A program made the translations under genes and the position numbers. From Fibrobacter sp. (GTDB taxonomy: Bacteria; Fibrobacterota; Chitinivibrionia; Chitinivibrionales; Chitinispirillaceae), in contig JAAZBG010000133.1 of the NCBI GenBank assembly GCA_012513915.1, forward strand, positions 1-64,000: a DNA stretch of 64,000 nucleotides, read 5' to 3'. The notes beneath the pieces are model-generated. The model was not told the DNA's origin, searched no databases, and saw only the letters and a program-made list of their open reading frames with translations. Shown piece by piece: positions 1 to 64,000 of this stretch. Position 1 is the stretch's first letter. Each line of letters begins with the position of its first letter.

Positions 1-2
1 CT

Positions 3-203
3 GATGAACCTACCGGAAATCTTGACAAAAAGAATGGTGAGAACCTTCTTGATTATTTCAGGAAAGCAAACACAACCTTAAACCAGACTTTTGTCATTGC
101 AACACATAATGCTCAATTGACAAACGGGCTCAACCGGGTGTTGTATCTGGAAGATGGCATGATGCAGGCTGGAAGTTATGAGAATCAGACGGTGAGTGGG
201 TAG
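3..203 (+). CDS. ABC transporter ATP-binding protein, C-terminal fragment (LolD-like)
   Basis: The open frame enters from the left window edge and stops at 201-203, so only the last 66 residues are visible. It begins inside the Walker B/D-loop (DEPTGNLD) and contains the H-loop (ATHN), followed by LEDGMM, where this family usually has a 'DG.i' segment. DEPTGNLD is typical of the MacB/LolD/FtsE group of ATPases, which power lipoprotein release or export of peptides and drugs. LolD is the most likely identity in a Gram-negative, but the partner permease lies outside the window, so the substrate is unknown. The gene ends about 200 bp before the next one and no clear terminator is seen. Confidence 0.8.
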   Translation, partial: DEPTGNLDKKNGENLLDYFRKANTTLNQTFVIATHNAQLTNGLNRVLYLEDGMMQAGSYENQTVSG

Positions 204-411
204 GGCGGACTTTGGCAAGTTAGTGGAAATAAACCGGAATAAATAAACATTATATGCGGCGGCGGAACAAAAAAGAGTAAAGGCAGTCCGTTCAAGGATG
301 AATGGCGGCACTGGAAAATGAGAATCTAATGGGTACTAGAACAAAGCTCGACAATTACACAGTTTTTGCTAAAAGTTGCCTTTATTGATTCAAAAATCAG
401 ACCAATGAGTA

Positions 412-1515
412 ATGAAAATGACTAAAAAGTCCAACTCATCAGTTAAAACGAATGCCAGTAATAAAAAAGCACCGTTGCTGACAGGTAAAATGGATTCTCT
501 GTCGGAAGAGATAAAATCCCTTATAGCACAATCGCGACAGAATCTTGCTGTCAAGGTCAATTCAACCATAAGTATGCTTTACTGGCAGATAGGCAAACGG
601 ATCAATGAAGAGATTCTAAATGAAAAAAGAGCTGAATATGGTAAGCAGATTGTCGCTTCGCTGTCACGACAATTGACTATGGAATACGGCGAAGGTTGGG
701 GTGTCCGACATCTCCACTTTTGTATTCGTTTTTCTGAATTGTTTCCAGATCCAAAAATTGTGAACACACTGTGTACACATTTGAGCTGGTCGCATTTCCG
801 GTTGGTTTTCTCAATAGATGACGGAATAAAACGTGCGTTTTATATTGAATTGTGCAGGATCGAAAAGTGGAGTGTTCGTATGTTTAAGGAACGTATCAAT
901 TCAATGCTCTATGAACGGACAGCTATAAGCAAACAGCCACAGGAAACTATAAAAAATGACCTGGAATTACTTAAAAACGGGCAAAAAATGTCTCCTGAAC
1001 TTGTTTTTAGGGACCCCTATTTTCTCGACTTTTTAGGGCTAAAAGGAAGTTATTCCGAAAAAGATCTCGAATCAGCAATATTGGCTGAGCTTCAGAAGTT
1101 CATAACCGAAATTGGATCTGATTTCGCGTTTCTTGCTCGCCAAAAACGAATAATTATTGACAACAGGGATTACTACATCGATCTTTTGTTTTATCATCGA
1201 AGGTTAAAATCTCTTGTGGTTATTGATCTGAAAATTGGTGAATTTGATGCCGCTTTCAAGGGAGAGATGGAACTTTATCTGGGATATCTGGAAAAATATG
1301 AAATGCGTGAAGGAGAAAATCCACCGATAGGACTTATTTTATGTACAGGGAAAAATCCTGAACATATAGAATTGTTGCAATTGCATAAAAGCAATATCAA
1401 AGTGGCGGATTACTTTACCATTCTACCTTCAAAACAGGTTTTGCTTGCTCAACTGCATAAGGCAATTGCTGTGGCTCAAAACGTTTTCAGTGATGAAGAA
1501 AATGATGCGAAATGA
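412..1515 (+). CDS. DUF1016 / YhcG-type PD-(D/E)XK nuclease
   Basis: A 367-residue protein with the two-part layout of the YhcG (DUF1016) family. Residues about 25-185 form an N-terminal helical DNA-binding-like region (YWQIGKRI, RQLTMEYGEGW, LSWSHFRLV). Residues about 200-340 form a PD-(D/E)XK-like nuclease domain in which YYIDLLFYH is followed by LVVIDLKIGEF, giving the D...(D/E)xK arrangement. The length matches the family. Members are often near restriction-modification and other defence genes, and the next gene overlaps this stop by 4 nt (ATGA) and is itself a nuclease/helicase remnant. I infer a relic defence locus. The cellular target is unknown. No strong ribosome-binding site precedes ATG 412; the ATG at 418 is an alternative. 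Confidence 0.85.
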   Translation: MKMTKKSNSSVKTNASNKKAPLLTGKMDSLSEEIKSLIAQSRQNLAVKVNSTISMLYWQIGKRINEEILNEKRAEYGKQIVASLSRQLTMEYGEGWGVRHLHFCIRFSELFPDPKIVNTLCTHLSWSHFRLVFSIDDGIKRAFYIELCRIEKWSVRMFKERINSMLYERTAISKQPQETIKNDLELLKNGQKMSPELVFRDPYFLDFLGLKGSYSEKDLESAILAELQKFITEIGSDFAFLARQKRIIIDNRDYYIDLLFYHRRLKSLVVIDLKIGEFDAAFKGEMELYLGYLEKYEMREGENPPIGLILCTGKNPEHIELLQLHKSNIKVADYFTILPSKQVLLAQLHKAIAVAQNVFSDEENDAK

Positions 1516-1963
1516 GTAAAACTGAATTTTTCCCTAAGCGCCCGGATGTACTGCCATCCATTTACGCCTACGAGGATACAAACCCGCAATACAAGGGCTT
1601 ATTGAAGGTTGGTTACACAACGAGAAATGTTCAGGAACGGGTTGCACAACAATATCCCACCCTAAGACCAGGTGCGTTGCCTTATAAAATACTGCTTGAA
1701 GAATCAGCAATGCGCAATGATGGGAGTACCTTTACCGATCACGACGTAAACCGCTACCTGCGACAGGTAGGTGTAAAGAATCCGGATGGAGAATGGTTTG
1801 AATGTACTATAGGCAGGGTTAAATCTGCAATAATTGCAATTAAGAACTGTGAACTTGAAGAAGAATCTTGCACGCTTGATTTTGCAATGCGGCCGGAACA
1901 GGATGAAGCTTGATACAGTTAAGTGCTGCGGTTTACTTCAATACTCTGGTTTTCAACAATTAA
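1512..1963 (+). pseudogene. Truncated N-terminus of a GIY-YIG (T5orf172-like) nuclease-helicase
   Basis: The 133-codon frame at 1512-1913 resembles the first ~130 residues of large GIY-YIG/DEAD-helicase proteins: SIYAYEDTNPQYKGLLKVGY, then LEESAMRNDGS, then GEWFEC. It stops just after MRPEQDEA, where the helicase motor would begin. Reading on from base 1910 in the -1 frame gives LIQLSAAVYFNTL before TAA at 1961, which looks like a continuation of the same protein (MRPEQ..A....AAYF). I therefore read the gene as frameshifted near 1910 and then truncated, with the motor domain gone. ATG 1512 overlaps the DUF1016 stop by 4 nt, so the two were probably co-transcribed. Family assignment is from memory of motifs. 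A short functional domain protein is possible but less likely. Confidence 0.65.
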
Positions 1964-2064
1964 TAAAAAACAGGCAGAATTTGCAACGACTACTTAGTAT
2001 TTTAGGCGCTCATATTATATTTTTACAATAAATATATCTGGATGACATCAACTGAGGTTGTGAA

Positions 2065-2541
2065 ATGAATAATTGTGATGACTGTGGAATTAATCCAGCG
2101 AGTGTACATCTGACCCAGATCACCAATGATGAAACGCATACGTTTCATTTGTGTGAAGATTGTGCCAAAAAAAAGGGAATAAATATATCTGTCGGTGAGT
2201 CGGTTTTTGAACAGTTATCAGAGCAGGTACCACAGGTTCCTGACAAAATTTGTACAAAGTGCGGTTTAAAATATTCGGAGTTCAAGCAGAAGGGGTGGCT
2301 TGGATGTGCACAATGCTATACCGCGTTTGAAACAGAGATTGATGATTTACTGGTTCAGGTTCATGGTTCATCAGTCCATAAAGGAAAGAAATATCACGGA
2401 GCCGCTACGGTAACTGAAGTTTCTGGGCAGATAAAACGGCTTCGTCACGAACTTGCTACTGCAATCAAGAATGAGGAGTTCGAACAGGCGGCAATGTTAC
2501 GTGATGCAATACATAGTCTGAAGCAGACAGCAGGGGTATGA
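2065..2541 (+). CDS. mcsA: McsA, zinc-binding activator of protein arginine kinase
   Basis: This 158-residue protein has four CxxC-type pairs: CDDC (residues 4-7), CEDC, CTKC and CAQC. In McsA these bind zinc. The C-terminus is a UVR motif (RHELATAIKNEEFEQAAMLRD), also found in UvrB/UvrC and ClpC. McsA binds and activates the arginine kinase McsB. The ATG follows a GAGG-type ribosome site. The stop overlaps the mcsB start, and clpC follows, so this is the mcsA-mcsB-clpC stress operon. The ctsR repressor gene that normally heads this operon in Firmicutes is absent here; the upstream gene is a defence-type remnant. Confidence 0.92.
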   Translation: MNNCDDCGINPASVHLTQITNDETHTFHLCEDCAKKKGINISVGESVFEQLSEQVPQVPDKICTKCGLKYSEFKQKGWLGCAQCYTAFETEIDDLLVQVHGSSVHKGKKYHGAATVTEVSGQIKRLRHELATAIKNEEFEQAAMLRDAIHSLKQTAGV

Positions 2542-3638
2542 TGAATTCTGAAGCTCAGATCGTTTCCGGTGAAAAAATGAGTAAACTTCCCGCCTGGTTT
2601 GATAATCAGGGTGAGGGAACGTCGGTAATTATATCGACCAGAGCAAGGCTTGCGCGAAATATCGCTGCACACCGATTTCCATCATCGGCGTCACCAAATG
2701 AACGCAAAAAAGTGTTTGATGAAGTATCGGGTGTACTGAAAAAAGAGAGCAAATTCAGATATTTTGATGTTGTAAATTTTGCAAATATCAAACGGCTTGA
2801 ACAGCAGTTTCTTGTTGAGGAGCGGGTGGTCAGTCCGGATATGCTCAATATTGATGGCGAGCGCGGTGTTGCCTACGATTCATCACGCAGAATCAATATT
2901 ATGATTAATGAAGAGGATCATATTCGTATGCAATGCATGGATAGCGGTTTCCAGCCCGGTGAGGTGTGGGATGCTATCAATTCAATTGATGATCTTCTCG
3001 GTCAACGTCTTAAATTTGCTTTTGATACAAGACGGGGCTTTTTAACCTGTTGTCCGACAAACAGCGGAACCGGTTTACGTATATCTTTTTTACTGCATCT
3101 TCCGGGGCTTGTATTAACTAAAGCTGTTGATGCTGTATTGCAGGGCGCAAGCCAGATGGGCATCTCAACCAGAGGCTTTTTTGGAGAACACTCTGAAGTT
3201 CTTGGGAACCTGTTCCAGTTGTCCAATCAGGCAACGATGGGTGCTCACGAAAGTGAATTCATTAAAAATACGCAAAAAATTATCAAAGATATTGCAAATC
3301 ATGAGCTTGCTGCGCGAGAAAAAATTCTTAAAGAAGCACGGCTCGAATTAACTGATAAAATTTACAGAGCCTATGGTATTCTTTTACATGCCAGAACGCT
3401 CAGTGTGGCTGAGTGCATGAATCTGACATCAGCGCTTAGAATCGGTATTGAGTGTGGTTTATTTGATGCGATTACGATTGAAGAGCTTAATCGTATCACA
3501 CTGTTTGCTCTTCCTGCACATCTTCAGGTATTTTTTGGTGCAAAGATGGATGAAACAGAAATTATGATATCGAGAGCGAATCTGGTTCGGGAACAGCTTA
3601 CAAAGCGAAAAAGGAAAAGAAGTACTTTACATTCATAG
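2538..3638 (+). CDS. mcsB: McsB, protein arginine kinase
   Basis: A phosphagen-kinase-fold protein of 366 residues. It has the arginine-rich nucleotide-binding element (STRARLARN), the EEDHIRMQC segment and CPTNSGTGLR, which corresponds to the McsB signature CPTNLGTG. The C-terminal ALRIGIECGLF region matches the part of McsB that binds phospho-arginine. It phosphorylates arginines on misfolded proteins, marking them for ClpCP. ATG 2538 overlaps the mcsA stop. The adjacent ATG at 2541 is better spaced from an AGGGG Shine-Dalgarno, and an internal ATG at 2577 is also possible. The gene lies 92 bp before the preferred clpC start, so co-transcription is likely. Confidence 0.93.
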   Translation: MMNSEAQIVSGEKMSKLPAWFDNQGEGTSVIISTRARLARNIAAHRFPSSASPNERKKVFDEVSGVLKKESKFRYFDVVNFANIKRLEQQFLVEERVVSPDMLNIDGERGVAYDSSRRINIMINEEDHIRMQCMDSGFQPGEVWDAINSIDDLLGQRLKFAFDTRRGFLTCCPTNSGTGLRISFLLHLPGLVLTKAVDAVLQGASQMGISTRGFFGEHSEVLGNLFQLSNQATMGAHESEFIKNTQKIIKDIANHELAAREKILKEARLELTDKIYRAYGILLHARTLSVAECMNLTSALRIGIECGLFDAITIEELNRITLFALPAHLQVFFGAKMDETEIMISRANLVREQLTKRKRKRSTLHS

Positions 3639-3730
3639 GATGGATATATATGCTTATATGGCATAGTTTTGCAGTTTAACGTACTACGGCTGTGTCAGGG
3701 TTGTGTATATTCACCAGAGGAAATGGATTA

Positions 3731-6241
3731 ATGATGAATGGGATGTTTACTGATAGGGTAAAAAAGGTTATGCAGATCGCACGTGAAGAATCAGTGCGTC
3801 TGGGTAATGATTATGTCGGAACGGAACATCTGTTGCTTGGCCTGATCAAGGAAGGTGATGGAGTTGCGGTTGCGGTAATGAGAAGCATGGGTGTAGATCT
3901 TGATGAACTGACAACCAGTATCGAAAAAACGATTACATCAACGGGTGGCATGATGACTATCGGACAGATGCTTCCGTTTACACCCCGTGCAAAGAAAGTA
4001 CTTGAAATTGCAGCCAATGAGGCTCGTTCAATGTCACATAAATATATTGGAACCGAACACCTGCTGCTTGCGCTTATGAAAGATACTGAGTCTGCAGCTG
4101 CCAATGCACTGGCAGCGTCAGGTCTTGAGTACGATCGTGTCAAAGAAGAGATCAGCCGTGTGCTCAGAGGTGGTGAAACTGTTGCTGGTGCTGCTGCTAA
4201 AGAGAAGAGCAAGACACCTTTTCTGGATCATTTTGGGCGGGATCTTACACAAATGGCACGGGAGGGTAAGCTTGATCCGGTTATCGGACGCGAAAAAGAG
4301 ATTGAACGTGTTGTTCAGATATTAAGCCGCCGCAAGAAAAATAATCCGGTGCTTATTGGTGAACCGGGTATTGGAAAAACGGCAATTGTTGAAGGGCTTG
4401 CGCAGAAAGTTTACGAAAAGAGTATTCCTCAGGTTCTTGAAAATAAACGTGTTATCAATCTTGATATGGCATCAATGGTTGCGGGTACAAAATACCGCGG
4501 TCAATTTGAAGAACGTTTGAAAGCGCTAATGGTTGAGCTTCAGAAGAACGATAATATAATCATCTTCATTGATGAACTTCATACAATCGTCGGAGCTGGC
4601 GGTTCTGAAGGCAGTCTTGATGCGTCAAATATTTTCAAGCCGGCACTTTCACGTGGTGAAATACAGTGTATCGGTGCTACAACGCTTGATGAATACAGAA
4701 AGTATATCGAAAAAGATGGTGCACTTGCGCGCCGTTTTCAGACGATTATGGTAGATCCGCCGAGTGCGTCTGAGACGATCCAGATTCTCTCTGGCCTTCG
4801 TGTCAAATATGAAGATCATCACAAAGTCACTTATTCCGATAAAGCAATTGAATCCGCAGTGAAATTGTCAGACCGTTATGTGTCAGACAGGTTCTTACCG
4901 GATAAAGCAATTGATGTTATTGATGAAGCGGGAGCCCGTAAACGCTTGTCAAGTATGGAGATACCAACTGAAATCCGTGATATGGAAAAGGAAATCAGCG
5001 ATGTTGTCCGTGAGAAGGAAAAAGCTGTTGAGCAGCAGGAATTTGAACGGGCTGCAAAACTTCGTGATAAACAGGAAAAGTTGAAAGGTTTATTGCTCGA
5101 GAAGAAGGCTCTCTGGCGTAAATCGAAAGCCGAGGAACGCTTGCTTGTTGATGAAGCGACGATTGCAGAAGTTGTCGCGACTATGACAGGTATTCCTTTG
5201 TCAAGACTTGCTGAAGAGGAGTCGAAGAAAATTCTAAATCTTGAAGAGGAACTGCGTAAACGTGTTATTGGTCAGGATCCGGCGCTTGAGGCAATTGCGC
5301 GCAGTATCCGCAGATCGCGGGCTGGTTTGCACAATACGAAACGGCCGATTGCGTCTTTTATTTTCCTTGGACCTACCGGTGTTGGAAAAACAGAACTTGC
5401 AAAGACACTGGCTCAGTCGCTTTTTGACAGTGAAGATGCGCTTGTCAGAATAGATATGTCCGAATATATGGAAAAGTTTGCGGTTTCGCGTCTTGTTGGT
5501 GCGCCTCCGGGATATGTCGGCTACGAAGAAGGCGGACAGCTCACTGAGAAAATCAGGAAAAAACCCTATTCGGTTATTCTCCTTGATGAGATAGAGAAAG
5601 CACATCCGGATGTTTTCAATATTCTGTTGCAGATACTTGATGATGGTCTGTTGACAGATTCGTATGGACGTCACGTGAATTTCCGTAACACTATTATTAT
5701 TATGACATCAAATGCCGGTACCCGTGATGTAAAGAAAGCGGGAACAGTCGGTTTTGGAAAGCCTACGTTTGATACCGATTATGAATCTATGAAGTCAAAA
5801 GTAATGGATGAACTGAAAAGAATATTTAATCCGGAATTTATCAACCGTATTGATGAAACTATTGTCTTCTTTCCGTTGACAAAGAAGGAAATATCGCAGA
5901 TTGTTGACATTCAGCTTAACGATCTTCAAAGCCGTCTTGTTGATAGAAATATCAAACTTCTTATCACCAAAGAGGTAAAGAACTATGTTGTTGATCAGGG
6001 ATTTGATCCGATGCTCGGTGCCCGTCCACTACGTCGTTCGGTTCAGCGTTACATCGAAGATCCGCTTGCAGAAGAGTTTTTGCTTGATAAATTCCATGAT
6101 GGCGATACGATAAATATTACCTTTGAAAGCAATAAGGTTCTTTTCAGCAAAGTTGAAGAGGTAAAAGCTGAAACAAAAATTGAGGCAAAAACCGAATCAA
6201 AGGCTGAAGTATCAAAAAAAGAAAAAAATGATGAACAATAA
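3731..6241 (+). CDS. clpC: ClpC, AAA+ unfoldase of the ClpCP protease
   Basis: Two Clp-N repeats (residues about 5-145) precede two AAA+ modules. D1 has Walker A GEPGIGKT (about 210) and Walker [10 protein letters not shown]2 has Walker A GPTGVGKT (about 547) and Walker [18 protein letters not shown] motif ([15 protein letters not shown]) lies in the middle region, as in ClpC and not ClpA or ClpB. The 836-residue length is usual. A lysine/glutamate-rich tail ends the protein. The frame stays open back to GTG 3692, but ATG 3731 sits 7 nt after AGAGGAAA and begins like other ClpC proteins. With McsA and McsB it would degrade phospho-arginine-tagged proteins together with ClpP, which is not in the window. 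Confidence 0.95.
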
Positions 6242-6273
6242 CTGAAGTCAAGTTGTTTGTTTCATAACACTTC

Positions 6274-6311
6274 AAAAGCTCTGATTGTTGAAAAATGGTC
6301 AGAGCTTTTGT
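6274..6311 (+). terminator. Rho-independent terminator after clpC
   Basis: A perfect 11-bp inverted repeat, AAAAGCTCTGA (6274-6284) and TCAGAGCTTTT (6299-6309), with a 14-nt loop lies 33 nt after the clpC stop. It closes the mcsA-mcsB-clpC unit. The A-rich and T-rich ends make it potentially bidirectional, which would also end minus-strand transcripts from the 6609-6986 gene. Confidence 0.8.
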
Positions 6312-6348
6312 ATTATGTAAACATTAACAGCTTTCAAATAGCCCAAAA

Positions 6349-6594
6349 TCAGGTCTTTGAACAGGTTCCTGCATAAGAAATGGCCAAGTGGTCTTCTGAT
6401 GTGCTCAATGATGTGAATTGCTCTGTAACCAGATCATTTCGGACGGAAGAATGCATTGATACCTGCAAGATTACAGGCGACCAGTCTGTACCCCTTTTTG
6501 TGAAGCAAGAAGCTCAAGTGATTTCAGGCTTGCGCCGTAATAACTTGAACCGTTCCACTGATGTGCAGGATTATAGCGCATTACCCATTTGAGG
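6349..6594 (-). pseudogene. Decayed C-terminal remnant of a bacterial methyltransferase-like protein
   Basis: Read on the minus strand from about 6594, the DNA gives PDLKWVMRYNPAHQWNGSSY, then YGASLKSLELLASQKG, then stops in frame. Shifting one base at the GGGG run near 6491-6494 restores YRLVACNLAGINAFFR. A second shift near 6437 restores RNDLVTEQFTSL until TGA at 6349-6351. The pattern Y.P...W.G.SYYGASL.SLE.L...KGY.LV.C...G.NAFF is one I recall from the C-terminus of FkbM-like/class I methyltransferase-related proteins. Two frameshifts and loss of the N-terminus indicate a dead gene. The family name is uncertain; continuity of the motif across frames is visible in the sequence. Confidence 0.55.
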
Positions 6595-6608
6595 TCTGGG
6601 CTGTACTA

Positions 6609-6986
6609 TCAATTTGAAGTCTTTGTTGCCTCATAGATGTAATCAACCGCACTCTGAACAGTTGTCAATGACTCTATGTCAAATTCAGGAATGGTAATGC
6701 TAAAGCGTGCTTCCCAGTCGGCTGCAAGGTCCACCATATCAGCTGATGCCGCTCCAAGATCATCTGCAAATAGTGCTTTCAGGTTGACAAACTTCTTATT
6801 AACGCCAAGCATACGTACAATTGAAACACTTAGAGTATCGTAGATAGCTTTCTTTTTGTCAGTAATCTGACTTGATGCACTTGAGACCGGAACTTTTTTG
6901 GTACTCGCTTCAGCTGTTTTGTCACAAAATGCACTGCATGCTGTTATAGCAATAACCGTGATCATTATCATCCAATTATTTCTCAT
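6609..6986 (-). CDS. Exported lipoprotein with an acyl-carrier-protein-like domain
   Basis: A 125-residue protein. Residues 1-16 form a short signal peptide ending in a lipobox-like ITAC with Cys17, so it is probably lipidated and periplasm-facing. Residues about 45-120 match the acyl carrier protein fold: DDLGAASAD aligns with the ACP signature D.LGADSLD, keeping the serine (Ser81) that carries phosphopantetheine, followed by ITIPEFDIESLTTVQSAVDYI, a typical ACP helix III/IV segment. Carrier proteins normally act in the cytoplasm, where the holo-ACP synthase is. An exported one is unusual and may be a structural rather than acylated protein. The ATG follows GGGAGA. It lies divergent from the ECF sigma operon. 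Confidence 0.7.
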   Translation of the reverse strand: MRNNWMIMITVIAITACSAFCDKTAEASTKKVPVSSASSQITDKKKAIYDTLSVSIVRMLGVNKKFVNLKALFADDLGAASADMVDLAADWEARFSITIPEFDIESLTTVQSAVDYIYEATKTSN

Positions 6987-7033
6987 GATATCTCCCTGAT
7001 TTTAGTAAGAACAAACGCAATGTTATAACCTAT

Positions 7034-7062
7034 ATAATAACGATCAAAAGGTGTTGATGCAA
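7034..7062 (-). promoter_or_regulatory. Predicted sigma-70-type promoter for the ACP-like lipoprotein
   Basis: On the minus strand, TTGCAT (complement of 7057-7062) and TATTAT (complement of 7034-7039) are separated by 17 nt, about 50 nt upstream of ATG 6986. The rest of the 6987-7300 divergent intergenic space shows no gene. I could not recognise a convincing ECF-type promoter for the sigma operon on the plus strand. Confidence 0.45.
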
Positions 7063-7300
7063 AAAAAGTTACAATTGATGAATAAATAAATTATCAGGGA
7101 TTTCTTTTAATGAAAGGATATCCTTCAAACTACTATTTCAGGGTAGATTTATTCTCATGAACCTCATTATATACGGTAACAGTGATACGTCAGTGTAATT
7201 ATGAATCATGCTCCTGCTTTCCAAACAAAACGGCTTTAAGTAAATTTACTATGAGCGGTTTTTAATTTGTTCAACGTCTATATCACAGAAAAGTAAAAAT

Positions 7301-7801
7301 ATGAGTGCTACTGATAAGGAAATCAGAGATCTATATAACCGGTATGCATCAATGGTGCACTCCCGCTGTATGAGATTCCTGAAGTCGGATGATGAGGCCT
7401 GGGATGCGACTCAGGAGGTGTTTATCAAACTGATGGCATCAATGGATACGATACAGAAAAAGGAATCGATTTATTCGTGGTTATTAAGTACAAGTACTAA
7501 TTATTGTTTATCACAACTCCGCAAAAAACAGGGAGTTGAATTCAATGAGGAGTACCATACATCAGAGAGTAATGGTTTGCCGCAGGAGAAGTGGATGATC
7601 GTTAGAGAAGTTTTAAAGCATTTTTTGGCACCCTGGGATGAAAAAGTCAGACAGGTGGTGATTTACACCTATTTCGACGGGTACAAACAGGATGAAATCG
7701 CCGAACTTACCGGCATGGGTGAATCGACAATCAGGCGGCATTTGACAACATTTAAGAGGAAATCGGCTTCATCGGGATTAAGACTGGAGGACATACTATG
7801 A
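7301..7801 (+). CDS. ECF-family RNA polymerase sigma factor
   Basis: A 166-residue protein with sigma region 2 (DEAWDATQEVFIKLMASMDT... IYSWLLSTSTNYCLSQLRK) and region 4 (YTYFDGYKQDEIAELTGMGESTIRRHL) and no regions 1 or 3, the ECF layout. It would direct RNA polymerase to a small regulon. Its stop overlaps the ATG of the next gene by 4 nt. That gene carries a zinc anti-sigma motif, so the pair is a sigma/anti-sigma switch, and the caspase-like gene that follows is probably in the same transcript. The signal that releases the sigma factor is not evident from sequence. Confidence 0.9.
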   Translation: MSATDKEIRDLYNRYASMVHSRCMRFLKSDDEAWDATQEVFIKLMASMDTIQKKESIYSWLLSTSTNYCLSQLRKKQGVEFNEEYHTSESNGLPQEKWMIVREVLKHFLAPWDEKVRQVVIYTYFDGYKQDEIAELTGMGESTIRRHLTTFKRKSASSGLRLEDIL

Positions 7802-8589
7802 TTCATACATCACCAGAAAAACTGATTATTGAACGGTATGTTGCTGGTGAACTTGGAGAAAACAAGGCGCACGAACTGACAACACATCTGGCAGAATGCT
7901 CTGTCTGTAACGAGTATCATAAGTCTCTTACCAGGGAACGGGAGACTTTTTTACGGGTGTATCCATACGGGGAGCTTCTCAGGCGAAAAGCTTTGGTTAC
8001 TGCACCGTTCAATGTTTTTGCAGGATTAAAAAAACTACTGGATATGCTTAACAAACCGATCCTGTTTCCTGTGTATGCATCATTTCTTTTTTTTGTAATT
8101 ATTACCCCTATGATGTTTTCATCAAAGCAGGACACAACGCAGTTTAAGGGTGCGCATGCACTCTCATTTGCTTATCAGCGTAGTGGAAACACTATTCAGG
8201 GGACATCAGCGTACAGGCTTCAAAGCGGTGACAAAGTTCAGATATTTTTTACATCAGGCGGATATCGACATGCAAGCCTGCTGAGTGTTGACAAAAACGG
8301 AGCCGTTTCATTCTATCATCCGGATGGCTCATCACAGTACTGTTCTGTCAATGTAACCGGTGGTACTCAGGAGCCATTTCCGGGCAGTATCCTTTTTAAT
8401 GATGTACAGGGTGATGAACTGGTGGTGCTTGTTTTGTCTGAAACGCCGGTAACTGTTGATCAGGCAAAAGCGTGGGTGGCAGATTCGTTCAGTAAAAATT
8501 CACAGATTTCATCACTTGGCAGAAATCTTGGTGGCAGGATACCAGGCATAAGATCAAGTGTCAACACATTACTTCTTGTGAAAGACTGA
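7798..8589 (+). CDS. Membrane-bound zinc anti-sigma factor with C-terminal sensor-like domain
   Basis: The N-terminus has the ZAS signature HxxxCxxC (HLAECSVC, residues about 31-38). One transmembrane segment (about 83-105, PVYASFLFFVIITPMMF) follows. The C-terminal ~150 residues (LQSGDKVQIFFTSGG, SLLSVDKNGAVSFYHP, GDELVVLVLSETP) resemble DUF4384-type beta domains, often found with caspase-like proteins. That places the sensor part outside the cytoplasm. It should hold the upstream ECF sigma factor inactive until a signal releases it. It starts at ATG 7798 inside the sigma stop, just after a GGAGG-like site (actGGAGGacat). Its closest partner is the caspase-like protein 7 nt downstream. Confidence 0.8.
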   Translation: MIHTSPEKLIIERYVAGELGENKAHELTTHLAECSVCNEYHKSLTRERETFLRVYPYGELLRRKALVTAPFNVFAGLKKLLDMLNKPILFPVYASFLFFVIITPMMFSSKQDTTQFKGAHALSFAYQRSGNTIQGTSAYRLQSGDKVQIFFTSGGYRHASLLSVDKNGAVSFYHPDGSSQYCSVNVTGGTQEPFPGSILFNDVQGDELVVLVLSETPVTVDQAKAWVADSFSKNSQISSLGRNLGGRIPGIRSSVNTLLLVKD

Positions 8590-8596
8590 ATCTGAT

Positions 8597-10120
8597 ATGA
8601 TTTGCAGGGTGATTCTATTTCTTGCATTATGTTGTGTGTCTGTATTTTCTCAGACTCAGTATTTACGCTATGCAATAATTGTAGGTCAGAATGACGGGGG
8701 GGCGTCTGTCGGTAAATTACAGTATGCTGAGCGTGATGCAAGAAGAGTTGCTGACGTACTTAAAAGTATAGGAGATTTTCCAAAAGAAAATGTTATTCTT
8801 CTGACTAATCCCGATAGTCTTGACATTCTGAACAGTATTGAAAGAACCAGTTTACTGGTACGCAATAAACAGGAGCAGGAAAAAGCGCTGTTCATGTTTT
8901 ATTACAGCGGTCATGCCGATATTAGTAGTTTGCTTTTAGGGAAAACACGTTTTTCACTCGAGAAAATCCAGAAAATGATAACGGCGTTTCCCGCTGCATT
9001 TAAAATTGGTGTTTTTGATGCATGTCAGAGCGGAGTGGTTACTGCGTTTAAAGGGGGAACCCGTGCTGAGCCATTTTATCTTCAGAACAATGCTGCGCTT
9101 GTAAAGGGTCAGGCGATTATTGCTTCCGCATCCGCAACTGAACGTGCCCAGGAGTCATCGACACTTAAAGGTTCGGTATTTACCTTTCACTGGATTAATG
9201 GGCTTAATGGCAGTGCTGATATTAGTGCAGATAATCAGGTCACCCTGAATGAAGCATATCAGTATGCATATCGTAAAACAATTGAGACAAGTGCCCTTGC
9301 GACCGGGGAGATTCAGCATCCGGTCTATCGTTTCAATATTGCAGGGCAGGGGGATATTGTTCTTACTAATCTTAACAAAAGTGAATCGGGAATATTTCTC
9401 GGTAACGATTGTGAGGGTAAGTTTCTGGTGTTAAGCGAGGACTTTCTTGAAGTCTATGCCGATTTTTACAAGGAAAAGTCCAGGGATATCTTCATTTCGC
9501 TGAATCATGGTAAATATACAATAGTCAATGCACGCGGCAGTGATGTCAGCACGCTTGCGCTGACGCTTAAACGTAAAATAATCACAAATGTAAAACAGAA
9601 CATGTTTATTGCAAATACATTAACCGAAAGCCGGATAAAAGGACATTCAGATTCACCGGTGAATTACTCAAAAACGATGCCCCGTGGTTATCGTGATTTG
9701 TCAATAGGTGGAGGGGCAGGGTTTGTTTTGTATCCGGACTTTGATACTGATAACTGGGATCGTGATGTTTTTCTGCAGATAACATCAGGGTATTCGCTAT
9801 TCAGCAATGTTTCGTTATATCTTGATGCTCAGGCCCTTTTATTTTGTAAATCAGGGCAGATACAGGCTGGCCTTGATTATGTAAAAAATAATGGTGTATC
9901 GGATCTGTTTATCGGTGCGGGTGGGGGACTGGAATATGCGTTTCATCAATTCAGCGATTTCAGTGATGCACTGAGCGGTACTGCTACGGTTCATGCAGGA
10001 TTCACGACAAGCATTGGTAAACATGCAAATTTACAGGTTAGAATCCCGTTTACGGCAGTATTTAAAGAAACGCATGATTATCGTCTGGGTGTGGATTTTT
10101 CGATATTTTTCCGGAAGTGA
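8597..10120 (+). CDS. Secreted caspase-like (peptidase C14) protein with C-terminal beta-barrel-like region
   Basis: Residues 1-18 are a signal peptide (cleavage near VFS-QT). Residues about 24-260 form a caspase/metacaspase p20-like domain: RYAIIVGQN, catalytic His106 in YYSGHAD and Cys143 in DACQSG. Residues about 365-507 show alternating hydrophobic strands with a GGGAGFVL start and aromatic-rich turns, like a small outer-membrane beta barrel ending in FSIFFRK. The protein is probably periplasmic or outer-membrane associated, with both catalytic residues intact. Its gene follows an ECF sigma/anti-sigma pair with a 7-nt gap, suggesting that the peptidase is part of, or controlled by, that signalling unit. 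Substrates are unknown. Confidence 0.8.
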   Translation: MICRVILFLALCCVSVFSQTQYLRYAIIVGQNDGGASVGKLQYAERDARRVADVLKSIGDFPKENVILLTNPDSLDILNSIERTSLLVRNKQEQEKALFMFYYSGHADISSLLLGKTRFSLEKIQKMITAFPAAFKIGVFDACQSGVVTAFKGGTRAEPFYLQNNAALVKGQAIIASASATERAQESSTLKGSVFTFHWINGLNGSADISADNQVTLNEAYQYAYRKTIETSALATGEIQHPVYRFNIAGQGDIVLTNLNKSESGIFLGNDCEGKFLVLSEDFLEVYADFYKEKSRDIFISLNHGKYTIVNARGSDVSTLALTLKRKIITNVKQNMFIANTLTESRIKGHSDSPVNYSKTMPRGYRDLSIGGGAGFVLYPDFDTDNWDRDVFLQITSGYSLFSNVSLYLDAQALLFCKSGQIQAGLDYVKNNGVSDLFIGAGGGLEYAFHQFSDFSDALSGTATVHAGFTTSIGKHANLQVRIPFTAVFKETHDYRLGVDFSIFFRK

Positions 10121-10246
10121 TCCTAATCTCCCTGAACAATATTGTACTAAAAACAAAACTATCCGTTAAAAAACAACAATCTGTATACATTATATAGAGT
10201 TTTTGTCCTTTATTTCACAATAAATCAAAAATTTAGCAAAAAAAAC

Positions 10247-10275
10247 TTGCATTTTTACGGGGCGCTTTGTTATCT
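10247..10275 (+). promoter_or_regulatory. Predicted promoter of pckG
   Basis: TTGCAT (10247-10252) and TTATCT (10270-10275) are separated by 17 nt. Transcription from here would leave a leader of about 190 nt before pckG. Confidence 0.45.
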
Positions 10276-10280
10276 TAAAG

Positions 10281-10474
10281 AGCGCAGGTGTGTATGGGGG
10301 GTATTGCGCCTTACAGGCACACAGGTAAACATTGTAAAAGAAGGTATCAAGTCCTTTTACCGGTAATGCGGAAAAGGGAAGTGAGGCCATGGAACTGTTA
10401 AGGCAATATTAACAATTCTCTGGTCTTTTTTTTTGCAACAAATTATCTAACATACTTAATGAAAGGTTTTTCAA
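10281..10474 (+). promoter_or_regulatory. Long, hairpin-rich 5' leader of pckG
   Basis: No gene is seen between 10121 and 10474. The leader contains GTAAAAG...CTTTTAC (a perfect 7-bp stem around 10335-10361) and TGTTAA...TTAACA (around 10397-10415), followed by a T-run (TCTTTTTTTT near 10424-10433) that could act as an attenuator. I compared it by eye with TPP, SAM, glycine, c-di-GMP and cobalamin riboswitch signatures and found no match. A role in control of PEPCK is inference only. Confidence 0.35.
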
Positions 10475-12283
10475 ATGGGTTCAACAACTACACATGCAAA
10501 ATTGCAGCAATGGGTTAAGGAAATGGCTGATCTCTGTCAGCCCGATTCAATATACTGGTGTGACGGATCTAAAGCTGAATATGATAAGTTTGTAAAAACT
10601 TTAATTGATTCCGGTTTAGCAATAAAACTCAATGAAAAAACACGTCCGGGATGCGTTCTGTTCAAATCAGATGCATCTGATGTTGCCCGCGTTGAAAATC
10701 GTACCTATATTGCAGCAAAGACACAGGATGCTGCTGGTCCAACAAACAACTGGATGGATCCTGCAATACTTAAAGAAGAGATGAAGGCTCTTTATAAGGG
10801 GTGTATGAAGGGTCGTACAATGTACGTTATTCCTTTCAGCATGGGCCCGATCGGTTCAAACATTGCAAAAATCGGTGTTGAACTTACAGACTCAGAATAT
10901 GTTGTTATCAATATGCACGTTATGACCCGCGTAGGTCAGAAGGTTCTTGATGTTCTCGGTGCAAATGGTGAATATGTTCCATGTATGCATTCTGTTGGAA
11001 AACCACTCGCTGCCGGTGAAAAAGACAATGGCAAATGGCCATGTGCTCCAATCGAGAAGAAGTATATCTCTCATTTCCCTGAAGAACGTACAATCTGGTC
11101 ATACGGCTCTGGATACGGCGGGAACGCACTTCTTGGCAAGAAATGTCTTGCACTCCGTATTGCATCAGTTATCGCTCGTGATGAGGGCTGGCTTGCAGAA
11201 CATATGCTTATTCTTGGTATCACCAATCCAAAGGGTGAGAAAAAGTATGTTGCAGCTGCTTTCCCAAGCGCATGCGGTAAAACAAACCTCGCAATGCTAA
11301 TCCCTACGATTCCTGGCTGGAAAGTAGAAACTATCGGTGATGATATCGCCTGGATGAAATTCGGTGCTGATGGCCGTCTCTATGCTATCAATCCTGAAGC
11401 TGGTTTCTTTGGCGTTGCTCCAGGTACATCAATGGATTCAAACCCGAACGCAATGCACTCAATCGAGAAAAATACCATTTTCACAAACGTTGCTCTTACA
11501 GCAGACAAAGATGTGTGGTGGGAGGGTATCGGTTATAATGCTCCAGGTAAACTGATTGACTGGAACGGAAACGAGTGGGAAGAGGGCAAGTCTGACAAAC
11601 CTGCAGCACATCCAAATGCACGTTTTACAGCTCCTGCAAATCAGTGTCCGGCTATTGCACCTGAGTGGGAAAATCCTGCAGGTGTTCCAATCAGTGCAAT
11701 TCTTTTTGGTGGTCGCCGCCCAAGCACAGTTCCTCTCGTACATCAGGCAACAAGCTGGAACCATGGTGTGTTTTTAGGATCAATCGTTGGATCAGAAGTA
11801 ACGGCAGCAGCTCTTGATGTCAAGGCAGGAACAGTTCGTCGTGACCCGTTTGCGATGCTTCCATTCTGCGGATATCACATGGGTGATTACTTTGCACACT
11901 GGATCAAAATCGGTCAGAAATCCACTGCTGATAAACTTCCAAAGATCTTCTTTGTTAACTGGTTCCGCAAAACAAAAGAGGGAAAGTGGTTGTGGCCTGG
12001 ATACGGAGAAAACAGCCGTGTTCTGAAGTGGGTTTTCGAACGTGCAAGCGGCGAAGGCAAAGCTCAGGAATCTGCTATCGGTTATCTTCCAACAGAAGAT
12101 GCAATCGATACAGCAGGTCTCAATGTATCTGCTGAAGACATGAAAGAGCTTCTTAAGATCAACAAAGCAGAGTGGCTTACTGAAATTGAAACAATTAAAG
12201 AACATTATGCTAAGTTTGGTAACAGAATACCAAAAGAACTCAATGATGAGTTGGCAGCACTTGTTGCCCGTTTGAATAAGTAA
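10475..12283 (+). CDS. pckG: Phosphoenolpyruvate carboxykinase (GTP)
   Basis: A 602-residue protein of the GTP-dependent PEPCK family. Key elements: the kinase P-loop FPSACGKTN, the metal-binding/active-site stretch GDDIAWMKF, the PEP-site R-loop region near residues 80-90 ([17 protein letters not shown]) and NWFRK near the C-terminus. It interconverts oxaloacetate + GTP with PEP + CO2 + GDP in the cytoplasm. In succinate-producing anaerobes it often runs in the PEP-carboxylating direction. ATG 10475 follows GAAAGG. The gene is closed by a strong hairpin, so it is a separate unit from accD-accA downstream. Confidence 0.95.
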
Positions 12284-12295
12284 ATCAGAAAATGT

Positions 12296-12330
12296 AAAGA
12301 GACGCAGACCCGAAAGTTTGCGTCTCTTTT
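12296..12330 (+). terminator. Rho-independent terminator after pckG
   Basis: A perfect 11-bp stem, AAAGAGACGCA (12296-12306) and TGCGTCTCTTT (12319-12329), with a 12-nt loop ends in a T-run 13 nt after the pckG stop. Confidence 0.88.
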
Positions 12331-12361
12331 ACTATTTATAGAAATCCCTACTGGAGGTACA

Positions 12362-13198
12362 ATGCCCTGGTTTATTAAAACCAAAGCTGAACGTGAAGCA
12401 CAGAAAAAGTTGTCCGAAGAGATCTGGACCAAGTGTCAGTCCTGCGGCGCTCACGTTTTCAAACAGGATTTTACAAACAATAGCAACGTCTGTCCCAAGT
12501 GTAACTGGCATGGAAAGCTGACAGCCTACGAGCGTATCGGAATCACACTCGACAGTGGTTCGTTCAAGGAACTCAACGAGACTATCCGTCCGTCAGATCC
12601 ACTAAATTTTGTTGATGGAAAAGGTTCTTATAAAGAACATATTGAACGCGTAACAAAGAAGACCGGGCTTAATGAATCAGTGGTTACCGGCCTTGGTAAG
12701 ATTAACGAAAAAGATGTTGTTATTGCGGTTATGGATTTCAGATTTCTTGGTGGAAGTCTTGGAGGCGGCACCGGAGAGAAAATTCTTCAGGCTGCAAACT
12801 ATGCTTATGATCACAAACTTCCGTATATAATTTTTTCTGCATCAGGTGGTGCCCGCATGCATGAGGGTATTCTGTCGCTTATGCAGATGGCTAAGACATG
12901 TGCCGGAATTGCTCGTCTTGACGAAAAACAACTGCCGTTTATCTCTGTTCTAACAGATCCGACAACCGGTGGTGTAAGTGCATCATACGCAATGGTTGGG
13001 GATATAAATATTGCTGAACCGGGCGCTCTTGTCGGTTTTGCAGGTCGTCGTGTGATTGAAAATACAATTAAACAGAAACTGCCGGATTCATTCCAGACAG
13101 CAGAGTTTGTGCTGGAGCATGGATTTCTGGATATGGTTGTCCATCGCAGGGATTTGAAAAACACCCTCGCGGGGATCCTTTCATACTATAACAGATAG
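12362..13198 (+). CDS. accD: Acetyl-CoA carboxylase carboxyltransferase subunit beta
   Basis: A 278-residue protein with an N-terminal four-cysteine zinc ribbon (CQSC...CPKC, residues about 24-46) and the crotonase-like carboxyltransferase core (FLGGSLGGGTGEKI, FSASGGARMHEGILSLMQM, LTDPTTGGVSASYAM). With AccA it transfers CO2 from biotin to acetyl-CoA to make malonyl-CoA. The start follows GGAGG. accA follows after 9 bp and a biotin-carrier fusion after that, so this looks like one operon. No accC (biotin carboxylase) lies in the window. Confidence 0.95.
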   Translation: MPWFIKTKAEREAQKKLSEEIWTKCQSCGAHVFKQDFTNNSNVCPKCNWHGKLTAYERIGITLDSGSFKELNETIRPSDPLNFVDGKGSYKEHIERVTKKTGLNESVVTGLGKINEKDVVIAVMDFRFLGGSLGGGTGEKILQAANYAYDHKLPYIIFSASGGARMHEGILSLMQMAKTCAGIARLDEKQLPFISVLTDPTTGGVSASYAMVGDINIAEPGALVGFAGRRVIENTIKQKLPDSFQTAEFVLEHGFLDMVVHRRDLKNTLAGILSYYNR

Positions 13199-13207
13199 GG
13201 ATGTGAC

Positions 13208-14158
13208 ATGAGTGAATTCGACTTTGAAAAACCGGTTGCTGAAATGGAAAAGGCGATCGATAAACTTAAAAATATAAATGGTGAAAACAAAACAGATTTT
13301 AATGCTCAGCTTACGGATCTGGAAGCAAAGCTTTACGAACGTAAGAAAGAGATTTATGATAACCTGACCCCCTGGCAGACTGTTCAGGTGGCCCGTCACG
13401 CGAAGCGTCCGGTGTTGTTCGATTATATCAGGTATATCTTTACTGACTTTATTGAACTTCATGGTGACAGACATTTTGGTGATGATCATGCAATGGTTGG
13501 TGGATTCGCAACACTTGGCAAAGAGAAAGTGATGCTTATCGGCCACAGCAAGGGTAAAAATCTCGAAGAGAATATAAAGCGTAATTTCGGTCAGGCTAAA
13601 CCGGAAGGATATCGCAAGGCACTTCGCCTGATGAGACTTGCGGAGAAATATAATTTGCCGATTGTGACCTTTTGTGATACACAGGGCGCATTTCCGGGGC
13701 TTGACGCAGAGGAGCGGGGCCAGCATGAGGCGATCGCACGTAACCTTACCGAAATGGCAAAGATTAAAGTGCCGATCATTACGGTTGTTACCGGTGAAGG
13801 CGGCAGTGGCGGTGCACTTGGTATTGCAGTTGGTGATTCTGTGTGTATGTTGTCATATGCAGTCTATTCTGTAATCTCCCCTGAGGGCTGTGCGGGTATT
13901 CTCTGGCGTGATGCGTCATTTTCGCCTCAGGCTGCAGAAGCGCTCAAGATCACTGCAAAATCACTGCTTGAGCTTGGTGTAATTGATGAAATCATTCAGG
14001 AGCCGGTTGGTGGTGCTCATACAGATCCTCAGAAGACCGCTGAAGAGATCAGGACTGTTGTTCTTAAACATATCAAGAAACATAGCGGTCAGTCAACCTC
14101 AAAACTTCTATCAAAGCGTTTTGACAAATTCGCAGCGATGGGTAAATTTACAAAATAA
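13208..14158 (+). CDS. accA: Acetyl-CoA carboxylase carboxyltransferase subunit alpha
   Basis: A 316-residue AccA: N-terminal helical region with TPWQTVQVARHAKRP, then the core FCDTQGAFPGLDAEERGQ, VVTGEGGSGGALGIAVGD and SVISPEGCAGILW, all standard AccA signatures. It partners AccD in the alpha2beta2 carboxyltransferase. It sits 9 bp after accD and 17 bp before the carboxyltransferase-biotin carrier gene. Separate accA and accD genes side by side are normal in this type of operon. Confidence 0.95.
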   Translation: MSEFDFEKPVAEMEKAIDKLKNINGENKTDFNAQLTDLEAKLYERKKEIYDNLTPWQTVQVARHAKRPVLFDYIRYIFTDFIELHGDRHFGDDHAMVGGFATLGKEKVMLIGHSKGKNLEENIKRNFGQAKPEGYRKALRLMRLAEKYNLPIVTFCDTQGAFPGLDAEERGQHEAIARNLTEMAKIKVPIITVVTGEGGSGGALGIAVGDSVCMLSYAVYSVISPEGCAGILWRDASFSPQAAEALKITAKSLLELGVIDEIIQEPVGGAHTDPQKTAEEIRTVVLKHIKKHSGQSTSKLLSKRFDKFAAMGKFTK

Positions 14159-14175
14159 CCATAAGGAAATTCTCA

Positions 14176-16170
14176 ATGACAACAAAAACAAAAACTGAAG
14201 AGAAGATCCCGCTGAGGATTACCGATACTACGTTGCGTGATGCGCATCAGTCGCTCTGGGCTACCCGCATGCGTACTGAAGATATAATGCGTATTGTTGA
14301 TGTAATTGACAACGCGGGATATTATTCGCTTGAATGCTGGGGTGGGGCAACATTTGATGTTTGTCTGCGTTTCCTTCGCGAAAATCCATGGGAACGTCTC
14401 CGGATGATCAAGTCAAAAGCAAAGAATACACCACTTCAGATGCTGCTTCGCGGGCAGAATCTTGTCGGGTACAAAAACTACGCTGATGATGTTGTTGACA
14501 GATTCGTAGCACTTTCTTGTCAGAATGGTATTGATATTTTCAGGGTGTTTGATGCGCTCAATGATACACGTAACCTTGAAGCTGCGATTAAAGCTGTTAA
14601 AAAACACGGCGGACATGCACAGGGTACACTCTGCTATACAATTTCACCGGTACATACAATCGAGAAATTTGTTAAGCATGCTAAAGATCAGGTCGCTCTT
14701 GGTGTTGACTCAATCGTAATCAAGGATATGGCCGGTATCCTCTCTCCGGTTCATGCAGAAAAACTTGTTGGTGCGCTTGTAAAGGATGTTGGTGTGCCGA
14801 TTCAGGTTCACTCACATGCGTCAAGCGGTATGGCAATGACTATGTATACAGCAGCGGCTTATGCTGGTGCTGGTGCAATCGATTGTGCGATTTCGTCAAT
14901 GGCTGGTACATCATCACAACCACCGGTCGAAACAATGGTTGCGATTTTTGCAGAATCAAAATTTGATACGGGACTTGACCTTGATGCTCTCGGGAAAATT
15001 GCAAAGTACTTTGATGAGCTTGCACCGAAACGTCGTCAGAATAGTTCGTTTCAGCCATATATCGATCCCGGAATTCTTGTGCATCAGATCCCCGGCGGTA
15101 TGATTTCCAATTTCAGGTCACAGCTTGATCAGCAGAAGGCTCTTGACAAGTTGCCACTTGTACTTGATGAAGTATCACGCGTTCGCGAAGATCTCGGATA
15201 TCCTCCGCTTGTTACACCGACAAGCCAGATCGTTGGTACACAGGCAGTAATGAATATTATTGCGGGCGAACGGTATAAGATGGTTCCAAACGAAGTTAAA
15301 GAGTACTGTCGCGGAATGTACGGTCGTTCACCGGCTCCTATTAAACCAGAATTTATTAAGAAAATCCTTGGTGATGAGAAACCGATTGATTATCGTCCGG
15401 CTGATAAGATTGCGCCAATGCTTCCGAAAGCAACGGATGATGTTGATCCTAAGTTCATAGAGCATGAAGAAGACATCGTTTCCTATGTAATGCTTCCTGA
15501 GCCTGCGCTTGAGTATTTTAAGTACCGTGCGACTCCGGTTGAGCAGCGTCCGGAAACACCAGCCGATCTTGAACTCAAGAAGCAGGAAAAGAAGGATGTT
15601 GCACCAGCTCCGGTACCGGCTGCTCCAGCAGTTGATCAGGATGCAACTCCAGCACAGACACCTGTTGCAGTTCCCGGTAATTTTCAGAGTGTCGCTGATG
15701 AGCTTCTTGGCAAGATCGAGGGGCTTACGCTTGATGAACTGATCTTCAGGAAGGGTGATTTTACCATTGCAGTGCGTCCGTCAGGTGTTCCAGCTGTGGC
15801 AGCATCACATCGTACAATACATGTCTCAACACCTTCGGCTCAACCAGTTGCAGCACCAGCACCGGCAAAGGCAGCCGCTCCTGTGGCACCAGCTGCAGCA
15901 CCGGTAGTGCCTGTTGCAGAAGTAAAGCCTGGAAAAACAATCAACGCACCTATTGGAGGAAAGTTCTACACATCTGCAGGACCAGGGAAACCGAAGTTCT
16001 GTAAAGAAGGTGATGTGGTTGATACAGGCGGGAAAGTATGTATCGTTGAAGCAATGAAGCTTTTTAATGAGATTGCAACTCCGACAAGATGCAAAATTGT
16101 AAAGTTCCTTGTTCCTGATGGTACAACAGTCGAGAAGGATCAGCCGCTTGTTTCTATTGAAGAAATTTAA
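14176..16170 (+). CDS. Oxaloacetate decarboxylase alpha/PycB-type carboxyltransferase fused to an AccB-type biotin carrier
   Basis: Residues about 12-450 are a pyruvate/oxaloacetate carboxyltransferase of the OadA/PycB/transcarboxylase-5S family: DTTLRDAHQSLWATRMRTED, FDALND, IKDMAGILSP, VHSHASSGMA. After a Pro/Ala-rich linker comes ELLGKIEGLTLDELIFRKGD (about 505-530), which resembles the N-terminal segment of AccB. After a second linker comes a biotinyl domain with the AccB-style PIGGKFYTSAGPGKPKF thumb and EAMKL, biotin on Lys628. Ordinary OadA/PycB tails lack both the AccB N-segment and the FY..... thumb. Placed directly behind accD-accA, it may act as the biotin carrier of acetyl-CoA carboxylase as well. 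Whether it decarboxylates oxaloacetate or carboxylates pyruvate is not decided by sequence. Confidence 0.88.
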   Translation: MTTKTKTEEKIPLRITDTTLRDAHQSLWATRMRTEDIMRIVDVIDNAGYYSLECWGGATFDVCLRFLRENPWERLRMIKSKAKNTPLQMLLRGQNLVGYKNYADDVVDRFVALSCQNGIDIFRVFDALNDTRNLEAAIKAVKKHGGHAQGTLCYTISPVHTIEKFVKHAKDQVALGVDSIVIKDMAGILSPVHAEKLVGALVKDVGVPIQVHSHASSGMAMTMYTAAAYAGAGAIDCAISSMAGTSSQPPVETMVAIFAESKFDTGLDLDALGKIAKYFDELAPKRRQNSSFQPYIDPGILVHQIPGGMISNFRSQLDQQKALDKLPLVLDEVSRVREDLGYPPLVTPTSQIVGTQAVMNIIAGERYKMVPNEVKEYCRGMYGRSPAPIKPEFIKKILGDEKPIDYRPADKIAPMLPKATDDVDPKFIEHEEDIVSYVMLPEPALEYFKYRATPVEQRPETPADLELKKQEKKDVAPAPVPAAPAVDQDATPAQTPVAVPGNFQSVADELLGKIEGLTLDELIFRKGDFTIAVRPSGVPAVAASHRTIHVSTPSAQPVAAPAPAKAAAPVAPAAAPVVPVAEVKPGKTINAPIGGKFYTSAGPGKPKFCKEGDVVDTGGKVCIVEAMKLFNEIATPTRCKIVKFLVPDGTTVEKDQPLVSIEEI

Positions 16171-16195
16171 GTAATAAGATTTTGATTATTTCAAT

Positions 16196-16228
16196 AAAGC
16201 TCCGGACGTAATTGTTCGGGGCTTTTTT
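16196..16228 (+). terminator. Rho-independent terminator of the acc operon
   Basis: AAAGCTCCGGAC and GTTCGGGGCTTT pair with two G-U wobbles around a 6-nt loop and run into TTTTTT, 25 nt after the stop of the carboxyltransferase fusion. Confidence 0.8.
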
Positions 16229-16580
16229 ATTTCCCCATAAATAAAATGTGTTCCTGAGCGAAACCTTTGTTAATATAAGATGTAGTAATTAGATGGTATC
16301 GTTACTGCTGGTAATGTATTCTAACCACTTTCTATTATATCTTATTGTGAATAATGATGGTGAAAATTATTTTAAACACTTATTTAAATGTGGAGTAGTA
16401 CATTTACAGTCGGTCTTAACCTTTAGATCAGGTTTAATTGTTGGATTACATCACTGCGTTTCTTTCATTGCTGCACTATGATAATCCTTCATTGTGGGTG
16501 ATTGTTTACTCAACCGATATTTTTACATCAATGTAACGCATTAATTTATTGGTTCTTACAAGGACTATTCAGGAGCTTTT
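16229..16580. other. Intergenic region before bamA with a palindromic operator-like site
   Basis: No convincing gene is present; the 62-codon frame at 16293-16481 has no ribosome site or recognisable product. TTACAT-CA-ATGTAA (16523-16536) is a perfect 6-bp inverted repeat, and a related TTACATCA lies near 16446. These could be operators for the envelope operon. An AGGAG ribosome site (CAGGAGCTTTT) precedes ATG 16581. Confidence 0.35.
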
Positions 16581-18845
16581 ATGAAATTTCGCCTCAGTGC
16601 GCTATTGTTACTTCTTATTACATGTTTAATCTTCTCTGTACAGGCAAAGGTGCTCGATACACTGGTAATTGAAGGACTCAGTATCAACTCTCCAGGTGTT
16701 GTCCGTAACGCACTTGAAATTCGTGAAAAACGTCAGTTTACCACTTCAGATATTCAGGAATCAATCCGTAAACTCTATTCTTTAGGGCTTTTTAAGGGAA
16801 TAGACTTTTTTATCATTAACGAGACCGATTCCAGTGCGTCCCTGAAATTATCACTGATCGAAAACTCAATCTGTGAGAACTATGAGTTCCATGGTAATAA
16901 GAAGCTAAAAGCGAAAGAGCTTGAAGAGAAAATTACTTTGAAGCGCGGGCAGATACTTACTGATGCGGTTTTATTTAAAAATGAAAAGATTCTCCGCGAT
17001 TTTTATACAGAAAAAGGGTATAACCTTGCGGAAATTACCACCGAGCAGATTTCAACAAAAGTTCCTGGAAATGTAATTGTCAAATTTACAATTAAGGAAA
17101 ATGCCCAGGTTAGAATTACCAACATAACGTTTGATGGCAATACCAATATTGAGACGAGAAAACTGGCAAGGAAATTCAAGACGAAAAGTCATAAGTGGTA
17201 TCGCTCCGGTGACTTCAATAAGGATCTTTACAGAGCACATCTTGATACACTAATGATGTTCTATAATGAGAAGGGGTTCCTTGATGCATCTGTGGAAAGT
17301 GATAGCGTCTGGTATAGCGAAAACAAAAGAGATCTGAATATTTACGTAAAGGTAAATGAAGGTCGCAGGTATATCACGGGTAACTTCTTCTTTGCAGGAA
17401 ATAAAATTATTGAAACAGATTCTTTAAAGGGACAGATTGCACTTAAAAAAGGAAAACCATTCCAAAAGTCAAAGTATGACCTGACAAAATACATGGTGGA
17501 GACTGCGTATCGGGATGAGGGGTATCTCTGGATACAGGTTGATGATGGGAAGAGTTTCAGAGGTGATACCATCGATGTTACCTTTTCGATTGTTGAGGGA
17601 CGCGCAGCTGTAGTTCGTAAAATTGATGTAAAAGGAAATACAAAGACGCTTGAAAAAGTGGTACGTCGCGAATTAAGCTGTTTGCCGGGGAAAAAATACA
17701 AACAAAAGCTTATGATGCGAAGCCGTCAGGAACTTATGGGACTTAATTTTTTCTCCGATATCAGACCGGATCTGATTCCTGTTGAGGATGGTACTATCGA
17801 CCTTGTCTTTGATGTTACCGAAAAGGATAATATCGGACAACTTCAGATCGGTGCGGCACTTGCCGCAAACAGCGGATTTGTAGGTACGTTTTCTACTGCA
17901 ATACCAAATTTCAGAGGTGCCGGTGAGGAACTTAAAGTTAGTTTGGAGTATGGTGCAAATCGTCAGAATGCAGTGTTGAGTTTTACCGAGCCCTGGGCAT
18001 TTGACAAACCGATGTCACTTGGTGGAAGTCTTTTCTACACAAACACGGAAGGTGATCTTGAAGATAGTAAAATTTATGGTCTGACATTGAACACTATACG
18101 TACACGACTTAAGTGGCCGGATGACCTTTTCAGGCTGCGTTTATCGTATACAGTGAGCTATGAGGAATCCGACAGATCAGACTCTACCTATAGTGGCTTG
18201 AAGGTGATTGAGGATGGCTGGACAAGCAAAATCGGTTTTGGTATTGAACGCCGTGATCTGGATCTCGCTATCTTTCCCACACGAGGATCACGTTTCTCGA
18301 TAGATCCTGAATTTTGCGGTCTTGGTGGAGATTTCAACTATTTCAAAGGTACAATCTCCTATGATCATTACTTCGCTCTTCCGAAAAAATTTGTTCTCAG
18401 TTCACGTTCAAAAATCGGTACAATTCAAAAGCTCTCTAAGGATGATGTTTACATTTCGGCATCGGATCTGTTTAGTGTCGGTGGCGTCTATGTCGATGCA
18501 GATCTTAGAGGATATCCTGATAACGATCCGTTTGGAGGATACTCAAATAATCAGGCAACTGGTTTGAACATGTACGCAACAACGCTTGAACTCAGGTATC
18601 CTGTTCTTGATCAGCAATTGTATGTTCTTGGATTTATGGATTATGGTAACACAGTGGAAAGACTTTCAGATATCAGCCTGACAAATGTGTATAAAGGTAT
18701 TGGCGCAGGAGTACGGCTTAGCTTACCAATGATCGGTATGCTCGGGTTTGATTTCGGTTGGGGTCTCGACCATCCAGGTAAGAAGGATTTTGCGAAAAAT
18801 GAAACGGAATTCCATTTTCATTTCATGATGAACCGGGGTTTTTAA
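16581..18845 (+). CDS. bamA: BamA, outer-membrane protein assembly factor
   Basis: Signal peptide residues 1-22 (cleaved after VQA), then five POTRA repeats (about 23-410; each with a G-N-x-K/T turn such as FHGNKKLKAKEL, FDGNTNIETRKL, VKGNTKTLEKV), then a 16-strand Omp85 barrel (about 415-754). The VRGF/Y motif appears as DLRGYPD, and the chain ends in phenylalanine (NRGF), the usual outer-membrane signal. BamA folds and inserts beta-barrel proteins. It heads a run with ompH, lpxD, lpxC/fabZ and lpxA, the classic envelope operon order. The length is close to that of other BamA proteins. Confidence 0.94.
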   Translation: MKFRLSALLLLLITCLIFSVQAKVLDTLVIEGLSINSPGVVRNALEIREKRQFTTSDIQESIRKLYSLGLFKGIDFFIINETDSSASLKLSLIENSICENYEFHGNKKLKAKELEEKITLKRGQILTDAVLFKNEKILRDFYTEKGYNLAEITTEQISTKVPGNVIVKFTIKENAQVRITNITFDGNTNIETRKLARKFKTKSHKWYRSGDFNKDLYRAHLDTLMMFYNEKGFLDASVESDSVWYSENKRDLNIYVKVNEGRRYITGNFFFAGNKIIETDSLKGQIALKKGKPFQKSKYDLTKYMVETAYRDEGYLWIQVDDGKSFRGDTIDVTFSIVEGRAAVVRKIDVKGNTKTLEKVVRRELSCLPGKKYKQKLMMRSRQELMGLNFFSDIRPDLIPVEDGTIDLVFDVTEKDNIGQLQIGAALAANSGFVGTFSTAIPNFRGAGEELKVSLEYGANRQNAVLSFTEPWAFDKPMSLGGSLFYTNTEGDLEDSKIYGLTLNTIRTRLKWPDDLFRLRLSYTVSYEESDRSDSTYSGLKVIEDGWTSKIGFGIERRDLDLAIFPTRGSRFSIDPEFCGLGGDFNYFKGTISYDHYFALPKKFVLSSRSKIGTIQKLSKDDVYISASDLFSVGGVYVDADLRGYPDNDPFGGYSNNQATGLNMYATTLELRYPVLDQQLYVLGFMDYGNTVERLSDISLTNVYKGIGAGVRLSLPMIGMLGFDFGWGLDHPGKKDFAKNETEFHFHFMMNRGF

Positions 18846-18936
18846 CAGTAATTTATAATAAATACTGAATAAGGAAATTACTTTTCAACTAACAGTGTCA
18901 GAATATTATAAGACTTTTTATACAGGAGGATTTTCA

Positions 18937-19455
18937 ATGCGTAAAATTATCACAACAGGTATGCTTGCAATCTGTGCAACGGTATCGTTCACATGGGCTG
19001 AGTTGAAAATTGGCTTTATCAACTCTGAAGCTATTTTTCAGGAATTTGAGGGAACCAAGCAGGCACAGGAAAAGTTTAATAAAGAAGTCGCAAAATGGGA
19101 GCAGGATGCATCCAAAAAGCAAAAAGAAATTAAAGACATGAAAGAACAGATTGATAAGCAGAGTTTACTTCTCAGTGCTGAAAGAAAAAAAGCTCTTGAG
19201 GATTCTCTTGAAATGAAAATGGCGCAGTATCAGAAGTTCCTTCAGGAGAAATTCGGTCAGAAAGGTGAGGCGCTTACAAAGAATGAAGAGCTCACAAAAC
19301 CAATTATCGAAAAGATCAACAAAATCATTGATAAAATAGCAAAAGAAGAGAACTTCGATTTTATTTATGATGCACGTGCGGGTGGTATTGTATATGCAAA
19401 ACCTGCATACGATTTGAGTAAAAGGGTACTCGATCTCTTAAATAAGGAAAAATAG
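18937..19455 (+). CDS. OmpH/Skp-family periplasmic chaperone
   Basis: A 172-residue protein from ATG 18937, which follows a strong CAGGAGG site; the upstream in-frame ATG at 18895 has none and would hide the signal peptide. Residues 1-20 are a signal peptide. The mature part begins [18 protein letters not shown], the OmpH/Skp start, and is a long lysine/glutamate-rich coiled coil (about 45-120), ending with [14 protein letters not shown]. Skp holds unfolded outer-membrane proteins on their way to BamA, which is encoded just upstream. Its last base overlaps the lpxD GTG start. Confidence 0.9.
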
Positions 19456-20477
19456 TGGTTACACTTGCTGATATAGCAAAAATTATCGGTTCAGCTGTTC
19501 CTGATGGTTCAGCTGAACTTGTCGTTTCGGGAATAAAATCACCGGTTCATGCAACAAACACCGATGTGACATTCCTGTCAAGTAAGGAATTTCTTGAGCA
19601 GGTAAAGCGTAGCGTTTGTGTTGCGGTGATTGTCAAAGCCGGAGAGCGCATTGATGGGAAAATCTGCCTTGAGGTTGACGATCCGTATGTTGCATATGCA
19701 AAGGTTGCAAATTTTTTCGAAGATCGGTCGCCACTATTCAATGAAGGCATTTCGAAAGATGCAATAGTTGACAAGTCGGCCGTAATCGATCCGTCGGTTT
19801 CTGTTGGTCCCGGAACGATTATTGGGGCAGCGGTCTCTATCGGTAAAGGATGCAGGATTGGAGCCCGTTGTGTAATTGAACGGGATTCAAAAATCGGTTC
19901 TGATTGCAGAATTGACAGTGGAACGATTATCCGGTGGGGAACTGTTATCGGAAATCGTAGTGTGATACAATCCTCTGCAGTGATCGGTAGTGATGGTTTC
20001 GGGAACGCACGTGAAAAAGATGGCTCCTGGATCCGCATTCCTGCATTTGGAAATGTCGTTATCGGTGACGATACTGAAATCGGTGCCGGGACAACTATTG
20101 ACAGGGGAAACTTCGATCCGACGCTTATCGGTAATGGGGTAAAACTCGACAACCTTATACATATTGCTCATAATGTCACCATTGATGAAAACACGGCTAT
20201 CGCGGCACAGACAGGAATCAGTGGTTCAACCAAAATCGGAAAACGGGTAATCATCGGTGGTCAGGCCGGTTTTGTGGGGCATATAGAAATAGGTGATGAT
20301 ACCTTTGTCGGTGCAAAAGCCGGCATCTCAAAAGGCACTCCGCCAAAATCAAAAATAACCGGATATCCCGCACGTGATCTCATGACCATGCGCCGCATTG
20401 AAGCATCACAGATGGAATTGCCGGCATTACTAAAAGATATTAAAAAAATTAAGAAACAGTTGAATATTGACAAATAG
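19455..20477 (+). CDS. lpxD: UDP-3-O-(3-hydroxyacyl)glucosamine N-acyltransferase
   Basis: A 340-residue LpxD: N-terminal uridine-binding domain (residues 1-100), then a left-handed beta-helix of hexapeptide repeats (I/V-G-x-x-x-x) and a C-terminal helix. The catalytic histidine region is [11 protein letters not shown], followed by [13 protein letters not shown]. It adds the N-linked hydroxyacyl chain in lipid A synthesis using acyl-ACP. The GTG start overlaps the ompH stop by 1 nt after an AAGGA-type site. An 89-bp gap with direct repeats separates it from lpxC/fabZ. Confidence 0.94.
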
Positions 20478-20505
20478 GAATATGCACTTGATATCCCTCT
20501 TTTCT

Positions 20506-20535
20506 ACTGTCTACAGACTACGGATGACTGTCTAC
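20506..20535 (+). repeat. Paired 9-bp direct repeat upstream of lpxC/fabZ
   Basis: ACTGTCTAC occurs at 20506-20514 and again at 20527-20535, 21 bp apart (two helical turns), in the only sizeable gap inside the envelope operon. It might be a regulator site, or chance. Confidence 0.35.
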
Positions 20536-20566
20536 TTTCATACGTAAGAAAGGAATTCTTGCACTC

Positions 20567-21928
20567 ATGGCCTTTCAGCATACGATTGGTAAAAAAGCTT
20601 CACTTAAAGGTGTCGGACTCCACACAGGTGTCCCTACTACGGTTACGATTAATCCTGCGCCGGAAAACTCCGGTATTCGTTTTGTCAGGACTGATCTGCC
20701 AAATAAACCGGAAATCAAAGCCGATATTGACAATGTAGTGGATTTGTCGAGAGGAACCTGCATCGGTAAAGATGATGCCCGCGTTTACACTGTAGAGCAT
20801 ATCATGTCTGCTTTTGCAGGACTTAAAATTGATAACTGTCTTGTTGAGGTTGAAGCTCAGGAAATCCCATTGATGGATGGTAGTGCCATGCCGTATGTGG
20901 AATTGATTCAGAGTGCAGGAATTGTAGAGCAGAGTGCCGAAAGAGAATATCTGACAATAGAGCAGCCTATCATGTATGTCAAGGGTGATGTAGCACTGGG
21001 AGTTTTTCCTCTTGACTACTTCAGGTTGACTCTTGAAGTCGATTATAATTATCCTGCACTTGGCGCGCAGTACACAACGATGTTCTCTCTTGATGATTAC
21101 ATCAGTGACTTCGCACCGTCACGTACATTCTGTTTCCTATCCGAGATCGAAAAGCTTCGGGAACAGGGCCTTATTAAAGGCGGATCGCTTGACAGTGCAC
21201 TTGTTGTTCAGGATATCGAATTGACTAATGAACATGTTGACTACATCCGCCGTCTGTTTAACTGGCAGGGGCCTGTCGAGGGTGGAAAAAATGGTTTCCT
21301 GAATAATACGGAATTACGTTTTTATAACGAACCGTGTCGTCACAAAGCACTTGATCTTGTTGGTGACCTATACCTTTTAGGAAAGCCGCTGAATGCACAT
21401 ATCATCGGTGCCCGTACGGGGCATGCTGCAAATATTGCTGTTGGAAAACAGATTCGTGATTTAATCAATAAGACTCTTAAGAAAAAAGAAGGCACTATTA
21501 TCCAGCTTGGCTATGAGGAAATTCTTAAAACGATTCCACATAGGCACCCATTTTTGTTTGTTGACAAAGTACTTGAAATAGTTCCCGGAAAAAGAATCGT
21601 AGCTCAGAAGAATGTTTCATTTAATGATAATTTTTTTGAGGGACACTTTCCCGGAAATCCTGTTATGCCCGGGGTGCTTCAGATTGAAGCGCTTGCACAG
21701 GCTGCCACCATAATGGGATTATTCGGAAAAAGTGAAGAGGAGCGAAAAGTCTTATTCCTTGGTATTGATAGTGCGAGATTCCGCGGAATTGTTCGCCCCG
21801 GTGATACGCTTCGTCTTGAGGTGGTTATGACACAATTCAGACGTGGTACCGGAAAATTTGAAGGTAAGGCATATGTGGGCGATAAGCTTGTTTGTGAAGC
21901 AAATATGCTTGCTATGCTTGGTGTTTAA
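20567..21928 (+). CDS. lpxC: LpxC-FabZ fusion: UDP-3-O-acyl-GlcNAc deacetylase / 3-hydroxyacyl-ACP dehydratase
   Basis: Residues 1-300 are LpxC (KGVGLHTG; zinc ligands in VEHIMSAFAGL and HKALDLVGDL; HIIGARTGHAANI). Residues about 305-453 are FabZ (IPHRHPFLFVD; FFEGHFPGNPVMPGVLQIEALAQ). LpxC commits UDP-acyl-GlcNAc to lipid A; FabZ dehydrates hydroxyacyl-ACP toward fatty acids, so the two activities compete for the same hydroxyacyl pool. Such fusions are known mainly in Bacteroidetes and related FCB lineages. All main catalytic residues are visible. It lies between lpxD and lpxA. Confidence 0.95.
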   Translation: MAFQHTIGKKASLKGVGLHTGVPTTVTINPAPENSGIRFVRTDLPNKPEIKADIDNVVDLSRGTCIGKDDARVYTVEHIMSAFAGLKIDNCLVEVEAQEIPLMDGSAMPYVELIQSAGIVEQSAEREYLTIEQPIMYVKGDVALGVFPLDYFRLTLEVDYNYPALGAQYTTMFSLDDYISDFAPSRTFCFLSEIEKLREQGLIKGGSLDSALVVQDIELTNEHVDYIRRLFNWQGPVEGGKNGFLNNTELRFYNEPCRHKALDLVGDLYLLGKPLNAHIIGARTGHAANIAVGKQIRDLINKTLKKKEGTIIQLGYEEILKTIPHRHPFLFVDKVLEIVPGKRIVAQKNVSFNDNFFEGHFPGNPVMPGVLQIEALAQAATIMGLFGKSEEERKVLFLGIDSARFRGIVRPGDTLRLEVVMTQFRRGTGKFEGKAYVGDKLVCEANMLAMLGV

Positions 21929-21945
21929 CAAGAGAGAAATAGCAG

Positions 21946-22740
21946 ATGTCAACGAATATTCATCCTACTGCAATTCTTGAACCAGGTGTACAAATCGGTG
22001 AAGATACTGTTGTGGGACCATATACCGTTATTGAAAAAGATGTAGTTGTCGGGGACAGATGTATCATTGGTTCCCATGTAATGCTTGACGAGGGATGCAG
22101 AATTGGTGATGAATCCCGTATATTTAAAGGTGCAGCAATCGGTCTTGAGCCTCAGGATAAAAAATTCGATAACGAAAAAACATATACTTTTATAGGGAAA
22201 CGTACTGTACTTAGGGAGTTTGTTACTGTAAACAGGGGTACTGTTGATAGAGGAGAAACACGAATCGGCAATGACTGCTGGATTATGGCGTATTGTCATG
22301 TCGCACATGATTGTCTTCTTGGTAACAATGTCACTATATCAAATGGTCTGGCGATGGCTGGTCATGTAGAAGTCGGAAACCATGTTACGATTGGCGGTAT
22401 AGTTCCGATTCATCAATTTACACGTATTGGGGATTATGCAATAGTAGGTGCTGTAACACGTCCTTTCATGGATGTTGTGCCTTTCTCCATGGTTGGTGGC
22501 GAAGCAACGACACACATTATAGGTATTAACAAAGTGGGACTTGAACGCCATGGCTTCTCGGAAGAACGGAGAGCTGATATCAAGCGTGCTTACAGGATTC
22601 TGTTTCGTGATGGATTGAAGCTGACTGATGCAATAACGTTGCTCAGTGAAAAATTTCCGGCCAATGATGATATTAAACTGCTGATTGACTTTTTGCAAAA
22701 ACCATCAAAGCGTGGTATTATGCGTATGTCGAATGATTAG
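21946..22740 (+). CDS. lpxA: UDP-N-acetylglucosamine acyltransferase
   Basis: A 264-residue hexapeptide-repeat enzyme with the LpxA signatures EPQDKKF, REFVTVNRGT and the catalytic-histidine segment CHVAHDCLLGNN, plus a C-terminal helical domain (RADIKRAYRILFRDGLKL). It starts lipid A synthesis by O-acylating UDP-GlcNAc. It is 17 bp after lpxC/fabZ with an AGAGA-type site. lpxB, the usual next gene, is not in the window; murI follows instead. Confidence 0.95.
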   Translation: MSTNIHPTAILEPGVQIGEDTVVGPYTVIEKDVVVGDRCIIGSHVMLDEGCRIGDESRIFKGAAIGLEPQDKKFDNEKTYTFIGKRTVLREFVTVNRGTVDRGETRIGNDCWIMAYCHVAHDCLLGNNVTISNGLAMAGHVEVGNHVTIGGIVPIHQFTRIGDYAIVGAVTRPFMDVVPFSMVGGEATTHIIGINKVGLERHGFSEERRADIKRAYRILFRDGLKLTDAITLLSEKFPANDDIKLLIDFLQKPSKRGIMRMSND

Positions 22741-22759
22741 GCTGCAATCTGATAAAAGT

Positions 22760-23590
22760 ATGAAACATCCAATCGGAATATTTGATTCTGGCTATGGTGG
22801 TATGACAGTACTCAGGGAGATTGTTGCATCATTGCCTGAATACGATTTTATTTACGCAGGTGATAATGCACGATCACCGTATGGCACACGGTCGTTTGAG
22901 ACTGTTTACCGATACACGCAGGAAGCGGTAACATGGTTGTTCAATCAGGGGTGTGAGCTGGTTATACTTGCCTGTAACACTGCATCCGCTAAAGCACTCA
23001 GGACTATTCAGCAGAAAGATTTGTCAGTAATTGCACCGGGCAAACGTGTTCTTGGTGTTATTCGTCCAATTACCGAAGTGGCCGGCAATTTTTCAAACAG
23101 TAAACACATTGGTATATTTGCCACTCCGGGAACAGTTAAATCCAATACGTATGTTATTGAAATAAAAAAGTTTTTCCCTGAGTGCATTGTTACACAGGAA
23201 GCATGTCCCATGTGGGTTCCGTTAATAGAAAATAATGAACACTGTTCCGATGGTGCAGAGTTTTTTATTCGTAAAAATGTTCAAAATCTTCTCAGTGCAG
23301 ATCTACAGATTGACACTGTTATTCTCGGATGTACACACTATCCTTTTATTTATGACAAAATCGCTTCATTACTGCCGGAAAATGTGACCATTATTAATCA
23401 GGGAACTATTGTTGCCCGAAGTCTTCTTGATTATTTGCGAAGACACCCCGAAATTGATCGTAAATTGTCAAAGAATCATGATATCTGTTTCTTTACATCA
23501 GAGACACCGGATGGGTTTGACAAACAGGCAATGATGTTTTTTGGAAATGAGATTCGGTCTGTTCAGGTAGACTTCGAAAAAATAGTGTGA
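22760..23590 (+). CDS. murI: Glutamate racemase
   Basis: Contains the MurI motifs GIFDSGYGGMTVLREI, the first catalytic cysteine in ACNTASA and the second in LGCTHYPF; 276 residues from ATG 22760, a normal size. It makes D-glutamate for peptidoglycan in the cytoplasm. The frame is open back to a TTG at 22685 and an ATG at 22733 that overlaps the lpxA stop, but homologues start at the position of MKHPIGIFDSG. No strong ribosome site is seen, so translational coupling to lpxA is likely. Confidence 0.93.
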   Translation: MKHPIGIFDSGYGGMTVLREIVASLPEYDFIYAGDNARSPYGTRSFETVYRYTQEAVTWLFNQGCELVILACNTASAKALRTIQQKDLSVIAPGKRVLGVIRPITEVAGNFSNSKHIGIFATPGTVKSNTYVIEIKKFFPECIVTQEACPMWVPLIENNEHCSDGAEFFIRKNVQNLLSADLQIDTVILGCTHYPFIYDKIASLLPENVTIINQGTIVARSLLDYLRRHPEIDRKLSKNHDICFFTSETPDGFDKQAMMFFGNEIRSVQVDFEKIV

Positions 23591-23858
23591 TATCCATATA
23601 TGGCATGATCCACATTCCGTTTGTTTAATTCGTTAAATTACATTCTCTTACAAAACCGTATTGTCTGTTTCTCATGTTATATGTGAGCCAGCTTCATCAT
23701 TTATACAAAGTTGTTGCGGTGGGAAAACTGCACCGGATGGTAGTTGGAAAACGGAATGTTTTTTTAATAATTATTAAAATAAAAAACACGCTAAAAATCT
23801 CTCGAATATTTGTATAGGACAGGTTATAATGAGTATCGGGATACCACATTCTTAACAA

Positions 23859-25289
23859 ATGATAGGCAGATACGTACTTATGGAAATAGCTGAATTCCTT
23901 ATCGAAATGATCAAACAGTACGGATATATTATCGTTTTTCTTGCCATTATGCTCGAGAGTATGGGTGTTCCCATGCCGGGAGAGACAGCACTTATTATTG
24001 CTGCGGCTGCTGCCGGGACAGGACATCTTAATATATATGGTGTTATTATTGCCGCGGCATCTGGTGCGATTATTGGTGATGGAATAGGGTATTGGATCGG
24101 CCGTAAGCTCGGACGTCCGTTCCTTGAAAAACACGGCCGATGGTTTCACTTAACAGAAGATAGGATGTTCAAGCTTGAAAAACTGTTTGTTAAACATGGA
24201 CCTATGACGGTTTTTTTTGGTCGCTTTTTTTCACTGTTGCGTACGTATGCGGCACTTTTTGCTGGTGTCTGGCATATGAAATATGCTGTGTTCACTTTGT
24301 ATAATGCTCTTGGTGGAATAGTTTGGGCGGTTATTTTCGGTGTGCTTGGTTACCTGTTTGGTCAGAATCTGCCGCTGCTTGAAAAAGTAGCCAAAACGAT
24401 CGGTTGGGCGCTCACGATACCTCTTGTTTGCATTATTGCCAGTGTATTTATGTGGCGATGGTCAATAAAGCACAAAGATTTAGTCAGGAGCCGGTTTACC
24501 AGTATTCTAAGGAAGGTTGGATATTACTATGTTATTAATCGTTTCTCATGGCAGATTCATTGGCTGCTGCGTCACTGGACTGCTGCACAATATACAATTC
24601 TTCATATTACAACAGGACTTATACTGGCATGTACCGGAGTTTTCATTTTTGTAAAAGTTTCAGTCAGTGCATTTACTGATAATAAAATTGCTGAATGGGA
24701 TTCTATTGTGTTCACTACTATGCAATCCTGGGCAACACCGGTTTCGACAGCAATATTTCAAATATTTACGGTAATTGGTTCGTATGGAATAACTGTTGCA
24801 GCAATATCGACAGTTATTCTTTTTATTATTAAACGGAAGTGGGTTAATGCGATTACTATGGCTGCAGTAGTTGCCGGCGGGCAGGTTATTGTATTTGTAT
24901 TGAAACTTCTGTATGCACGTCCATCACCGGTAGTGGATCATAATACAATTATTACCTGGCTCGGGTTCAGTTTTCCGAGTGGTCATGTGATGGGTTCTCT
25001 GGTAATTCTGGGTATGCTCTCATATTTCCTCATTATCTTTTCGAAAAAATGGGTGTTTAGAACAGGTGTCGTGTTTCTTACTGCAATTATCGTTTTGTTT
25101 GTTGCATTCAGTAGAATCTATCTTGGTGAAAACTATCTCAGTGATGTTATCTGTGGATTTGCCGGTGGATTTGTCTGGTTAAGTGGATGTATTACAGCTC
25201 TTGAGCTTCTGCGGCGTGGACAAGTCGGCGATCGCAGAAGGAAAAAACGTATCGTTGTAAAGGTTGAAGTTGCAACCCCGCAAAAATAG
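23859..25289 (+). CDS. DedA-PAP2 fusion membrane protein
   Basis: Residues about 10-210 are a DedA (SNARE-associated) domain (ESMGVPMPGETALI, GDGIGYWIGRKLGRPFLEKHG, FFGRFFSLLRT). Residues about 240-455 are a multi-helix PAP2 phosphatase domain with KLLYARP and FPSGHVMG. DedA proteins flip lipid carriers and PAP2 enzymes dephosphorylate lipid phosphates, so such fusions are thought to act in undecaprenyl-phosphate recycling. In the third PAP2 motif, SRxxxxxHxxxD, the nucleophilic histidine is Asn425 (SRIYLGENYLSD; codon AAC at 25131-25133). Activity is therefore uncertain. The start could also be ATG 23880; neither has a clear ribosome site. The tail is Arg/Lys-rich. Confidence 0.85.
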   Translation: MIGRYVLMEIAEFLIEMIKQYGYIIVFLAIMLESMGVPMPGETALIIAAAAAGTGHLNIYGVIIAAASGAIIGDGIGYWIGRKLGRPFLEKHGRWFHLTEDRMFKLEKLFVKHGPMTVFFGRFFSLLRTYAALFAGVWHMKYAVFTLYNALGGIVWAVIFGVLGYLFGQNLPLLEKVAKTIGWALTIPLVCIIASVFMWRWSIKHKDLVRSRFTSILRKVGYYYVINRFSWQIHWLLRHWTAAQYTILHITTGLILACTGVFIFVKVSVSAFTDNKIAEWDSIVFTTMQSWATPVSTAIFQIFTVIGSYGITVAAISTVILFIIKRKWVNAITMAAVVAGGQVIVFVLKLLYARPSPVVDHNTIITWLGFSFPSGHVMGSLVILGMLSYFLIIFSKKWVFRTGVVFLTAIIVLFVAFSRIYLGENYLSDVICGFAGGFVWLSGCITALELLRRGQVGDRRRKKRIVVKVEVATPQK

Positions 25290-25352
25290 ATAGTCCGGGA
25301 ATCCGCTCTGGCCGGGCCGCTGTTTTTTCCTGCATGAATCTGAGTTTTCACA

Positions 25353-25361
25353 TGTTATAAT
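25353..25361 (+). promoter_or_regulatory. Extended -10 promoter element before the UPF0182 gene
   Basis: TGTTATAAT is a full extended -10 (TGnTATAAT) about 65-80 nt upstream of the start. No good -35 is seen, as is usual for extended -10 promoters. Confidence 0.4.
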
Positions 25362-25424
25362 TTCGGTACATGAATTATTTTAGCTGTGTGATGAATTGTT
25401 TTTTCAGTCTGATTTAAATGAAAG

Positions 25425-28163
25425 ATGAAGGTGTTATTGCATATGCTTAAAAAGAATCCATTGTTGATCGTTGTGCTGTTATTGTTCATTGTACTTCCGT
25501 TTTTTAATAAATCGATCTCCTTCATAACAGATTATTTCTGGTTTGGTGAAATCGCATTAAAGAATGTGTTCACAAAAATATTCTTTACAAAAGTAATGTG
25601 CGGACTGGTTGGTTTTCTCTTTACGCTTATTGTACTATGGCTGAATCTGTTTGTTGCTGATAAATTTTCGTCAGGCAAAGTATTCATTCCATCATCGATG
25701 GTTGGTTATGCGGTATTCAGTCAGCTATCAAAATTCAGTCTGAAAGTATTTTTTCTAATAACTGCAGTCATCGCATTTTTCGTTGGTATCTGGGCATCAG
25801 GACAGTGGGAGTTATACCTTCAATTTATCAATGCAACTGCATTTAATATTGCCGATCCGCTTTTCAAACGTGATATTGGTTATTATGTTTTTTCTCTTCC
25901 TTTTTTGAGATCTGCTGTATATGGCATTACCGGCATTCTGGTAGTCTCCTTTGTTGTATCAGTGATTATTTATATAATAAGAGGTGGTATCTATGTTGCA
26001 TCACTACCCCTGAACATTCCATTGAAACCGCGAGCTCATCTTTTAATTCTGGGATCAATAATCATTGCGCTTTTCTATTTCCATTTTGATTTCTCGTTAT
26101 CATCAATGGTTACCAGAAGCAGTACGATACTAAGTGGTGCCGGGTATGCAGATGTCAATTTTGAAATTCCGGTACTCAAATTCCTGAAAGTGGCATCACT
26201 TATTGCAGCTGTTTTTATTTTGTCAAGTATTTTTATGCGCACACTTGTTTTTGCAGGGGGTGTTGCAGTAATTCTTCTGATTGGAGCTTTGGTTGGTTCT
26301 GTTGGTAATCAGGTGCTTCACAAACTTGTAGTTGCACCAAATGAGCTGTCACGGGAAACACCCTATATCAATTTGAGTATAGCAGGGACACAGGCAGCCT
26401 ATAACATAGATAAAATCCAGGAAGTGGAGTTTTCACCGACAGAAAATCTTTCAAGAGCCGATCTCGAAGAAAATTCGGCCACGCTGAAAAATATTCGGCT
26501 CTGGGATCACAAACCGCTTCAGACAACGTACAGTCAATTACAGGAAATCCGGACCTATTATGAATTTCTTGATGTTGATAATGACCGGTATATGATTGAT
26601 GGAGAGTTGCGTCAGGTAATGCTCTCGCCGCGTGAACTTGTACCGTCAAGTCTTCCGAGCCGGATATGGATTAATGAACGGTTATCATATACACATGGTT
26701 ATGGATTATGTCTTGGTCCGGTTAACCAGGTGACAAAAGAGGGACTGCCTGAGTTTTTCATAAAGAATATTCCGCCGGTTGCTTCAGGTTCTATTTCTGT
26801 CAACAGGCCGGAGATTTACTTTGGAGAATCTGATGCCGGTTACGTTGTTGTAAACACAACCGCCAAGGAGTTTGATTATCCATCAGGGGAACAGAATGTT
26901 TATAGTGATTATGATGGAACCGGTGGAATAAAAATCGGTAATATTTTTAAACGTCTGCTCTTTGTTGCCCATTTTAAAGAGTTGAAACTGCTTTTGTCAA
27001 ACGATATCAAGTCTGACAGCCGTGTTCTTATGCATCGTCAGATTCTTCAGCGGGTACGGCATGCTGCACCGTTTTTTAAATACGATCAGGATCCGTATAT
27101 GGTTATTACCGATAATGGACATCTGATCTGGATTGTTGACGGATACACAATTACAGATGCTTATCCGTATTCGTATAATTCCGGAGGATTAAACTATATC
27201 AGAAACTCAGTTAAAGTATGTGTTGATGCTTATAACGGGGATATAAAATTTTATCTTTCAGACGATAATGATCCTATTGTTAAAATGTATGCTTCAATGT
27301 TTCCCGGTATGATTCAATCAATTGATAAAATGCCACAGGATATCAGATCCCATTTGCGTTATCCGCAATCCATGTTTGCCCTTCAGGCAAAAGTGTATTC
27401 GACATTTCATATGACTGATCCGCAGGTGTTTTACAATAAGGAAGATTTATGGAAAGTACCCGGAACTCAAAACGGTATTGAAACACCAATGGCACCATAT
27501 TATACAATCATGAAACTTGCCGGGGTAGGGGATAGGGAAGAATTTATTTTGATGGTACCGTTTACGCCTGCTAAAAAAGACAATATGATAGCCTGGCTGG
27601 CAGCACGCTGTGATGGAGATGATTATGGGAAGTTGCTTGTGTTTAATTTCCCGAAACAGAAACTTGTATACGGTCCGCGTCAGATTGATTCGCGTATAAA
27701 TCAGGATCCTGAAATTGCCCGTCAATTGACTTTGTGGAATCAGGGTGGTTCACGGGTATTAAGGGGAAGTTTGCTCGTAATACCGGTTGAACAGTCACTG
27801 CTTTTTGTTCAGCCGCTTTATATTGAAGCGCAGGGGGGCGGATTACCGGAATTAAAAAGGGTCATAGTTGCATTTGGAAACTCAATTGCAATGGAGGAGA
27901 ATCTGGAGCTGTCATTATCCAGAATTTTCGGCAATTTCGAATCAAATGGTACTAATTCTAAAGCCCTGCAGTCAGGTACTGTTTCCGAAACAGCATTGAC
28001 CCAGTCAGAATACATGGGTTCAGTAAAAGAACTCATTTCCGTGGCACAGAATGAATACGAGAAAGGCCAGAAGGCTCTTACCTCCGGAGATCTTGGTGGA
28101 TATGGTGATGCGATGAAACGTGTCAGGGAGCTGATTAACGAGATGGCAAAAAAGGTACAATAA
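25425..28163 (+). CDS. UPF0182 (COG1615) large membrane protein
   Basis: About 912 residues. The N-terminal third has about seven transmembrane helices (first at ~10-30, last at ~265-290). The rest is a large soluble, probably extracytoplasmic region (ETPYINLSIAGTQAAYN, RIWINERLSYTHGYGL, FKYDQDPYMVITDNGHLIWI). The YINxSIxGTQxAY and THGYG segments are signatures of the UPF0182 family found in cyanobacteria, actinobacteria and others. Function is unknown. ATG 25443, six codons in, has a better-spaced GAAGGTG site and may be the true start. The stop is separated by a single base from that of the convergent AnmK-like gene. Confidence 0.88.
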   Translation: MKVLLHMLKKNPLLIVVLLLFIVLPFFNKSISFITDYFWFGEIALKNVFTKIFFTKVMCGLVGFLFTLIVLWLNLFVADKFSSGKVFIPSSMVGYAVFSQLSKFSLKVFFLITAVIAFFVGIWASGQWELYLQFINATAFNIADPLFKRDIGYYVFSLPFLRSAVYGITGILVVSFVVSVIIYIIRGGIYVASLPLNIPLKPRAHLLILGSIIIALFYFHFDFSLSSMVTRSSTILSGAGYADVNFEIPVLKFLKVASLIAAVFILSSIFMRTLVFAGGVAVILLIGALVGSVGNQVLHKLVVAPNELSRETPYINLSIAGTQAAYNIDKIQEVEFSPTENLSRADLEENSATLKNIRLWDHKPLQTTYSQLQEIRTYYEFLDVDNDRYMIDGELRQVMLSPRELVPSSLPSRIWINERLSYTHGYGLCLGPVNQVTKEGLPEFFIKNIPPVASGSISVNRPEIYFGESDAGYVVVNTTAKEFDYPSGEQNVYSDYDGTGGIKIGNIFKRLLFVAHFKELKLLLSNDIKSDSRVLMHRQILQRVRHAAPFFKYDQDPYMVITDNGHLIWIVDGYTITDAYPYSYNSGGLNYIRNSVKVCVDAYNGDIKFYLSDDNDPIVKMYASMFPGMIQSIDKMPQDIRSHLRYPQSMFALQAKVYSTFHMTDPQVFYNKEDLWKVPGTQNGIETPMAPYYTIMKLAGVGDREEFILMVPFTPAKKDNMIAWLAARCDGDDYGKLLVFNFPKQKLVYGPRQIDSRINQDPEIARQLTLWNQGGSRVLRGSLLVIPVEQSLLFVQPLYIEAQGGGLPELKRVIVAFGNSIAMEENLELSLSRIFGNFESNGTNSKALQSGTVSETALTQSEYMGSVKELISVAQNEYEKGQKALTSGDLGGYGDAMKRVRELINEMAKKVQ

Positions 28164-28164
28164 G

Positions 28165-29328
28165 TTACGGAATATACCAGCGTCCGATTGATGTAACTTT
28201 TGGAGCGGTTCCATTTTCAAATGGAACTGTTACTCCGGAAATGGATGCATTTACTGTCAGGCCCAGTGCAAATGGTATGCGCATCTCAACGGGGATTGAA
28301 AGTGTTTCAATGCTAGAAATCGGTATCGCCTGAAAATACGTTTTTAAGTACTCTTGAATTGTTAAGTTGTTGGTTCCGCCACCGGAAATTAAAATCCGCT
28401 CCGGAGGGGTGTTGTCTTTGTATTCGGTTCTGTAGTAATCATATATCGATCGTGCGGTGAGCGCGGTGAGTGTTGCAATCCTGTCGTGTGGTGGAAGCTT
28501 TGAAACTTCCGGTATGTTAAGAATGTAGTCAAACTGACCGGATGAAGCAGCTTTTTCACCGTTCTTTGCAAACCATGGTGCTGAAGCAAGCGTGTTGAGC
28601 AGTTCTCCATCGACTTTTCCCATTGATGCAAGATTTCCATCTCTGTCAAATGATTCCACTTCAAGAATGGATTTTGCAACTTTGTCAATAAGACAGGTAC
28701 CGGGACCGGTAATGGAATCAACAGGAACCGTAGACCTGGATGTATCAATAATTGTCAAATGAGAAAAGATGCCGATATTTAAAAGCATCGTTATTCCGGG
28801 GCATTTTGACAGAATAATCCGGTTTCCGGGATTTACCGGAAATGCTCCGGTACCTCCCGCAAGAAGATTGTTCCTTGTGAAATCAGAATAAACAGGCGTA
28901 TTGAGTGAACTCGCAATAAATTGAGGATCGCCTGCACTGATATCCCAGTACGTCTGTTGACAATTCTCTTCAGTAAGACATTTCCACAATGTCATTTTGT
29001 TAACAACAACAAGGTGCGGAGTACTGACAGATCGTGATGTTTGTACCAGTGTTGTTTTAATGCACTCAAGCATCAACTGCGAAACTTTAAAATCAAGGTA
29101 AGGTAAATCGGATGGATTCAGATCAGAAAGCGAACCGGAATTTAAAATTTCCTGAATAGCGGTAATCCTCTGAGGATAGGAAATTTTTGAATGAGCAAGT
29201 ATCTCCCATGTTTGGCCATTTGATGTAAAATAAAGACACTGAATACCGCCCTGTGAACCACCGCACGACACTACAAGGCACCTGCGGTTTTTGATTTTTT
29301 TTAGTTTAGAAATTCTTGCAACACTCAT
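28165..29328 (-). CDS. Degenerate AnmK-family protein (anhydro-N-acetylmuramic acid kinase homologue)
   Basis: Over its length (388 residues from ATG 29328, which follows GGAG; the open frame reaches a TTG at 29334) it aligns with AnmK: phosphate loop VSCGGSQGG for GxMSGTSxDG, AGGTGAFPV for xGGQGAPLV, SITGPGTCLID for FDTGPGNxLxD, FDYI for FNYxWL, ATLTALTARSI, ISGGGTNN for CGGGxxN. Several functional positions differ: the DG aspartate is Gly27, the catalytic-base position (R.D.a.GG) is Asn154, and the HGQT motif is lost. AnmK normally recycles peptidoglycan anhydro-MurNAc. This copy may have lost kinase activity or changed substrate. It is convergent with UPF0182. Confidence 0.75.
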   Translation of the reverse strand: MSVARISKLKKIKNRRCLVVSCGGSQGGIQCLYFTSNGQTWEILAHSKISYPQRITAIQEILNSGSLSDLNPSDLPYLDFKVSQLMLECIKTTLVQTSRSVSTPHLVVVNKMTLWKCLTEENCQQTYWDISAGDPQFIASSLNTPVYSDFTRNNLLAGGTGAFPVNPGNRIILSKCPGITMLLNIGIFSHLTIIDTSRSTVPVDSITGPGTCLIDKVAKSILEVESFDRDGNLASMGKVDGELLNTLASAPWFAKNGEKAASSGQFDYILNIPEVSKLPPHDRIATLTALTARSIYDYYRTEYKDNTPPERILISGGGTNNLTIQEYLKTYFQAIPISSIETLSIPVEMRIPFALGLTVNASISGVTVPFENGTAPKVTSIGRWYIP

Positions 29329-29497
29329 CAACAATCTCCAGTATTATAGAAATATACCTGTGAGCATACACACCACTGAAGTAAAGGGATTACTGTGGTT
29401 AAAATAATATCTTCATATTGGTTTTTGGCCAATATTTAACTTTATTTAAATTTTATCGTGTGCAATCAGATGATGTACCGTATATGTACGACACCAG

Positions 29498-29537
29498 AGT
29501 GAGTGTTTGATGTGTAAAGTGAGTGTTTGATGTGTAA
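29498..29537. repeat. Tandem duplication of a 20-bp unit
   Basis: AGTGAGTGTTTGATGTGTAA occurs twice head-to-tail (29498-29517, 29518-29537) with no mismatch, in the gap between the AnmK-like gene and the sigma-factor gene. It lies upstream of the AnmK-like gene on the minus strand. The rest of 29329-29668 shows only the terminator. Confidence 0.8.
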
Positions 29538-29572
29538 AAAGAGAAAGGAACCGCAAATTACACTGCGGTCCC
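29536..29572 (-). terminator. Rho-independent terminator of the sigma-factor gene
   Basis: On the minus strand GGGACCGCA pairs with TGCGGTTCC and runs into TTTCTCTTTTT, about 97 nt beyond the sigma-factor stop. Confidence 0.75.
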
Positions 29573-29668
29573 GTTATCAGGAAACTGTATCTGATAATTA
29601 ACATTATATAATCTCATAACATAAATATAAATCAATAGATTAAAAAAACGTGTCTGATCCCGGTCGTT

Positions 29669-30520
29669 TTACTTGTCTGCAAGTACCTTTAATGACCGGT
29701 TTCTATATGAATATTTCAGACGATGAATAGCTTTTTCCTTTATCTGACGAACCCGCTCACGTGTAAGGTGAAGCTGTTTCCCTATTTCATCAAGAGTATA
29801 CGGTGCATCCTCACCCATACCAAAATAAAGTTTTAATACCTGACGTTCCCGTTCATTAAGGGTCTCAAGCACTTTGCCAATGCTGTTTGCCATCGACATT
29901 TCAATGAGATTGGTATCCGGCATCTCCTGATTCTCATCATGAAGAAGATCAATCAAACCGGTACTGTCATCTGACTGCAACGGCGTATCAAGTGACATTG
30001 ATCGATTGCCAATTCTTTGAATTGTAATAATTTCATCCTCTGAGATACCAAGTTCTTCGGCAATTTCTGAAGCACTCGGCATACGACTGAAGCGTTGCTC
30101 AAGTTTTGATTGTGTTTTCCCAACCTTATGGATGATACCGACTCTGTTTAACGGAACGCGTGTTATTCTTGATCTGTCAGCAAGTGCACGAAGAATCGAC
30201 TGACGAATCCACCAGACTGCATAGGAAATAAATTTGAAATTCCGTTTTTCATCAAAACGTTTCGCAGCCTGAATTAATCCAAGGTTTCCCTCACTGATAA
30301 GCTCACCTAACGGAAGGCCCTGATTCTGATAGTTTCTTGCAACACTGACAACAAAGCGAAGATTCGCATTTATCAATTTTTCAAGTGCTTTCTTATCACC
30401 TGAACGGATTTTCACAGCGAGCTTTGATTCTTCTTCAGCAGATAGCGACTTATTTTTACTAATATCTTTAAGGTAGAGCTCCACAGAAGACTCATCCGGT
30501 ACAATCATTTTACGTTCCAT
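29669..30520 (-). CDS. Sigma-70 family RNA polymerase sigma factor, short primary type (RpoD-like)
   Basis: 283 residues with sigma regions 1.2 (SVELYLKDISKNKSLSAEEE), 2 (NLRFVVSVARNYQNQGLPLG, EGNLGLIQAAKRFD, FISYAVWWIRQSI), 3 (SRMPSASEIAEELGI) and 4 (LTRERVRQIKEKAIHRLK), but no large region 1.1 or non-conserved insert. This short form is the housekeeping sigma in Bacteroidetes and relatives. It could also be a group 2 sigma; a second sigma gene elsewhere in the genome would be needed to judge. ATG 30520 follows GGGGGT. It is preceded by a 286-bp region rich in inverted repeats and has its own terminator, so it is monocistronic. Confidence 0.92.
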   Translation of the reverse strand: MERKMIVPDESSVELYLKDISKNKSLSAEEESKLAVKIRSGDKKALEKLINANLRFVVSVARNYQNQGLPLGELISEGNLGLIQAAKRFDEKRNFKFISYAVWWIRQSILRALADRSRITRVPLNRVGIIHKVGKTQSKLEQRFSRMPSASEIAEELGISEDEIITIQRIGNRSMSLDTPLQSDDSTGLIDLLHDENQEMPDTNLIEMSMANSIGKVLETLNERERQVLKLYFGMGEDAPYTLDEIGKQLHLTRERVRQIKEKAIHRLKYSYRNRSLKVLADK

Positions 30521-30676
30521 CAGTTACCCCCAAACAGAGACATGTTACTATTATGCCTCTTAATGTATTTACAGATTATTGAAAAGGAACTTATACATAC
30601 CATCCCTGCACTGATTTTAAAGTGACACGCAGGAACCGGTACCAATTTCGTACAGAACTGCCGATTATTCAGATCG

Positions 30677-30776
30677 CTGCAGGACTGGTTGCAGTACAAT
30701 TGTACTTAAATTGCACTCTTACTACGATTCACGCTAATTTATTATTGCTTAATATCTTAAATATTTTAAGAGTGCA
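30677..30776. repeat. Cluster of inverted repeats upstream of the sigma-factor gene
   Basis: Three symmetrical elements lie in 100 bp: CTGCA...TGCAG (30677-30694), the perfect palindrome GTACAATTGTAC (30694-30705) and TGCACTCTTA...TAAGAGTGCA (30712-30721 with 30767-30776, a 10-bp stem). The region lies 5' of the sigma gene and 3' of the DUF486 gene on the minus strand. It could be an mRNA leader structure, a terminator without a U-tract, or operators. No protein is supported here. Confidence 0.4.
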
Positions 30777-30806
30777 GGTATACAGACTAACCGGTAGTGC
30801 AACCTG

Positions 30807-31133
30807 CTAAACCTTGAAAATAAAAAACACTGCAGCAACGATAAATAAGAAGCCGACAATATAATTCCAGCGGATTTGTTCACCAAGATAAACTACTGAA
30901 AATACAGAAAAAACAAACAATGTAATCACTTCCTGGATCGTTTTTAACTGAACTGCATTAAATTGTCCATGGCCGATTCTGTTTGCCGGCACCTGAAAAC
31001 AGTATTCTGCAAATGCGATTAACCAACTCACTATAATGACTATCCATATTGGTGAATGTTTAAATTTCAGATGCCCATACCAGGCAAATGTCATAAAAAT
31101 ATTTGAAATAAAAAGTAATATGACAGTTTTCAT
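30807..31133 (-). CDS. DUF486 (DMT-like) small membrane protein
   Basis: 108 residues with four transmembrane helices (LLFISNIFMTFAWYGHL, WIVIIVSWLIAFAEYCF, ITLFVFSVFSVVYL, YIVGFLFIVAAVFFIF). The motifs AEYCFQVPANRIGH and FNAVQLKTIQEVITL are characteristic of DUF486/COG3169, a family related to small drug/metabolite transporters. The start is taken at ATG 31133, after AAAGGGTGG; the frame extends eight codons further upstream without a ribosome site. Substrate unknown. It is divergent from citrate synthase. Confidence 0.88.
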   Translation of the reverse strand: MKTVILLFISNIFMTFAWYGHLKFKHSPIWIVIIVSWLIAFAEYCFQVPANRIGHGQFNAVQLKTIQEVITLFVFSVFSVVYLGEQIRWNYIVGFLFIVAAVFFIFKV

Positions 31134-31362
31134 TGCCACCCTTTCTGATGATAGCAAAAAATAATATAAAAATTGTTGATTCTAAAAAAATATTTCACTA
31201 TTTTCAAATGAAAGCAGACTGGCAGGGCCGATAGAGTTCAGAAGATTATCTGCATTCTACCGGCCTTTTCTATGCTCAAAAAGCTGTCTGCTAACAGGTA
31301 ATTGTACCTGATTATTGTAGTGAATTTCTACAGGAATAATAAATAAAATCGGGAGGGCTGTA

Positions 31363-32652
31363 ATGGCAGAGAATGGAAAGATTTATCTTGAGACAGCTGA
31401 AAAAGCAAAGGTTGAACTCCCTGTTTTACAGGGTACACAGGGTAGTAGTGCTTTTGATGCTACAAATTTGAAAAAACTTACCGGCTATTTCAGTTATGAT
31501 CAGGGACTCGCAAATACAGCTGTTTGTCAAAGTAAGATTACATTTGTTGATGGTGAAAAAGGAATCCTCAGATATCGGGGCTATGACATTGCGGATCTGG
31601 CTGAAGGATGTAAATTTGTTGAAGTTGCATATCTCCTTGTTCATGGAAAACTTCCGGATGCCAAAGAGTCTACCGAATTTAGTGAGTACTTAAATGAACA
31701 TTCCATGATTCATGAGGACATGAACCACTTCTTTACCGGGTTCCCTCCAGGTGCACACCCGATGTCAATTCTGTCTTCCATGGTGACATCATTGTTTACA
31801 TTTTATCCTCACATAATGGACGGCGATCCGAATTTTGATATTACTGCAGCTCGTCTTATCTCAAAAGTTCGAACAATTGCTGCTTACTCATACAAGAAAT
31901 CCCGTGGGCTTCCAATTGTATATCCCCGGTATGATCTCTCTTATTGTGCAAATTTCCTTAACATGATGTTTTCATCTCCGGTGAGAAAGTATGAAATTGA
32001 TCCGTATTACGTGGAAGTACTTAACAAGTTACTTATACTTCATGCGGATCATGAACAGAACTGCTCAACAACAGCAGTGCGTCTTGTTGCAAGCGCACGT
32101 GGAAATTTATATGCGTCAATTTCTGCAGGTATTAATGCTCTGTGGGGTTCACTGCATGGAGGTGCAAATCAGGCTGTTATTGAAATGCTTGAATCGATTC
32201 GTAAAGATGGCCGTGATCTCAAAAAGTATGTTGAGAAAGCAAAAGGTAAAGACAAAGCATACCGTTTATTCGGATTCGGGCATTCTGTATATAAAACGTA
32301 CGATCCCCGTGCACGAATTGCAAAAAGTATGTGCGATACACTTTTGAAGAAAGTTGATCTTAAGGATGACTTGCTTGACATTGCGCTTGAACTTGAAGAT
32401 ATTGCGCTTAACGATTCATACTTTGTTGACAGAAAGCTATATCCGAACATCGACTTCTATACCGGTATTATCTACAGGGCACTTGGCATTCCTACCAATA
32501 TGCTGACGGTGATGTTTGCTATCGGAAGATTGCCGGGCTGGATTGCTCAATGGAAGGAAACCAATGAGTCTGAGGATGCAAAGATTTTCCGTCCGCGTCA
32601 GATATATATCGGTCCCGGTAAAACTGAGTTCGTACCATTAAGTAAACGTTAG
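31363..32652 (+). CDS. gltA: Citrate synthase
   Basis: 429 residues of type II-like citrate synthase. Catalytic regions: HADHEQNCSTTAVRL, SLHGGANQAVIEML, FGFGHSVYKTYDPRA and DFYTGIIYRALGIP, covering the usual His, His and Asp. One small oddity is GHSVYK where GHRVYK is usual. The enzyme condenses acetyl-CoA and oxaloacetate at the entrance of the TCA cycle. A strong GGGAGG ribosome site precedes ATG 31363. It is a single-gene unit with its own terminator. Confidence 0.95.
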   Translation: MAENGKIYLETAEKAKVELPVLQGTQGSSAFDATNLKKLTGYFSYDQGLANTAVCQSKITFVDGEKGILRYRGYDIADLAEGCKFVEVAYLLVHGKLPDAKESTEFSEYLNEHSMIHEDMNHFFTGFPPGAHPMSILSSMVTSLFTFYPHIMDGDPNFDITAARLISKVRTIAAYSYKKSRGLPIVYPRYDLSYCANFLNMMFSSPVRKYEIDPYYVEVLNKLLILHADHEQNCSTTAVRLVASARGNLYASISAGINALWGSLHGGANQAVIEMLESIRKDGRDLKKYVEKAKGKDKAYRLFGFGHSVYKTYDPRARIAKSMCDTLLKKVDLKDDLLDIALELEDIALNDSYFVDRKLYPNIDFYTGIIYRALGIPTNMLTVMFAIGRLPGWIAQWKETNESEDAKIFRPRQIYIGPGKTEFVPLSKR

Positions 32653-32656
32653 AATA

Positions 32657-32696
32657 AATCCCGGGAATTATAGTGTTGCCGGGGATCTTTTTTTTC
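32657..32696 (+). terminator. Terminator after citrate synthase
   Basis: TCCCGG (32659-) pairs with CCGGGGA (32679-32685) with one bulge, followed by a run of T residues, 5 nt after the gltA stop. Confidence 0.75.
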
Positions 32697-32817
32697 CTCA
32701 AAGTTCAATCTGTTCTCAATGCAGATTCTTATTTGTTAATATAATGCTTGTCCAAAGGGAATACTGCTGTGGCTTATAGCGGGTAATTTCGGGGAAAATC
32801 GTAAAACTGTACGGTTG

Positions 32818-33282
32818 TTATGTCGTTGGTGAATTTTTAAGATGCGTAAATTCTTTGATAATTCTTACAAAACGATACAGAGTGCTTATAGTCCTTGACG
32901 AAACCGTTAACCATGATGGGTTTTTCTGGATGCCGGTAAACGACGTTTTTCTTATTTTGTCAGCAAGATCGGTAAGAACGTCAATCTGGTCCAGATTCAG
33001 CGTTACTACGAGTCTGCCCTGTTCCGAGTCGTGTTTGCCATTGTATATTTCAGCAAGATCTGCCATCTCTGCTGCGATAGGAAAATTTCCAAGTAGTTCA
33101 ATGCGAAATGTATCCTTATTTAAAACAGTACAAAAAACATTACAAAACTCATGCAGCTTGTCGCTGTCATCCTGATCATCAATCTGAATGGAGTACTCTT
33201 TACTGGACTTCTTGTGTGGAAAGGTTGATAAATGTCTGCTTTCATATGCATCTGATAAGAAATGTCTTAATTGTAATGACAT
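32818..33282 (-). CDS. Hypothetical protein, co-transcribed with UDP-glucose pyrophosphorylase
   Basis: 154 residues, no signal peptide or transmembrane segment, mixed alpha/beta by eye (YSIQIDDQDD, FRIELLGNFPIAAEMADLAEI, GRLVVTLNLDQIDVLTDLADKI). I do not recognise the family. ATG 33282 follows AAAGG and lies 16 nt inside the end of the upstream UDP-glucose pyrophosphorylase gene, so the two are translationally coupled and may act together. The coding strand and overlap make it a real gene. Confidence 0.7.
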   Translation of the reverse strand: MSLQLRHFLSDAYESRHLSTFPHKKSSKEYSIQIDDQDDSDKLHEFCNVFCTVLNKDTFRIELLGNFPIAAEMADLAEIYNGKHDSEQGRLVVTLNLDQIDVLTDLADKIRKTSFTGIQKNPSWLTVSSRTISTLYRFVRIIKEFTHLKNSPTT

Positions 33283-34706
33283 GTGGTCAAACCTTTTGAA
33301 GAAAATTCATGGTTTCCACTTAGAATGGAATTATCTGCAATGTTCTCCGGCTTTCCACTGATATTTCTTAATGTCACATTGTCTAACAGGGAAACTGATT
33401 TCCCGAAGGTAATATCACCCCTGACAGTAAGTGTAGTGCAACCAATCATTGATGGAGCGCCGAATGGGAATCGTGATATAAGATCATTAATAAATGAATA
33501 GTATTCAGGATCAAGATCGACGTTAATGACTGAATGCTTTCTATCAGGATTGGGAATGATATTGGAGCTGGTATCAATAATAAATGCATCGGACCAGAGA
33601 AGAAGCAGATCGTTACAATTCTTTACAGGAGCGAATCGTGTCCGGGGAACGCTGAGAGCTGCTGCTTTTGGAAATAATGAAATTGCAGCGCCCATCGCAC
33701 TTTCCACTTGAAATACATCATCGGAATGCCTGTCCAGTGGATTTACTTTTTTTCTGTTGCGAATCATTGGAAGGTCAAGAAAGCCCTCTGATTTGTCAAG
33801 AGTGTCTTTTAGTGCTCTCAAGTCAATCCAGAGATTGTTCGTATTAAAAAAACAATACTTGTCAATATTACTGAACTCATTTAACGATTCATCAGGACAT
33901 TGTGCTGCTTCACGCAATACCAAATGACCATTCTTGTGACGCGCAAGGTGCCCACCTTTTCGGTCCATTTCCGTTCTTTCAGTTACTTCCAGAAGAAAGG
34001 GAAGTGAATGACTCTCAATATAGGCAAGTATTTCTGTATCAAGCGTTGCACCTAAATTATCGATGTTTGATATAAATGCATAGCGATAATCCGCCTGAAG
34101 CAATTTTTCCAGAATACCTGATGTCTCAAGCGCTATATAGATATCGCCATGTCCCGGCGGATTCCATTCCATCTCAGTATCCTGAGGGTATGTTACCGGG
34201 GTAAAATCTGATGCCCTGACTTTAGGAAATTTGTGCTGAAGAAACGATGACGGAATTGATGTTCTCAGTTCAGGGTATCTGGCCAGTATCTTATGAGATT
34301 CGGATTCTGTTCTGAAACTGTTCATGAGCAGCAGTGGAATTTTCAGGTCATGGGAGTTATTAAATGCACGTATCTGTCGGCAGGTAATATCAAGAAAAGT
34401 AAGATCGTTTTTGACAGGGAGCAGTGATTTTGGACCCTTTAGCCCCATTGTTGTCCCAAGACCACCGTTAAGCTTGATACAGACCGTCTTTGAGAGCAGT
34501 GATCGTACTTGTGCATGAGACTGCGTACTATGAATTTTGTCAAAGGAATCAATCGTATCCCCTGGAACCGGCAGGATCTGATTCTCTGGCAGTAAACCTG
34601 TTTCGCCTGCAACAAGCCTGGAGTAATAATGCGTAAAAACGGTGATTGCTTTATCACCAATATGCTCATTGTGCATTTTATTTATAAACTGGTCAATAAT
34701 TGTCAT
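33267..34706 (-). CDS. UTP-glucose-1-phosphate / UDP-sugar uridylyltransferase, eukaryotic-type (UDPGP family)
   Basis: The nucleotide-binding loop CIKLNGGLGTTMGLKGPKSL followed by DLTFLDI is the signature of eukaryotic UGP2-type enzymes, not of bacterial GalU. Later elements: PPGHGDIYIAL, FISNIDNLGATLD and the C-terminal left-handed beta-helix region (TTLTVRGDITFGKSVSL). It makes UDP-glucose (or another UDP-sugar) from UTP and sugar-1-phosphate, feeding polysaccharide and LPS synthesis. ATG 34706 (479 residues) is preceded by GCAGGAATTG; the frame continues to a TTG at 34736 without a site. A small hairpin (ACCATT/AATGGT, 34798-34813) lies in its leader. Confidence 0.88.
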   Translation of the reverse strand: MTIIDQFINKMHNEHIGDKAITVFTHYYSRLVAGETGLLPENQILPVPGDTIDSFDKIHSTQSHAQVRSLLSKTVCIKLNGGLGTTMGLKGPKSLLPVKNDLTFLDITCRQIRAFNNSHDLKIPLLLMNSFRTESESHKILARYPELRTSIPSSFLQHKFPKVRASDFTPVTYPQDTEMEWNPPGHGDIYIALETSGILEKLLQADYRYAFISNIDNLGATLDTEILAYIESHSLPFLLEVTERTEMDRKGGHLARHKNGHLVLREAAQCPDESLNEFSNIDKYCFFNTNNLWIDLRALKDTLDKSEGFLDLPMIRNRKKVNPLDRHSDDVFQVESAMGAAISLFPKAAALSVPRTRFAPVKNCNDLLLLWSDAFIIDTSSNIIPNPDRKHSVINVDLDPEYYSFINDLISRFPFGAPSMIGCTTLTVRGDITFGKSVSLLDNVTLRNISGKPENIADNSILSGNHEFSSKGLTTCHYN

Positions 34707-34845
34707 CAATTCCTGCTTATTGTGTAATCGTTGCAAACATTGGTAGTGACTAATTCAAACAAAACTGAATAAACGGCTTCTATTAAAACTACACCATACC
34801 ATTTCGCAATGGTCATGTGCTACTCGTACATTATTAATATACATT

Positions 34846-34874
34846 TTGACAATATTAATCGTAAATAACATAAG
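34846..34874 (+). promoter_or_regulatory. Promoter-like site reading toward a structured RNA candidate
   Basis: A perfect -35 TTGACA (34846-34851), 17-nt spacer and CATAAG (34869-34874, 4 of 6 matches). A start near 34881 would coincide with the base of the inverted-repeat structure described next. No plus-strand gene follows; the next coding frames are on the other strand. Confidence 0.45.
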
Positions 34875-34880
34875 AAAAAA

Positions 34881-34997
34881 GGCTGCACTGACATATTGTT
34901 CCGCGGATTTGTTATAACAAGTCTGATAAAAGACCGGCGGAGCGGACTATGCACCCAAAACGGGTAACGGAATTTTCTGGCAATATGTCAACGTAGC
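34881..34997 (+). ncRNA. Candidate structured small RNA (no known family)
   Basis: The segment closes on itself: GCTGC (34882-34886) pairs with GTAGC (34993-34997), a symmetric AC/AC internal loop follows, then TGACATATTG (34889-34898) pairs perfectly with CAATATGTCA (34981-34990), then TTCCG (34899-34903) with CGGAA (34968-34972). Inside are the hairpin CGGATTTG-TTATAA-CAAGTCTG (8 bp, two G-U) and ACCC-AAAAC-GGGT. The G-U pairs only work on the plus strand, against the direction of both neighbouring genes. A good promoter sits just upstream. No U-run terminator is seen, and I do not recognise the fold as 6S, SRP, tmRNA or RNase P. Confidence 0.45.
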
Positions 34998-35007
34998 GTC
35001 CCGTTTA

Positions 35008-37917
35008 TCACCGGTTTAAAACACTCTGGATCACATTGTGAAACTCGCCGATACTATATGGTTTTGTGATAACACCTTTAAACCCGTATTCACTGAATTT
35101 AGCCATGATCGGATCATTGGAATAGCCGCTTGAAACTATTGCAACAATATCAGGGTCAATTTCAAGCAGTTTTTTCATCGTATCTTTTCCTCCCATTCCG
35201 GCAGGGATTGTAAGATCCAGAATCACCAGATCATACTTATTACCGCTTTCCAATGCTTTGGTATATTCAGTGATTGCCTGTTCTCCATTTTCCACAGCGG
35301 TAACCCTGTATCCCATATGCGTCAGTAGTTTCTCTGCAACACTTCGAATAACAATTTCATCGTCCATGATCAGGATACTATTCCTGATGGATGTCTTTTG
35401 GCTTGTAGACACCTTTTTTTCCTGTAGCTGTTTAAACGCCGGCAGGAAAATGTGAATTTGTGTACCCTTGCCTTCATCAGATTCTGCAAAAATATACCCG
35501 CGATGGCGTTTTAGAATTGAAAATGATGTCGTGAGTCCAAGGCCGGATCGTGATGGTTTTGTGGAAAAAAACGGATCAAAAATTTGTGAAAGCGTATTCT
35601 TGTCAATTCCACATCCGGTATCTGATATAATTATTTCGACATATCTACCATTATCAAGTGTTGCAGAACTGCTGATATCAGTGTTTCTCAGAAGAATGTT
35701 GATGACACCACCATCAGACATCGATTCTTTTGCATTAAGAACGACATTTTGAATAACCTGACTTATTTGCGATCTGTCAATTTCGACAGCACTGCTGTCC
35801 TGATCTGTTATTGTGTGCTTACAGTGTGAACCGGCAAGTGCAAGTGATGCAGCATCCCTGACAATAGAGACCAGTGTTTGTGCTTCCTTGACAGGCTCAC
35901 CTCCCTTTGAATAGGTGAGTAGTTGACTGGTTAATTCTTTTCCACGTTTAAGTGCATTTTCAACATCGTTAAATGTGGATACATCATCTGCATTGTTGTA
36001 TTTTAAGCGTATCAATGAAACTCCTGCCCAGATTGCGGTAAGAAGGTTATTGAAATCATGTGCTATTCCACCAGCAAGTATTCCGAGTGCTTCAAGTTTA
36101 TCTTTTTTGTAAAGCTCTTCTTCAAATTTGATTCTTTCTGTAAGATCGATTGCTATACCACATAAACCACTGAACTTCCCGTTACGCATCATTGGTGAAC
36201 TATGAATTTGAACTGGAAATTTTCTTCCGGATGAGTGAAGTCCGCTATATTCGGTTGTACTGGCAGTGGATGGAAAACGTTCAAGGGCGTTACGTACCTT
36301 TTCACGATCTTCGGATGCCATAAGATTAAATATTGAAAATTCATTGAGAGGTGTATTTTCAGAATAACCAAACATTTCAAAACCACGTTTGTTGGTAAAT
36401 ATAATGGTCCCGTTTTCGTTTGTTTCAAATACAGCTTCCGGAAGAAATTCGGTAAGCTCACGATACTTTTGTTCACTTGCGGCAAGTTCATTGCGAATTC
36501 TGATCAGGTTTGATATATCACGAAGGAATATCAGGTCACATGACATACTCTGAAAATTTATCTGTTTTTTTGAAACTGACAAATGATGCAGTTCTGTTTC
36601 TGTCTGCAAAGTGTATATAACATCACCATTGTTAGAATCATCTTTCTGTATGCCCGAGGAATCAGTCTCGAGCTGTTTTACAAAGTCACTTAGATTCGCA
36701 GGTGTTTTATTAGTACACTCCTGCATCCATTTACGAGCCTTATAGTTTGATGCGACAATTTTTCCTGTTGTTGTATCACATATCACAATCGCATCCGGGG
36801 CATGTTCAAAAAGCGTCTGAAATCTTTTTTCGGACAAATAGATATTGTCAGCCCATTCATTTAATCTGTAAAGTACAATAAGGCTTGCCAGAGTAAGAAT
36901 GATCAGAATAATTGCGAAGGTACATGCTATCCCGAATAATTTATTCCGGATTACCGGCGATTTGGGAGAAATTGATGTCAGGTACCAGTCAGGAATTTTC
37001 AGCGGGATCCTGATTATGTATGCATTCAGACTGTCAATCGGATACTTACCTGTTAAATCGTCGAGTTTTGTCAGTTGTTTTACAGGTTCTGCTCCAAACT
37101 GCCTGCTTTCAAGCAGTACCTTTGCAGTACTGTCAGTGAGGGGCAAAATTGATTTAAACAGATAGTTTTTGTTTTTTGACAGAAAAACAATTCCATATTT
37201 ATCAACAAGAAAGGTCGAACTGGTAAAATTGAAAATTGAATCAAGTCGTTTCATTTCGTCCTTGATTACAGCAACACCGATGATTTTACCGGCAGTATCT
37301 ATAATTGGAGCACTGCTGTAATACCCGCTACTTCCGGATGTAACACCCTGTGCAAAATACGATCCCTTATTGCCCTTGATTGCTGCCTGAAAATAGGGAC
37401 GAAAAGCGTAGTTCATTCCAACAAAACTCTGCGCGGTGTTTCTGTTTGATGAAGCAATGACATTTCCTGATGTGTCAAGAATGTATACAACTGCAGCGTC
37501 AAACGATGCCGTATGTAAATCAAGTCTGCGATTTGCCTGATTAAGCACGGATGTGTTGTTGTTTTGAAAGAGTTGCAGTATTGATGCTGACGAGGCCAGT
37601 GATGCGGCAGCTGCATCAATTTTCTCCAGATTGCTCTCAAATGCGGCTTTCAGGATATTCAATGAGTGCTCCGTATCATTTAATAAGTGTTTTTCTGCAT
37701 TCCTGCCCAGAATTTGTGTAAGGTACAATCCGCCTGCAAATACAATGGTCACAAGGGAAAAAATTACCGGCAGAATATTTTTTAAGAAAAACGACCTGAT
37801 ATCTCTGATTGGAGATTTTCTCTTAAGGTTAAGAAAAAAAAGTGAAAACGCTACTATTACGATAATAAATAGCAATATTGATACGCTGATATCTGATGGA
37901 ATAAAGAAACTGTTCAT
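35008..37917 (-). CDS. Hybrid sensor histidine kinase (Cache-PAS-PAS-HisKA-HATPase-REC)
   Basis: 969 residues. Transmembrane segments near 15-30 and 42-64 and again near 325-350 enclose a Cache-type sensing domain (YILDTSGNVIASS, YFAQGVTSGSSGYYSSAPI). Two PAS domains follow (about 365-475, 485-600). HisKA has phospho-acceptor His in LAGGIAHDFNNLL. HATPase has NVVLNAKESM, SDTGCGID and DPFFSTKPSRSGLGL. The C-terminal receiver (about 845-965) has the DD pair in LIMDDE, phospho-Asp in LVILDLTIPAGMGG and Lys in ITKPYS. No separate response regulator or output gene is adjacent, so its output is unknown. It looks fully functional. Confidence 0.93.
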   Translation of the reverse strand: MNSFFIPSDISVSILLFIIVIVAFSLFFLNLKRKSPIRDIRSFFLKNILPVIFSLVTIVFAGGLYLTQILGRNAEKHLLNDTEHSLNILKAAFESNLEKIDAAAASLASSASILQLFQNNNTSVLNQANRRLDLHTASFDAAVVYILDTSGNVIASSNRNTAQSFVGMNYAFRPYFQAAIKGNKGSYFAQGVTSGSSGYYSSAPIIDTAGKIIGVAVIKDEMKRLDSIFNFTSSTFLVDKYGIVFLSKNKNYLFKSILPLTDSTAKVLLESRQFGAEPVKQLTKLDDLTGKYPIDSLNAYIIRIPLKIPDWYLTSISPKSPVIRNKLFGIACTFAIILIILTLASLIVLYRLNEWADNIYLSEKRFQTLFEHAPDAIVICDTTTGKIVASNYKARKWMQECTNKTPANLSDFVKQLETDSSGIQKDDSNNGDVIYTLQTETELHHLSVSKKQINFQSMSCDLIFLRDISNLIRIRNELAASEQKYRELTEFLPEAVFETNENGTIIFTNKRGFEMFGYSENTPLNEFSIFNLMASEDREKVRNALERFPSTASTTEYSGLHSSGRKFPVQIHSSPMMRNGKFSGLCGIAIDLTERIKFEEELYKKDKLEALGILAGGIAHDFNNLLTAIWAGVSLIRLKYNNADDVSTFNDVENALKRGKELTSQLLTYSKGGEPVKEAQTLVSIVRDAASLALAGSHCKHTITDQDSSAVEIDRSQISQVIQNVVLNAKESMSDGGVINILLRNTDISSSATLDNGRYVEIIISDTGCGIDKNTLSQIFDPFFSTKPSRSGLGLTTSFSILKRHRGYIFAESDEGKGTQIHIFLPAFKQLQEKKVSTSQKTSIRNSILIMDDEIVIRSVAEKLLTHMGYRVTAVENGEQAITEYTKALESGNKYDLVILDLTIPAGMGGKDTMKKLLEIDPDIVAIVSSGYSNDPIMAKFSEYGFKGVITKPYSIGEFHNVIQSVLNR

Positions 37918-38008
37918 AATTGTAACGATTTAACCTGACGTGTGTGTGATTAAATACTGTTAAAGGTCAGAGAACTATGTGGTGTTGTCATGTTGCAATT
38001 ATTTATCA

Positions 38009-38037
38009 ATAATACGTCCTTATTCGATATATGTCAA
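38009..38037 (-). promoter_or_regulatory. Strong predicted promoter of the hybrid kinase gene
   Basis: On the minus strand, TTGACA (complement of 38032-38037), 17-nt spacer, TATTAT (complement of 38009-38014), about 90 nt before ATG 37917. The rest of the 37918-38351 divergent gap is AT-rich with no gene seen. Confidence 0.6.
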
Positions 38038-38351
38038 TAACTTAAAAAATGCTATACTATATCCTAATGTAAAATAATTCAGGAAAAGATCAATGCGTTA
38101 TATTCTATTGCGGATATCCGGAAAAAAAAATTAAAATTGAACTTTAAATAAAACAAAACGGTTGCTATGCTTCGGATATATGTTGATTTATATAAAAATT
38201 TCAATTCACCTGTCATACCACATTACAATTATCCCCCAGAGCACTTAATAGTTCAAATTAAGCAATTACATATTATTTCGTGACATGGTAACGTGAAAAA
38301 CGTATTTTTCTACTCTTTGACCAAGTTTGCCACTAAGGAGCTATTGAAAGC

Positions 38352-39614
38352 ATGTTATCAAAAACTCTTCCATTTTCAAATGAACAGTTGATAAATATTG
38401 TCTCAAAATACCCGACACCGTTTCATCTCTATGATGAAAAGGGTATTAAAAACAACATAGATCGTTTAATCCGGGCATTTTCCTGGAATCAAGGTTTTAA
38501 AGAGTATTTTGCAGTAAAAGCCGCACCAAATCCATTTCTGATGAAACTGTTGAAAGCAAAGGGCATTGGAGCAGACTGCAGTTCTTTGCCGGAGCTGATG
38601 CTTGCTGAAAAGTGTGGTATTACCGGTGAGAATATCATGTTTACATCAAATAACACCCCTGCAAATGAGTTTAAAAAGGCAAAAGAGCTGGGGGCTGTGA
38701 TCAACCTTGATGATATCACCCATATCGATTTCCTTGAGAAAACAGCAGGACTTCCAGAGCTGATCTGCATGCGTTACAACCCGGGACCGCTGCGTGCCGG
38801 CAATGCAATTATTGGAAATCCGGAAGAGGCAAAGTACGGATTCACCAAAGAGCAGCTCCTTGAGGGATACCGTATTCTTAAAAGTAAGGGTGTAAAACGT
38901 TTTGGACTTCACACAATGATAGCCTCCAATGAGCTTCATTCGCAGTACTTTGTTGACACGGCAACCATGCTGTTTGAACTTGCAGTTGAAATAAAGAATA
39001 AATTTGACATTTCACTTGAATTTGTCAATCTTGGCGGCGGATTCGGTATTCCTTACAGACCAGAGCAGCAGCCGGTTGATATCGAGTTTGTTGCGCAAAA
39101 TGTAAAAGCTGCATACGAAAAGATTGTCGTGCCTGCATCACTGCATCCGTTAAAGATATTTCTTGAATGCGGCCGTATGGTCACCGGTCCTTACGGATTT
39201 CTTGTAAGTAAGGTCATTCACGGGAAGAAAACCTATAAGAGTTATATTGGCCTTGATGCCTGTATGGCAAATCTTATGAGACCGGCCCTTTATGGCGCGT
39301 ATCATCATATTACGGTAGTTGGTAAAGAGAACGAACCGCATGATCAGGTGTGTGATGTGGTCGGGTCGCTTTGTGAAAACAATGATAAGTTTGCGATTAA
39401 CCGGAATCTGCCAAAAGTTGCCATTGGTGACATTTTCGTGATTCACGATGCCGGTGCGCATGGACACGCAATGGGATTTAATTATAATGGGAAATTGCGT
39501 TCAGCAGAATATCTGTTGCGTGAGTCCGGTGATGTCGTCGAGATACGCAGGGCTGAAACAGAAAAAGATTATTTTGCAACGCTTGATTTTGAAACACTAA
39601 AAGAATTTTCATAA
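38352..39614 (+). CDS. lysA: Diaminopimelate decarboxylase-type PLP enzyme
   Basis: A 420-residue alanine-racemase-fold (type III) PLP decarboxylase. The PLP lysine lies in FAVKAAPNPFLMKLL; GADCSSLPEL, LGGGFGIPY and ECGRMVTGPYG bind phosphate and substrate; CDVVGSLCENND and HDAGAHGHAMGFNYN are the C-terminal dimer active-site motifs. It would convert meso-DAP to lysine. Other members of the family act on arginine or carboxy-polyamines, but the CxxxxxLCE.ND pattern favours LysA. AAGGAG lies 13 nt before ATG, rather far. Downstream is AICAR formyltransferase after 117 bp. Confidence 0.85.
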   Translation: MLSKTLPFSNEQLINIVSKYPTPFHLYDEKGIKNNIDRLIRAFSWNQGFKEYFAVKAAPNPFLMKLLKAKGIGADCSSLPELMLAEKCGITGENIMFTSNNTPANEFKKAKELGAVINLDDITHIDFLEKTAGLPELICMRYNPGPLRAGNAIIGNPEEAKYGFTKEQLLEGYRILKSKGVKRFGLHTMIASNELHSQYFVDTATMLFELAVEIKNKFDISLEFVNLGGGFGIPYRPEQQPVDIEFVAQNVKAAYEKIVVPASLHPLKIFLECGRMVTGPYGFLVSKVIHGKKTYKSYIGLDACMANLMRPALYGAYHHITVVGKENEPHDQVCDVVGSLCENNDKFAINRNLPKVAIGDIFVIHDAGAHGHAMGFNYNGKLRSAEYLLRESGDVVEIRRAETEKDYFATLDFETLKEFS

Positions 39615-39731
39615 TAGTAAGCTTTGGCAGAAATGTACTCCTGATAGTCTGCACTTGACACGATTGAATAAATCAGATCGGCAGCCTGTCGGGAGGTGCA
39701 TGATGTAAATGCTTCAGGTACAGGAGTAATT

Positions 39732-40904
39732 GTGAGTAATGAAATTAAACTGCGCTACGGCTGTAATCCTCAACAGGCACCTGCCAGAATTTATACCAAT
39801 GCAGGCGCTCTCCCTTTAAAAGTGCTCAATGGAAGTCCGGGGTACATCAATCTTCTTGATGCATTAAACTCCTGGCAGCTTGTGCATGAGCTGAAAAAGG
39901 CTACATCACTTCCCGCAGCGGCATCATTTAAACACGTAAGTCCTGCAGGTGCGGCAGTGGGAGTACCATTGTCAAATGTACTCAAGGATGTTTATTTTGT
40001 CAATGATTGCGAACTCACACCGCTTGCAACCGCATACGCACGTGCCCGTGGTGCGGATCGTATGTCAAGCTTTGGTGACTGGGCAGCACTCAGTGAGCCA
40101 TGTGATGTTGCAACTGCAAAGCTTCTTAAACGTGAAGTTTCTGATGGCGTTATTGCACCGGGATTTGAACCGGGAGCTCTTGAAATACTAAAAGAGAAGA
40201 AAAAGGGCGGTTATGGTGTCGTTGAAATCGATCCGGATTTCACAGCTCCCGAAATGGAAACAAGAGAAGTTTTCGGTATTACCTTTGAACAGAAACGTAA
40301 CAACATCGTTATTGGTAAAGAGACACTTCAGAATATTGTTACAGAAAATAAAAATATTACTGATGATGCTATCCGCGATCTGATTATTGCGCAGATCACT
40401 CTGAAGTATACGCAATCAAATTCAGTGTGCTTTGTTCATGATGGTCAGGTGATCGGCGTTGGCGCAGGACAACAGTCTCGTGTTCATTGCACACGTCTTG
40501 CAGCAGCAAAAGCTGACAAATGGTTTTTACGTCAGCATGAGGCCGTTCTGAATCTTAAGTTCAGAGACAAAATCGGACGTCCGGACCGTGATAACGCGAT
40601 CGATCAGTTTCTTGAAGAATATCTGAGCCCGGCAGAGCTCTTTTCATGGCAGGAGAATTTTTTAACAGCTCCAGACAGACTTTCTGCTGATGAAAAAAGG
40701 GAATGGTTGAATCAAATGACAAATGTATCGCTTGGATCTGATGCATTTTTCCCGTTCCGCGACAATATCGACAGAGCACAACAGAGTGGCGTTAAATTTA
40801 TTGTTCAGCCAGGTGGTTCGGTACGCGATGATGTCGTCATTGATGCATGTAATGAATATGGAATGGCAATGGCGTATAGTAAACTACGTCTGTTTCATCA
40901 TTAA
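39732..40904 (+). CDS. Stand-alone AICAR formyltransferase (PurH C-terminal domain only)
   Basis: Residues match the transformylase half of PurH: start MxNEIKLRYGCNPQQ, catalytic Lys-His in FKHVSPAGAA, SFGDWAAL, YTQSNSVCFV, GVGAGQQSRVHCTRLA and VQPGGSVRDD. The IMP cyclohydrolase half that bacterial PurH normally carries at its N-terminus is absent, so a separate cyclohydrolase must exist if purines are made. GTG 39732 follows AGGAG by 5 nt; the frame extends to GTG 39696. It uses 10-formyl-THF to formylate AICAR in purine synthesis. Confidence 0.9.
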   Translation: MSNEIKLRYGCNPQQAPARIYTNAGALPLKVLNGSPGYINLLDALNSWQLVHELKKATSLPAAASFKHVSPAGAAVGVPLSNVLKDVYFVNDCELTPLATAYARARGADRMSSFGDWAALSEPCDVATAKLLKREVSDGVIAPGFEPGALEILKEKKKGGYGVVEIDPDFTAPEMETREVFGITFEQKRNNIVIGKETLQNIVTENKNITDDAIRDLIIAQITLKYTQSNSVCFVHDGQVIGVGAGQQSRVHCTRLAAAKADKWFLRQHEAVLNLKFRDKIGRPDRDNAIDQFLEEYLSPAELFSWQENFLTAPDRLSADEKREWLNQMTNVSLGSDAFFPFRDNIDRAQQSGVKFIVQPGGSVRDDVVIDACNEYGMAMAYSKLRLFHH

Positions 40905-40965
40905 TCCAGTAGTTGACATGATGGTAGTTGTATCGATCGTGCGTGGTTGAAATAACTTTATGGAG

Positions 40966-41087
40966 TGTAGTAATAAGGTTATTAAAGGCGATAGTAATAA
41001 GGTTATCAAAAGCGGTAGTAATAAGGTTATCAAAAGCGGTAGTAATAAGGTTATCAAAAGCGGTAGTAATAAGGTTATCGAGCGTAG
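40966..41087 (+). repeat. Five 24-bp tandem repeats between the AICAR formyltransferase gene and proS
   Basis: TAGTAATAAGGTTAT recurs at 40968, 40992, 41016, 41040 and 41064, exactly 24 bp apart. Units 2-4 read TAGTAATAAGGTTATCAAAAGCGG with few changes and the first is the most diverged. As 24 is a multiple of three, both strands show repetitive open frames (VIRLSKAV on plus, AFDNLITT on minus), which I regard as artefacts. It is not a CRISPR array, as the units abut without spacers. Confidence 0.9.
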
Positions 41088-41099
41088 TCGAGATAACGA
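41071..41099 (+). repeat. REP-like palindrome at the end of the tandem array
   Basis: GGTTATCGAGCGTAGTCGAGATAAC folds with TCGA/TCGA and GTTA/TAAC arms. It resembles the ...TCGAGCGxAGTCGAxA... palindromes that recur in many bacterial genomes and are associated with RAYT transposases. A degenerate second copy (TATCGATCGTGCGTGGTTGAAATAAC, about 40931-40956) lies at the other side of the array. Confidence 0.5.
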
Positions 41100-41115
41100 A
41101 AGGTAGTGAAAAAAA

Positions 41116-42651
41116 ATGGCAGCTCAAAATAAAAGTGCTGTAAAAACAGCAATCACCCCGACAAGGCTTGAGGATTATCCGGAGTGGTATCAGCAGGTTA
41201 TCAAAGCTGCTGATCTTGCCGAAAACTCGCCGGTACGTGGTTGTATGGTTATCAAACCCTGGGGATACATGCTCTGGGAAAATATCCAGCGTGCTCTTGA
41301 TGAAATGTTTAAAGAAACCGGACATAAAAATGCATATTTCCCCCTGTTTATTCCGAAAAGTTTTCTTGAGAAGGAAGCGGAGCATGTAGAGGGATTTGCA
41401 AAAGAGTGTGCAGTTGTAACACATCACAGACTCGAAGCGGGTCCGGATGGCAAGCTTATACCAGCGGGGGAACTTGAAGAGCCGCTTATTGTCCGTCCGA
41501 CATCAGAGACTATTATCGGTGCCATGTTTGCAAAATGGGTACAGTCCTACCGCGATCTTCCGCTCCTTATAAATCAATGGGCGAATGTTGTCAGATGGGA
41601 AATGCGTACACGTTTGTTTCTTCGTACTGCCGAGTTTCTCTGGCAGGAAGGACATACTGCACATGCGTCAAGCGAAGAAGCTGTTGACGAAACCATGAAA
41701 ATGCTTCATGTGTATGCAAAATTTGCAGAAGAATACATGGCAATGCCGGTGATTATGGGTGAAAAAACTGCCGGAGAACGTTTCCCCGGTGCAGTTTCAA
41801 CCTATTGCATTGAGGCCATGATGCAGGATCATAAAGCGCTTCAAGCCGGAACATCACATTTTCTTGGTCAGAATTTTTCAAAAGCATCAGATATCAAATA
41901 CCTTGACTCGAACGGAAAAGAGGAGTACGCCTGGACGACATCATGGGGTGTTTCAACACGGCTTATCGGCGGGCTTATCATGACGCACGGTGATGATGAT
42001 GGAATTATTGTACCGCCGCGTCTTGCACCATCACATATTGTAATACTTCCGATTATTCATGATAACGCAAGCGGTGCGGATGTGATTGAGTATTGTAATA
42101 ACCTCGCTGCTGAATTACGTAAGGTATTTTATCATGACAGAAAACTTGTTGTCGAAGTGGACACGCGCGAAGGACGCGGCGGCGATAAAGTCTGGTCATG
42201 GATTAAAAAAGGTATTCCAATTTATCTTGAAATCGGCCCTCGTGATATTGCAAATAACTCAGTATTTGTAGGTCGCCGTGATAAAAGCCGAAAAGAACGC
42301 TATGGTCAGTCACGGACTGAATTTGTTGCGACAATTGAAACCGTACTTGATGATATTCAGCGGTTGTTGTTTGAAAATGCTAAAAAATTCCGTGATGACA
42401 ACATGAAAATCATCGATAACAAGGATGATTTTTATGCTTTCTTTACACCACAGAATAAGGATAAACCCGAAATTCACGGTGGATTTGCAGTAAGTCATTG
42501 GAACGGGTCGTCAGAAGTAGAGAAAATTGTAAAGAATGATCTTAATGTCACAATCAGATGCATACCGCTTGATTCAAAACCGGAAAACGGAAAATGTATC
42601 ATTACCGGGGAACCATCAGAACGCCGTGTAATATGGGCTAAATCGTACTGA
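41116..42651 (+). CDS. proS: Prolyl-tRNA synthetase (class IIc, eukaryote/archaea-like ProS type 3)
   Basis: 511 residues with class II motifs: motif 1 region RGCMVIKPWGYMLWENIQ, PLFIPKSF, motif 2 VVRWEMRTRLFLRTAEFLWQ, and motif 3 GVSTRLIGGLIMTHGDDDG. There is an anticodon-binding domain after about residue 290 and a C-terminal zinc-ribbon-like tail (CIPLD...GKCIITGEPSERRVIWAKSY). The HTAHASxEEA segment and the absence of the ~180-residue YbaK insert mark the shorter archaeal/eukaryotic type. It charges tRNA-Pro. ATG 41116 follows the repeat array with GGTAGTGAAAAAA as a weak ribosome site. Confidence 0.95.
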   Translation: MAAQNKSAVKTAITPTRLEDYPEWYQQVIKAADLAENSPVRGCMVIKPWGYMLWENIQRALDEMFKETGHKNAYFPLFIPKSFLEKEAEHVEGFAKECAVVTHHRLEAGPDGKLIPAGELEEPLIVRPTSETIIGAMFAKWVQSYRDLPLLINQWANVVRWEMRTRLFLRTAEFLWQEGHTAHASSEEAVDETMKMLHVYAKFAEEYMAMPVIMGEKTAGERFPGAVSTYCIEAMMQDHKALQAGTSHFLGQNFSKASDIKYLDSNGKEEYAWTTSWGVSTRLIGGLIMTHGDDDGIIVPPRLAPSHIVILPIIHDNASGADVIEYCNNLAAELRKVFYHDRKLVVEVDTREGRGGDKVWSWIKKGIPIYLEIGPRDIANNSVFVGRRDKSRKERYGQSRTEFVATIETVLDDIQRLLFENAKKFRDDNMKIIDNKDDFYAFFTPQNKDKPEIHGGFAVSHWNGSSEVEKIVKNDLNVTIRCIPLDSKPENGKCIITGEPSERRVIWAKSY

Positions 42652-42720
42652 TAGTGATCAATGACAATACTACGGTAATGTTAATATTGATTTTTCCTGA
42701 TTGAAATATCTGAATTATTG

Positions 42721-42747
42721 ACCAGTCCTTTTCCAAAAAGGACTGGT
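42721..42747 (+). terminator. Perfect 12-bp hairpin after proS
   Basis: ACCAGTCCTTTT-CCA-AAAAGGACTGGT is a perfect stem with a 3-nt loop, 69 nt after the proS stop. There is no T-run behind it, so it may be a processing or stability hairpin and not a true terminator. It would block an ATG at 42752, supporting the later start of the next gene. Confidence 0.5.
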
Positions 42748-42799
42748 TGGTATGAGTGTTTGTTTTCTGGATGCAGTTTATACCGATGAAAGGTGTGTC

Positions 42800-44458
42800 A
42801 TGAATTCTAAACTGTTATTCCTGCTTATGTCACTGTACATGGGTTTGTGTTCACAATCTCTTTTTGGTGCAGTTTCTCCGCACATCTCAGTGGTATCGAA
42901 TGTGTCGGTGCAGGGTATTCACGGCTCTTCAGTTTTTTTTATGAAGCGGATCAGGCAGGAACGTTCTCAAAGTGACAGCGTTATCACTAAAGTCAATGGC
43001 ATACTCGATTCAGCATGGCTTTATTATAATAATGAGAACTATCCCGGCGCAGACATGTTTTTTTCTGAAGTTGTTAAAATGTGGGATAACTATGTCCTGC
43101 ATACTGACAAAAGAAAAGTGTCAAAAAGGATAACTCGTGATTCGCTTGAAACAATCGTTTCTGACTGTAAATTACTCTGGAGCCTTCAAAGTCCTCTTGA
43201 TCAGGTCAGTACGCTGCTGTTTCCTATAACGTCAAATCCAGACGAACTTGTACAGCATAAACGTCAGGAAGTACTGGATACGTTAAAAAAGGCTGAAAAT
43301 GCGATAAATGTGATAGTTGAAGCAAGTGGACACAAACGGCCCATTGTATTACACGCATTCCGTAAACCTCTTCAGCATATTGCAGATATCCGCGAAGGTT
43401 TTGATAAAATATATGATCAGGAAAAAGTGAATTTTTCGTTGAAAAACAAGTTTAATTTTAACAGGGCAATCGATTCCAAAGATACCCGGCAACTGAGATA
43501 CTTTGCGGATGATTGTGATTACTACAAAGTTGACAAGGAATGGTGCAGAAAAGCAAAAGAGATGCTTGGTGACACTACGGTTACTGCAGCAGTAATGCAG
43601 GATATTCCTGATGCACATAAAAAACTTGTTAAAGGAAAACCGGTCAAAATGACTGCTGTTGATTCAATGCATAATGCCTATAAACTTGCAATGGAATCCA
43701 GGGATATAGAGCGTCTTGAGACCTATATCTCCACATATGCCCGCAGGAAGTTCAAAAAAAGCGATAGTAAAATTGACAGCGCGGCTATATTGCTGGTACG
43801 GTTGAAAAACGATAAAGCCCGTGAAAATGCGTTCCTTAAATCACATCCGCTTTTATCAACACGATCTAACGATTCTGTAGTACTGACGCTAAAAGGAATT
43901 GATCCCCGGTGTGAGCCTTTAATTACGAATATCGTAAATTCTTTTGCCGGAGAAATGAAAAACGCGCCTGGATTGCGAGCACCGGTCACATTGACAATTG
44001 AAAAAAACAGCGATGGGTTCAACATGTTTTTTGTAGCATACTCCTATCCATCATATGATATAAAAGTGGAGCATAGCCACGATACAATAACCTATTCCTT
44101 TGATGGTGTCGCGTGGTCGGTTAATTTTTTGCATAAGATCAAGCAGCAGATTCTGAATGAGTTTTCACGCAGTAATAATATGCAGACAATGGACAATGCA
44201 GTATATTTAAACAGTCTGCTTTCGCCGGTTTATATTATAAGAATTCGTAAAAATGAATCTCAGGATCTTACAATGTATGCTTACAGCAGTCAGCAGGAAG
44301 TTGAGGAACCGAAATACTTTTCATTTTTTGATATCTCTGATTCGAAGAAAAAGAATGTGCGATTTACAAATAATTACGCGGATAAAATTGTGCTGTATAA
44401 AAATCTTGATACAGATTCTGCAGCCGTGAGGATGCTTACAGATTTTGTAAAAAAATAA
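42800..44458 (+). CDS. Secreted hypothetical protein, helical N-terminus and beta C-terminus
   Basis: 552 residues from ATG 42800, which follows GAAAGGTG; the upstream ATG at 42752 directly abuts a hairpin. Residues 1-23 are a signal peptide (cleavage near LFG-A). Residues about 45-330 are mostly helical with many charged residues (DSAWLYYNNENYPGADMFFSE resembles a tetratricopeptide-like helix pair). Residues about 360-540 look like a beta domain (VVLTLKGIDPRCEPLI, PVTLTIEKNSDGFNMFFVAY). I do not recognise a family. It is not obviously co-transcribed with the PHP gene, 308 bp downstream. Confidence 0.75.
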   Translation: MNSKLLFLLMSLYMGLCSQSLFGAVSPHISVVSNVSVQGIHGSSVFFMKRIRQERSQSDSVITKVNGILDSAWLYYNNENYPGADMFFSEVVKMWDNYVLHTDKRKVSKRITRDSLETIVSDCKLLWSLQSPLDQVSTLLFPITSNPDELVQHKRQEVLDTLKKAENAINVIVEASGHKRPIVLHAFRKPLQHIADIREGFDKIYDQEKVNFSLKNKFNFNRAIDSKDTRQLRYFADDCDYYKVDKEWCRKAKEMLGDTTVTAAVMQDIPDAHKKLVKGKPVKMTAVDSMHNAYKLAMESRDIERLETYISTYARRKFKKSDSKIDSAAILLVRLKNDKARENAFLKSHPLLSTRSNDSVVLTLKGIDPRCEPLITNIVNSFAGEMKNAPGLRAPVTLTIEKNSDGFNMFFVAYSYPSYDIKVEHSHDTITYSFDGVAWSVNFLHKIKQQILNEFSRSNNMQTMDNAVYLNSLLSPVYIIRIRKNESQDLTMYAYSSQQEVEEPKYFSFFDISDSKKKNVRFTNNYADKIVLYKNLDTDSAAVRMLTDFVKK

Positions 44459-44766
44459 AAAAGGGGGATAGTGCTGTCACCCACTATCTCCCGTTGCACA
44501 ATTGTTACTCATAACTGTTGCAGGTATCTGTTTAAATAATACTATGCCTTGGTCATGATTGCAATTACCTTTTTTAAAAAGTGTATTCAGATTGAATACA
44601 GCAGGATATTCTCCGGCGAATTGCACGGTAGTATAGTATAAATCTGCGTTAATTCAATATGTTATATACCTTTCAGATTAAGTGACAGTTTTGCCGGTGA
44701 TTTTGGTATATAATTAAGAACCACACATTTTAGTGACAGTTTTTATCAACCTGAAGAAATAGTACT
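44459..44766. other. Intergenic region with hairpin, operator-like and promoter-like elements
   Basis: GGGGGATAGTG...CACTATCTCCC (about 44463-44490) is a hairpin with an A-rich 5' flank, so it would work as a terminator mainly on the minus strand. TGTATTC-AGATT-GAATACA (44582-44600) is a 7-bp inverted repeat. TATAAT (44709-44714) is a -10 candidate for the PHP gene, flanked by two copies of AGTGACAGTTTT (44681-44692, 44732-44743) 51 bp apart. No gene is supported here. Confidence 0.45.
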
Positions 44767-45609
44767 ATGCCTATAGATCTACATCTACATTCATCAGAGT
44801 CGGATGGTACCTTTACACCAGAAGAACTTGTTGATAGTGCAATTCAAAATGACATTGATACGATTGCACTTTGTGATCATGATACGATTAGCGGTGTCCG
44901 GAAGTTTCTCAACTATGCGGAAGGGAAAAATATCAGGACTATTGCAGGAATTGAACTGTCCGCATTCAGTGATGGGGGAGAGTGTCACATCCTCGGTATC
45001 AATATCCCGCTCAATAATGAGGAACTTACCACGGCTCTGGAGAAGTTCCGCAATAGCCGTCTTATCAGAAACGATACTATTATCAGGAAATTATATGAGC
45101 TTGGTATTCCGATAACCGCTGATGATGTCAGTGTTTATTCAAAAGGGGAGACAGCCGGGCGTATACATATCGCACGTGTGCTTGTTGACAAAGGTGCAGC
45201 AGATTCTATCGATGATGCATTCAAAAAGTATCTTGTAAAAGGGGCTCGTGCATTTGTTGACAGATTGAAAATGGACCCTTATGAAATGGTTGCACTTCTT
45301 AAACGAACCGGTGCGAAAGTTGTTCTTGCGCATCCGGGACTTTTACATATGGATGAGAACGCTCTTTTTAGTTTTGTCAAAGAACTTACAGCCTCCGGGC
45401 TTGATGCACTTGAGGTATATACACCTCATAATACAGATACCCAGATCGGGATGCTTTCCAAAATGGCAGATTCACTCAATCTAAAGAGATCAGGGGGATC
45501 GGATTTTCATGGTGAAAACAAAGCCGGTCATGAGATCGGTTTTTACAGACCCGGAGTTCATGTTCCCGATACAGTGTATTCCATTCTTGCAACAGGAAAA
45601 AGTGGATAG
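44767..45609 (+). CDS. PHP-domain phosphoesterase (YciV/TrpH-like)
   Basis: 280 residues with the four PHP metal-binding motifs: DLHLHSSESDG, ALCDHDTISGV, GIELSA near residue 60, and SGGSDFHGENK near the C-terminus, plus VLAHPGL. The arrangement matches the YciV/TrpH family, whose members act as 5'-3' exoribonuclease (RNase AM) or 3',5'-nucleotide phosphatases in the cytoplasm. Exact substrate cannot be told from sequence. The next gene starts one base after the stop, so they are co-transcribed. Confidence 0.9.
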   Translation: MPIDLHLHSSESDGTFTPEELVDSAIQNDIDTIALCDHDTISGVRKFLNYAEGKNIRTIAGIELSAFSDGGECHILGINIPLNNEELTTALEKFRNSRLIRNDTIIRKLYELGIPITADDVSVYSKGETAGRIHIARVLVDKGAADSIDDAFKKYLVKGARAFVDRLKMDPYEMVALLKRTGAKVVLAHPGLLHMDENALFSFVKELTASGLDALEVYTPHNTDTQIGMLSKMADSLNLKRSGGSDFHGENKAGHEIGFYRPGVHVPDTVYSILATGKSG

Positions 45610-45610
45610 C

Positions 45611-46861
45611 ATGATTGACGAAAAGACAGCCGATGTGGTAGTGTGCGGTGCGGGCCCGTCAGGGTTGATAGCTGCGGTAACAGCTGCAGATGCCGGTATG
45701 AATGTGGTACTTCTGGAACGAATGGATAATCCCGGGCGGAAACTGCTTGCAACAGGTGGCGGGCACTGCAATATAACAAGAGATATTCCAATACCAAAAC
45801 TTCTGAACAGTTATTTCGGCAATGCTACTTTTGTAAAACCTGCATTAAAGGCATTGCCACCACAGGCGTTGATACGTTTTTTTGAACAGAATGGTTTGCG
45901 CTGCAGAGTTGATACGAATAATCAGGTGTATCCTGAATCTGATAAGTCAATTGATGTTCTTAATACATTTCTTAATAAAGTTAAGAGCTCCGGTGTTACG
46001 CTCTACACCGGATGCTTTGCACAATCGGTAGTGCATGATGGAACCTGTTTTATCATTACATGTCAGTCCGGAACCGTGATTAAAAGTAAGAAACTGGTAC
46101 TCTCCTGTGGAGGGAAAACATATCCGCAGCTCGGCTCCGATGGAACCGGTTTTTCGCTTGCAGCGTCACTTTTGCATACTGTTAAAAAACCGCTGCCGGG
46201 ACTCTGTGGCCTTGTTACAAGTCAGTCCTGGACCGCAGAATGCAGCGGTTTGTCAATTAATGATGCTTCAGTGTATATCGATCAGGGGCAGCGGCTGTTC
46301 CCCCAATCCGGTGCAGTACTCTTTACGCATCGCGGGGTAAGCGGACCGGCAGTACTTGACATATCAAGATGTGTTTCGCGCCTCCTTGATGAACATTCTG
46401 TAGTTTCCATACGCATTCGGCCATTGGCGACTATGCGCAGGGAGGAAATTGATAATCTGTTTATCAGGGCACAACAGAAAGAGGGCAGCAAACGCTTAAG
46501 AAGCGTCCTTTGCGAACTGTTGCCATCACGGCTTGTAAAACAGTTTTTTATTATGTGTTCGGTTGATCAGGAAATCCGGTGCGCTGATGTTACAAAAGGG
46601 CAAAAATTGAAATTTCTTGATATCCTTGATAATGGAATTCCGCTTACGGTAACAGGAATAGAAAAACCTGAATTCGCAATGGTCACTACCGGCGGTGTAC
46701 AATGTAACGAGATCAATTGCAAAACAATGGAAAGTAACAAGGTAAAAGGACTTTATTTTTGCGGTGAGATTATTGATGTCGATGGACTTTGCGGCGGGTA
46801 TAATCTTCAGTGGGCTTTTGCAAGCGGATTTCTTGCGGGAAAATCGTTGTCTATATCATAG
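45611..46861 (+). CDS. HI0933/YhiN-family FAD flavoprotein
   Basis: 416 residues from ATG 45611 (after AGGAAAAAGTGG, one base past the PHP stop; the open frame reaches back to 45509 inside the PHP gene). N-terminal Rossmann motif VVVCGAGPSGLIAAVTAADAG binds FAD. The family signatures NPGRKLLATGGGHCNIT, GGKTYPQLGSDGTGF, LFTHRGVSGPAVLDIS and LYFCGEIIDVDGLCGGYNLQWA are all present. Members of this family are conserved flavoproteins without an agreed role. The downstream rRNA methyltransferase is 31 bp away. Confidence 0.9.
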   Translation: MIDEKTADVVVCGAGPSGLIAAVTAADAGMNVVLLERMDNPGRKLLATGGGHCNITRDIPIPKLLNSYFGNATFVKPALKALPPQALIRFFEQNGLRCRVDTNNQVYPESDKSIDVLNTFLNKVKSSGVTLYTGCFAQSVVHDGTCFIITCQSGTVIKSKKLVLSCGGKTYPQLGSDGTGFSLAASLLHTVKKPLPGLCGLVTSQSWTAECSGLSINDASVYIDQGQRLFPQSGAVLFTHRGVSGPAVLDISRCVSRLLDEHSVVSIRIRPLATMRREEIDNLFIRAQQKEGSKRLRSVLCELLPSRLVKQFFIMCSVDQEIRCADVTKGQKLKFLDILDNGIPLTVTGIEKPEFAMVTTGGVQCNEINCKTMESNKVKGLYFCGEIIDVDGLCGGYNLQWAFASGFLAGKSLSIS

Positions 46862-46892
46862 TCAATATACCAGATACGGTTAAGGTTTACCA

Positions 46893-48056
46893 ATGATTAA
46901 AAAATGTGTGCATTTTTCCGAGTGCGGGGGATGTACGATGCTTGATAAAGACTATAATGTGCAAATTGAAGAGAAGAAAAATGCACTTGTTGATATGTTT
47001 AGCGACTACAAGCTTGACACCGTGCGGGTGATCAGGAGCCCGCAACCGTTTTATTACCGTCACAAGGTACAGTTACCATTTGCGTCGGTAAATGCAGGGA
47101 AAACGCGGCGGACAGTTCTCGGCTGCTATGCGGCAGATTCTCATGCTGTAATCAATCAGACGGAATGCCTGATTCAGGATAAAGAGCTTACACGGATTGC
47201 ACATGTGATACGTGATTGGGCAATAAAAACAGGGCTTCCGGCATATAATGAAAAAACAAAAAACGGATATTTGCGCCATGTATTGCTTCGTAAAGCATCA
47301 GGAACCGGGGAAATACTTATTGGACTGGTGACAAACGGTGACCGGGTCGAAGGTAGTAGAAGCCTGTCGCGGCTTCTTCTTGATATGATCGAAAAACGCA
47401 CCGGTGATGTATCAAAAATTGTTGGTATTGTTCAAAATGTCAACAAACGGGATACCAATGTAGTCCTTGGTGAAATTGAGAATGTATGGTGGGGGAGACC
47501 GTATATAAAGGAACTGCTTGGAGATATAAAATTCAAACTTGAAATGTCGACATTCTTTCAGGTAAATCCGTATCAGACACCGAATCTTTACAATGAGGTA
47601 AAAGATGCGGTTCCATCAGGGGCAAAAGTCCTTGATTTGTATTGCGGCGTCGGAAGCATTACACTCTGGCTTGCATCAAAGGTAAAGGAAATTGCCGGTA
47701 TTGAGGAAAACAGGGTATCAATTGCTGCTGCAAAAACTGCTGCATCACTTAATGGCATCGCGAATGCAAAATTTTTTGCCGGTGATGTTACATCGATGCT
47801 TCCGGACTTTATTGATACCGGATATGATCATGTAATTGTCGATCCGCCGCGAAAGGGTCTTGAGAAAAAAGGTTGCGAACTTCTTCTTGACGCATCATGT
47901 AAACGAATTGTTTATGTATCATGCAATCCGCAATCGCTGAAAAGAGATATGGAATCTCTGTCCGCCAGATATCGGCTCAGTTCGCTGACCGGCGTTGATA
48001 TGTTTCCCCATACGGATCACCTTGAATCGGTGGCAGTGCTTGACAGAATAATGTAA
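46893..48056 (+). CDS. RlmD/RumA-family 23S rRNA (uracil-C5)-methyltransferase
   Basis: 387 residues. Iron-sulfur cluster motif near the N-terminus (C5, C11-GGC14 as SECGGC, later Cys in TECLI), SAM-binding VLDLYCGVGSITLWLA, the catalytic VDPPRKGL and cysteine in VSCNP, and a final HTDHLESVAVL. It lacks the N-terminal TRAM domain of E. coli RlmD, as the RlmCD-like short forms do. It methylates a uridine in 23S rRNA; which position (U747 or U1939 equivalent) is undetermined. Probably the last gene of the PHP-flavoprotein unit. Confidence 0.88.
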   Translation: MIKKCVHFSECGGCTMLDKDYNVQIEEKKNALVDMFSDYKLDTVRVIRSPQPFYYRHKVQLPFASVNAGKTRRTVLGCYAADSHAVINQTECLIQDKELTRIAHVIRDWAIKTGLPAYNEKTKNGYLRHVLLRKASGTGEILIGLVTNGDRVEGSRSLSRLLLDMIEKRTGDVSKIVGIVQNVNKRDTNVVLGEIENVWWGRPYIKELLGDIKFKLEMSTFFQVNPYQTPNLYNEVKDAVPSGAKVLDLYCGVGSITLWLASKVKEIAGIEENRVSIAAAKTAASLNGIANAKFFAGDVTSMLPDFIDTGYDHVIVDPPRKGLEKKGCELLLDASCKRIVYVSCNPQSLKRDMESLSARYRLSSLTGVDMFPHTDHLESVAVLDRIM

Positions 48057-48140
48057 TGGCAGAAGGGTGAATTGTAAACCATGTCCGGAGATGCTCCAAC
48101 AGGAATCAGTTCCGGATCATGGTATGTCAAATTGTAGTAC

Positions 48141-49688
48141 TTACTTTGCTTGTGATTTGATATTGAATGTTATATCAATTCCTAATTCTTTCACAGTACC
48201 TGATTGTTTGGATGCATCATCAAATTTCTCTTTTGCGAATACAAAATAAAGATCCGCTGTAATCGATTCTTCTTTAAATGATGTATGCAAACCGGTATGG
48301 ATACCTGAGAGTGTAACAGTTCTGTCAAACTGTTCCCAGGGTTTATAACGTGTCAACTGTGTATTGACAGTGTTCGGATTAATATGTGAGAACAGCTCAT
48401 CCCGGTATGTTGACAAAAGTGGATTGTAGTCATTCATGAAATATCCGATGCTCAGGCGCAGATCAGTCGATTGATTAATATTAAATGACGGAATACTTGC
48501 GAAATCAAATTCCGTACCAAAACCAAATCGTTTTAAACCGGTTTTGCGGGTGTCATCAAGTGACTCGGCATATTTATCACCTGAAAGCTGCAGCTTAAGT
48601 GTTGAATAGGAAAATTCGATCCATGTGTTTGACATATCAAGAATAGAAAATGCAGTACCGACACCGATTTTAAAAGAGTTGGTTTTCCAGTCATATCCCG
48701 TTTTGGTTCCATCATAGGTCAACGGATGATTACTGCTTCCTGGTTTCATACGCTTTGATGATGACTGCAGGTATCCTGTTGTCAATGATGGTTTCAGCGT
48801 TGTTTTTGCGATATCAATTGAGACCTGATCCTGAAACGCTATTGCCATACTGTCAGTTACAATCGGATCTGCATCCCATTGGTGCGGAATATCGTTATTG
48901 CCGGTGGTGTTGAGAAAATCCTGTACCAATGCCGGGTTATCTGACTTTATGGTATAGACAAAATGCGATTTTGCAAATGTATACCCTAGAAGAATTTTGT
49001 TTTTAATGGTTGGAATGATAATGTCCGCGGTAAGATCGATTTGCGGTAACGTTACGGATGCAAAACGTTCCTGAAGCTCTGACGGATTGTCTGCAATGTG
49101 AAGCGTGTCAACAAGAAATGATGCATGTGCGAACAGGCCAAGCGTTACTTCCGGGACAATTGTGCTTCCGATACTTATTCCAGTGTTGTTGAAACCAATA
49201 ATTGTTCTCGAATCACTCTCATTTTTCTCTGTCTGCGTGCCAATAATGCCATTTCCCGTAATACCTGCCTGAAATACGGCGTTGTTTGTCTGGCCGAGCA
49301 TGGTAAAACCAAATTTGTGCAACGGTAACGATAACGGATCGATCGTTGCTGAATTTAGTGTATAGTTCAGATTAAACAGGAGTGTCTTTGTCGGGCGAAC
49401 AGTTAGGGACGGGATAATAAAGCCGTTGTATTTATTCTTCAGACTGTCCTGCTCCTGATTATACATGCGATATGCAGCATTCATTGATACCAGATTCGTA
49501 TCCACAACAAGGCGACCTAAAGGATTACCACCAAAATTGAAAGAGTTGTAATTGGATGTGTTTGTGAATGTGGACGAAAGTTCCTGATATTGTTGAGATG
49601 AAAACGATGTCGGTGCATTGGAGTCTGACGCATGTACCATACTAACGCAAAGTGTTGATATCAGTACAAGTCTGTGAATACATTTCAT
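48141..49688 (-). CDS. Predicted outer-membrane beta-barrel protein, unknown family
   Basis: 515 residues from ATG 49688, which follows AAAGGATC; signal peptide residues 1-20 (cleaved near VHA-S). The rest is rich in short alternating strands with Ser/Thr/Asn turns (FNLNYTLNSATIDP, FEFSYSTLKLQLSG-like, LTGYLQSSSKRM), and the C-terminus alternates (ADLYFVFAKEKFDD...GIDITFNIKSQ). No family is recognised. It is the downstream-most gene of a minus-strand group with a GT2 polysaccharide synthase and a YaiO-like barrel, so a role in export of that polymer is possible. A 137-bp gap separates it from the synthase. Confidence 0.7.
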   Translation of the reverse strand: MKCIHRLVLISTLCVSMVHASDSNAPTSFSSQQYQELSSTFTNTSNYNSFNFGGNPLGRLVVDTNLVSMNAAYRMYNQEQDSLKNKYNGFIIPSLTVRPTKTLLFNLNYTLNSATIDPLSLPLHKFGFTMLGQTNNAVFQAGITGNGIIGTQTEKNESDSRTIIGFNNTGISIGSTIVPEVTLGLFAHASFLVDTLHIADNPSELQERFASVTLPQIDLTADIIIPTIKNKILLGYTFAKSHFVYTIKSDNPALVQDFLNTTGNNDIPHQWDADPIVTDSMAIAFQDQVSIDIAKTTLKPSLTTGYLQSSSKRMKPGSSNHPLTYDGTKTGYDWKTNSFKIGVGTAFSILDMSNTWIEFSYSTLKLQLSGDKYAESLDDTRKTGLKRFGFGTEFDFASIPSFNINQSTDLRLSIGYFMNDYNPLLSTYRDELFSHINPNTVNTQLTRYKPWEQFDRTVTLSGIHTGLHTSFKEESITADLYFVFAKEKFDDASKQSGTVKELGIDITFNIKSQAK

Positions 49689-49825
49689 AGTTGATCCTTT
49701 CAGCTGTATATCCAAATTACATGCATATCAAGTGATTAGTGCGTTTTTAATGCTGTGATGTTCATTTCAGTAAATATAGCCATAATATATATAGTTCGCA
49801 TCCGAATCGTTATGAAGAGTTTCTT

Positions 49826-52687
49826 TCATACGTGCAGCTGTTTTGAATTTGTAAATCCTTTACGGGTCATTTTACCCCAGCCGGATTTGGAACGGATAAT
49901 ATTTATATAGCTGAGACAACGCTGGAGACTTACGAATTGGCGAATACCGAAATTCTCAAATATCGAGAATCCTATCAGTTTAAGAACTTCCCTGAATGTG
50001 AAATGCCGCATTTCCTGTCCTGCAATAATAAGCGATGCCGTTGAAATAAATGTTCCGGTCATTATTGTCGCGATAAAAAGAAGAATGAGTACGGGAGTGT
50101 TAAGTAATCCTAGTGATAGTGCGAGTACGACCATAATATATCCCTGAAATTCAATCCATGGGCCGATCATTTCAAAAAGAACAAAATATGGTATTGACAA
50201 CATGCCAAGTTTACCATATGCCGGATTAAAAAAAAGCTTTGCATGAAAGGAAAGTATTTCGATAAGTCCTCTATGCCATCTGTCACGCTGTTTAAGCAGG
50301 ATATGTACGTCCTCAGGTACTTCTGTCCAGCAATTTGCATTGTAGGCATAGTTAATTTTAAAGGGCAATCTGTTCTCTCTCATATACCTGCTCAATCGGA
50401 CAACCAGTTCCATATCCTCACCAACAGTATCATAATGGTATTGGCCGCTGCTTGTAAGGTACCCGCCAACTTCAAGCACGCGTTTACGTGAGAATAGTCC
50501 GAAGGCTCCAGAAATTATTAAAAGACAATTCAGGGATGCCCAGCCGATTCGGCCTGCCATAAAGGCCCGGAAGTATTCGACCATTTGGAAGATAGCAACG
50601 GGATGTGATGGTATCGCGTATTTTTCAATACAGCCTCTGCTGATGCTGCATCCATTGACAGGAAAGATATTTCCTCCGACTGCTGCGGTTTCAACCTTAA
50701 TATCCAGGGATGATGATGCAATCCTGATTAAGGCGTCTTTTTCAAGAAGTGAATCAGCATCAATACCACAGACAAATTCACTTGTTGCGATATTGATTCC
50801 GGCATTAAGTGAATCTGCTTTTCCGCCATTTACTTTATTCACGACAGTCAGTTTTGGAAACATCGGGTTGCGGTAGATTGCAAGAACAGGTTGTGTCTTG
50901 ATGTGCTCCCTGAAAAGAATATCAACTTTAACAAGCTCGAAATAATTAATGAGTTTGTCAAGAGTTTCATCCGATGAGCCATCATTGATGACTATCAGTT
51001 CATAGCGTGGATACCACAGGTTTATCAGCGAATTAACACTTTCAATTATTGTTGCAGACTCGTTGTACGCTGGGGCAATTATTGAAATGGATGGCATCAT
51101 GTTGCGTTCAAATAGAAGTGTGTTTTTCTTGATTCTGGCGTAATTAGCTTGACGGATAGAACCTGTTGCAGAGAAAAACAGCAGTACAAAATAAAGCGCA
51201 TTGATAGTGAAAGAATAATAAATTAATACAAAACTGAAATCAAGAATGAATTGCTTTGCGAGTATTGTCCAGGGGGTTGCAGCAAGCTCGTTTCGATGTA
51301 TCACAGCAAAAAGTAATGGACCGGTAAAGAATATTACTGCAAGCAGTAAAATTAAGACACGTGTACGTCGGGGATGTGATTGATGGGGGCGTTCCGGCTT
51401 TATCTGCACTGTTTTTGTAAGTGCAAGTTTATGCAGAATCCTTTCGTCAAGATATTGTGAGAATTCATGATTTGCAGAGTTTTTACTTCCAAGGACATTT
51501 TTTACAATATCAAGTAGTACATTTTCGAGTTCAATATCATGATTATGATTGAGAAAACCGATTAGGGAACTAAGGTGTCCGGCTGCAATAATCTCAGCTA
51601 TAATCGATTTGACCATTTCCGATTGAGGACCGCTAAGTTTTAATATAAGGTATTCAATCCGGTACGCAAGTATAATTCTCAGAGTATTTTTCTCAAGAGG
51701 ATTCTGTGTCCGCTTATACACGTTCATCAGTATAGGAGTCAATCCGGCATGTGATGTCAAAATTGATGTGAGGGTATGTATGACTGTCAATTGATTCTGC
51801 ATATCACTAAGTAAAGGAATCAGCTTTAATACCGTTGATTCATCAGGGATATATACAGCCGACTCGATTGCTTCTTTACGGATTAACGGATCCGGATGTT
51901 TCAGTATGGCATCTTTGAAGAGGAGTGAGTAATATCGGTGTTTCATCGCAGATGCAGCTTTTCGGGCAACTGTATTGTCTTCGGACGAAAGCTGGTATAA
52001 TAGATAACCGGCAAGACAGGTTGATGAAATGTCGTGGGCCATGGTAAATAAAAGTTCTCTGATTTCCGGTTCTGTTCTTTCGCACAGTTTCTCAATTACT
52101 TCATTATTTATTGTATATTTACATATTAAGAGTGATACTTTTTCTCTGTACCATGATGGCGCATTGATAATGCTTTCTATTAAAACCGGCAGTGTGTACG
52201 GATCATGGATATGGGTGAATGCGTAAGAAAAATAAAATTTTACAAGCCAGTCTTTTTCTGTGACAAATCGTTTTTCGAGTACTACCAGGCTCTTTCTTTT
52301 TGATAAATGAGACAGTTCTATTGCAGCTGATATTCTCCGTAATTTAAAAACAGATGAAAGTTTTCTGAGCGCTCTTTCACGGCACTTGTTTTGCTCATAA
52401 GCATCTTTAATAAGATCTGATACCTGAGTGGAAATTTGTAATGTCTGCGAAAGTTCTATAAAGGCATCAATAGCAAGCTCTTTGTAAATTCTTCCGGAGA
52501 ATAAATTGTCTATTTTTTGTTTATCCGGTGTGATTGTAGTGTCACTCAGTAAAGAATAAATGTAATCCCGACGTTTTTGAATAATTGCAATACGCCATTT
52601 CTTCAGAAGTATATACATGACTACACACATATCTGCAAACAGAAGAATAGATAGAATTATCAATACTGCTGTAGTTGTAAAATTCAT
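49826..52687 (-). CDS. HEAT-repeat-containing GT2 processive glycosyltransferase (BcsA/PgaC-like)
   Basis: 953 residues. An N-terminal transmembrane helix (about 8-30) is followed by HEAT-like helical repeats (about 90-420), then two transmembrane segments (about 450-515). The GT2 domain (about 535-780) keeps IIAPAYNES, VINDGSSD, GIDADS, EDMELVVRLS and the QRDRWHRG (Q..RW) motif of processive beta-glycan synthases. Four or so transmembrane helices end the protein. It should polymerise a nucleotide-sugar (UDP-GlcNAc or UDP-glucose; not decided) and thread it across the inner membrane. ATG 52687 lies 146 nt inside the upstream regulator frame. All catalytic residues appear intact. Confidence 0.88.
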   Translation of the reverse strand: MNFTTTAVLIILSILLFADMCVVMYILLKKWRIAIIQKRRDYIYSLLSDTTITPDKQKIDNLFSGRIYKELAIDAFIELSQTLQISTQVSDLIKDAYEQNKCRERALRKLSSVFKLRRISAAIELSHLSKRKSLVVLEKRFVTEKDWLVKFYFSYAFTHIHDPYTLPVLIESIINAPSWYREKVSLLICKYTINNEVIEKLCERTEPEIRELLFTMAHDISSTCLAGYLLYQLSSEDNTVARKAASAMKHRYYSLLFKDAILKHPDPLIRKEAIESAVYIPDESTVLKLIPLLSDMQNQLTVIHTLTSILTSHAGLTPILMNVYKRTQNPLEKNTLRIILAYRIEYLILKLSGPQSEMVKSIIAEIIAAGHLSSLIGFLNHNHDIELENVLLDIVKNVLGSKNSANHEFSQYLDERILHKLALTKTVQIKPERPHQSHPRRTRVLILLLAVIFFTGPLLFAVIHRNELAATPWTILAKQFILDFSFVLIYYSFTINALYFVLLFFSATGSIRQANYARIKKNTLLFERNMMPSISIIAPAYNESATIIESVNSLINLWYPRYELIVINDGSSDETLDKLINYFELVKVDILFREHIKTQPVLAIYRNPMFPKLTVVNKVNGGKADSLNAGINIATSEFVCGIDADSLLEKDALIRIASSSLDIKVETAAVGGNIFPVNGCSISRGCIEKYAIPSHPVAIFQMVEYFRAFMAGRIGWASLNCLLIISGAFGLFSRKRVLEVGGYLTSSGQYHYDTVGEDMELVVRLSRYMRENRLPFKINYAYNANCWTEVPEDVHILLKQRDRWHRGLIEILSFHAKLFFNPAYGKLGMLSIPYFVLFEMIGPWIEFQGYIMVVLALSLGLLNTPVLILLFIATIMTGTFISTASLIIAGQEMRHFTFREVLKLIGFSIFENFGIRQFVSLQRCLSYINIIRSKSGWGKMTRKGFTNSKQLHV

Positions 52688-54698
52688 AAAACCATCTTGT
52701 TTTTAAATGATTCTTTATCAGTCCGAGCAGTTCGATGAGAAAATATGGTTTTTTGAAATAATGCAAAATATCAAGCGATAACGCCTGGCGTATTGTCTGC
52801 TCTGTTTTCACATGTGACGTAAGTATAAAAAGCTGGTTTTTTCTCAGTGAATTGGTAAGCATTTTTTCCCTGACCATAAATCCATCAATTTTCGGCAGCA
52901 TTAATTCTGCGATTACAACGTTAGGCATCCGGTGTTCAATAATGGATAACGCCTGTTCTCCATCATTACAACAGACTACTTCAATCTGTGATTTTTCAAA
53001 ATGCTTTTTTAATGTGTCAATATGAAGGGGTTCAGTATCAGCAATAAGAATGAGTCCCTGTTTATAATCATTCAGATCAATTGATGATTCCGATATGACA
53101 ACATTGTAACCACTTTCTGCTCCTTTGAAAAGACGCATCTCTGCAATTGAAAAAAGCCACTGTGCAAAATCGTTTTGAAGTGACTGTTTTTCTGACAACT
53201 CCTCAAAAGATGCAACGCTGATGGTTACAGTAACAGGTTCTATAAAAACCGATGATTTACTGATTGATACTCGTAACTTTTCTGCAAGCCCGACTGCCGG
53301 TGTTTTTGGTAATGATGGACAATAGCAGGCAAACAGTGCTCCTTCAAGTTTAAATAGAATGGATACATCGGCAATGATCTCTCTCAGAAGGTATGCGATG
53401 TTTTTGAGTGTTTCATTTCCTGTACTATTGCCATAGGTATAGCTGATAAATTGCAAGTTGTCAACTTTTATCAGTAAAAGTGCTCCGGGAGCCCTCTCTT
53501 TATCAAGTTGAATAAGATACTGATCAAAAAAGGCTCTGTTGTATAAATCGGTTATGGGGCAGCGTTCAAGCTGTTTACGGGATTCATCAAGATTCTGCTC
53601 GAGTGTTCTGTTGGTTTGCTCAAGCAGCTCATTTTTTCTGGAAAGCTCCTCGGATGTTTTTTCGAAATTAACAATTGCGGACTGATAAATCTGTGGTAAT
53701 GGCAGGCCATACTCCAGTGACAATTTTTTTGCAATAATTTCAAGCGTGCTGATCCAGCCAAAGCCTTTCGTATCATATATTATTGCGAAGAAACGATCAA
53801 TCAGCTTTTCCGGAATACAATTATAATCAATAATAGTCATTGTATTGGAATCAATTGTTATGTCAGTTGCATGAAACAGATCAAGTACATCCTGAACAGG
53901 AAAAAGTGATGCACAGCGTTTAAGGAGAATATTGGCAATGGAAATGTATCCTCCCGATTCCCGAAGTGATTTTCTAACCGGTTGTAAAAATGTCCCGCAT
54001 TCAAGATCCCGTAGTGCTTCAATATACTTTCGGGGATTGTTTGCTATAATGGATCCATGTTGAGGTGCGATTGTTTTAATGTCAAGCTTTAAAAGCACTT
54101 CCATAACCGGGCGGATTATCTCATTTCCTGGCATATAATGTTCGTGAAACGTAAGCATCGCTTCCATATAGTTATCATCTGCAAATAATGAAGCTGATTC
54201 TTTAAATGTCAATGCCCCGAAAAGATCGGATGAAAAAAGTGTTTCTGACTGTATGTCATAGGTTACTATTGCTCCCGGAAAATGTAGATACGGGGTAAGA
54301 AAAAAAAGCAGCTTCCTGCCTGATTGAAAAAAGAACTCAAAATTGTGATCGTTGACAAGATAATATTCAGAATGAATTCCATAGTATTTAACAATTACTG
54401 CAGTTCGCCAGAATGTAATTATTTTTCCCTTAAAACCGTTAGCTTCCAAAAGGGGAACAGCAGAACAGAAATCCGGATCCTGATGCTGGAGAATAATATT
54501 AGAAATTTTATCAATAGGCAGAAGTGATGTTACTGATGCGTATACATCGTTAAAGTCAAGTACACTTCCGGGATCAATCAGAATACCCTCATCGTTATAG
54601 ACAATAAGGTATGGATTGCAATTCAATTGGTTAATCTTCGTGGGGCTTCCGACCCAGTAGATACCTTCACCTAGGAAGTGCGGTGATGTGTATTCCAT
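52542..54698 (-). CDS. Regulator with diiron ODP/metallo-beta-lactamase, degenerate GGDEF and degenerate receiver domains
   Basis: 718 residues. Residues 1-245 are a flavodiiron/ODP-type beta-lactamase fold: NIILQHQDPD (His72, Asp74, Asp76), LHFPGAIV, FSSDLFGA, APQHGS. After a coiled coil (about 350-375) comes a GGDEF domain starting CPITDLYNRAFFDQ, but the active site is EGALF instead of GGDEF, so cyclase activity is unlikely. Residues about 545-670 are a receiver with Glu598 in place of the phospho-Asp (VIAELMLP) and AD for the acidic pair, while Thr and Lys (FILTS, FKKP) remain. The last ~48 codons overlap the GT2 gene and look like read-through. It probably senses O2/NO and controls the polysaccharide synthase. 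Confidence 0.8.
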   Translation of the reverse strand: MEYTSPHFLGEGIYWVGSPTKINQLNCNPYLIVYNDEGILIDPGSVLDFNDVYASVTSLLPIDKISNIILQHQDPDFCSAVPLLEANGFKGKIITFWRTAVIVKYYGIHSEYYLVNDHNFEFFFQSGRKLLFFLTPYLHFPGAIVTYDIQSETLFSSDLFGALTFKESASLFADDNYMEAMLTFHEHYMPGNEIIRPVMEVLLKLDIKTIAPQHGSIIANNPRKYIEALRDLECGTFLQPVRKSLRESGGYISIANILLKRCASLFPVQDVLDLFHATDITIDSNTMTIIDYNCIPEKLIDRFFAIIYDTKGFGWISTLEIIAKKLSLEYGLPLPQIYQSAIVNFEKTSEELSRKNELLEQTNRTLEQNLDESRKQLERCPITDLYNRAFFDQYLIQLDKERAPGALLLIKVDNLQFISYTYGNSTGNETLKNIAYLLREIIADVSILFKLEGALFACYCPSLPKTPAVGLAEKLRVSISKSSVFIEPVTVTISVASFEELSEKQSLQNDFAQWLFSIAEMRLFKGAESGYNVVISESSIDLNDYKQGLILIADTEPLHIDTLKKHFEKSQIEVVCCNDGEQALSIIEHRMPNVVIAELMLPKIDGFMVREKMLTNSLRKNQLFILTSHVKTEQTIRQALSLDILHYFKKPYFLIELLGLIKNHLKTRWFYEFYNYSSIDNSIYSSVCRYVCSHVYTSEEMAYCNYSKTSGLHLFFTE

Positions 54699-54777
54699 GT
54701 ACCAGTCCTGTTCTCATGGCACACAGGATGCAGTTTGTACCGCTGGCGGGATTAACGGTAGAATGAATCCTTAGTGC

Positions 54778-55599
54778 TTATTTCTGATATCCAAGAGTAA
54801 TAATCAGTTGAACATCAATTTTACTTGTAAACCTTTCCGGTAAATATTCCTCGTAGGAGTATACCGGTGTCACGATTATTGAACTATTTTTAGAAAAATG
54901 GTATTTACCATAAAGCTTTGCATTGATAAGCAAAAGATGTCGATATTGAATTTTTTCAAGATAGTCTGATGATTGAGTGCCGCCACCTGCTCCTGCACCG
55001 ATAATCAATTTATCGGTAATAATCATACGGTTGTACTGAATGTTCCCGCTTACCTCAATACCAGACTTGAACGGTAAACAAAAAATGCGCGTCTGTAAAG
55101 TTTTAACATCCGTGATAATGCTCCATGATGCAGTTAAAGAAAGCGGCGTTGCGTCTTGATAAAATGATATTTTTGCACCAAGGGAGAGCTCGCTGTTTAT
55201 TAGCCTTGTAAAATATAATTCAGAAAGAAACTGGTAATCAGGGTACAGTGGATCTGACAAAATTTCAGGCGAATATGCTATCATGATATTTGCATAAGAG
55301 TGATCCCATAGGATCGGCCATATATCAAGTTTCACCTGCATATCGGTAAGCGATGTGTCCGGATAAGAACGATGCTGGCCATTGAGTTGAGCAATGAGTG
55401 GCGTTTCCCGTACAGATAGTGTTGTGCTGATTCCCGCCTCATGATAGGGGCCGAAATTATTCCTGTTGGTAATTATTGAACCTGTATATAACAGATCAAG
55501 TGATTTGATTGATACTGCAAATGAATGCTGTACGAAAACAAAATAAACGAACACGATAACGGAACAATACAAACATAGCGAACGGTGTTTAATGTGCAT
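54778..55599 (-). CDS. YaiO-like outer-membrane beta-barrel protein
   Basis: 273 residues from ATG 55599; signal peptide residues 1-28 (ending HSFA). Beta-strand-rich with aromatic, glycine-rich turns: GAGAGGGTQSSDYLEKIQY, YGKYHFSKNSSIIV, YSYEEYLPERF, a layout like the YaiO family that accompanies HEAT-repeat GT2 enzymes. Proposed role: export or anchoring of the cluster's polymer in the outer membrane. The frame stays open 23 codons further upstream but the signal peptide fixes the start. 79 bp separate it from the regulator gene. Confidence 0.6.
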   Translation of the reverse strand: MHIKHRSLCLYCSVIVFVYFVFVQHSFAVSIKSLDLLYTGSIITNRNNFGPYHEAGISTTLSVRETPLIAQLNGQHRSYPDTSLTDMQVKLDIWPILWDHSYANIMIAYSPEILSDPLYPDYQFLSELYFTRLINSELSLGAKISFYQDATPLSLTASWSIITDVKTLQTRIFCLPFKSGIEVSGNIQYNRMIITDKLIIGAGAGGGTQSSDYLEKIQYRHLLLINAKLYGKYHFSKNSSIIVTPVYSYEEYLPERFTSKIDVQLIITLGYQK

Positions 55600-55716
55600 A
55601 GTGCGCCTGTTTTTAATAAGTTGCACAAAAATGTTTAATACGTCATTAGCATCTAAAGAGTATACCAAAGGGGTATCGTTTTGCGTATACTTTTTTGAAA
55701 TGAAAAGCTGTTTTTA

Positions 55717-56295
55717 TCAGTATAACTGATCACTGCATTTGTAGCGGTTATACTCCATAAGGAAAAACGAATAGGCTGATACAATGATACCGGATAATAA
55801 AAGAACGGTGAACACCTGTTTATAGTGGAAATGGATCAATCTGATATACCATTCAACTCCATGAACGAGCATTGTGTTATGGATAATCGCATAGATGCTT
55901 ACAGCTATTGACAATATCATCAATATAAATCCATTGAAAGCAAGATGACGCCGGTAGTATTTGGGAAAAACGGCAAAACGCTTATGAAACGGTTTCACCT
56001 CACCATGGAAGTAGTAATAAACAAAATCTGAGAATGGTAATCCCTTTATATCAACTGAAAACCGTTCATGAAAGAAGAAAAAGTAGACAAACGTTGATAT
56101 CATGCAAAACAGCAGGAACTGGAAAAGAAGAAATGTTGACCAGGATGCTCCAAAAAATGATACCAGAGGATTAAATTCGTGATTAAGATCCGGTGTGTAT
56201 AAGTAGGTTATCGCGAGGTCGGCAACTCGCAGGATAAATAACAACAGTATTACCAGGCTGAAAGTAAGAGTTTTGTTCGGCTGTAGTTTTTCCAT
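55717..56295 (-). CDS. DUF5658-like multi-pass membrane protein
   Basis: 192 residues from ATG 56295 (20 codons into the open frame), with about four hydrophobic helices (TFSLVILLLFILRVADLAIT, FLLFQFLLFCMISTFVYFF, AFNGFILMILSIAVSIYAI, VFTVLLLSGIIVSAYSFFL). ADLAITYLY...HEFNPLVSF resembles the start of DUF5658-like proteins. A conserved basic loop (GEVKPFHKRFAVFPKYYRRH) is cytoplasmic by charge. No enzymatic motif is evident. It is the first gene of the minus-strand polysaccharide group. No convincing ribosome site is seen. Confidence 0.65.
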   Translation of the reverse strand: MEKLQPNKTLTFSLVILLLFILRVADLAITYLYTPDLNHEFNPLVSFFGASWSTFLLFQFLLFCMISTFVYFFFFHERFSVDIKGLPFSDFVYYYFHGEVKPFHKRFAVFPKYYRRHLAFNGFILMILSIAVSIYAIIHNTMLVHGVEWYIRLIHFHYKQVFTVLLLSGIIVSAYSFFLMEYNRYKCSDQLY

Positions 56296-56588
56296 AGCAC
56301 AAAAATTCACAATGCGATAAATGATAAAAAATCGATTTCCAAAGTGTGTGTGCAATGGTTTTCGCTAATAAGATATGAAAACATTTATATGATTGCAACT
56401 TTTTTAATCGCCTGTTCCCGAATAATTAATTTTTCTTAAAGTGATTACTTTGACTGTTAGTGGACTGATTCGATGTAAACATATAGTATTAAGAATGTTA
56501 TGTTTAAGAAACAATGTTGACTAAGTTTGTAAAAATGGTTATATTAAAAGAGTGTTGCTATAAACGCTATTACTATTTGGAGTTGAAT

Positions 56589-57731
56589 ATGAGTCTAGAC
56601 GTTGAAACCCGCCTTGCACGAGCCGGAATCGGTACAGATCCGCGTACGGGCGCAATCAGTACACCAATATACCAAACTGCAACCTTCGCGCATCCGTCGC
56701 TTGGTGCCTCAACGGGATACGATTATACGCGAAGTGGTAATCCGACCCGATCAGTGCTTGAAGATATAGTTGCTGATCTTGAGGGTGGGGTAAAGGCATT
56801 TGCATTTTCTTCAGGAATGGCTGCGATAAACGCATTGTTGCAACTATTCAAGCCCGGTGATACGATATTAACTTCAGAGGATCTCTACGGCGGTACCTAC
56901 AGACTTTTTTTTGATGTATTTGAATCCTGGGGATTACGGTTTGTACAGGTGGATTTTTCTGACACTGCAACACTTACTGCAGCAGTAAAGTTGTATTCAG
57001 TAAAGGCTGTTTTTATTGAATCGCCGACAAATCCGCTAATACGCATTACTGACATAAAAAAAGTTTGTCAATTTTCAAAAAAAAATTGTTTAATTACAAT
57101 TGTTGATAATACATTCATGACACCATTATGTCAAAGACCGCTGACGCTTGGTGCGGATATTGTTATTCACAGTGGTACAAAATTTTTATGTGGGCATAAT
57201 GATACACTAAGCGGTTTTGTTGTTGTAAACAGTCACGAAATTGCAGAGCGGATCGCTTTTATTCAGAATGCTGCAGGTGCAGTGTTGTCTCCGTTTGACA
57301 GTTGGCTTGTCCTTCGTGGCTTGAAAACGCTTGCCGTAAGAATGAAGGCATCACAGCAGAATGCCGGAAAGATTGCGGGTTGGCTCAGTAAAAACAGCAA
57401 AATCACTGAGGTATATTATCCGGGATTGAAATCTCACGAAGGCGCTGCACTTCATGCAAGACAATCAAGCGGCGCCGGTGCGCTTATTGCATTTCGTGTA
57501 AAGAATAAGCAGCATGTAAAGAAGATAATAAACGGTGTCAGGGTTATTACATTTGCAGAAAGTCTTGGCGGGGTGGAAACGCTTATAACCTACCCCTTTA
57601 CACAAACACATGCTGCGATTCCTGAGGCAATAAGGAAAAAGAACGGTGTAACAGAAAACCTGCTACGGATGTCAATAGGAATCGAACATATTGATGATTT
57701 ACTTAATGATCTTAAACAGGCAATAGGTTGA
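56589..57731 (+). CDS. metI: MetI-type cystathionine gamma-synthase / O-acyl-homoserine sulfhydrylase
   Basis: A 380-residue Cys/Met-metabolism PLP enzyme. TxxxxxGxxxDxxTGAISTPIYQTATF, FSSGMAAI, DLYGGTYRLF and VDNTFMTPL are canonical; the PLP lysine is in HSGTKFLCGHND. The end (FAESLGGVETLITYP, MSIGIEH) closely resembles Bacillus MetI. With the adjacent metC it makes methionine precursors via cystathionine, or sulfide directly. ATG 56589 follows GGAG; the frame reaches back to 56514. Four bp separate it from metC. Confidence 0.88.
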   Translation: MSLDVETRLARAGIGTDPRTGAISTPIYQTATFAHPSLGASTGYDYTRSGNPTRSVLEDIVADLEGGVKAFAFSSGMAAINALLQLFKPGDTILTSEDLYGGTYRLFFDVFESWGLRFVQVDFSDTATLTAAVKLYSVKAVFIESPTNPLIRITDIKKVCQFSKKNCLITIVDNTFMTPLCQRPLTLGADIVIHSGTKFLCGHNDTLSGFVVVNSHEIAERIAFIQNAAGAVLSPFDSWLVLRGLKTLAVRMKASQQNAGKIAGWLSKNSKITEVYYPGLKSHEGAALHARQSSGAGALIAFRVKNKQHVKKIINGVRVITFAESLGGVETLITYPFTQTHAAIPEAIRKKNGVTENLLRMSIGIEHIDDLLNDLKQAIG

Positions 57732-57735
57732 TATA

Positions 57736-58875
57736 ATGAAAAGAAAAACAGAAATATTACATAGTGCAGCATCACGGGATAAAAGTACCGGAGCGCTTAG
57801 TATTCCGATTTACCCGGCCTCGACCTATCATCAGGCCGATATTGATACGGAACCGCAATGGGAGTATGGACGAAGTGCCAATCCTACCCGAAGCGAAGCA
57901 GAAAAACTGCTGGCGTCACTTGAGGGATGCAAACATGGATTTGCATTTTCGTCAGGAATGGCTGCAATAGCAGCTGCCATAACTGCAGTTCTAAAGGCTG
58001 GCGATCATATTGTCGCTACGCAGGACATTTATGGCGGCTCTTACCGGTATTTGACAAAATACATATCAGCTTTTGGTGTAACCCATACATTTGTTGACAT
58101 GACCAATCCGGATAATGTGTTGAAAGCGATTCAGAAAAATACACGGCTCATTCTGATGGAGACCCCGTCGAATCCGTTACTGCGTGTTACCGATATCCGG
58201 GCTGTTGTTGCAATTGCAAAGCAGCATGGAATTGTTACCGCACTCGATAATACCTTTATGACACCATATCTTCAGCGTGTTCTGGATCTCGGTGTTGACA
58301 TAAGTATACATAGTGCAACAAAATTTCTGGGAGGACACAGCGACCTTATTGCCGGTGCCGTGATGACTGCTGATAAGCGGCTCGCAAACGAAGTGAAATT
58401 TGTGCAGAATGCATGCGGATCTGTGCTGAGTCCAAATGATTCATGGATGCTTATCAGGGGTATAAAAACACTCAGTGCCCGTATGGATGTTCAATGCGCA
58501 AATGCAATGAAACTGGCACAATGGTTGATAACAAGAGATTGGGTTAGCGAGGTGTATTATCCCGGTTTACCAACACATCCGGGACACGACAATATTAAAA
58601 GTCAGGCAAGCGGATTCGGTGCTGTTGTATCGGTAAAGCTTGACAGTGTCGGACGTGCTATCGCCATAATGAAAAAGGTCAGATTATGGAGTGTCGCTGT
58701 CAGCCTGGGCGGCGTTGAATCGATACTGTCCTATCCACGAAAAATGTCACACGCTGCAATTCCTCCGGAGGAACGTCACGCGCTTGGTATCACTGACGAT
58801 ATCGTGCGACTGTCGGTCGGTCTTGAGGATGTTGAGGATCTAATTGATGATCTGAGCAATGCTGCTGCTTATTAA
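57736..58875 (+). CDS. metC: MetC-type cystathionine beta-lyase
   Basis: 379 residues, a paralogue of the gene before it (same fold, FSSGMAAI, DIYGGSYR). Motifs HTFVDMTN, METPSNPLLRVTDI, HSATKFLGGHSD with the PLP lysine, and VSLGGVESILSYP match MetC. It splits cystathionine to homocysteine, pyruvate and ammonia. The tight spacing and shared ancestry make a metI-metC operon. It ends convergent with the sulfite reductase gene. Confidence 0.87.
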   Translation: MKRKTEILHSAASRDKSTGALSIPIYPASTYHQADIDTEPQWEYGRSANPTRSEAEKLLASLEGCKHGFAFSSGMAAIAAAITAVLKAGDHIVATQDIYGGSYRYLTKYISAFGVTHTFVDMTNPDNVLKAIQKNTRLILMETPSNPLLRVTDIRAVVAIAKQHGIVTALDNTFMTPYLQRVLDLGVDISIHSATKFLGGHSDLIAGAVMTADKRLANEVKFVQNACGSVLSPNDSWMLIRGIKTLSARMDVQCANAMKLAQWLITRDWVSEVYYPGLPTHPGHDNIKSQASGFGAVVSVKLDSVGRAIAIMKKVRLWSVAVSLGGVESILSYPRKMSHAAIPPEERHALGITDDIVRLSVGLEDVEDLIDDLSNAAAY

Positions 58876-58886
58876 TAATTCCGGAT

Positions 58887-58923
58887 AACCGGTAAACAGT
58901 GTACTATACGCTGTTTACGGTTA
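58887..58923. terminator. Stem-loop between convergent metC and sulfite reductase
   Basis: ACCGGTAAACAG pairs with CTGTTTACGGTT (one bulge) around a short loop in the 112-bp gap between the two convergent genes. There is no clear U-run on either side. Confidence 0.4.
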
Positions 58924-58987
58924 CCATCGGTACTGTTTCCTGTCACTGCTGCTATAGCGTATTGCAGTCATTATCATCAGAATGTTA

Positions 58988-60574
58988 CTAATTCTGTGCA
59001 ACCAGATTCCTGAAAAAATCGATGTCGTTACTGCGTACGAAATCATTAATGAACCTGAATGTAGCTGATTCTGCAAGATAGGCATCAAGAATCTTTTCAG
59101 TTACTGTAATACATGTATCAGTAGAATAATCACCGAGTTTGACACCATGCAATCTTTGATCGCCACCAATAAGTACTTCGTATCCTTCAACGGTACTATC
59201 ACCATCACGAACCTTCGCTCCTCTGAATCCGATATCTGCAATGCGGTATGGAGAGCAGGAGTTAGGGCAACCGGTAATGCTTATGGTTCCAGTATATCTG
59301 ATCGATGCATATTTCGGCTGAGAAACAAGTTTGTGTATTTTGTCAAACAGTTTACGGGTTTCAGCAACTGCTTTAGGGCAATAGGTCGTACCGCAGCAGC
59401 ATACGATATCGTCAAGTCCAAAGTATCCATCAGTTTTATATTCAAGAAGTGTGATCTCTTTTTTCACGTTGGCAACATCAGAAGGATCAACTCCATGGAT
59501 CATCAGATTCTGACGGTTATCGGTGTAAATATTCGTATTTCCATACCGGTCAGCAAGATCAGCAATGGAAATCAGGGATTCCGCTGGTAACTCACCCTTT
59601 GGAATAAGTATGCGTACAGACACTTTGTTGTTAGTACCGACAGGATCCTGTTCTGTCAATGGCCGTGCCGGCAGTGAATCCTGATGTATATCCTCAACGG
59701 TTTGGATAAGTATACCGTCTGTATTTTTATGCTCGTCAGACAGATACTTTAAGACGAGTTCACGGCACTTTTCAATTCCTAAATTGTCCAGAATAAATTT
59801 GAGCCGTGATTTTGCCCTGTTGGATCGGTTGCCATGATCCCTGAATAGCAGTGCTATAGCGCGGAGAACATCGGTAATTGAATCTTCTTTTACAAAACCG
59901 AAAAGCTCCTGACCGACAAATGCTTTCCATCCCATGCCTCCGCCGATGACAACTTTAAACCCCTTGACTATATGGCCATTAATATTACTTTCAATCGCAT
60001 TGACACCAACGCAATTCATGTAGGTCTGACCGCATGAAGCATTACATCCGGAGAAATTGATTTTGAGTTTTCTTGGCAAATTGTCAAGATCACGCATATC
60101 GGTTAATACTTTTAGCGCCTTAACAGCATAGGGGAGAACATTGAGCCGGGCATGTTTACAGGTTTCAGCGAGAGGACACGCTGGAATTGTCCGGACAACA
60201 TCGCCGCAGCCATGAAAAGTTGAAAGATTATTATCGTTAACAAATTTAAAGAAATCCGGAAGTAGCGATAGTTGCATTTTGTGAAGCTGCAATGCCTGAC
60301 GGGTGGTTATGGATACCGTGCCTGCTGAAAACTTTTTTGATGCATCTGCAACTGCGCGGGCGTCTCTTGTTGTCAGTTTTCCACCGGGAATGACAATACG
60401 GGCCATGAAGTCATCAATCTGGCGCTGCTGGTAGACACCATACCATTTTGATATCAGCAATTCCTCTTTTGTCATGAAACCACGTCGTGCGATTGCGTCA
60501 TAATCAATGGTTAATCCCTGATCCTTGATATATTCCTCTTCGCTGCGCCGTGGGAGCTCATTGTTGAATTGCAT
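58988..60574 (-). CDS. Sulfite reductase / nitrite reductase family hemoprotein (siroheme, 4Fe-4S)
   Basis: 528 residues with two ferredoxin-like half-domains (GGKLTTRDARAVAD / GNTNIYTDNRQNLMIH) and two siroheme/4Fe-4S blocks. The cluster cysteines are in VCCCGTTYC (C-x5-C) and GCPNSCSPY (C-x3-C), the axial cysteine being the last. A first-half pseudo-site lies at SGCNASCGQTYMNC. It reduces sulfite to sulfide (or nitrite to ammonia). The surrounding sulfate transporter and met genes favour assimilatory sulfite reductase. No flavoprotein subunit is nearby, so ferredoxin is the likely donor. Confidence 0.88.
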   Translation of the reverse strand: MQFNNELPRRSEEEYIKDQGLTIDYDAIARRGFMTKEELLISKWYGVYQQRQIDDFMARIVIPGGKLTTRDARAVADASKKFSAGTVSITTRQALQLHKMQLSLLPDFFKFVNDNNLSTFHGCGDVVRTIPACPLAETCKHARLNVLPYAVKALKVLTDMRDLDNLPRKLKINFSGCNASCGQTYMNCVGVNAIESNINGHIVKGFKVVIGGGMGWKAFVGQELFGFVKEDSITDVLRAIALLFRDHGNRSNRAKSRLKFILDNLGIEKCRELVLKYLSDEHKNTDGILIQTVEDIHQDSLPARPLTEQDPVGTNNKVSVRILIPKGELPAESLISIADLADRYGNTNIYTDNRQNLMIHGVDPSDVANVKKEITLLEYKTDGYFGLDDIVCCCGTTYCPKAVAETRKLFDKIHKLVSQPKYASIRYTGTISITGCPNSCSPYRIADIGFRGAKVRDGDSTVEGYEVLIGGDQRLHGVKLGDYSTDTCITVTEKILDAYLAESATFRFINDFVRSNDIDFFRNLVAQN

Positions 60575-60871
60575 GGTGCAAACCCCTTTGTTTCGTTATA
60601 GATTAAATGTTTCAATAAAAAATGATGGATACAGAGCTATAAAAATGAAAGTCTTGAAAAAGTGATTAGTGTCAGACACATCTATAGAACTCTGTAATTT
60701 AGAAATTGCGCATAAGTTTAAACTTTATAAAAATACTAAACAATAATATAGATAGCACAGGGAGAAAAGTCAACATTCAATTGATCCAATAATGTAATAC
60801 GTTGTAATATAATATTATATGAGACATCATCCACTACAGGTTTCAAAAAAAATAAATAAAAATATTAATTC

Positions 60872-60900
60872 TTGACTAAGTTGATCACATTTGTTATATT
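60872..60900 (+). promoter_or_regulatory. Strong promoter of the sulfate-transport operon with direct-repeat operator
   Basis: TTGACT (60872-60877), 17-nt spacer, TATATT (60895-60900). Just downstream GTAAACAT occurs at 60915-60922 and again at 60924-60931, with a third GTAAAC at 60971, an obvious place for a repressor. The rest of the 60575-61126 gap has no gene. Confidence 0.65.
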
Positions 60901-60994
60901 AGTTTATGAATTAGGTAAACATAGTAAACATTGTCGTGTGTCGAAAGGTTTCTTTTAGGTATGAACTACAGTAAACGGGAATATGCTAAGGATA

Positions 60995-61045
60995 AACTAC
61001 CCTGTGAATATTACATTCACGGGGTAATCTGTTAAACAGATCTCG
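60995..61045 (+). promoter_or_regulatory. Tandem hairpins in the leader of the sulfate-transport operon
   Basis: CCCTGTGAAT...ATTCACGGGG (about 61001-61024) and ATCTGT-TAA-ACAGAT (about 61027-61041) are two stems with almost no spacing in a ~220-nt leader. They could be a riboregulator or only a processing structure. No SAM, cobalamin or TPP signature is recognised. Confidence 0.35.
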
Positions 61046-61126
61046 CAGTACATAACTACTCTAAAAATCAAAAAATGGATTTTACACTATCAAAGTTTTA
61101 CAGTATCACTTAGAAAGGCTTTAGTA

Positions 61127-62116
61127 ATGAAAAACGTGTATCTTTGGGTTGTCGCGAGTTTATTGTACGTATCGGTTGTCTCAGGAGAAACAGGTCTATT
61201 GAATGTCTCTTATGATCCGACAAGAGAGTTGTATCAGAAAATAAACGCTGCATTTATAGAACATCATAGTAAGAGTAATAGTGAGAAACTATCAATAAAA
61301 ATGTCGCATGGCGGTTCAGGAAAACAGGCTCGTGCTGTAATTGATGGTCTTGAAGCGGATATTGTAACACTTGCACTTGCTTACGACATTGACGAAATCG
61401 CTAAAGGTGGAAAAAATATTGATCAGGAGTGGCAGTTGGAGTTCCCCTATAATAGTACTCCGTTTACATCAACAATCGTGTTTCTTGTCAGAAAAGGAAA
61501 CCACAAACAGCTAAAAGACTGGGATGATCTTGTAAAGCCCGGAGTATCGGTAATAACACCCAACCCTAAAACATCGGGTGGTGCACGGTGGAATTATCTT
61601 GCTGCATGGGGCTATGCAAAAAAGAAATATGGTTCTGATCAGAAAGCATTGGAATTTGTAAAAGCACTCTTTAAAAATGTTCCGGTTCTGGATGCTGGTG
61701 CGAGAGGTGCAACAACGACATTTGTTCAGAGAGGGCTTGGTGATGTTCTTCTTGCATGGGAAAATGAAGCGTATTTGTCACTGAATGAAATTGGAAAGGA
61801 CTATGTAGAGATTGTTGTTCCGTCAATTAGTATTCTTGCAGAACCACCAGTGGCAATTGTTGATGCTATTGTAAAAAAACATGGTACTGAAAAGTTAGCG
61901 CATGAATATGTTTCTTTCTTTTATACTCCGCAAGCCCAGGAAATCGGGGCACAAAACTACTACCGGCCGCAGCTGAAAGAAGTCGCTGGAAAATACAAAA
62001 ACACATTTACAAAAGTAGAGTTATTCTCTATTGACGATGAATTCGGCGGTTGGCAAAAAGCACATCAGGTTCACTTCGCTGATGGTGGAACATTTGATAA
62101 AATATATCAGCAATAG
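61127..62116 (+). CDS. sbp: Sulfate/thiosulfate ABC transporter substrate-binding protein
   Basis: 329 residues with a signal peptide (1-20, ending VSG). [44 protein letters not shown] and [10 protein letters not shown] are the sulfate-binding family signatures. It captures sulfate or thiosulfate in the periplasm and hands it to the CysT/CysW permeases encoded next. ATG follows GAAAGG. First gene of sbp-cysT-cysW-cysA. Confidence 0.94.
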
Positions 62117-62174
62117 TCTGAATTATTTGCAGGCAGTTATAAACACAACCACGATAAGGTAAGGCTGAAAGTAT

Positions 62175-62999
62175 ATGCGTGAACATAGAATCCTGCCAGG
62201 ATATAGATTGACATTAGGAATAACAGTCGGATACTTGAGTCTGATGGTCATTTTACCAATTATAGCGCTTGTTGCACAAAGCACGCATATAGGGTTTGCT
62301 GACTATTTTCATCAGATCAGCTCGAAACGTTTTTTGACATCAATCAGGTTGAGTGTTTTAACTGCATTGGCAGCCTCGGTTGCAAATGGTTTCATAGGGT
62401 TTATTATTGCGTGGTCACTAGTGCGATACTCCTTTCCGGGGAAAAAAATAATTGATAGTATGATTGATATACCATTTGCATTGCCGACTGCGGTTGCAGG
62501 TATTGCACTCACGACGTTATATGCTCAAAATGGCTGGGTGGGTTCACTGCTTGCACACATAGGTATTAAAGCAGCATATACACCGCTTGGAATTATAATC
62601 GCCTTGAGTTTTGTTGGAATACCGTTTGTGATCAGGAGTGTACAACCGGTGCTGATTGATTTTCAAAAAGAAATAGAGGACGCAGCAAGCTGTCTGGGAG
62701 CATCCAAAGGTATTATTTTCAGGAAAATATTATGGCCGCAAATAATGCCGGCCCTTATCAGCGGTGTTTCCCTGTCATTTGCCCGGGGCCTTGGTGAGTA
62801 TGGATCAATCGTTTTTATATCGGGTAATATGCCATTCAAGACTGAAATTGTACCGTTACTGATTATGACAAAACTGGAACAATTTAACTATGCGGCTGCA
62901 AGTGCAATTGCAATGACATTTCTAACAATATCATTTGGAATAATGTTGCTGATCAATGTTTTTCAGGCAATCAACCGACAGAAATATGTTACTAAGTAA
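62175..62999 (+). CDS. cysT: Sulfate ABC transporter permease CysT (CysU)
   Basis: 274 residues, six transmembrane helices. It contains the permease EAA-loop (EIEDAASCLGASKGIIFRKILWP) and the CysT segments DIPFALPTAVAGIALTTLY and ARGLGEYGSIVFISGNMP. It forms the inner-membrane channel with CysW. 58 bp after sbp. Confidence 0.93.
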   Translation: MREHRILPGYRLTLGITVGYLSLMVILPIIALVAQSTHIGFADYFHQISSKRFLTSIRLSVLTALAASVANGFIGFIIAWSLVRYSFPGKKIIDSMIDIPFALPTAVAGIALTTLYAQNGWVGSLLAHIGIKAAYTPLGIIIALSFVGIPFVIRSVQPVLIDFQKEIEDAASCLGASKGIIFRKILWPQIMPALISGVSLSFARGLGEYGSIVFISGNMPFKTEIVPLLIMTKLEQFNYAAASAIAMTFLTISFGIMLLINVFQAINRQKYVTK

Positions 63000-63032
63000 T
63001 TATACTAATATCATCTAATTATCGGAAAAAAA

Positions 63033-63902
63033 ATGCAAAAACAGTACGCTATTGAAACTGGTGACAATAAGTTTTCATTAATTGTCTTTATTGGTTTGAC
63101 CTATTTCTTTGTTATAGTAATCTTTATACTCCCTCTTCTGCTTGTTGCGCAAATGGCGTTTGAAAAGGGGTTTCAGGAATACCTTCGTAATATTATTGAA
63201 AATGATACGCTGCAATCGATCAAGTTGACAATAGTAACAACTTTGATTGCCACCGGGCTAAACACTGTTTTTGGTATAGGCGCAGCATGGCTTATTACAA
63301 AGTATTCTTTTCGCGGTCGCAATATCCTTTTGACAATTATTGATGTACCCTTTTCTGTTTCACCCGTTGTGTCCGGCATGATGTTTGTCCTGCTTTTTGG
63401 TGCAAACGGATGGTTTGGTGAAATACTGAGCGCGAATAATATAAAGATCATTTTTGCGGTTCCGGGAATTATTCTTGCAACAACGTTTGTCACGCTGCCA
63501 TTTGTTGTTCGTGAGTTAATACCAGTAATGGAGACAATCGGAAAAGAGTTTGAGGAAGCAGCCGTCTGTCTTGGAGCCAATGGATGGAATCTTTTATTTA
63601 AAGTAACGTTACCATCAATTAAATGGGGACTTCTTTACGGAGTTATTATTTGCAGTGCACGATCTATGGGTGAATTTGGAGCTGTATCTGTAGTATCCGG
63701 GCATATTCGCGGAGTTACAACAACAGTTCCGTTACAGGTGGAGATGCTGTACAATGAGTACCGGTTTACCGCTGCATTCTCACTCGCGTCGTTGCTTATG
63801 TGTATTGCCATTATCACAATTGTCATTAAGACAGTTATCGAAGATAAAAAGGTAAAAAGTAATAGTACTAACAAAAAGGGTTCATTCAATGATAAAAATT
63901 GA
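63033..63902 (+). CDS. cysW: Sulfate ABC transporter permease CysW
   Basis: 289 residues, six transmembrane helices, with DVPFSVSPVVSGMMFVLLFG, the EAA-loop (EFEEAAVCLGANGWNLLFKVTLP) and ARSMGEFGAVSVVSGHI typical of CysW. The last codons overlap the cysA start by 14 nt, implying coupled translation. Confidence 0.93.
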   Translation: MQKQYAIETGDNKFSLIVFIGLTYFFVIVIFILPLLLVAQMAFEKGFQEYLRNIIENDTLQSIKLTIVTTLIATGLNTVFGIGAAWLITKYSFRGRNILLTIIDVPFSVSPVVSGMMFVLLFGANGWFGEILSANNIKIIFAVPGIILATTFVTLPFVVRELIPVMETIGKEFEEAAVCLGANGWNLLFKVTLPSIKWGLLYGVIICSARSMGEFGAVSVVSGHIRGVTTTVPLQVEMLYNEYRFTAAFSLASLLMCIAIITIVIKTVIEDKKVKSNSTNKKGSFNDKN

Positions 63903-64000
63903 CACTATTACAAAAATGTTTGGTGATTTCATAGCTCTTGATTCTATAAATCATGCTATAGATCATGGTAAACTTGTTGCTCTGCTTGGTCCATCAGGTT
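63889..64000 (+). CDS. cysA: Sulfate ABC transporter ATP-binding protein CysA, 5' fragment
   Basis: ATG 63889 opens inside the cysW stop. Only 37 codons are visible before the window ends: MIKIDTITKMFGDFIALD followed by LVALLGPSG, the beginning of Walker A (GPSGxGKT). The position after sbp-cysT-cysW and the start of the P-loop identify the transporter ATPase. The rest lies outside the window. Confidence 0.85.
   Translation, partial: MIKIDTITKMFGDFIALDSINHAIDHGKLVALLGPSG

Follow-up and report, generated by a model that had tools for sequence, protein, structure and literature searches.

The window, a stretch of 64,000 nucleotides from a Fibrobacter sp. genome, carries three adjacent genes that together encode parts of an acetyl-CoA carboxylase (ACC) and of a pyruvate/oxaloacetate carboxyltransferase, with a gene for PEP carboxykinase upstream. 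The features of the locus are as follows:

10475-12283, + strand: pckG, GTP-dependent PEP carboxykinase, a possible oxaloacetate source (968 bits)
12296-12329, + strand: terminator-like hairpin between pckG and accD, 14-bp stem (consensus match only)
12362-13198, + strand: accD, acetyl-CoA carboxyltransferase beta subunit with Zn ribbon (TIGR00515, 377 bits, above the cut-off; PF17848)
13208-14158, + strand: accA, acetyl-CoA carboxyltransferase alpha subunit (PRK05724, 474 bits, above the cut-off)
14176-16170, + strand: fusion of a PycB/OadA-type carboxyltransferase with an AccB-type biotin carrier, 664 aa (open reading frame and profile matches)
14212-15003, + strand: carboxyltransferase (CT) TIM barrel of the fusion, HMGL-like, aa 13-276 (domain match and metal-site residues)
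15073-15552, + strand: PYC_OADA conserved carboxylase domain, aa 300-459 (174 bits)
15688-15789, + strand: AccB-like N-terminal segment, about aa 505-538 (TIGR00531 match from model position 7; conservation)
15931-16167, + strand: AccB-type biotinyl domain, aa 586-664, with the Biotin_lipoyl match at 588-661 (profile and structure alignment) and the thumb at about aa 597-608
16057-16059, + strand: codon of the biotinyl Lys628, in the motif EAMKLFNE
16196-16225, + strand: terminator-like hairpin 3' of the fusion gene, 13-bp stem (consensus match only)

The genes accD, accA and the fusion gene are consecutive, and because the gaps between them are short (9 and 17 bp) and hairpins lie before accD and after the fusion gene, the three seem to form a single transcription unit apart from pckG. 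A terminator scan returned about as many sites as were found in shuffled sequences, with the two hairpins that flank the unit having by far the longest stems. It had been proposed that pckG could supply oxaloacetate to the operon; the gene does lie directly upstream, but as the 14-bp stem stands between it and accD, and as this adjacency was found in only about 11 of the loci examined from the order (the source locus included), the link is no more than suggestive. Elsewhere in the window lie a protein that bears a caspase domain (Peptidase_C14) and is extended at its C-terminus (8597-10120) and an LpxC-FabZ fusion (20567-21928), the latter being a type of fusion known in some other phyla.

The CT part of the fusion scored 756 bits against NF006761, above the cut-off, and 696 bits against TIGR01108, under the cut-off of that model, and its nearest solved relatives were Vibrio cholerae OadA, a PycB and the transcarboxylase 5S subunit. 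The role of the Asp/Lys/His/His metal site is established for OadA, 5S and PC. In the fusion, D22, K183, H212 and H214 correspond to D17, K178 (carbamylated), H207 and H209 of V. cholerae OadA, and the protein combines this site with the HMGL-like CT and PYC_OADA domains that characterize PycB/OadA carboxyltransferases. An alignment of 40 sequences from the order revealed the Asp and both His residues in all 40 and the Lys in 39; with the exception of one duplicate copy, the metal ligands and the biotinyl Lys are invariant across the order. An AlphaFold model built with nine sequences was mediocre overall (mean pLDDT of 65), with a value of about 80 for the biotinyl domain, and none of the conclusions draws on it.

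The earlier note had described this protein as an OadA/PycB carboxyltransferase joined to an AccB-type carrier within an accD-accA operon, and had pointed to an AccB-like N-segment, an AccB-style thumb and Lys628 in its tail, all of which our comparisons confirm. The best match of the tail (aa 489-664) was the BCCP model TIGR00531, at 101.5 bits with an E value of 6e-29, the match running from position 7 to position 155 of the 156 in the profile. This score is under the curated cut-off of 115.2, which several other members of the order exceed, and compares with 49 bits for the PycB model PRK09282 and 26.7 bits for the OadA model TIGR01108. The closest solved tail was that of E. coli BCCP (4hr7; E 5e-15), in an alignment that spans the N-segment, the linker and the biotinyl domain and that pairs the thumb FYTSAGPGKPKF of the fusion with FYRTPSPDAKAF of the E. 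coli protein; among solved structures, a PycB (5ks8) gave only 12 bits for its tail. Across the order, majority conservation is 55% in the N-segment versus 30-35% in the linkers flanking it. As an internal control, a second OadA of the source genome scored 23 bits against the same BCCP model; with just one OadA tail of the ordinary kind in it, a tree of BCCP tails is a weak control. Judged by these profile and structure matches, the tail is of the AccB type and not an OadA biotinyl domain. A correction to the earlier note is that PycB proteins with AccB-type tails also occur elsewhere, as described below.

The source genome spans 5.5 Mb and is 99.97% complete with 8% contamination. The lack of a separate accB, which had been noted for the operon, extends to this whole genome, as the only carrier that resembled the full TIGR00531 model in profile searches was the fusion itself, and a survey for other accB, accC or pycA genes found none. 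PF02785, the biotin carboxylase profile, had no match in the source genome in a search that matches 13 of 14 control genomes, and a whole-AccC query, sensitive enough to detect CarB at about 25% identity, returned CarB-like matches only. The Carboxyl_trans proteins of the genome are AccD and AccA alone, which makes them its sole acyl-CoA carboxyltransferase. Three further proteins with biotinyl or lipoyl domains were considered as hidden AccB candidates and ruled out, being a lipoyl-FabH fusion (contig C165), an efflux adaptor (C141) and the second OadA, which has an ordinary biotinyl tail and is encoded beside OadB (OadB/MadB-like), biotin ligase and malic enzyme (C268). The genome thus encodes AccA and AccD of a heteromeric ACC with neither AccC nor a separate AccB, and a PycB-type protein with no PycA biotin carboxylase partner, which 8 of the 40 order members do have. 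It holds every part of a transcarboxylase, namely a keto-acid CT, an acyl-CoA CT and a biotin carrier, with no biotin carboxylase found.

As the genome offers a single carrier and a single acyl-CoA carboxyltransferase but no biotin carboxylase, that carrier would be chargeable only by a carboxyl donor. The CT fused to it is of the oxaloacetate/pyruvate kind and has its site intact, so that oxaloacetate would be the natural donor. Following the chemistry of the family, the PycB/OadA domain would take the carboxyl group of oxaloacetate, free pyruvate and carboxylate the biotin on K628, after which the carboxylated AccB-type tail would dock at AccA/AccD and pass the carboxyl group to acetyl-CoA, producing malonyl-CoA for FabD. 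The net reaction would be oxaloacetate + acetyl-CoA -> pyruvate + malonyl-CoA, with neither ATP nor bicarbonate used at this step. Oxaloacetate and malonyl-CoA have similar decarboxylation energies and such a transfer should therefore be feasible. FabD was found in 39 of 40 genomes of the order and its retention implies that malonyl-CoA is needed and consumed. From the domains, the conserved catalytic and biotinyl residues, the single carrier, the gene order, the lack of a recognisable biotin carboxylase and the presence of FabD, we consider it probable that the accD-accA-fusion unit is a transcarboxylase-type, ATP-independent acetyl-CoA carboxylase, which would have made AccC dispensable, since oxaloacetate can charge the carrier that is fused to the CT. 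Both proposals of the earlier note, that one carrier may serve AccA/AccD and the pyruvate/oxaloacetate CT and that carboxyl groups may move from oxaloacetate to acetyl-CoA as in a transcarboxylase, gain support at the level of sequence: of the two outcomes that the note had named as refuting, an accB-accC pair elsewhere in the genome and a tail scoring as a normal OadA biotinyl domain, neither was observed, and the gene layout and the lack of AccC are shared by most of the order.

Two other functions for the fusion were weighed against these data. Since enzymes of the OadA/PycB kind usually work on a carrier of their own, the fusion could be anaplerotic or decarboxylating, placed near accDA by chance, with malonyl-CoA coming from another source. 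We find this scarcely credible, as AccA/AccD would be left carrierless in a genome with no other BCCP or acyl-CoA carboxyltransferase and with FabD kept. The reversal of Na+-coupled decarboxylase pumps was reported decades ago, and since the source genome encodes an OadB/MadB-like protein, the biotin of the fusion might instead be carboxylated or decarboxylated at OadB, the fusion being either an alternative alpha subunit of the pump or a carrier charged from CO2 by a pump running backwards. This too appears very unlikely: OadB adjoins its own OadA on another contig, no second OadA match was obtained in several near-complete members of the order, G024 and G016 among them, and the fusion keeps company with accDA, with neither OadB nor OadG co-encoded. 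A role for the fusion as a component of the Na+ pump itself was rejected in view of the separate OadB-OadA pair.

The transcarboxylase interpretation was next set against the distribution of these genes in a search of 168 genomes across the phylum, which judging by how large its groups are and what they contain is probably Fibrobacterota, and in which the order is represented by 40 species, mostly as draft assemblies. A full-length fusion was present in 38 of the 40 genomes (57-73% identity); the two that lack it are 86-88% complete and are missing accD as well. The accD-accA-fusion arrangement was contiguous in nearly all of the order loci read, the fusion lying on a contig other than that of accDA in G028 and G029, and two genomes (G038 and G013) carry two fusion copies each. 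AccC was absent from 32 of the 40 genomes and present in eight (G004-G006 and G033-G037), in which the whole-AccC query detected it at 52-100% identity; in the rest of the order the query matched nothing but CarB-like proteins or further ATP-grasp proteins, with identities of about 19-36%. The eight holders still have the fusion as their sole or best AccB. By comparison, families f10-f14 of the phylum carry accC and, as a gene of its own, a normal accB whose open frames span about 156-210 aa.

The most serious alternative is that the fusion serves as a carrier shared by ACC and pyruvate carboxylase and receives its carboxyl group from an ATP-dependent biotin carboxylase that escaped detection, whether through an assembly gap or because the enzyme is divergent or non-homologous. 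Eight members of the order have a true AccC that is presumably used in this way, and PycB-AccB proteins are encoded beside accC in two genomes from outside the order (L013 and L016). Among order genomes that are at least 90% complete, however, AccC is missing from 20 of 26, including G024 (100% complete) and the source genome, and the probability that incompleteness explains all 20 absences is about 1e-31 if gaps are independent; gaps in draft genomes are thereby ruled out as the cause. PF02785 and the full AccC query yielded nothing beyond CarB-like ATP-grasp proteins, and contamination brings genes in but never takes them out. A missed biotin carboxylase is thus an unlikely explanation in our judgement. 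Points that do count against a transcarboxylase include the draft state of most of the genomes, the PycB-AccB fusions that work beside an AccC elsewhere, the accDA-side copy in G038, which has lost K183 and T347, the separation of the fusion from accDA in G028 and G029, and the supply of the donor, which appears to differ among members of the order, pckG being non-adjacent in many.

The two G038 copies (G038:C157 and G038:C873) differ in their active sites: in the copy adjacent to accDA the CT site carries K183R and is altered at T347/T349, and the other copy is intact. These copies have perhaps split into a carrier and a catalyst.

In a tree of AccD, AccA and CT sequences the AccC holders fell at three separate places, which demands at least three changes, while the AccC sequences of these holders are compatible with a single clade (AU p 0.42). 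Repeated loss from an AccC-bearing ancestor is therefore the simpler account of the sequences, relative to lateral gains of AccC. The AccC-keeping minority can probably also run the fusion as a pyruvate carboxylase. PycB proteins with an AccB-type tail are also found beyond the order, those of L013 and L016 having accC immediately 3' of the fusion, unlike the source locus, and 42-46% overall identity to the source protein. L016, an Eggerthellales MAG, carries in addition a separate accB-accC-accDA-fabH cluster that encodes a canonical ACC, and a Methylococcales MAG (L024) combines PycB-AccB with a separate accB-accC elsewhere in its genome. An AccB-type tail on its own is thereby ruled out as proof of sharing with ACC; because accC adjoins the L016 fusion and a separate accB-accC-accDA set is present, that fusion, and likewise the one in L013, is by its gene context probably an ordinary two-subunit pyruvate carboxylase. 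As PycB-AccB fusions elsewhere work beside AccC, the fusion probably did not originate for transcarboxylation. The accD-accA-fusion gene order of the source recurs in three Bacteroidales-named MAGs (L009, L010 and L059) and in L011. In L009 and L010 the sole biotin carboxylase detected adjoins mmdA and looks like the partner of a propionyl-CoA carboxylase, L059 has two biotin carboxylases that both lie near mmdA-like genes, and none was found in L011. Taken together, we favour a scheme in which the whole order would transfer carboxyl groups from oxaloacetate to acetyl-CoA through PycB-AccB and AccA/AccD independently of ATP, biotin carboxylase having been lost several times after the fusion arose, with possible parallels in related anaerobes; we hold this wider scheme to be reasonably likely.

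The unit would then be a transcarboxylase built of bacterial ACC parts, on a principle known from two other systems. The methylmalonyl-CoA:pyruvate transcarboxylase of Propionibacterium (12S/5S/1.3S; 1rqb, 1dcz) shares the 5S-type CT (421 bits) and a biotin that shuttles between a keto-acid CT and an acyl-CoA CT without a biotin carboxylase, as predicted here; in the present case, however, the acyl-CoA side is AccA/AccD and not 12S, the carrier is of the AccB type and fused to the CT, and the reaction is predicted to serve fatty acids, through malonyl-CoA, and not propionate metabolism. The enzyme of Giardia intestinalis is reportedly predicted to move carboxyl groups between oxaloacetate and acyl-CoA. 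In it, too, a CoA carboxyltransferase of the ACC type and a carboxyltransferase of the pyruvate-carboxylase type are combined with a biotin carrier, but in one eukaryotic polypeptide, whereas separate bacterial AccA and AccD accompany a PycB-AccB fusion here, with relatives both with and without AccC. Two later papers (PMC3199775 and PMC8700996) cite Jordan et al. 2003 for the Giardia transcarboxylase, whose single polypeptide is given as 1338 aa (PMC8700996). Compared with bacterial heteromeric ACC (AccABCD), the source has canonical AccA and AccD and a carrier with the AccB N-segment and thumb, but AccC is lacking and AccB is fused to PycB/OadA. Relative to the alpha subunit of the Na+-translocating oxaloacetate decarboxylase (OadA; 2nx9), the CT domain (487 bits) and metal ligands are alike, while the tail is not of the OadA type, OadB is not co-encoded and the genome has a separate OadA/OadB pair. 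In the literature searched, which leaves most subscription papers outside its coverage, we found no report of a bacterial AccA/AccD transcarboxylase. Lombard and Moreira (PMC3199775) described Thermotogales, Spirochaetes and most Actinobacteria as having no ACC-type biotin carboxylase, and in those cases AccA/AccD are missing as well. A genome study of Chitinispirillum alkaliphilum, a member of the class Chitinispirillia (Fibrobacteres) that is probably related to the source order, lists the fatty acids C14:0, C16:0 and ai15:0 and an oxaloacetate decarboxylase, with no pyruvate carboxylase or PEPCK reported there (PMC4814513); fatty acids made without a reported pyruvate carboxylase or PEPCK were counted in favour of the transcarboxylase reading.

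If the proposal is correct, bacterial ACC can run as a transcarboxylase, tying lipid synthesis to oxaloacetate in place of ATP and bicarbonate and saving energy-poor fermenters one ATP per malonyl-CoA, and fatty acid synthesis in genomes without biotin carboxylase would be explained. ATP-dependent biotin carboxylation by AccC is regarded as the step from which fatty acid synthesis starts in nearly all bacteria, and it is an antibacterial target. The eight AccC-keeping relatives would represent natural intermediates that make the evolutionary step directly testable, and the accD-accA-fusion unit could provide an ATP-free malonyl-CoA module for engineering.

Other gene sets were observed in the wider survey. 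Fibrobacter-like genera of the phylum (g29 and g30; e.g. G144, with loci L191 and L192, and G101) lack AccD proper and, in most cases, an ACC-type biotin carboxylase as well. Their genomes encode a carboxyltransferase of the MmdA-like kind along with a small BCCP, OadB and an OadA-like protein devoid of a biotinyl domain, possibly a second, independent AccC-free way to malonyl-CoA. In family f8, G040 (L193 and L194) has accD-accA, no biotin carboxylase and, elsewhere, a 738-aa frame with OadA-like and biotinyl matches, which constitutes a third variant. Thermotoga maritima was the sole control of the 14 without PF02785 and has FabD, OadB and a Carboxyl_trans protein. Among related anaerobes that lack an ACC-type biotin carboxylase, parallel versions may exist in the Fibrobacter-like genera, family f8 and some Bacteroidales-named MAGs, and possibly in Thermotoga.

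Two observations concern the fate of acyl groups in the source genome. A pair of frames on contig C165 (locus L181, 4431-5753 and 5746-7770, both - strand) encodes the lipoyl-FabH fusion, in which aa 12-81 are the lipoyl domain and aa 120-440 a FabH-type ketoacyl-ACP synthase III, and directly next to it a 2-oxoacid dehydrogenase E1 of 674 aa with fused alpha and beta parts. The arrangement suggests that branched acyl groups pass from the lipoyl domain straight onto FabH and would fit ai15:0 fatty acids. On contigs C279 and C310, two long open frames (2340 and 1912 aa) have acyltransferase (FabD-like) matches and, from these matches, probably encode polyketide synthases, further consumers of malonyl-CoA.
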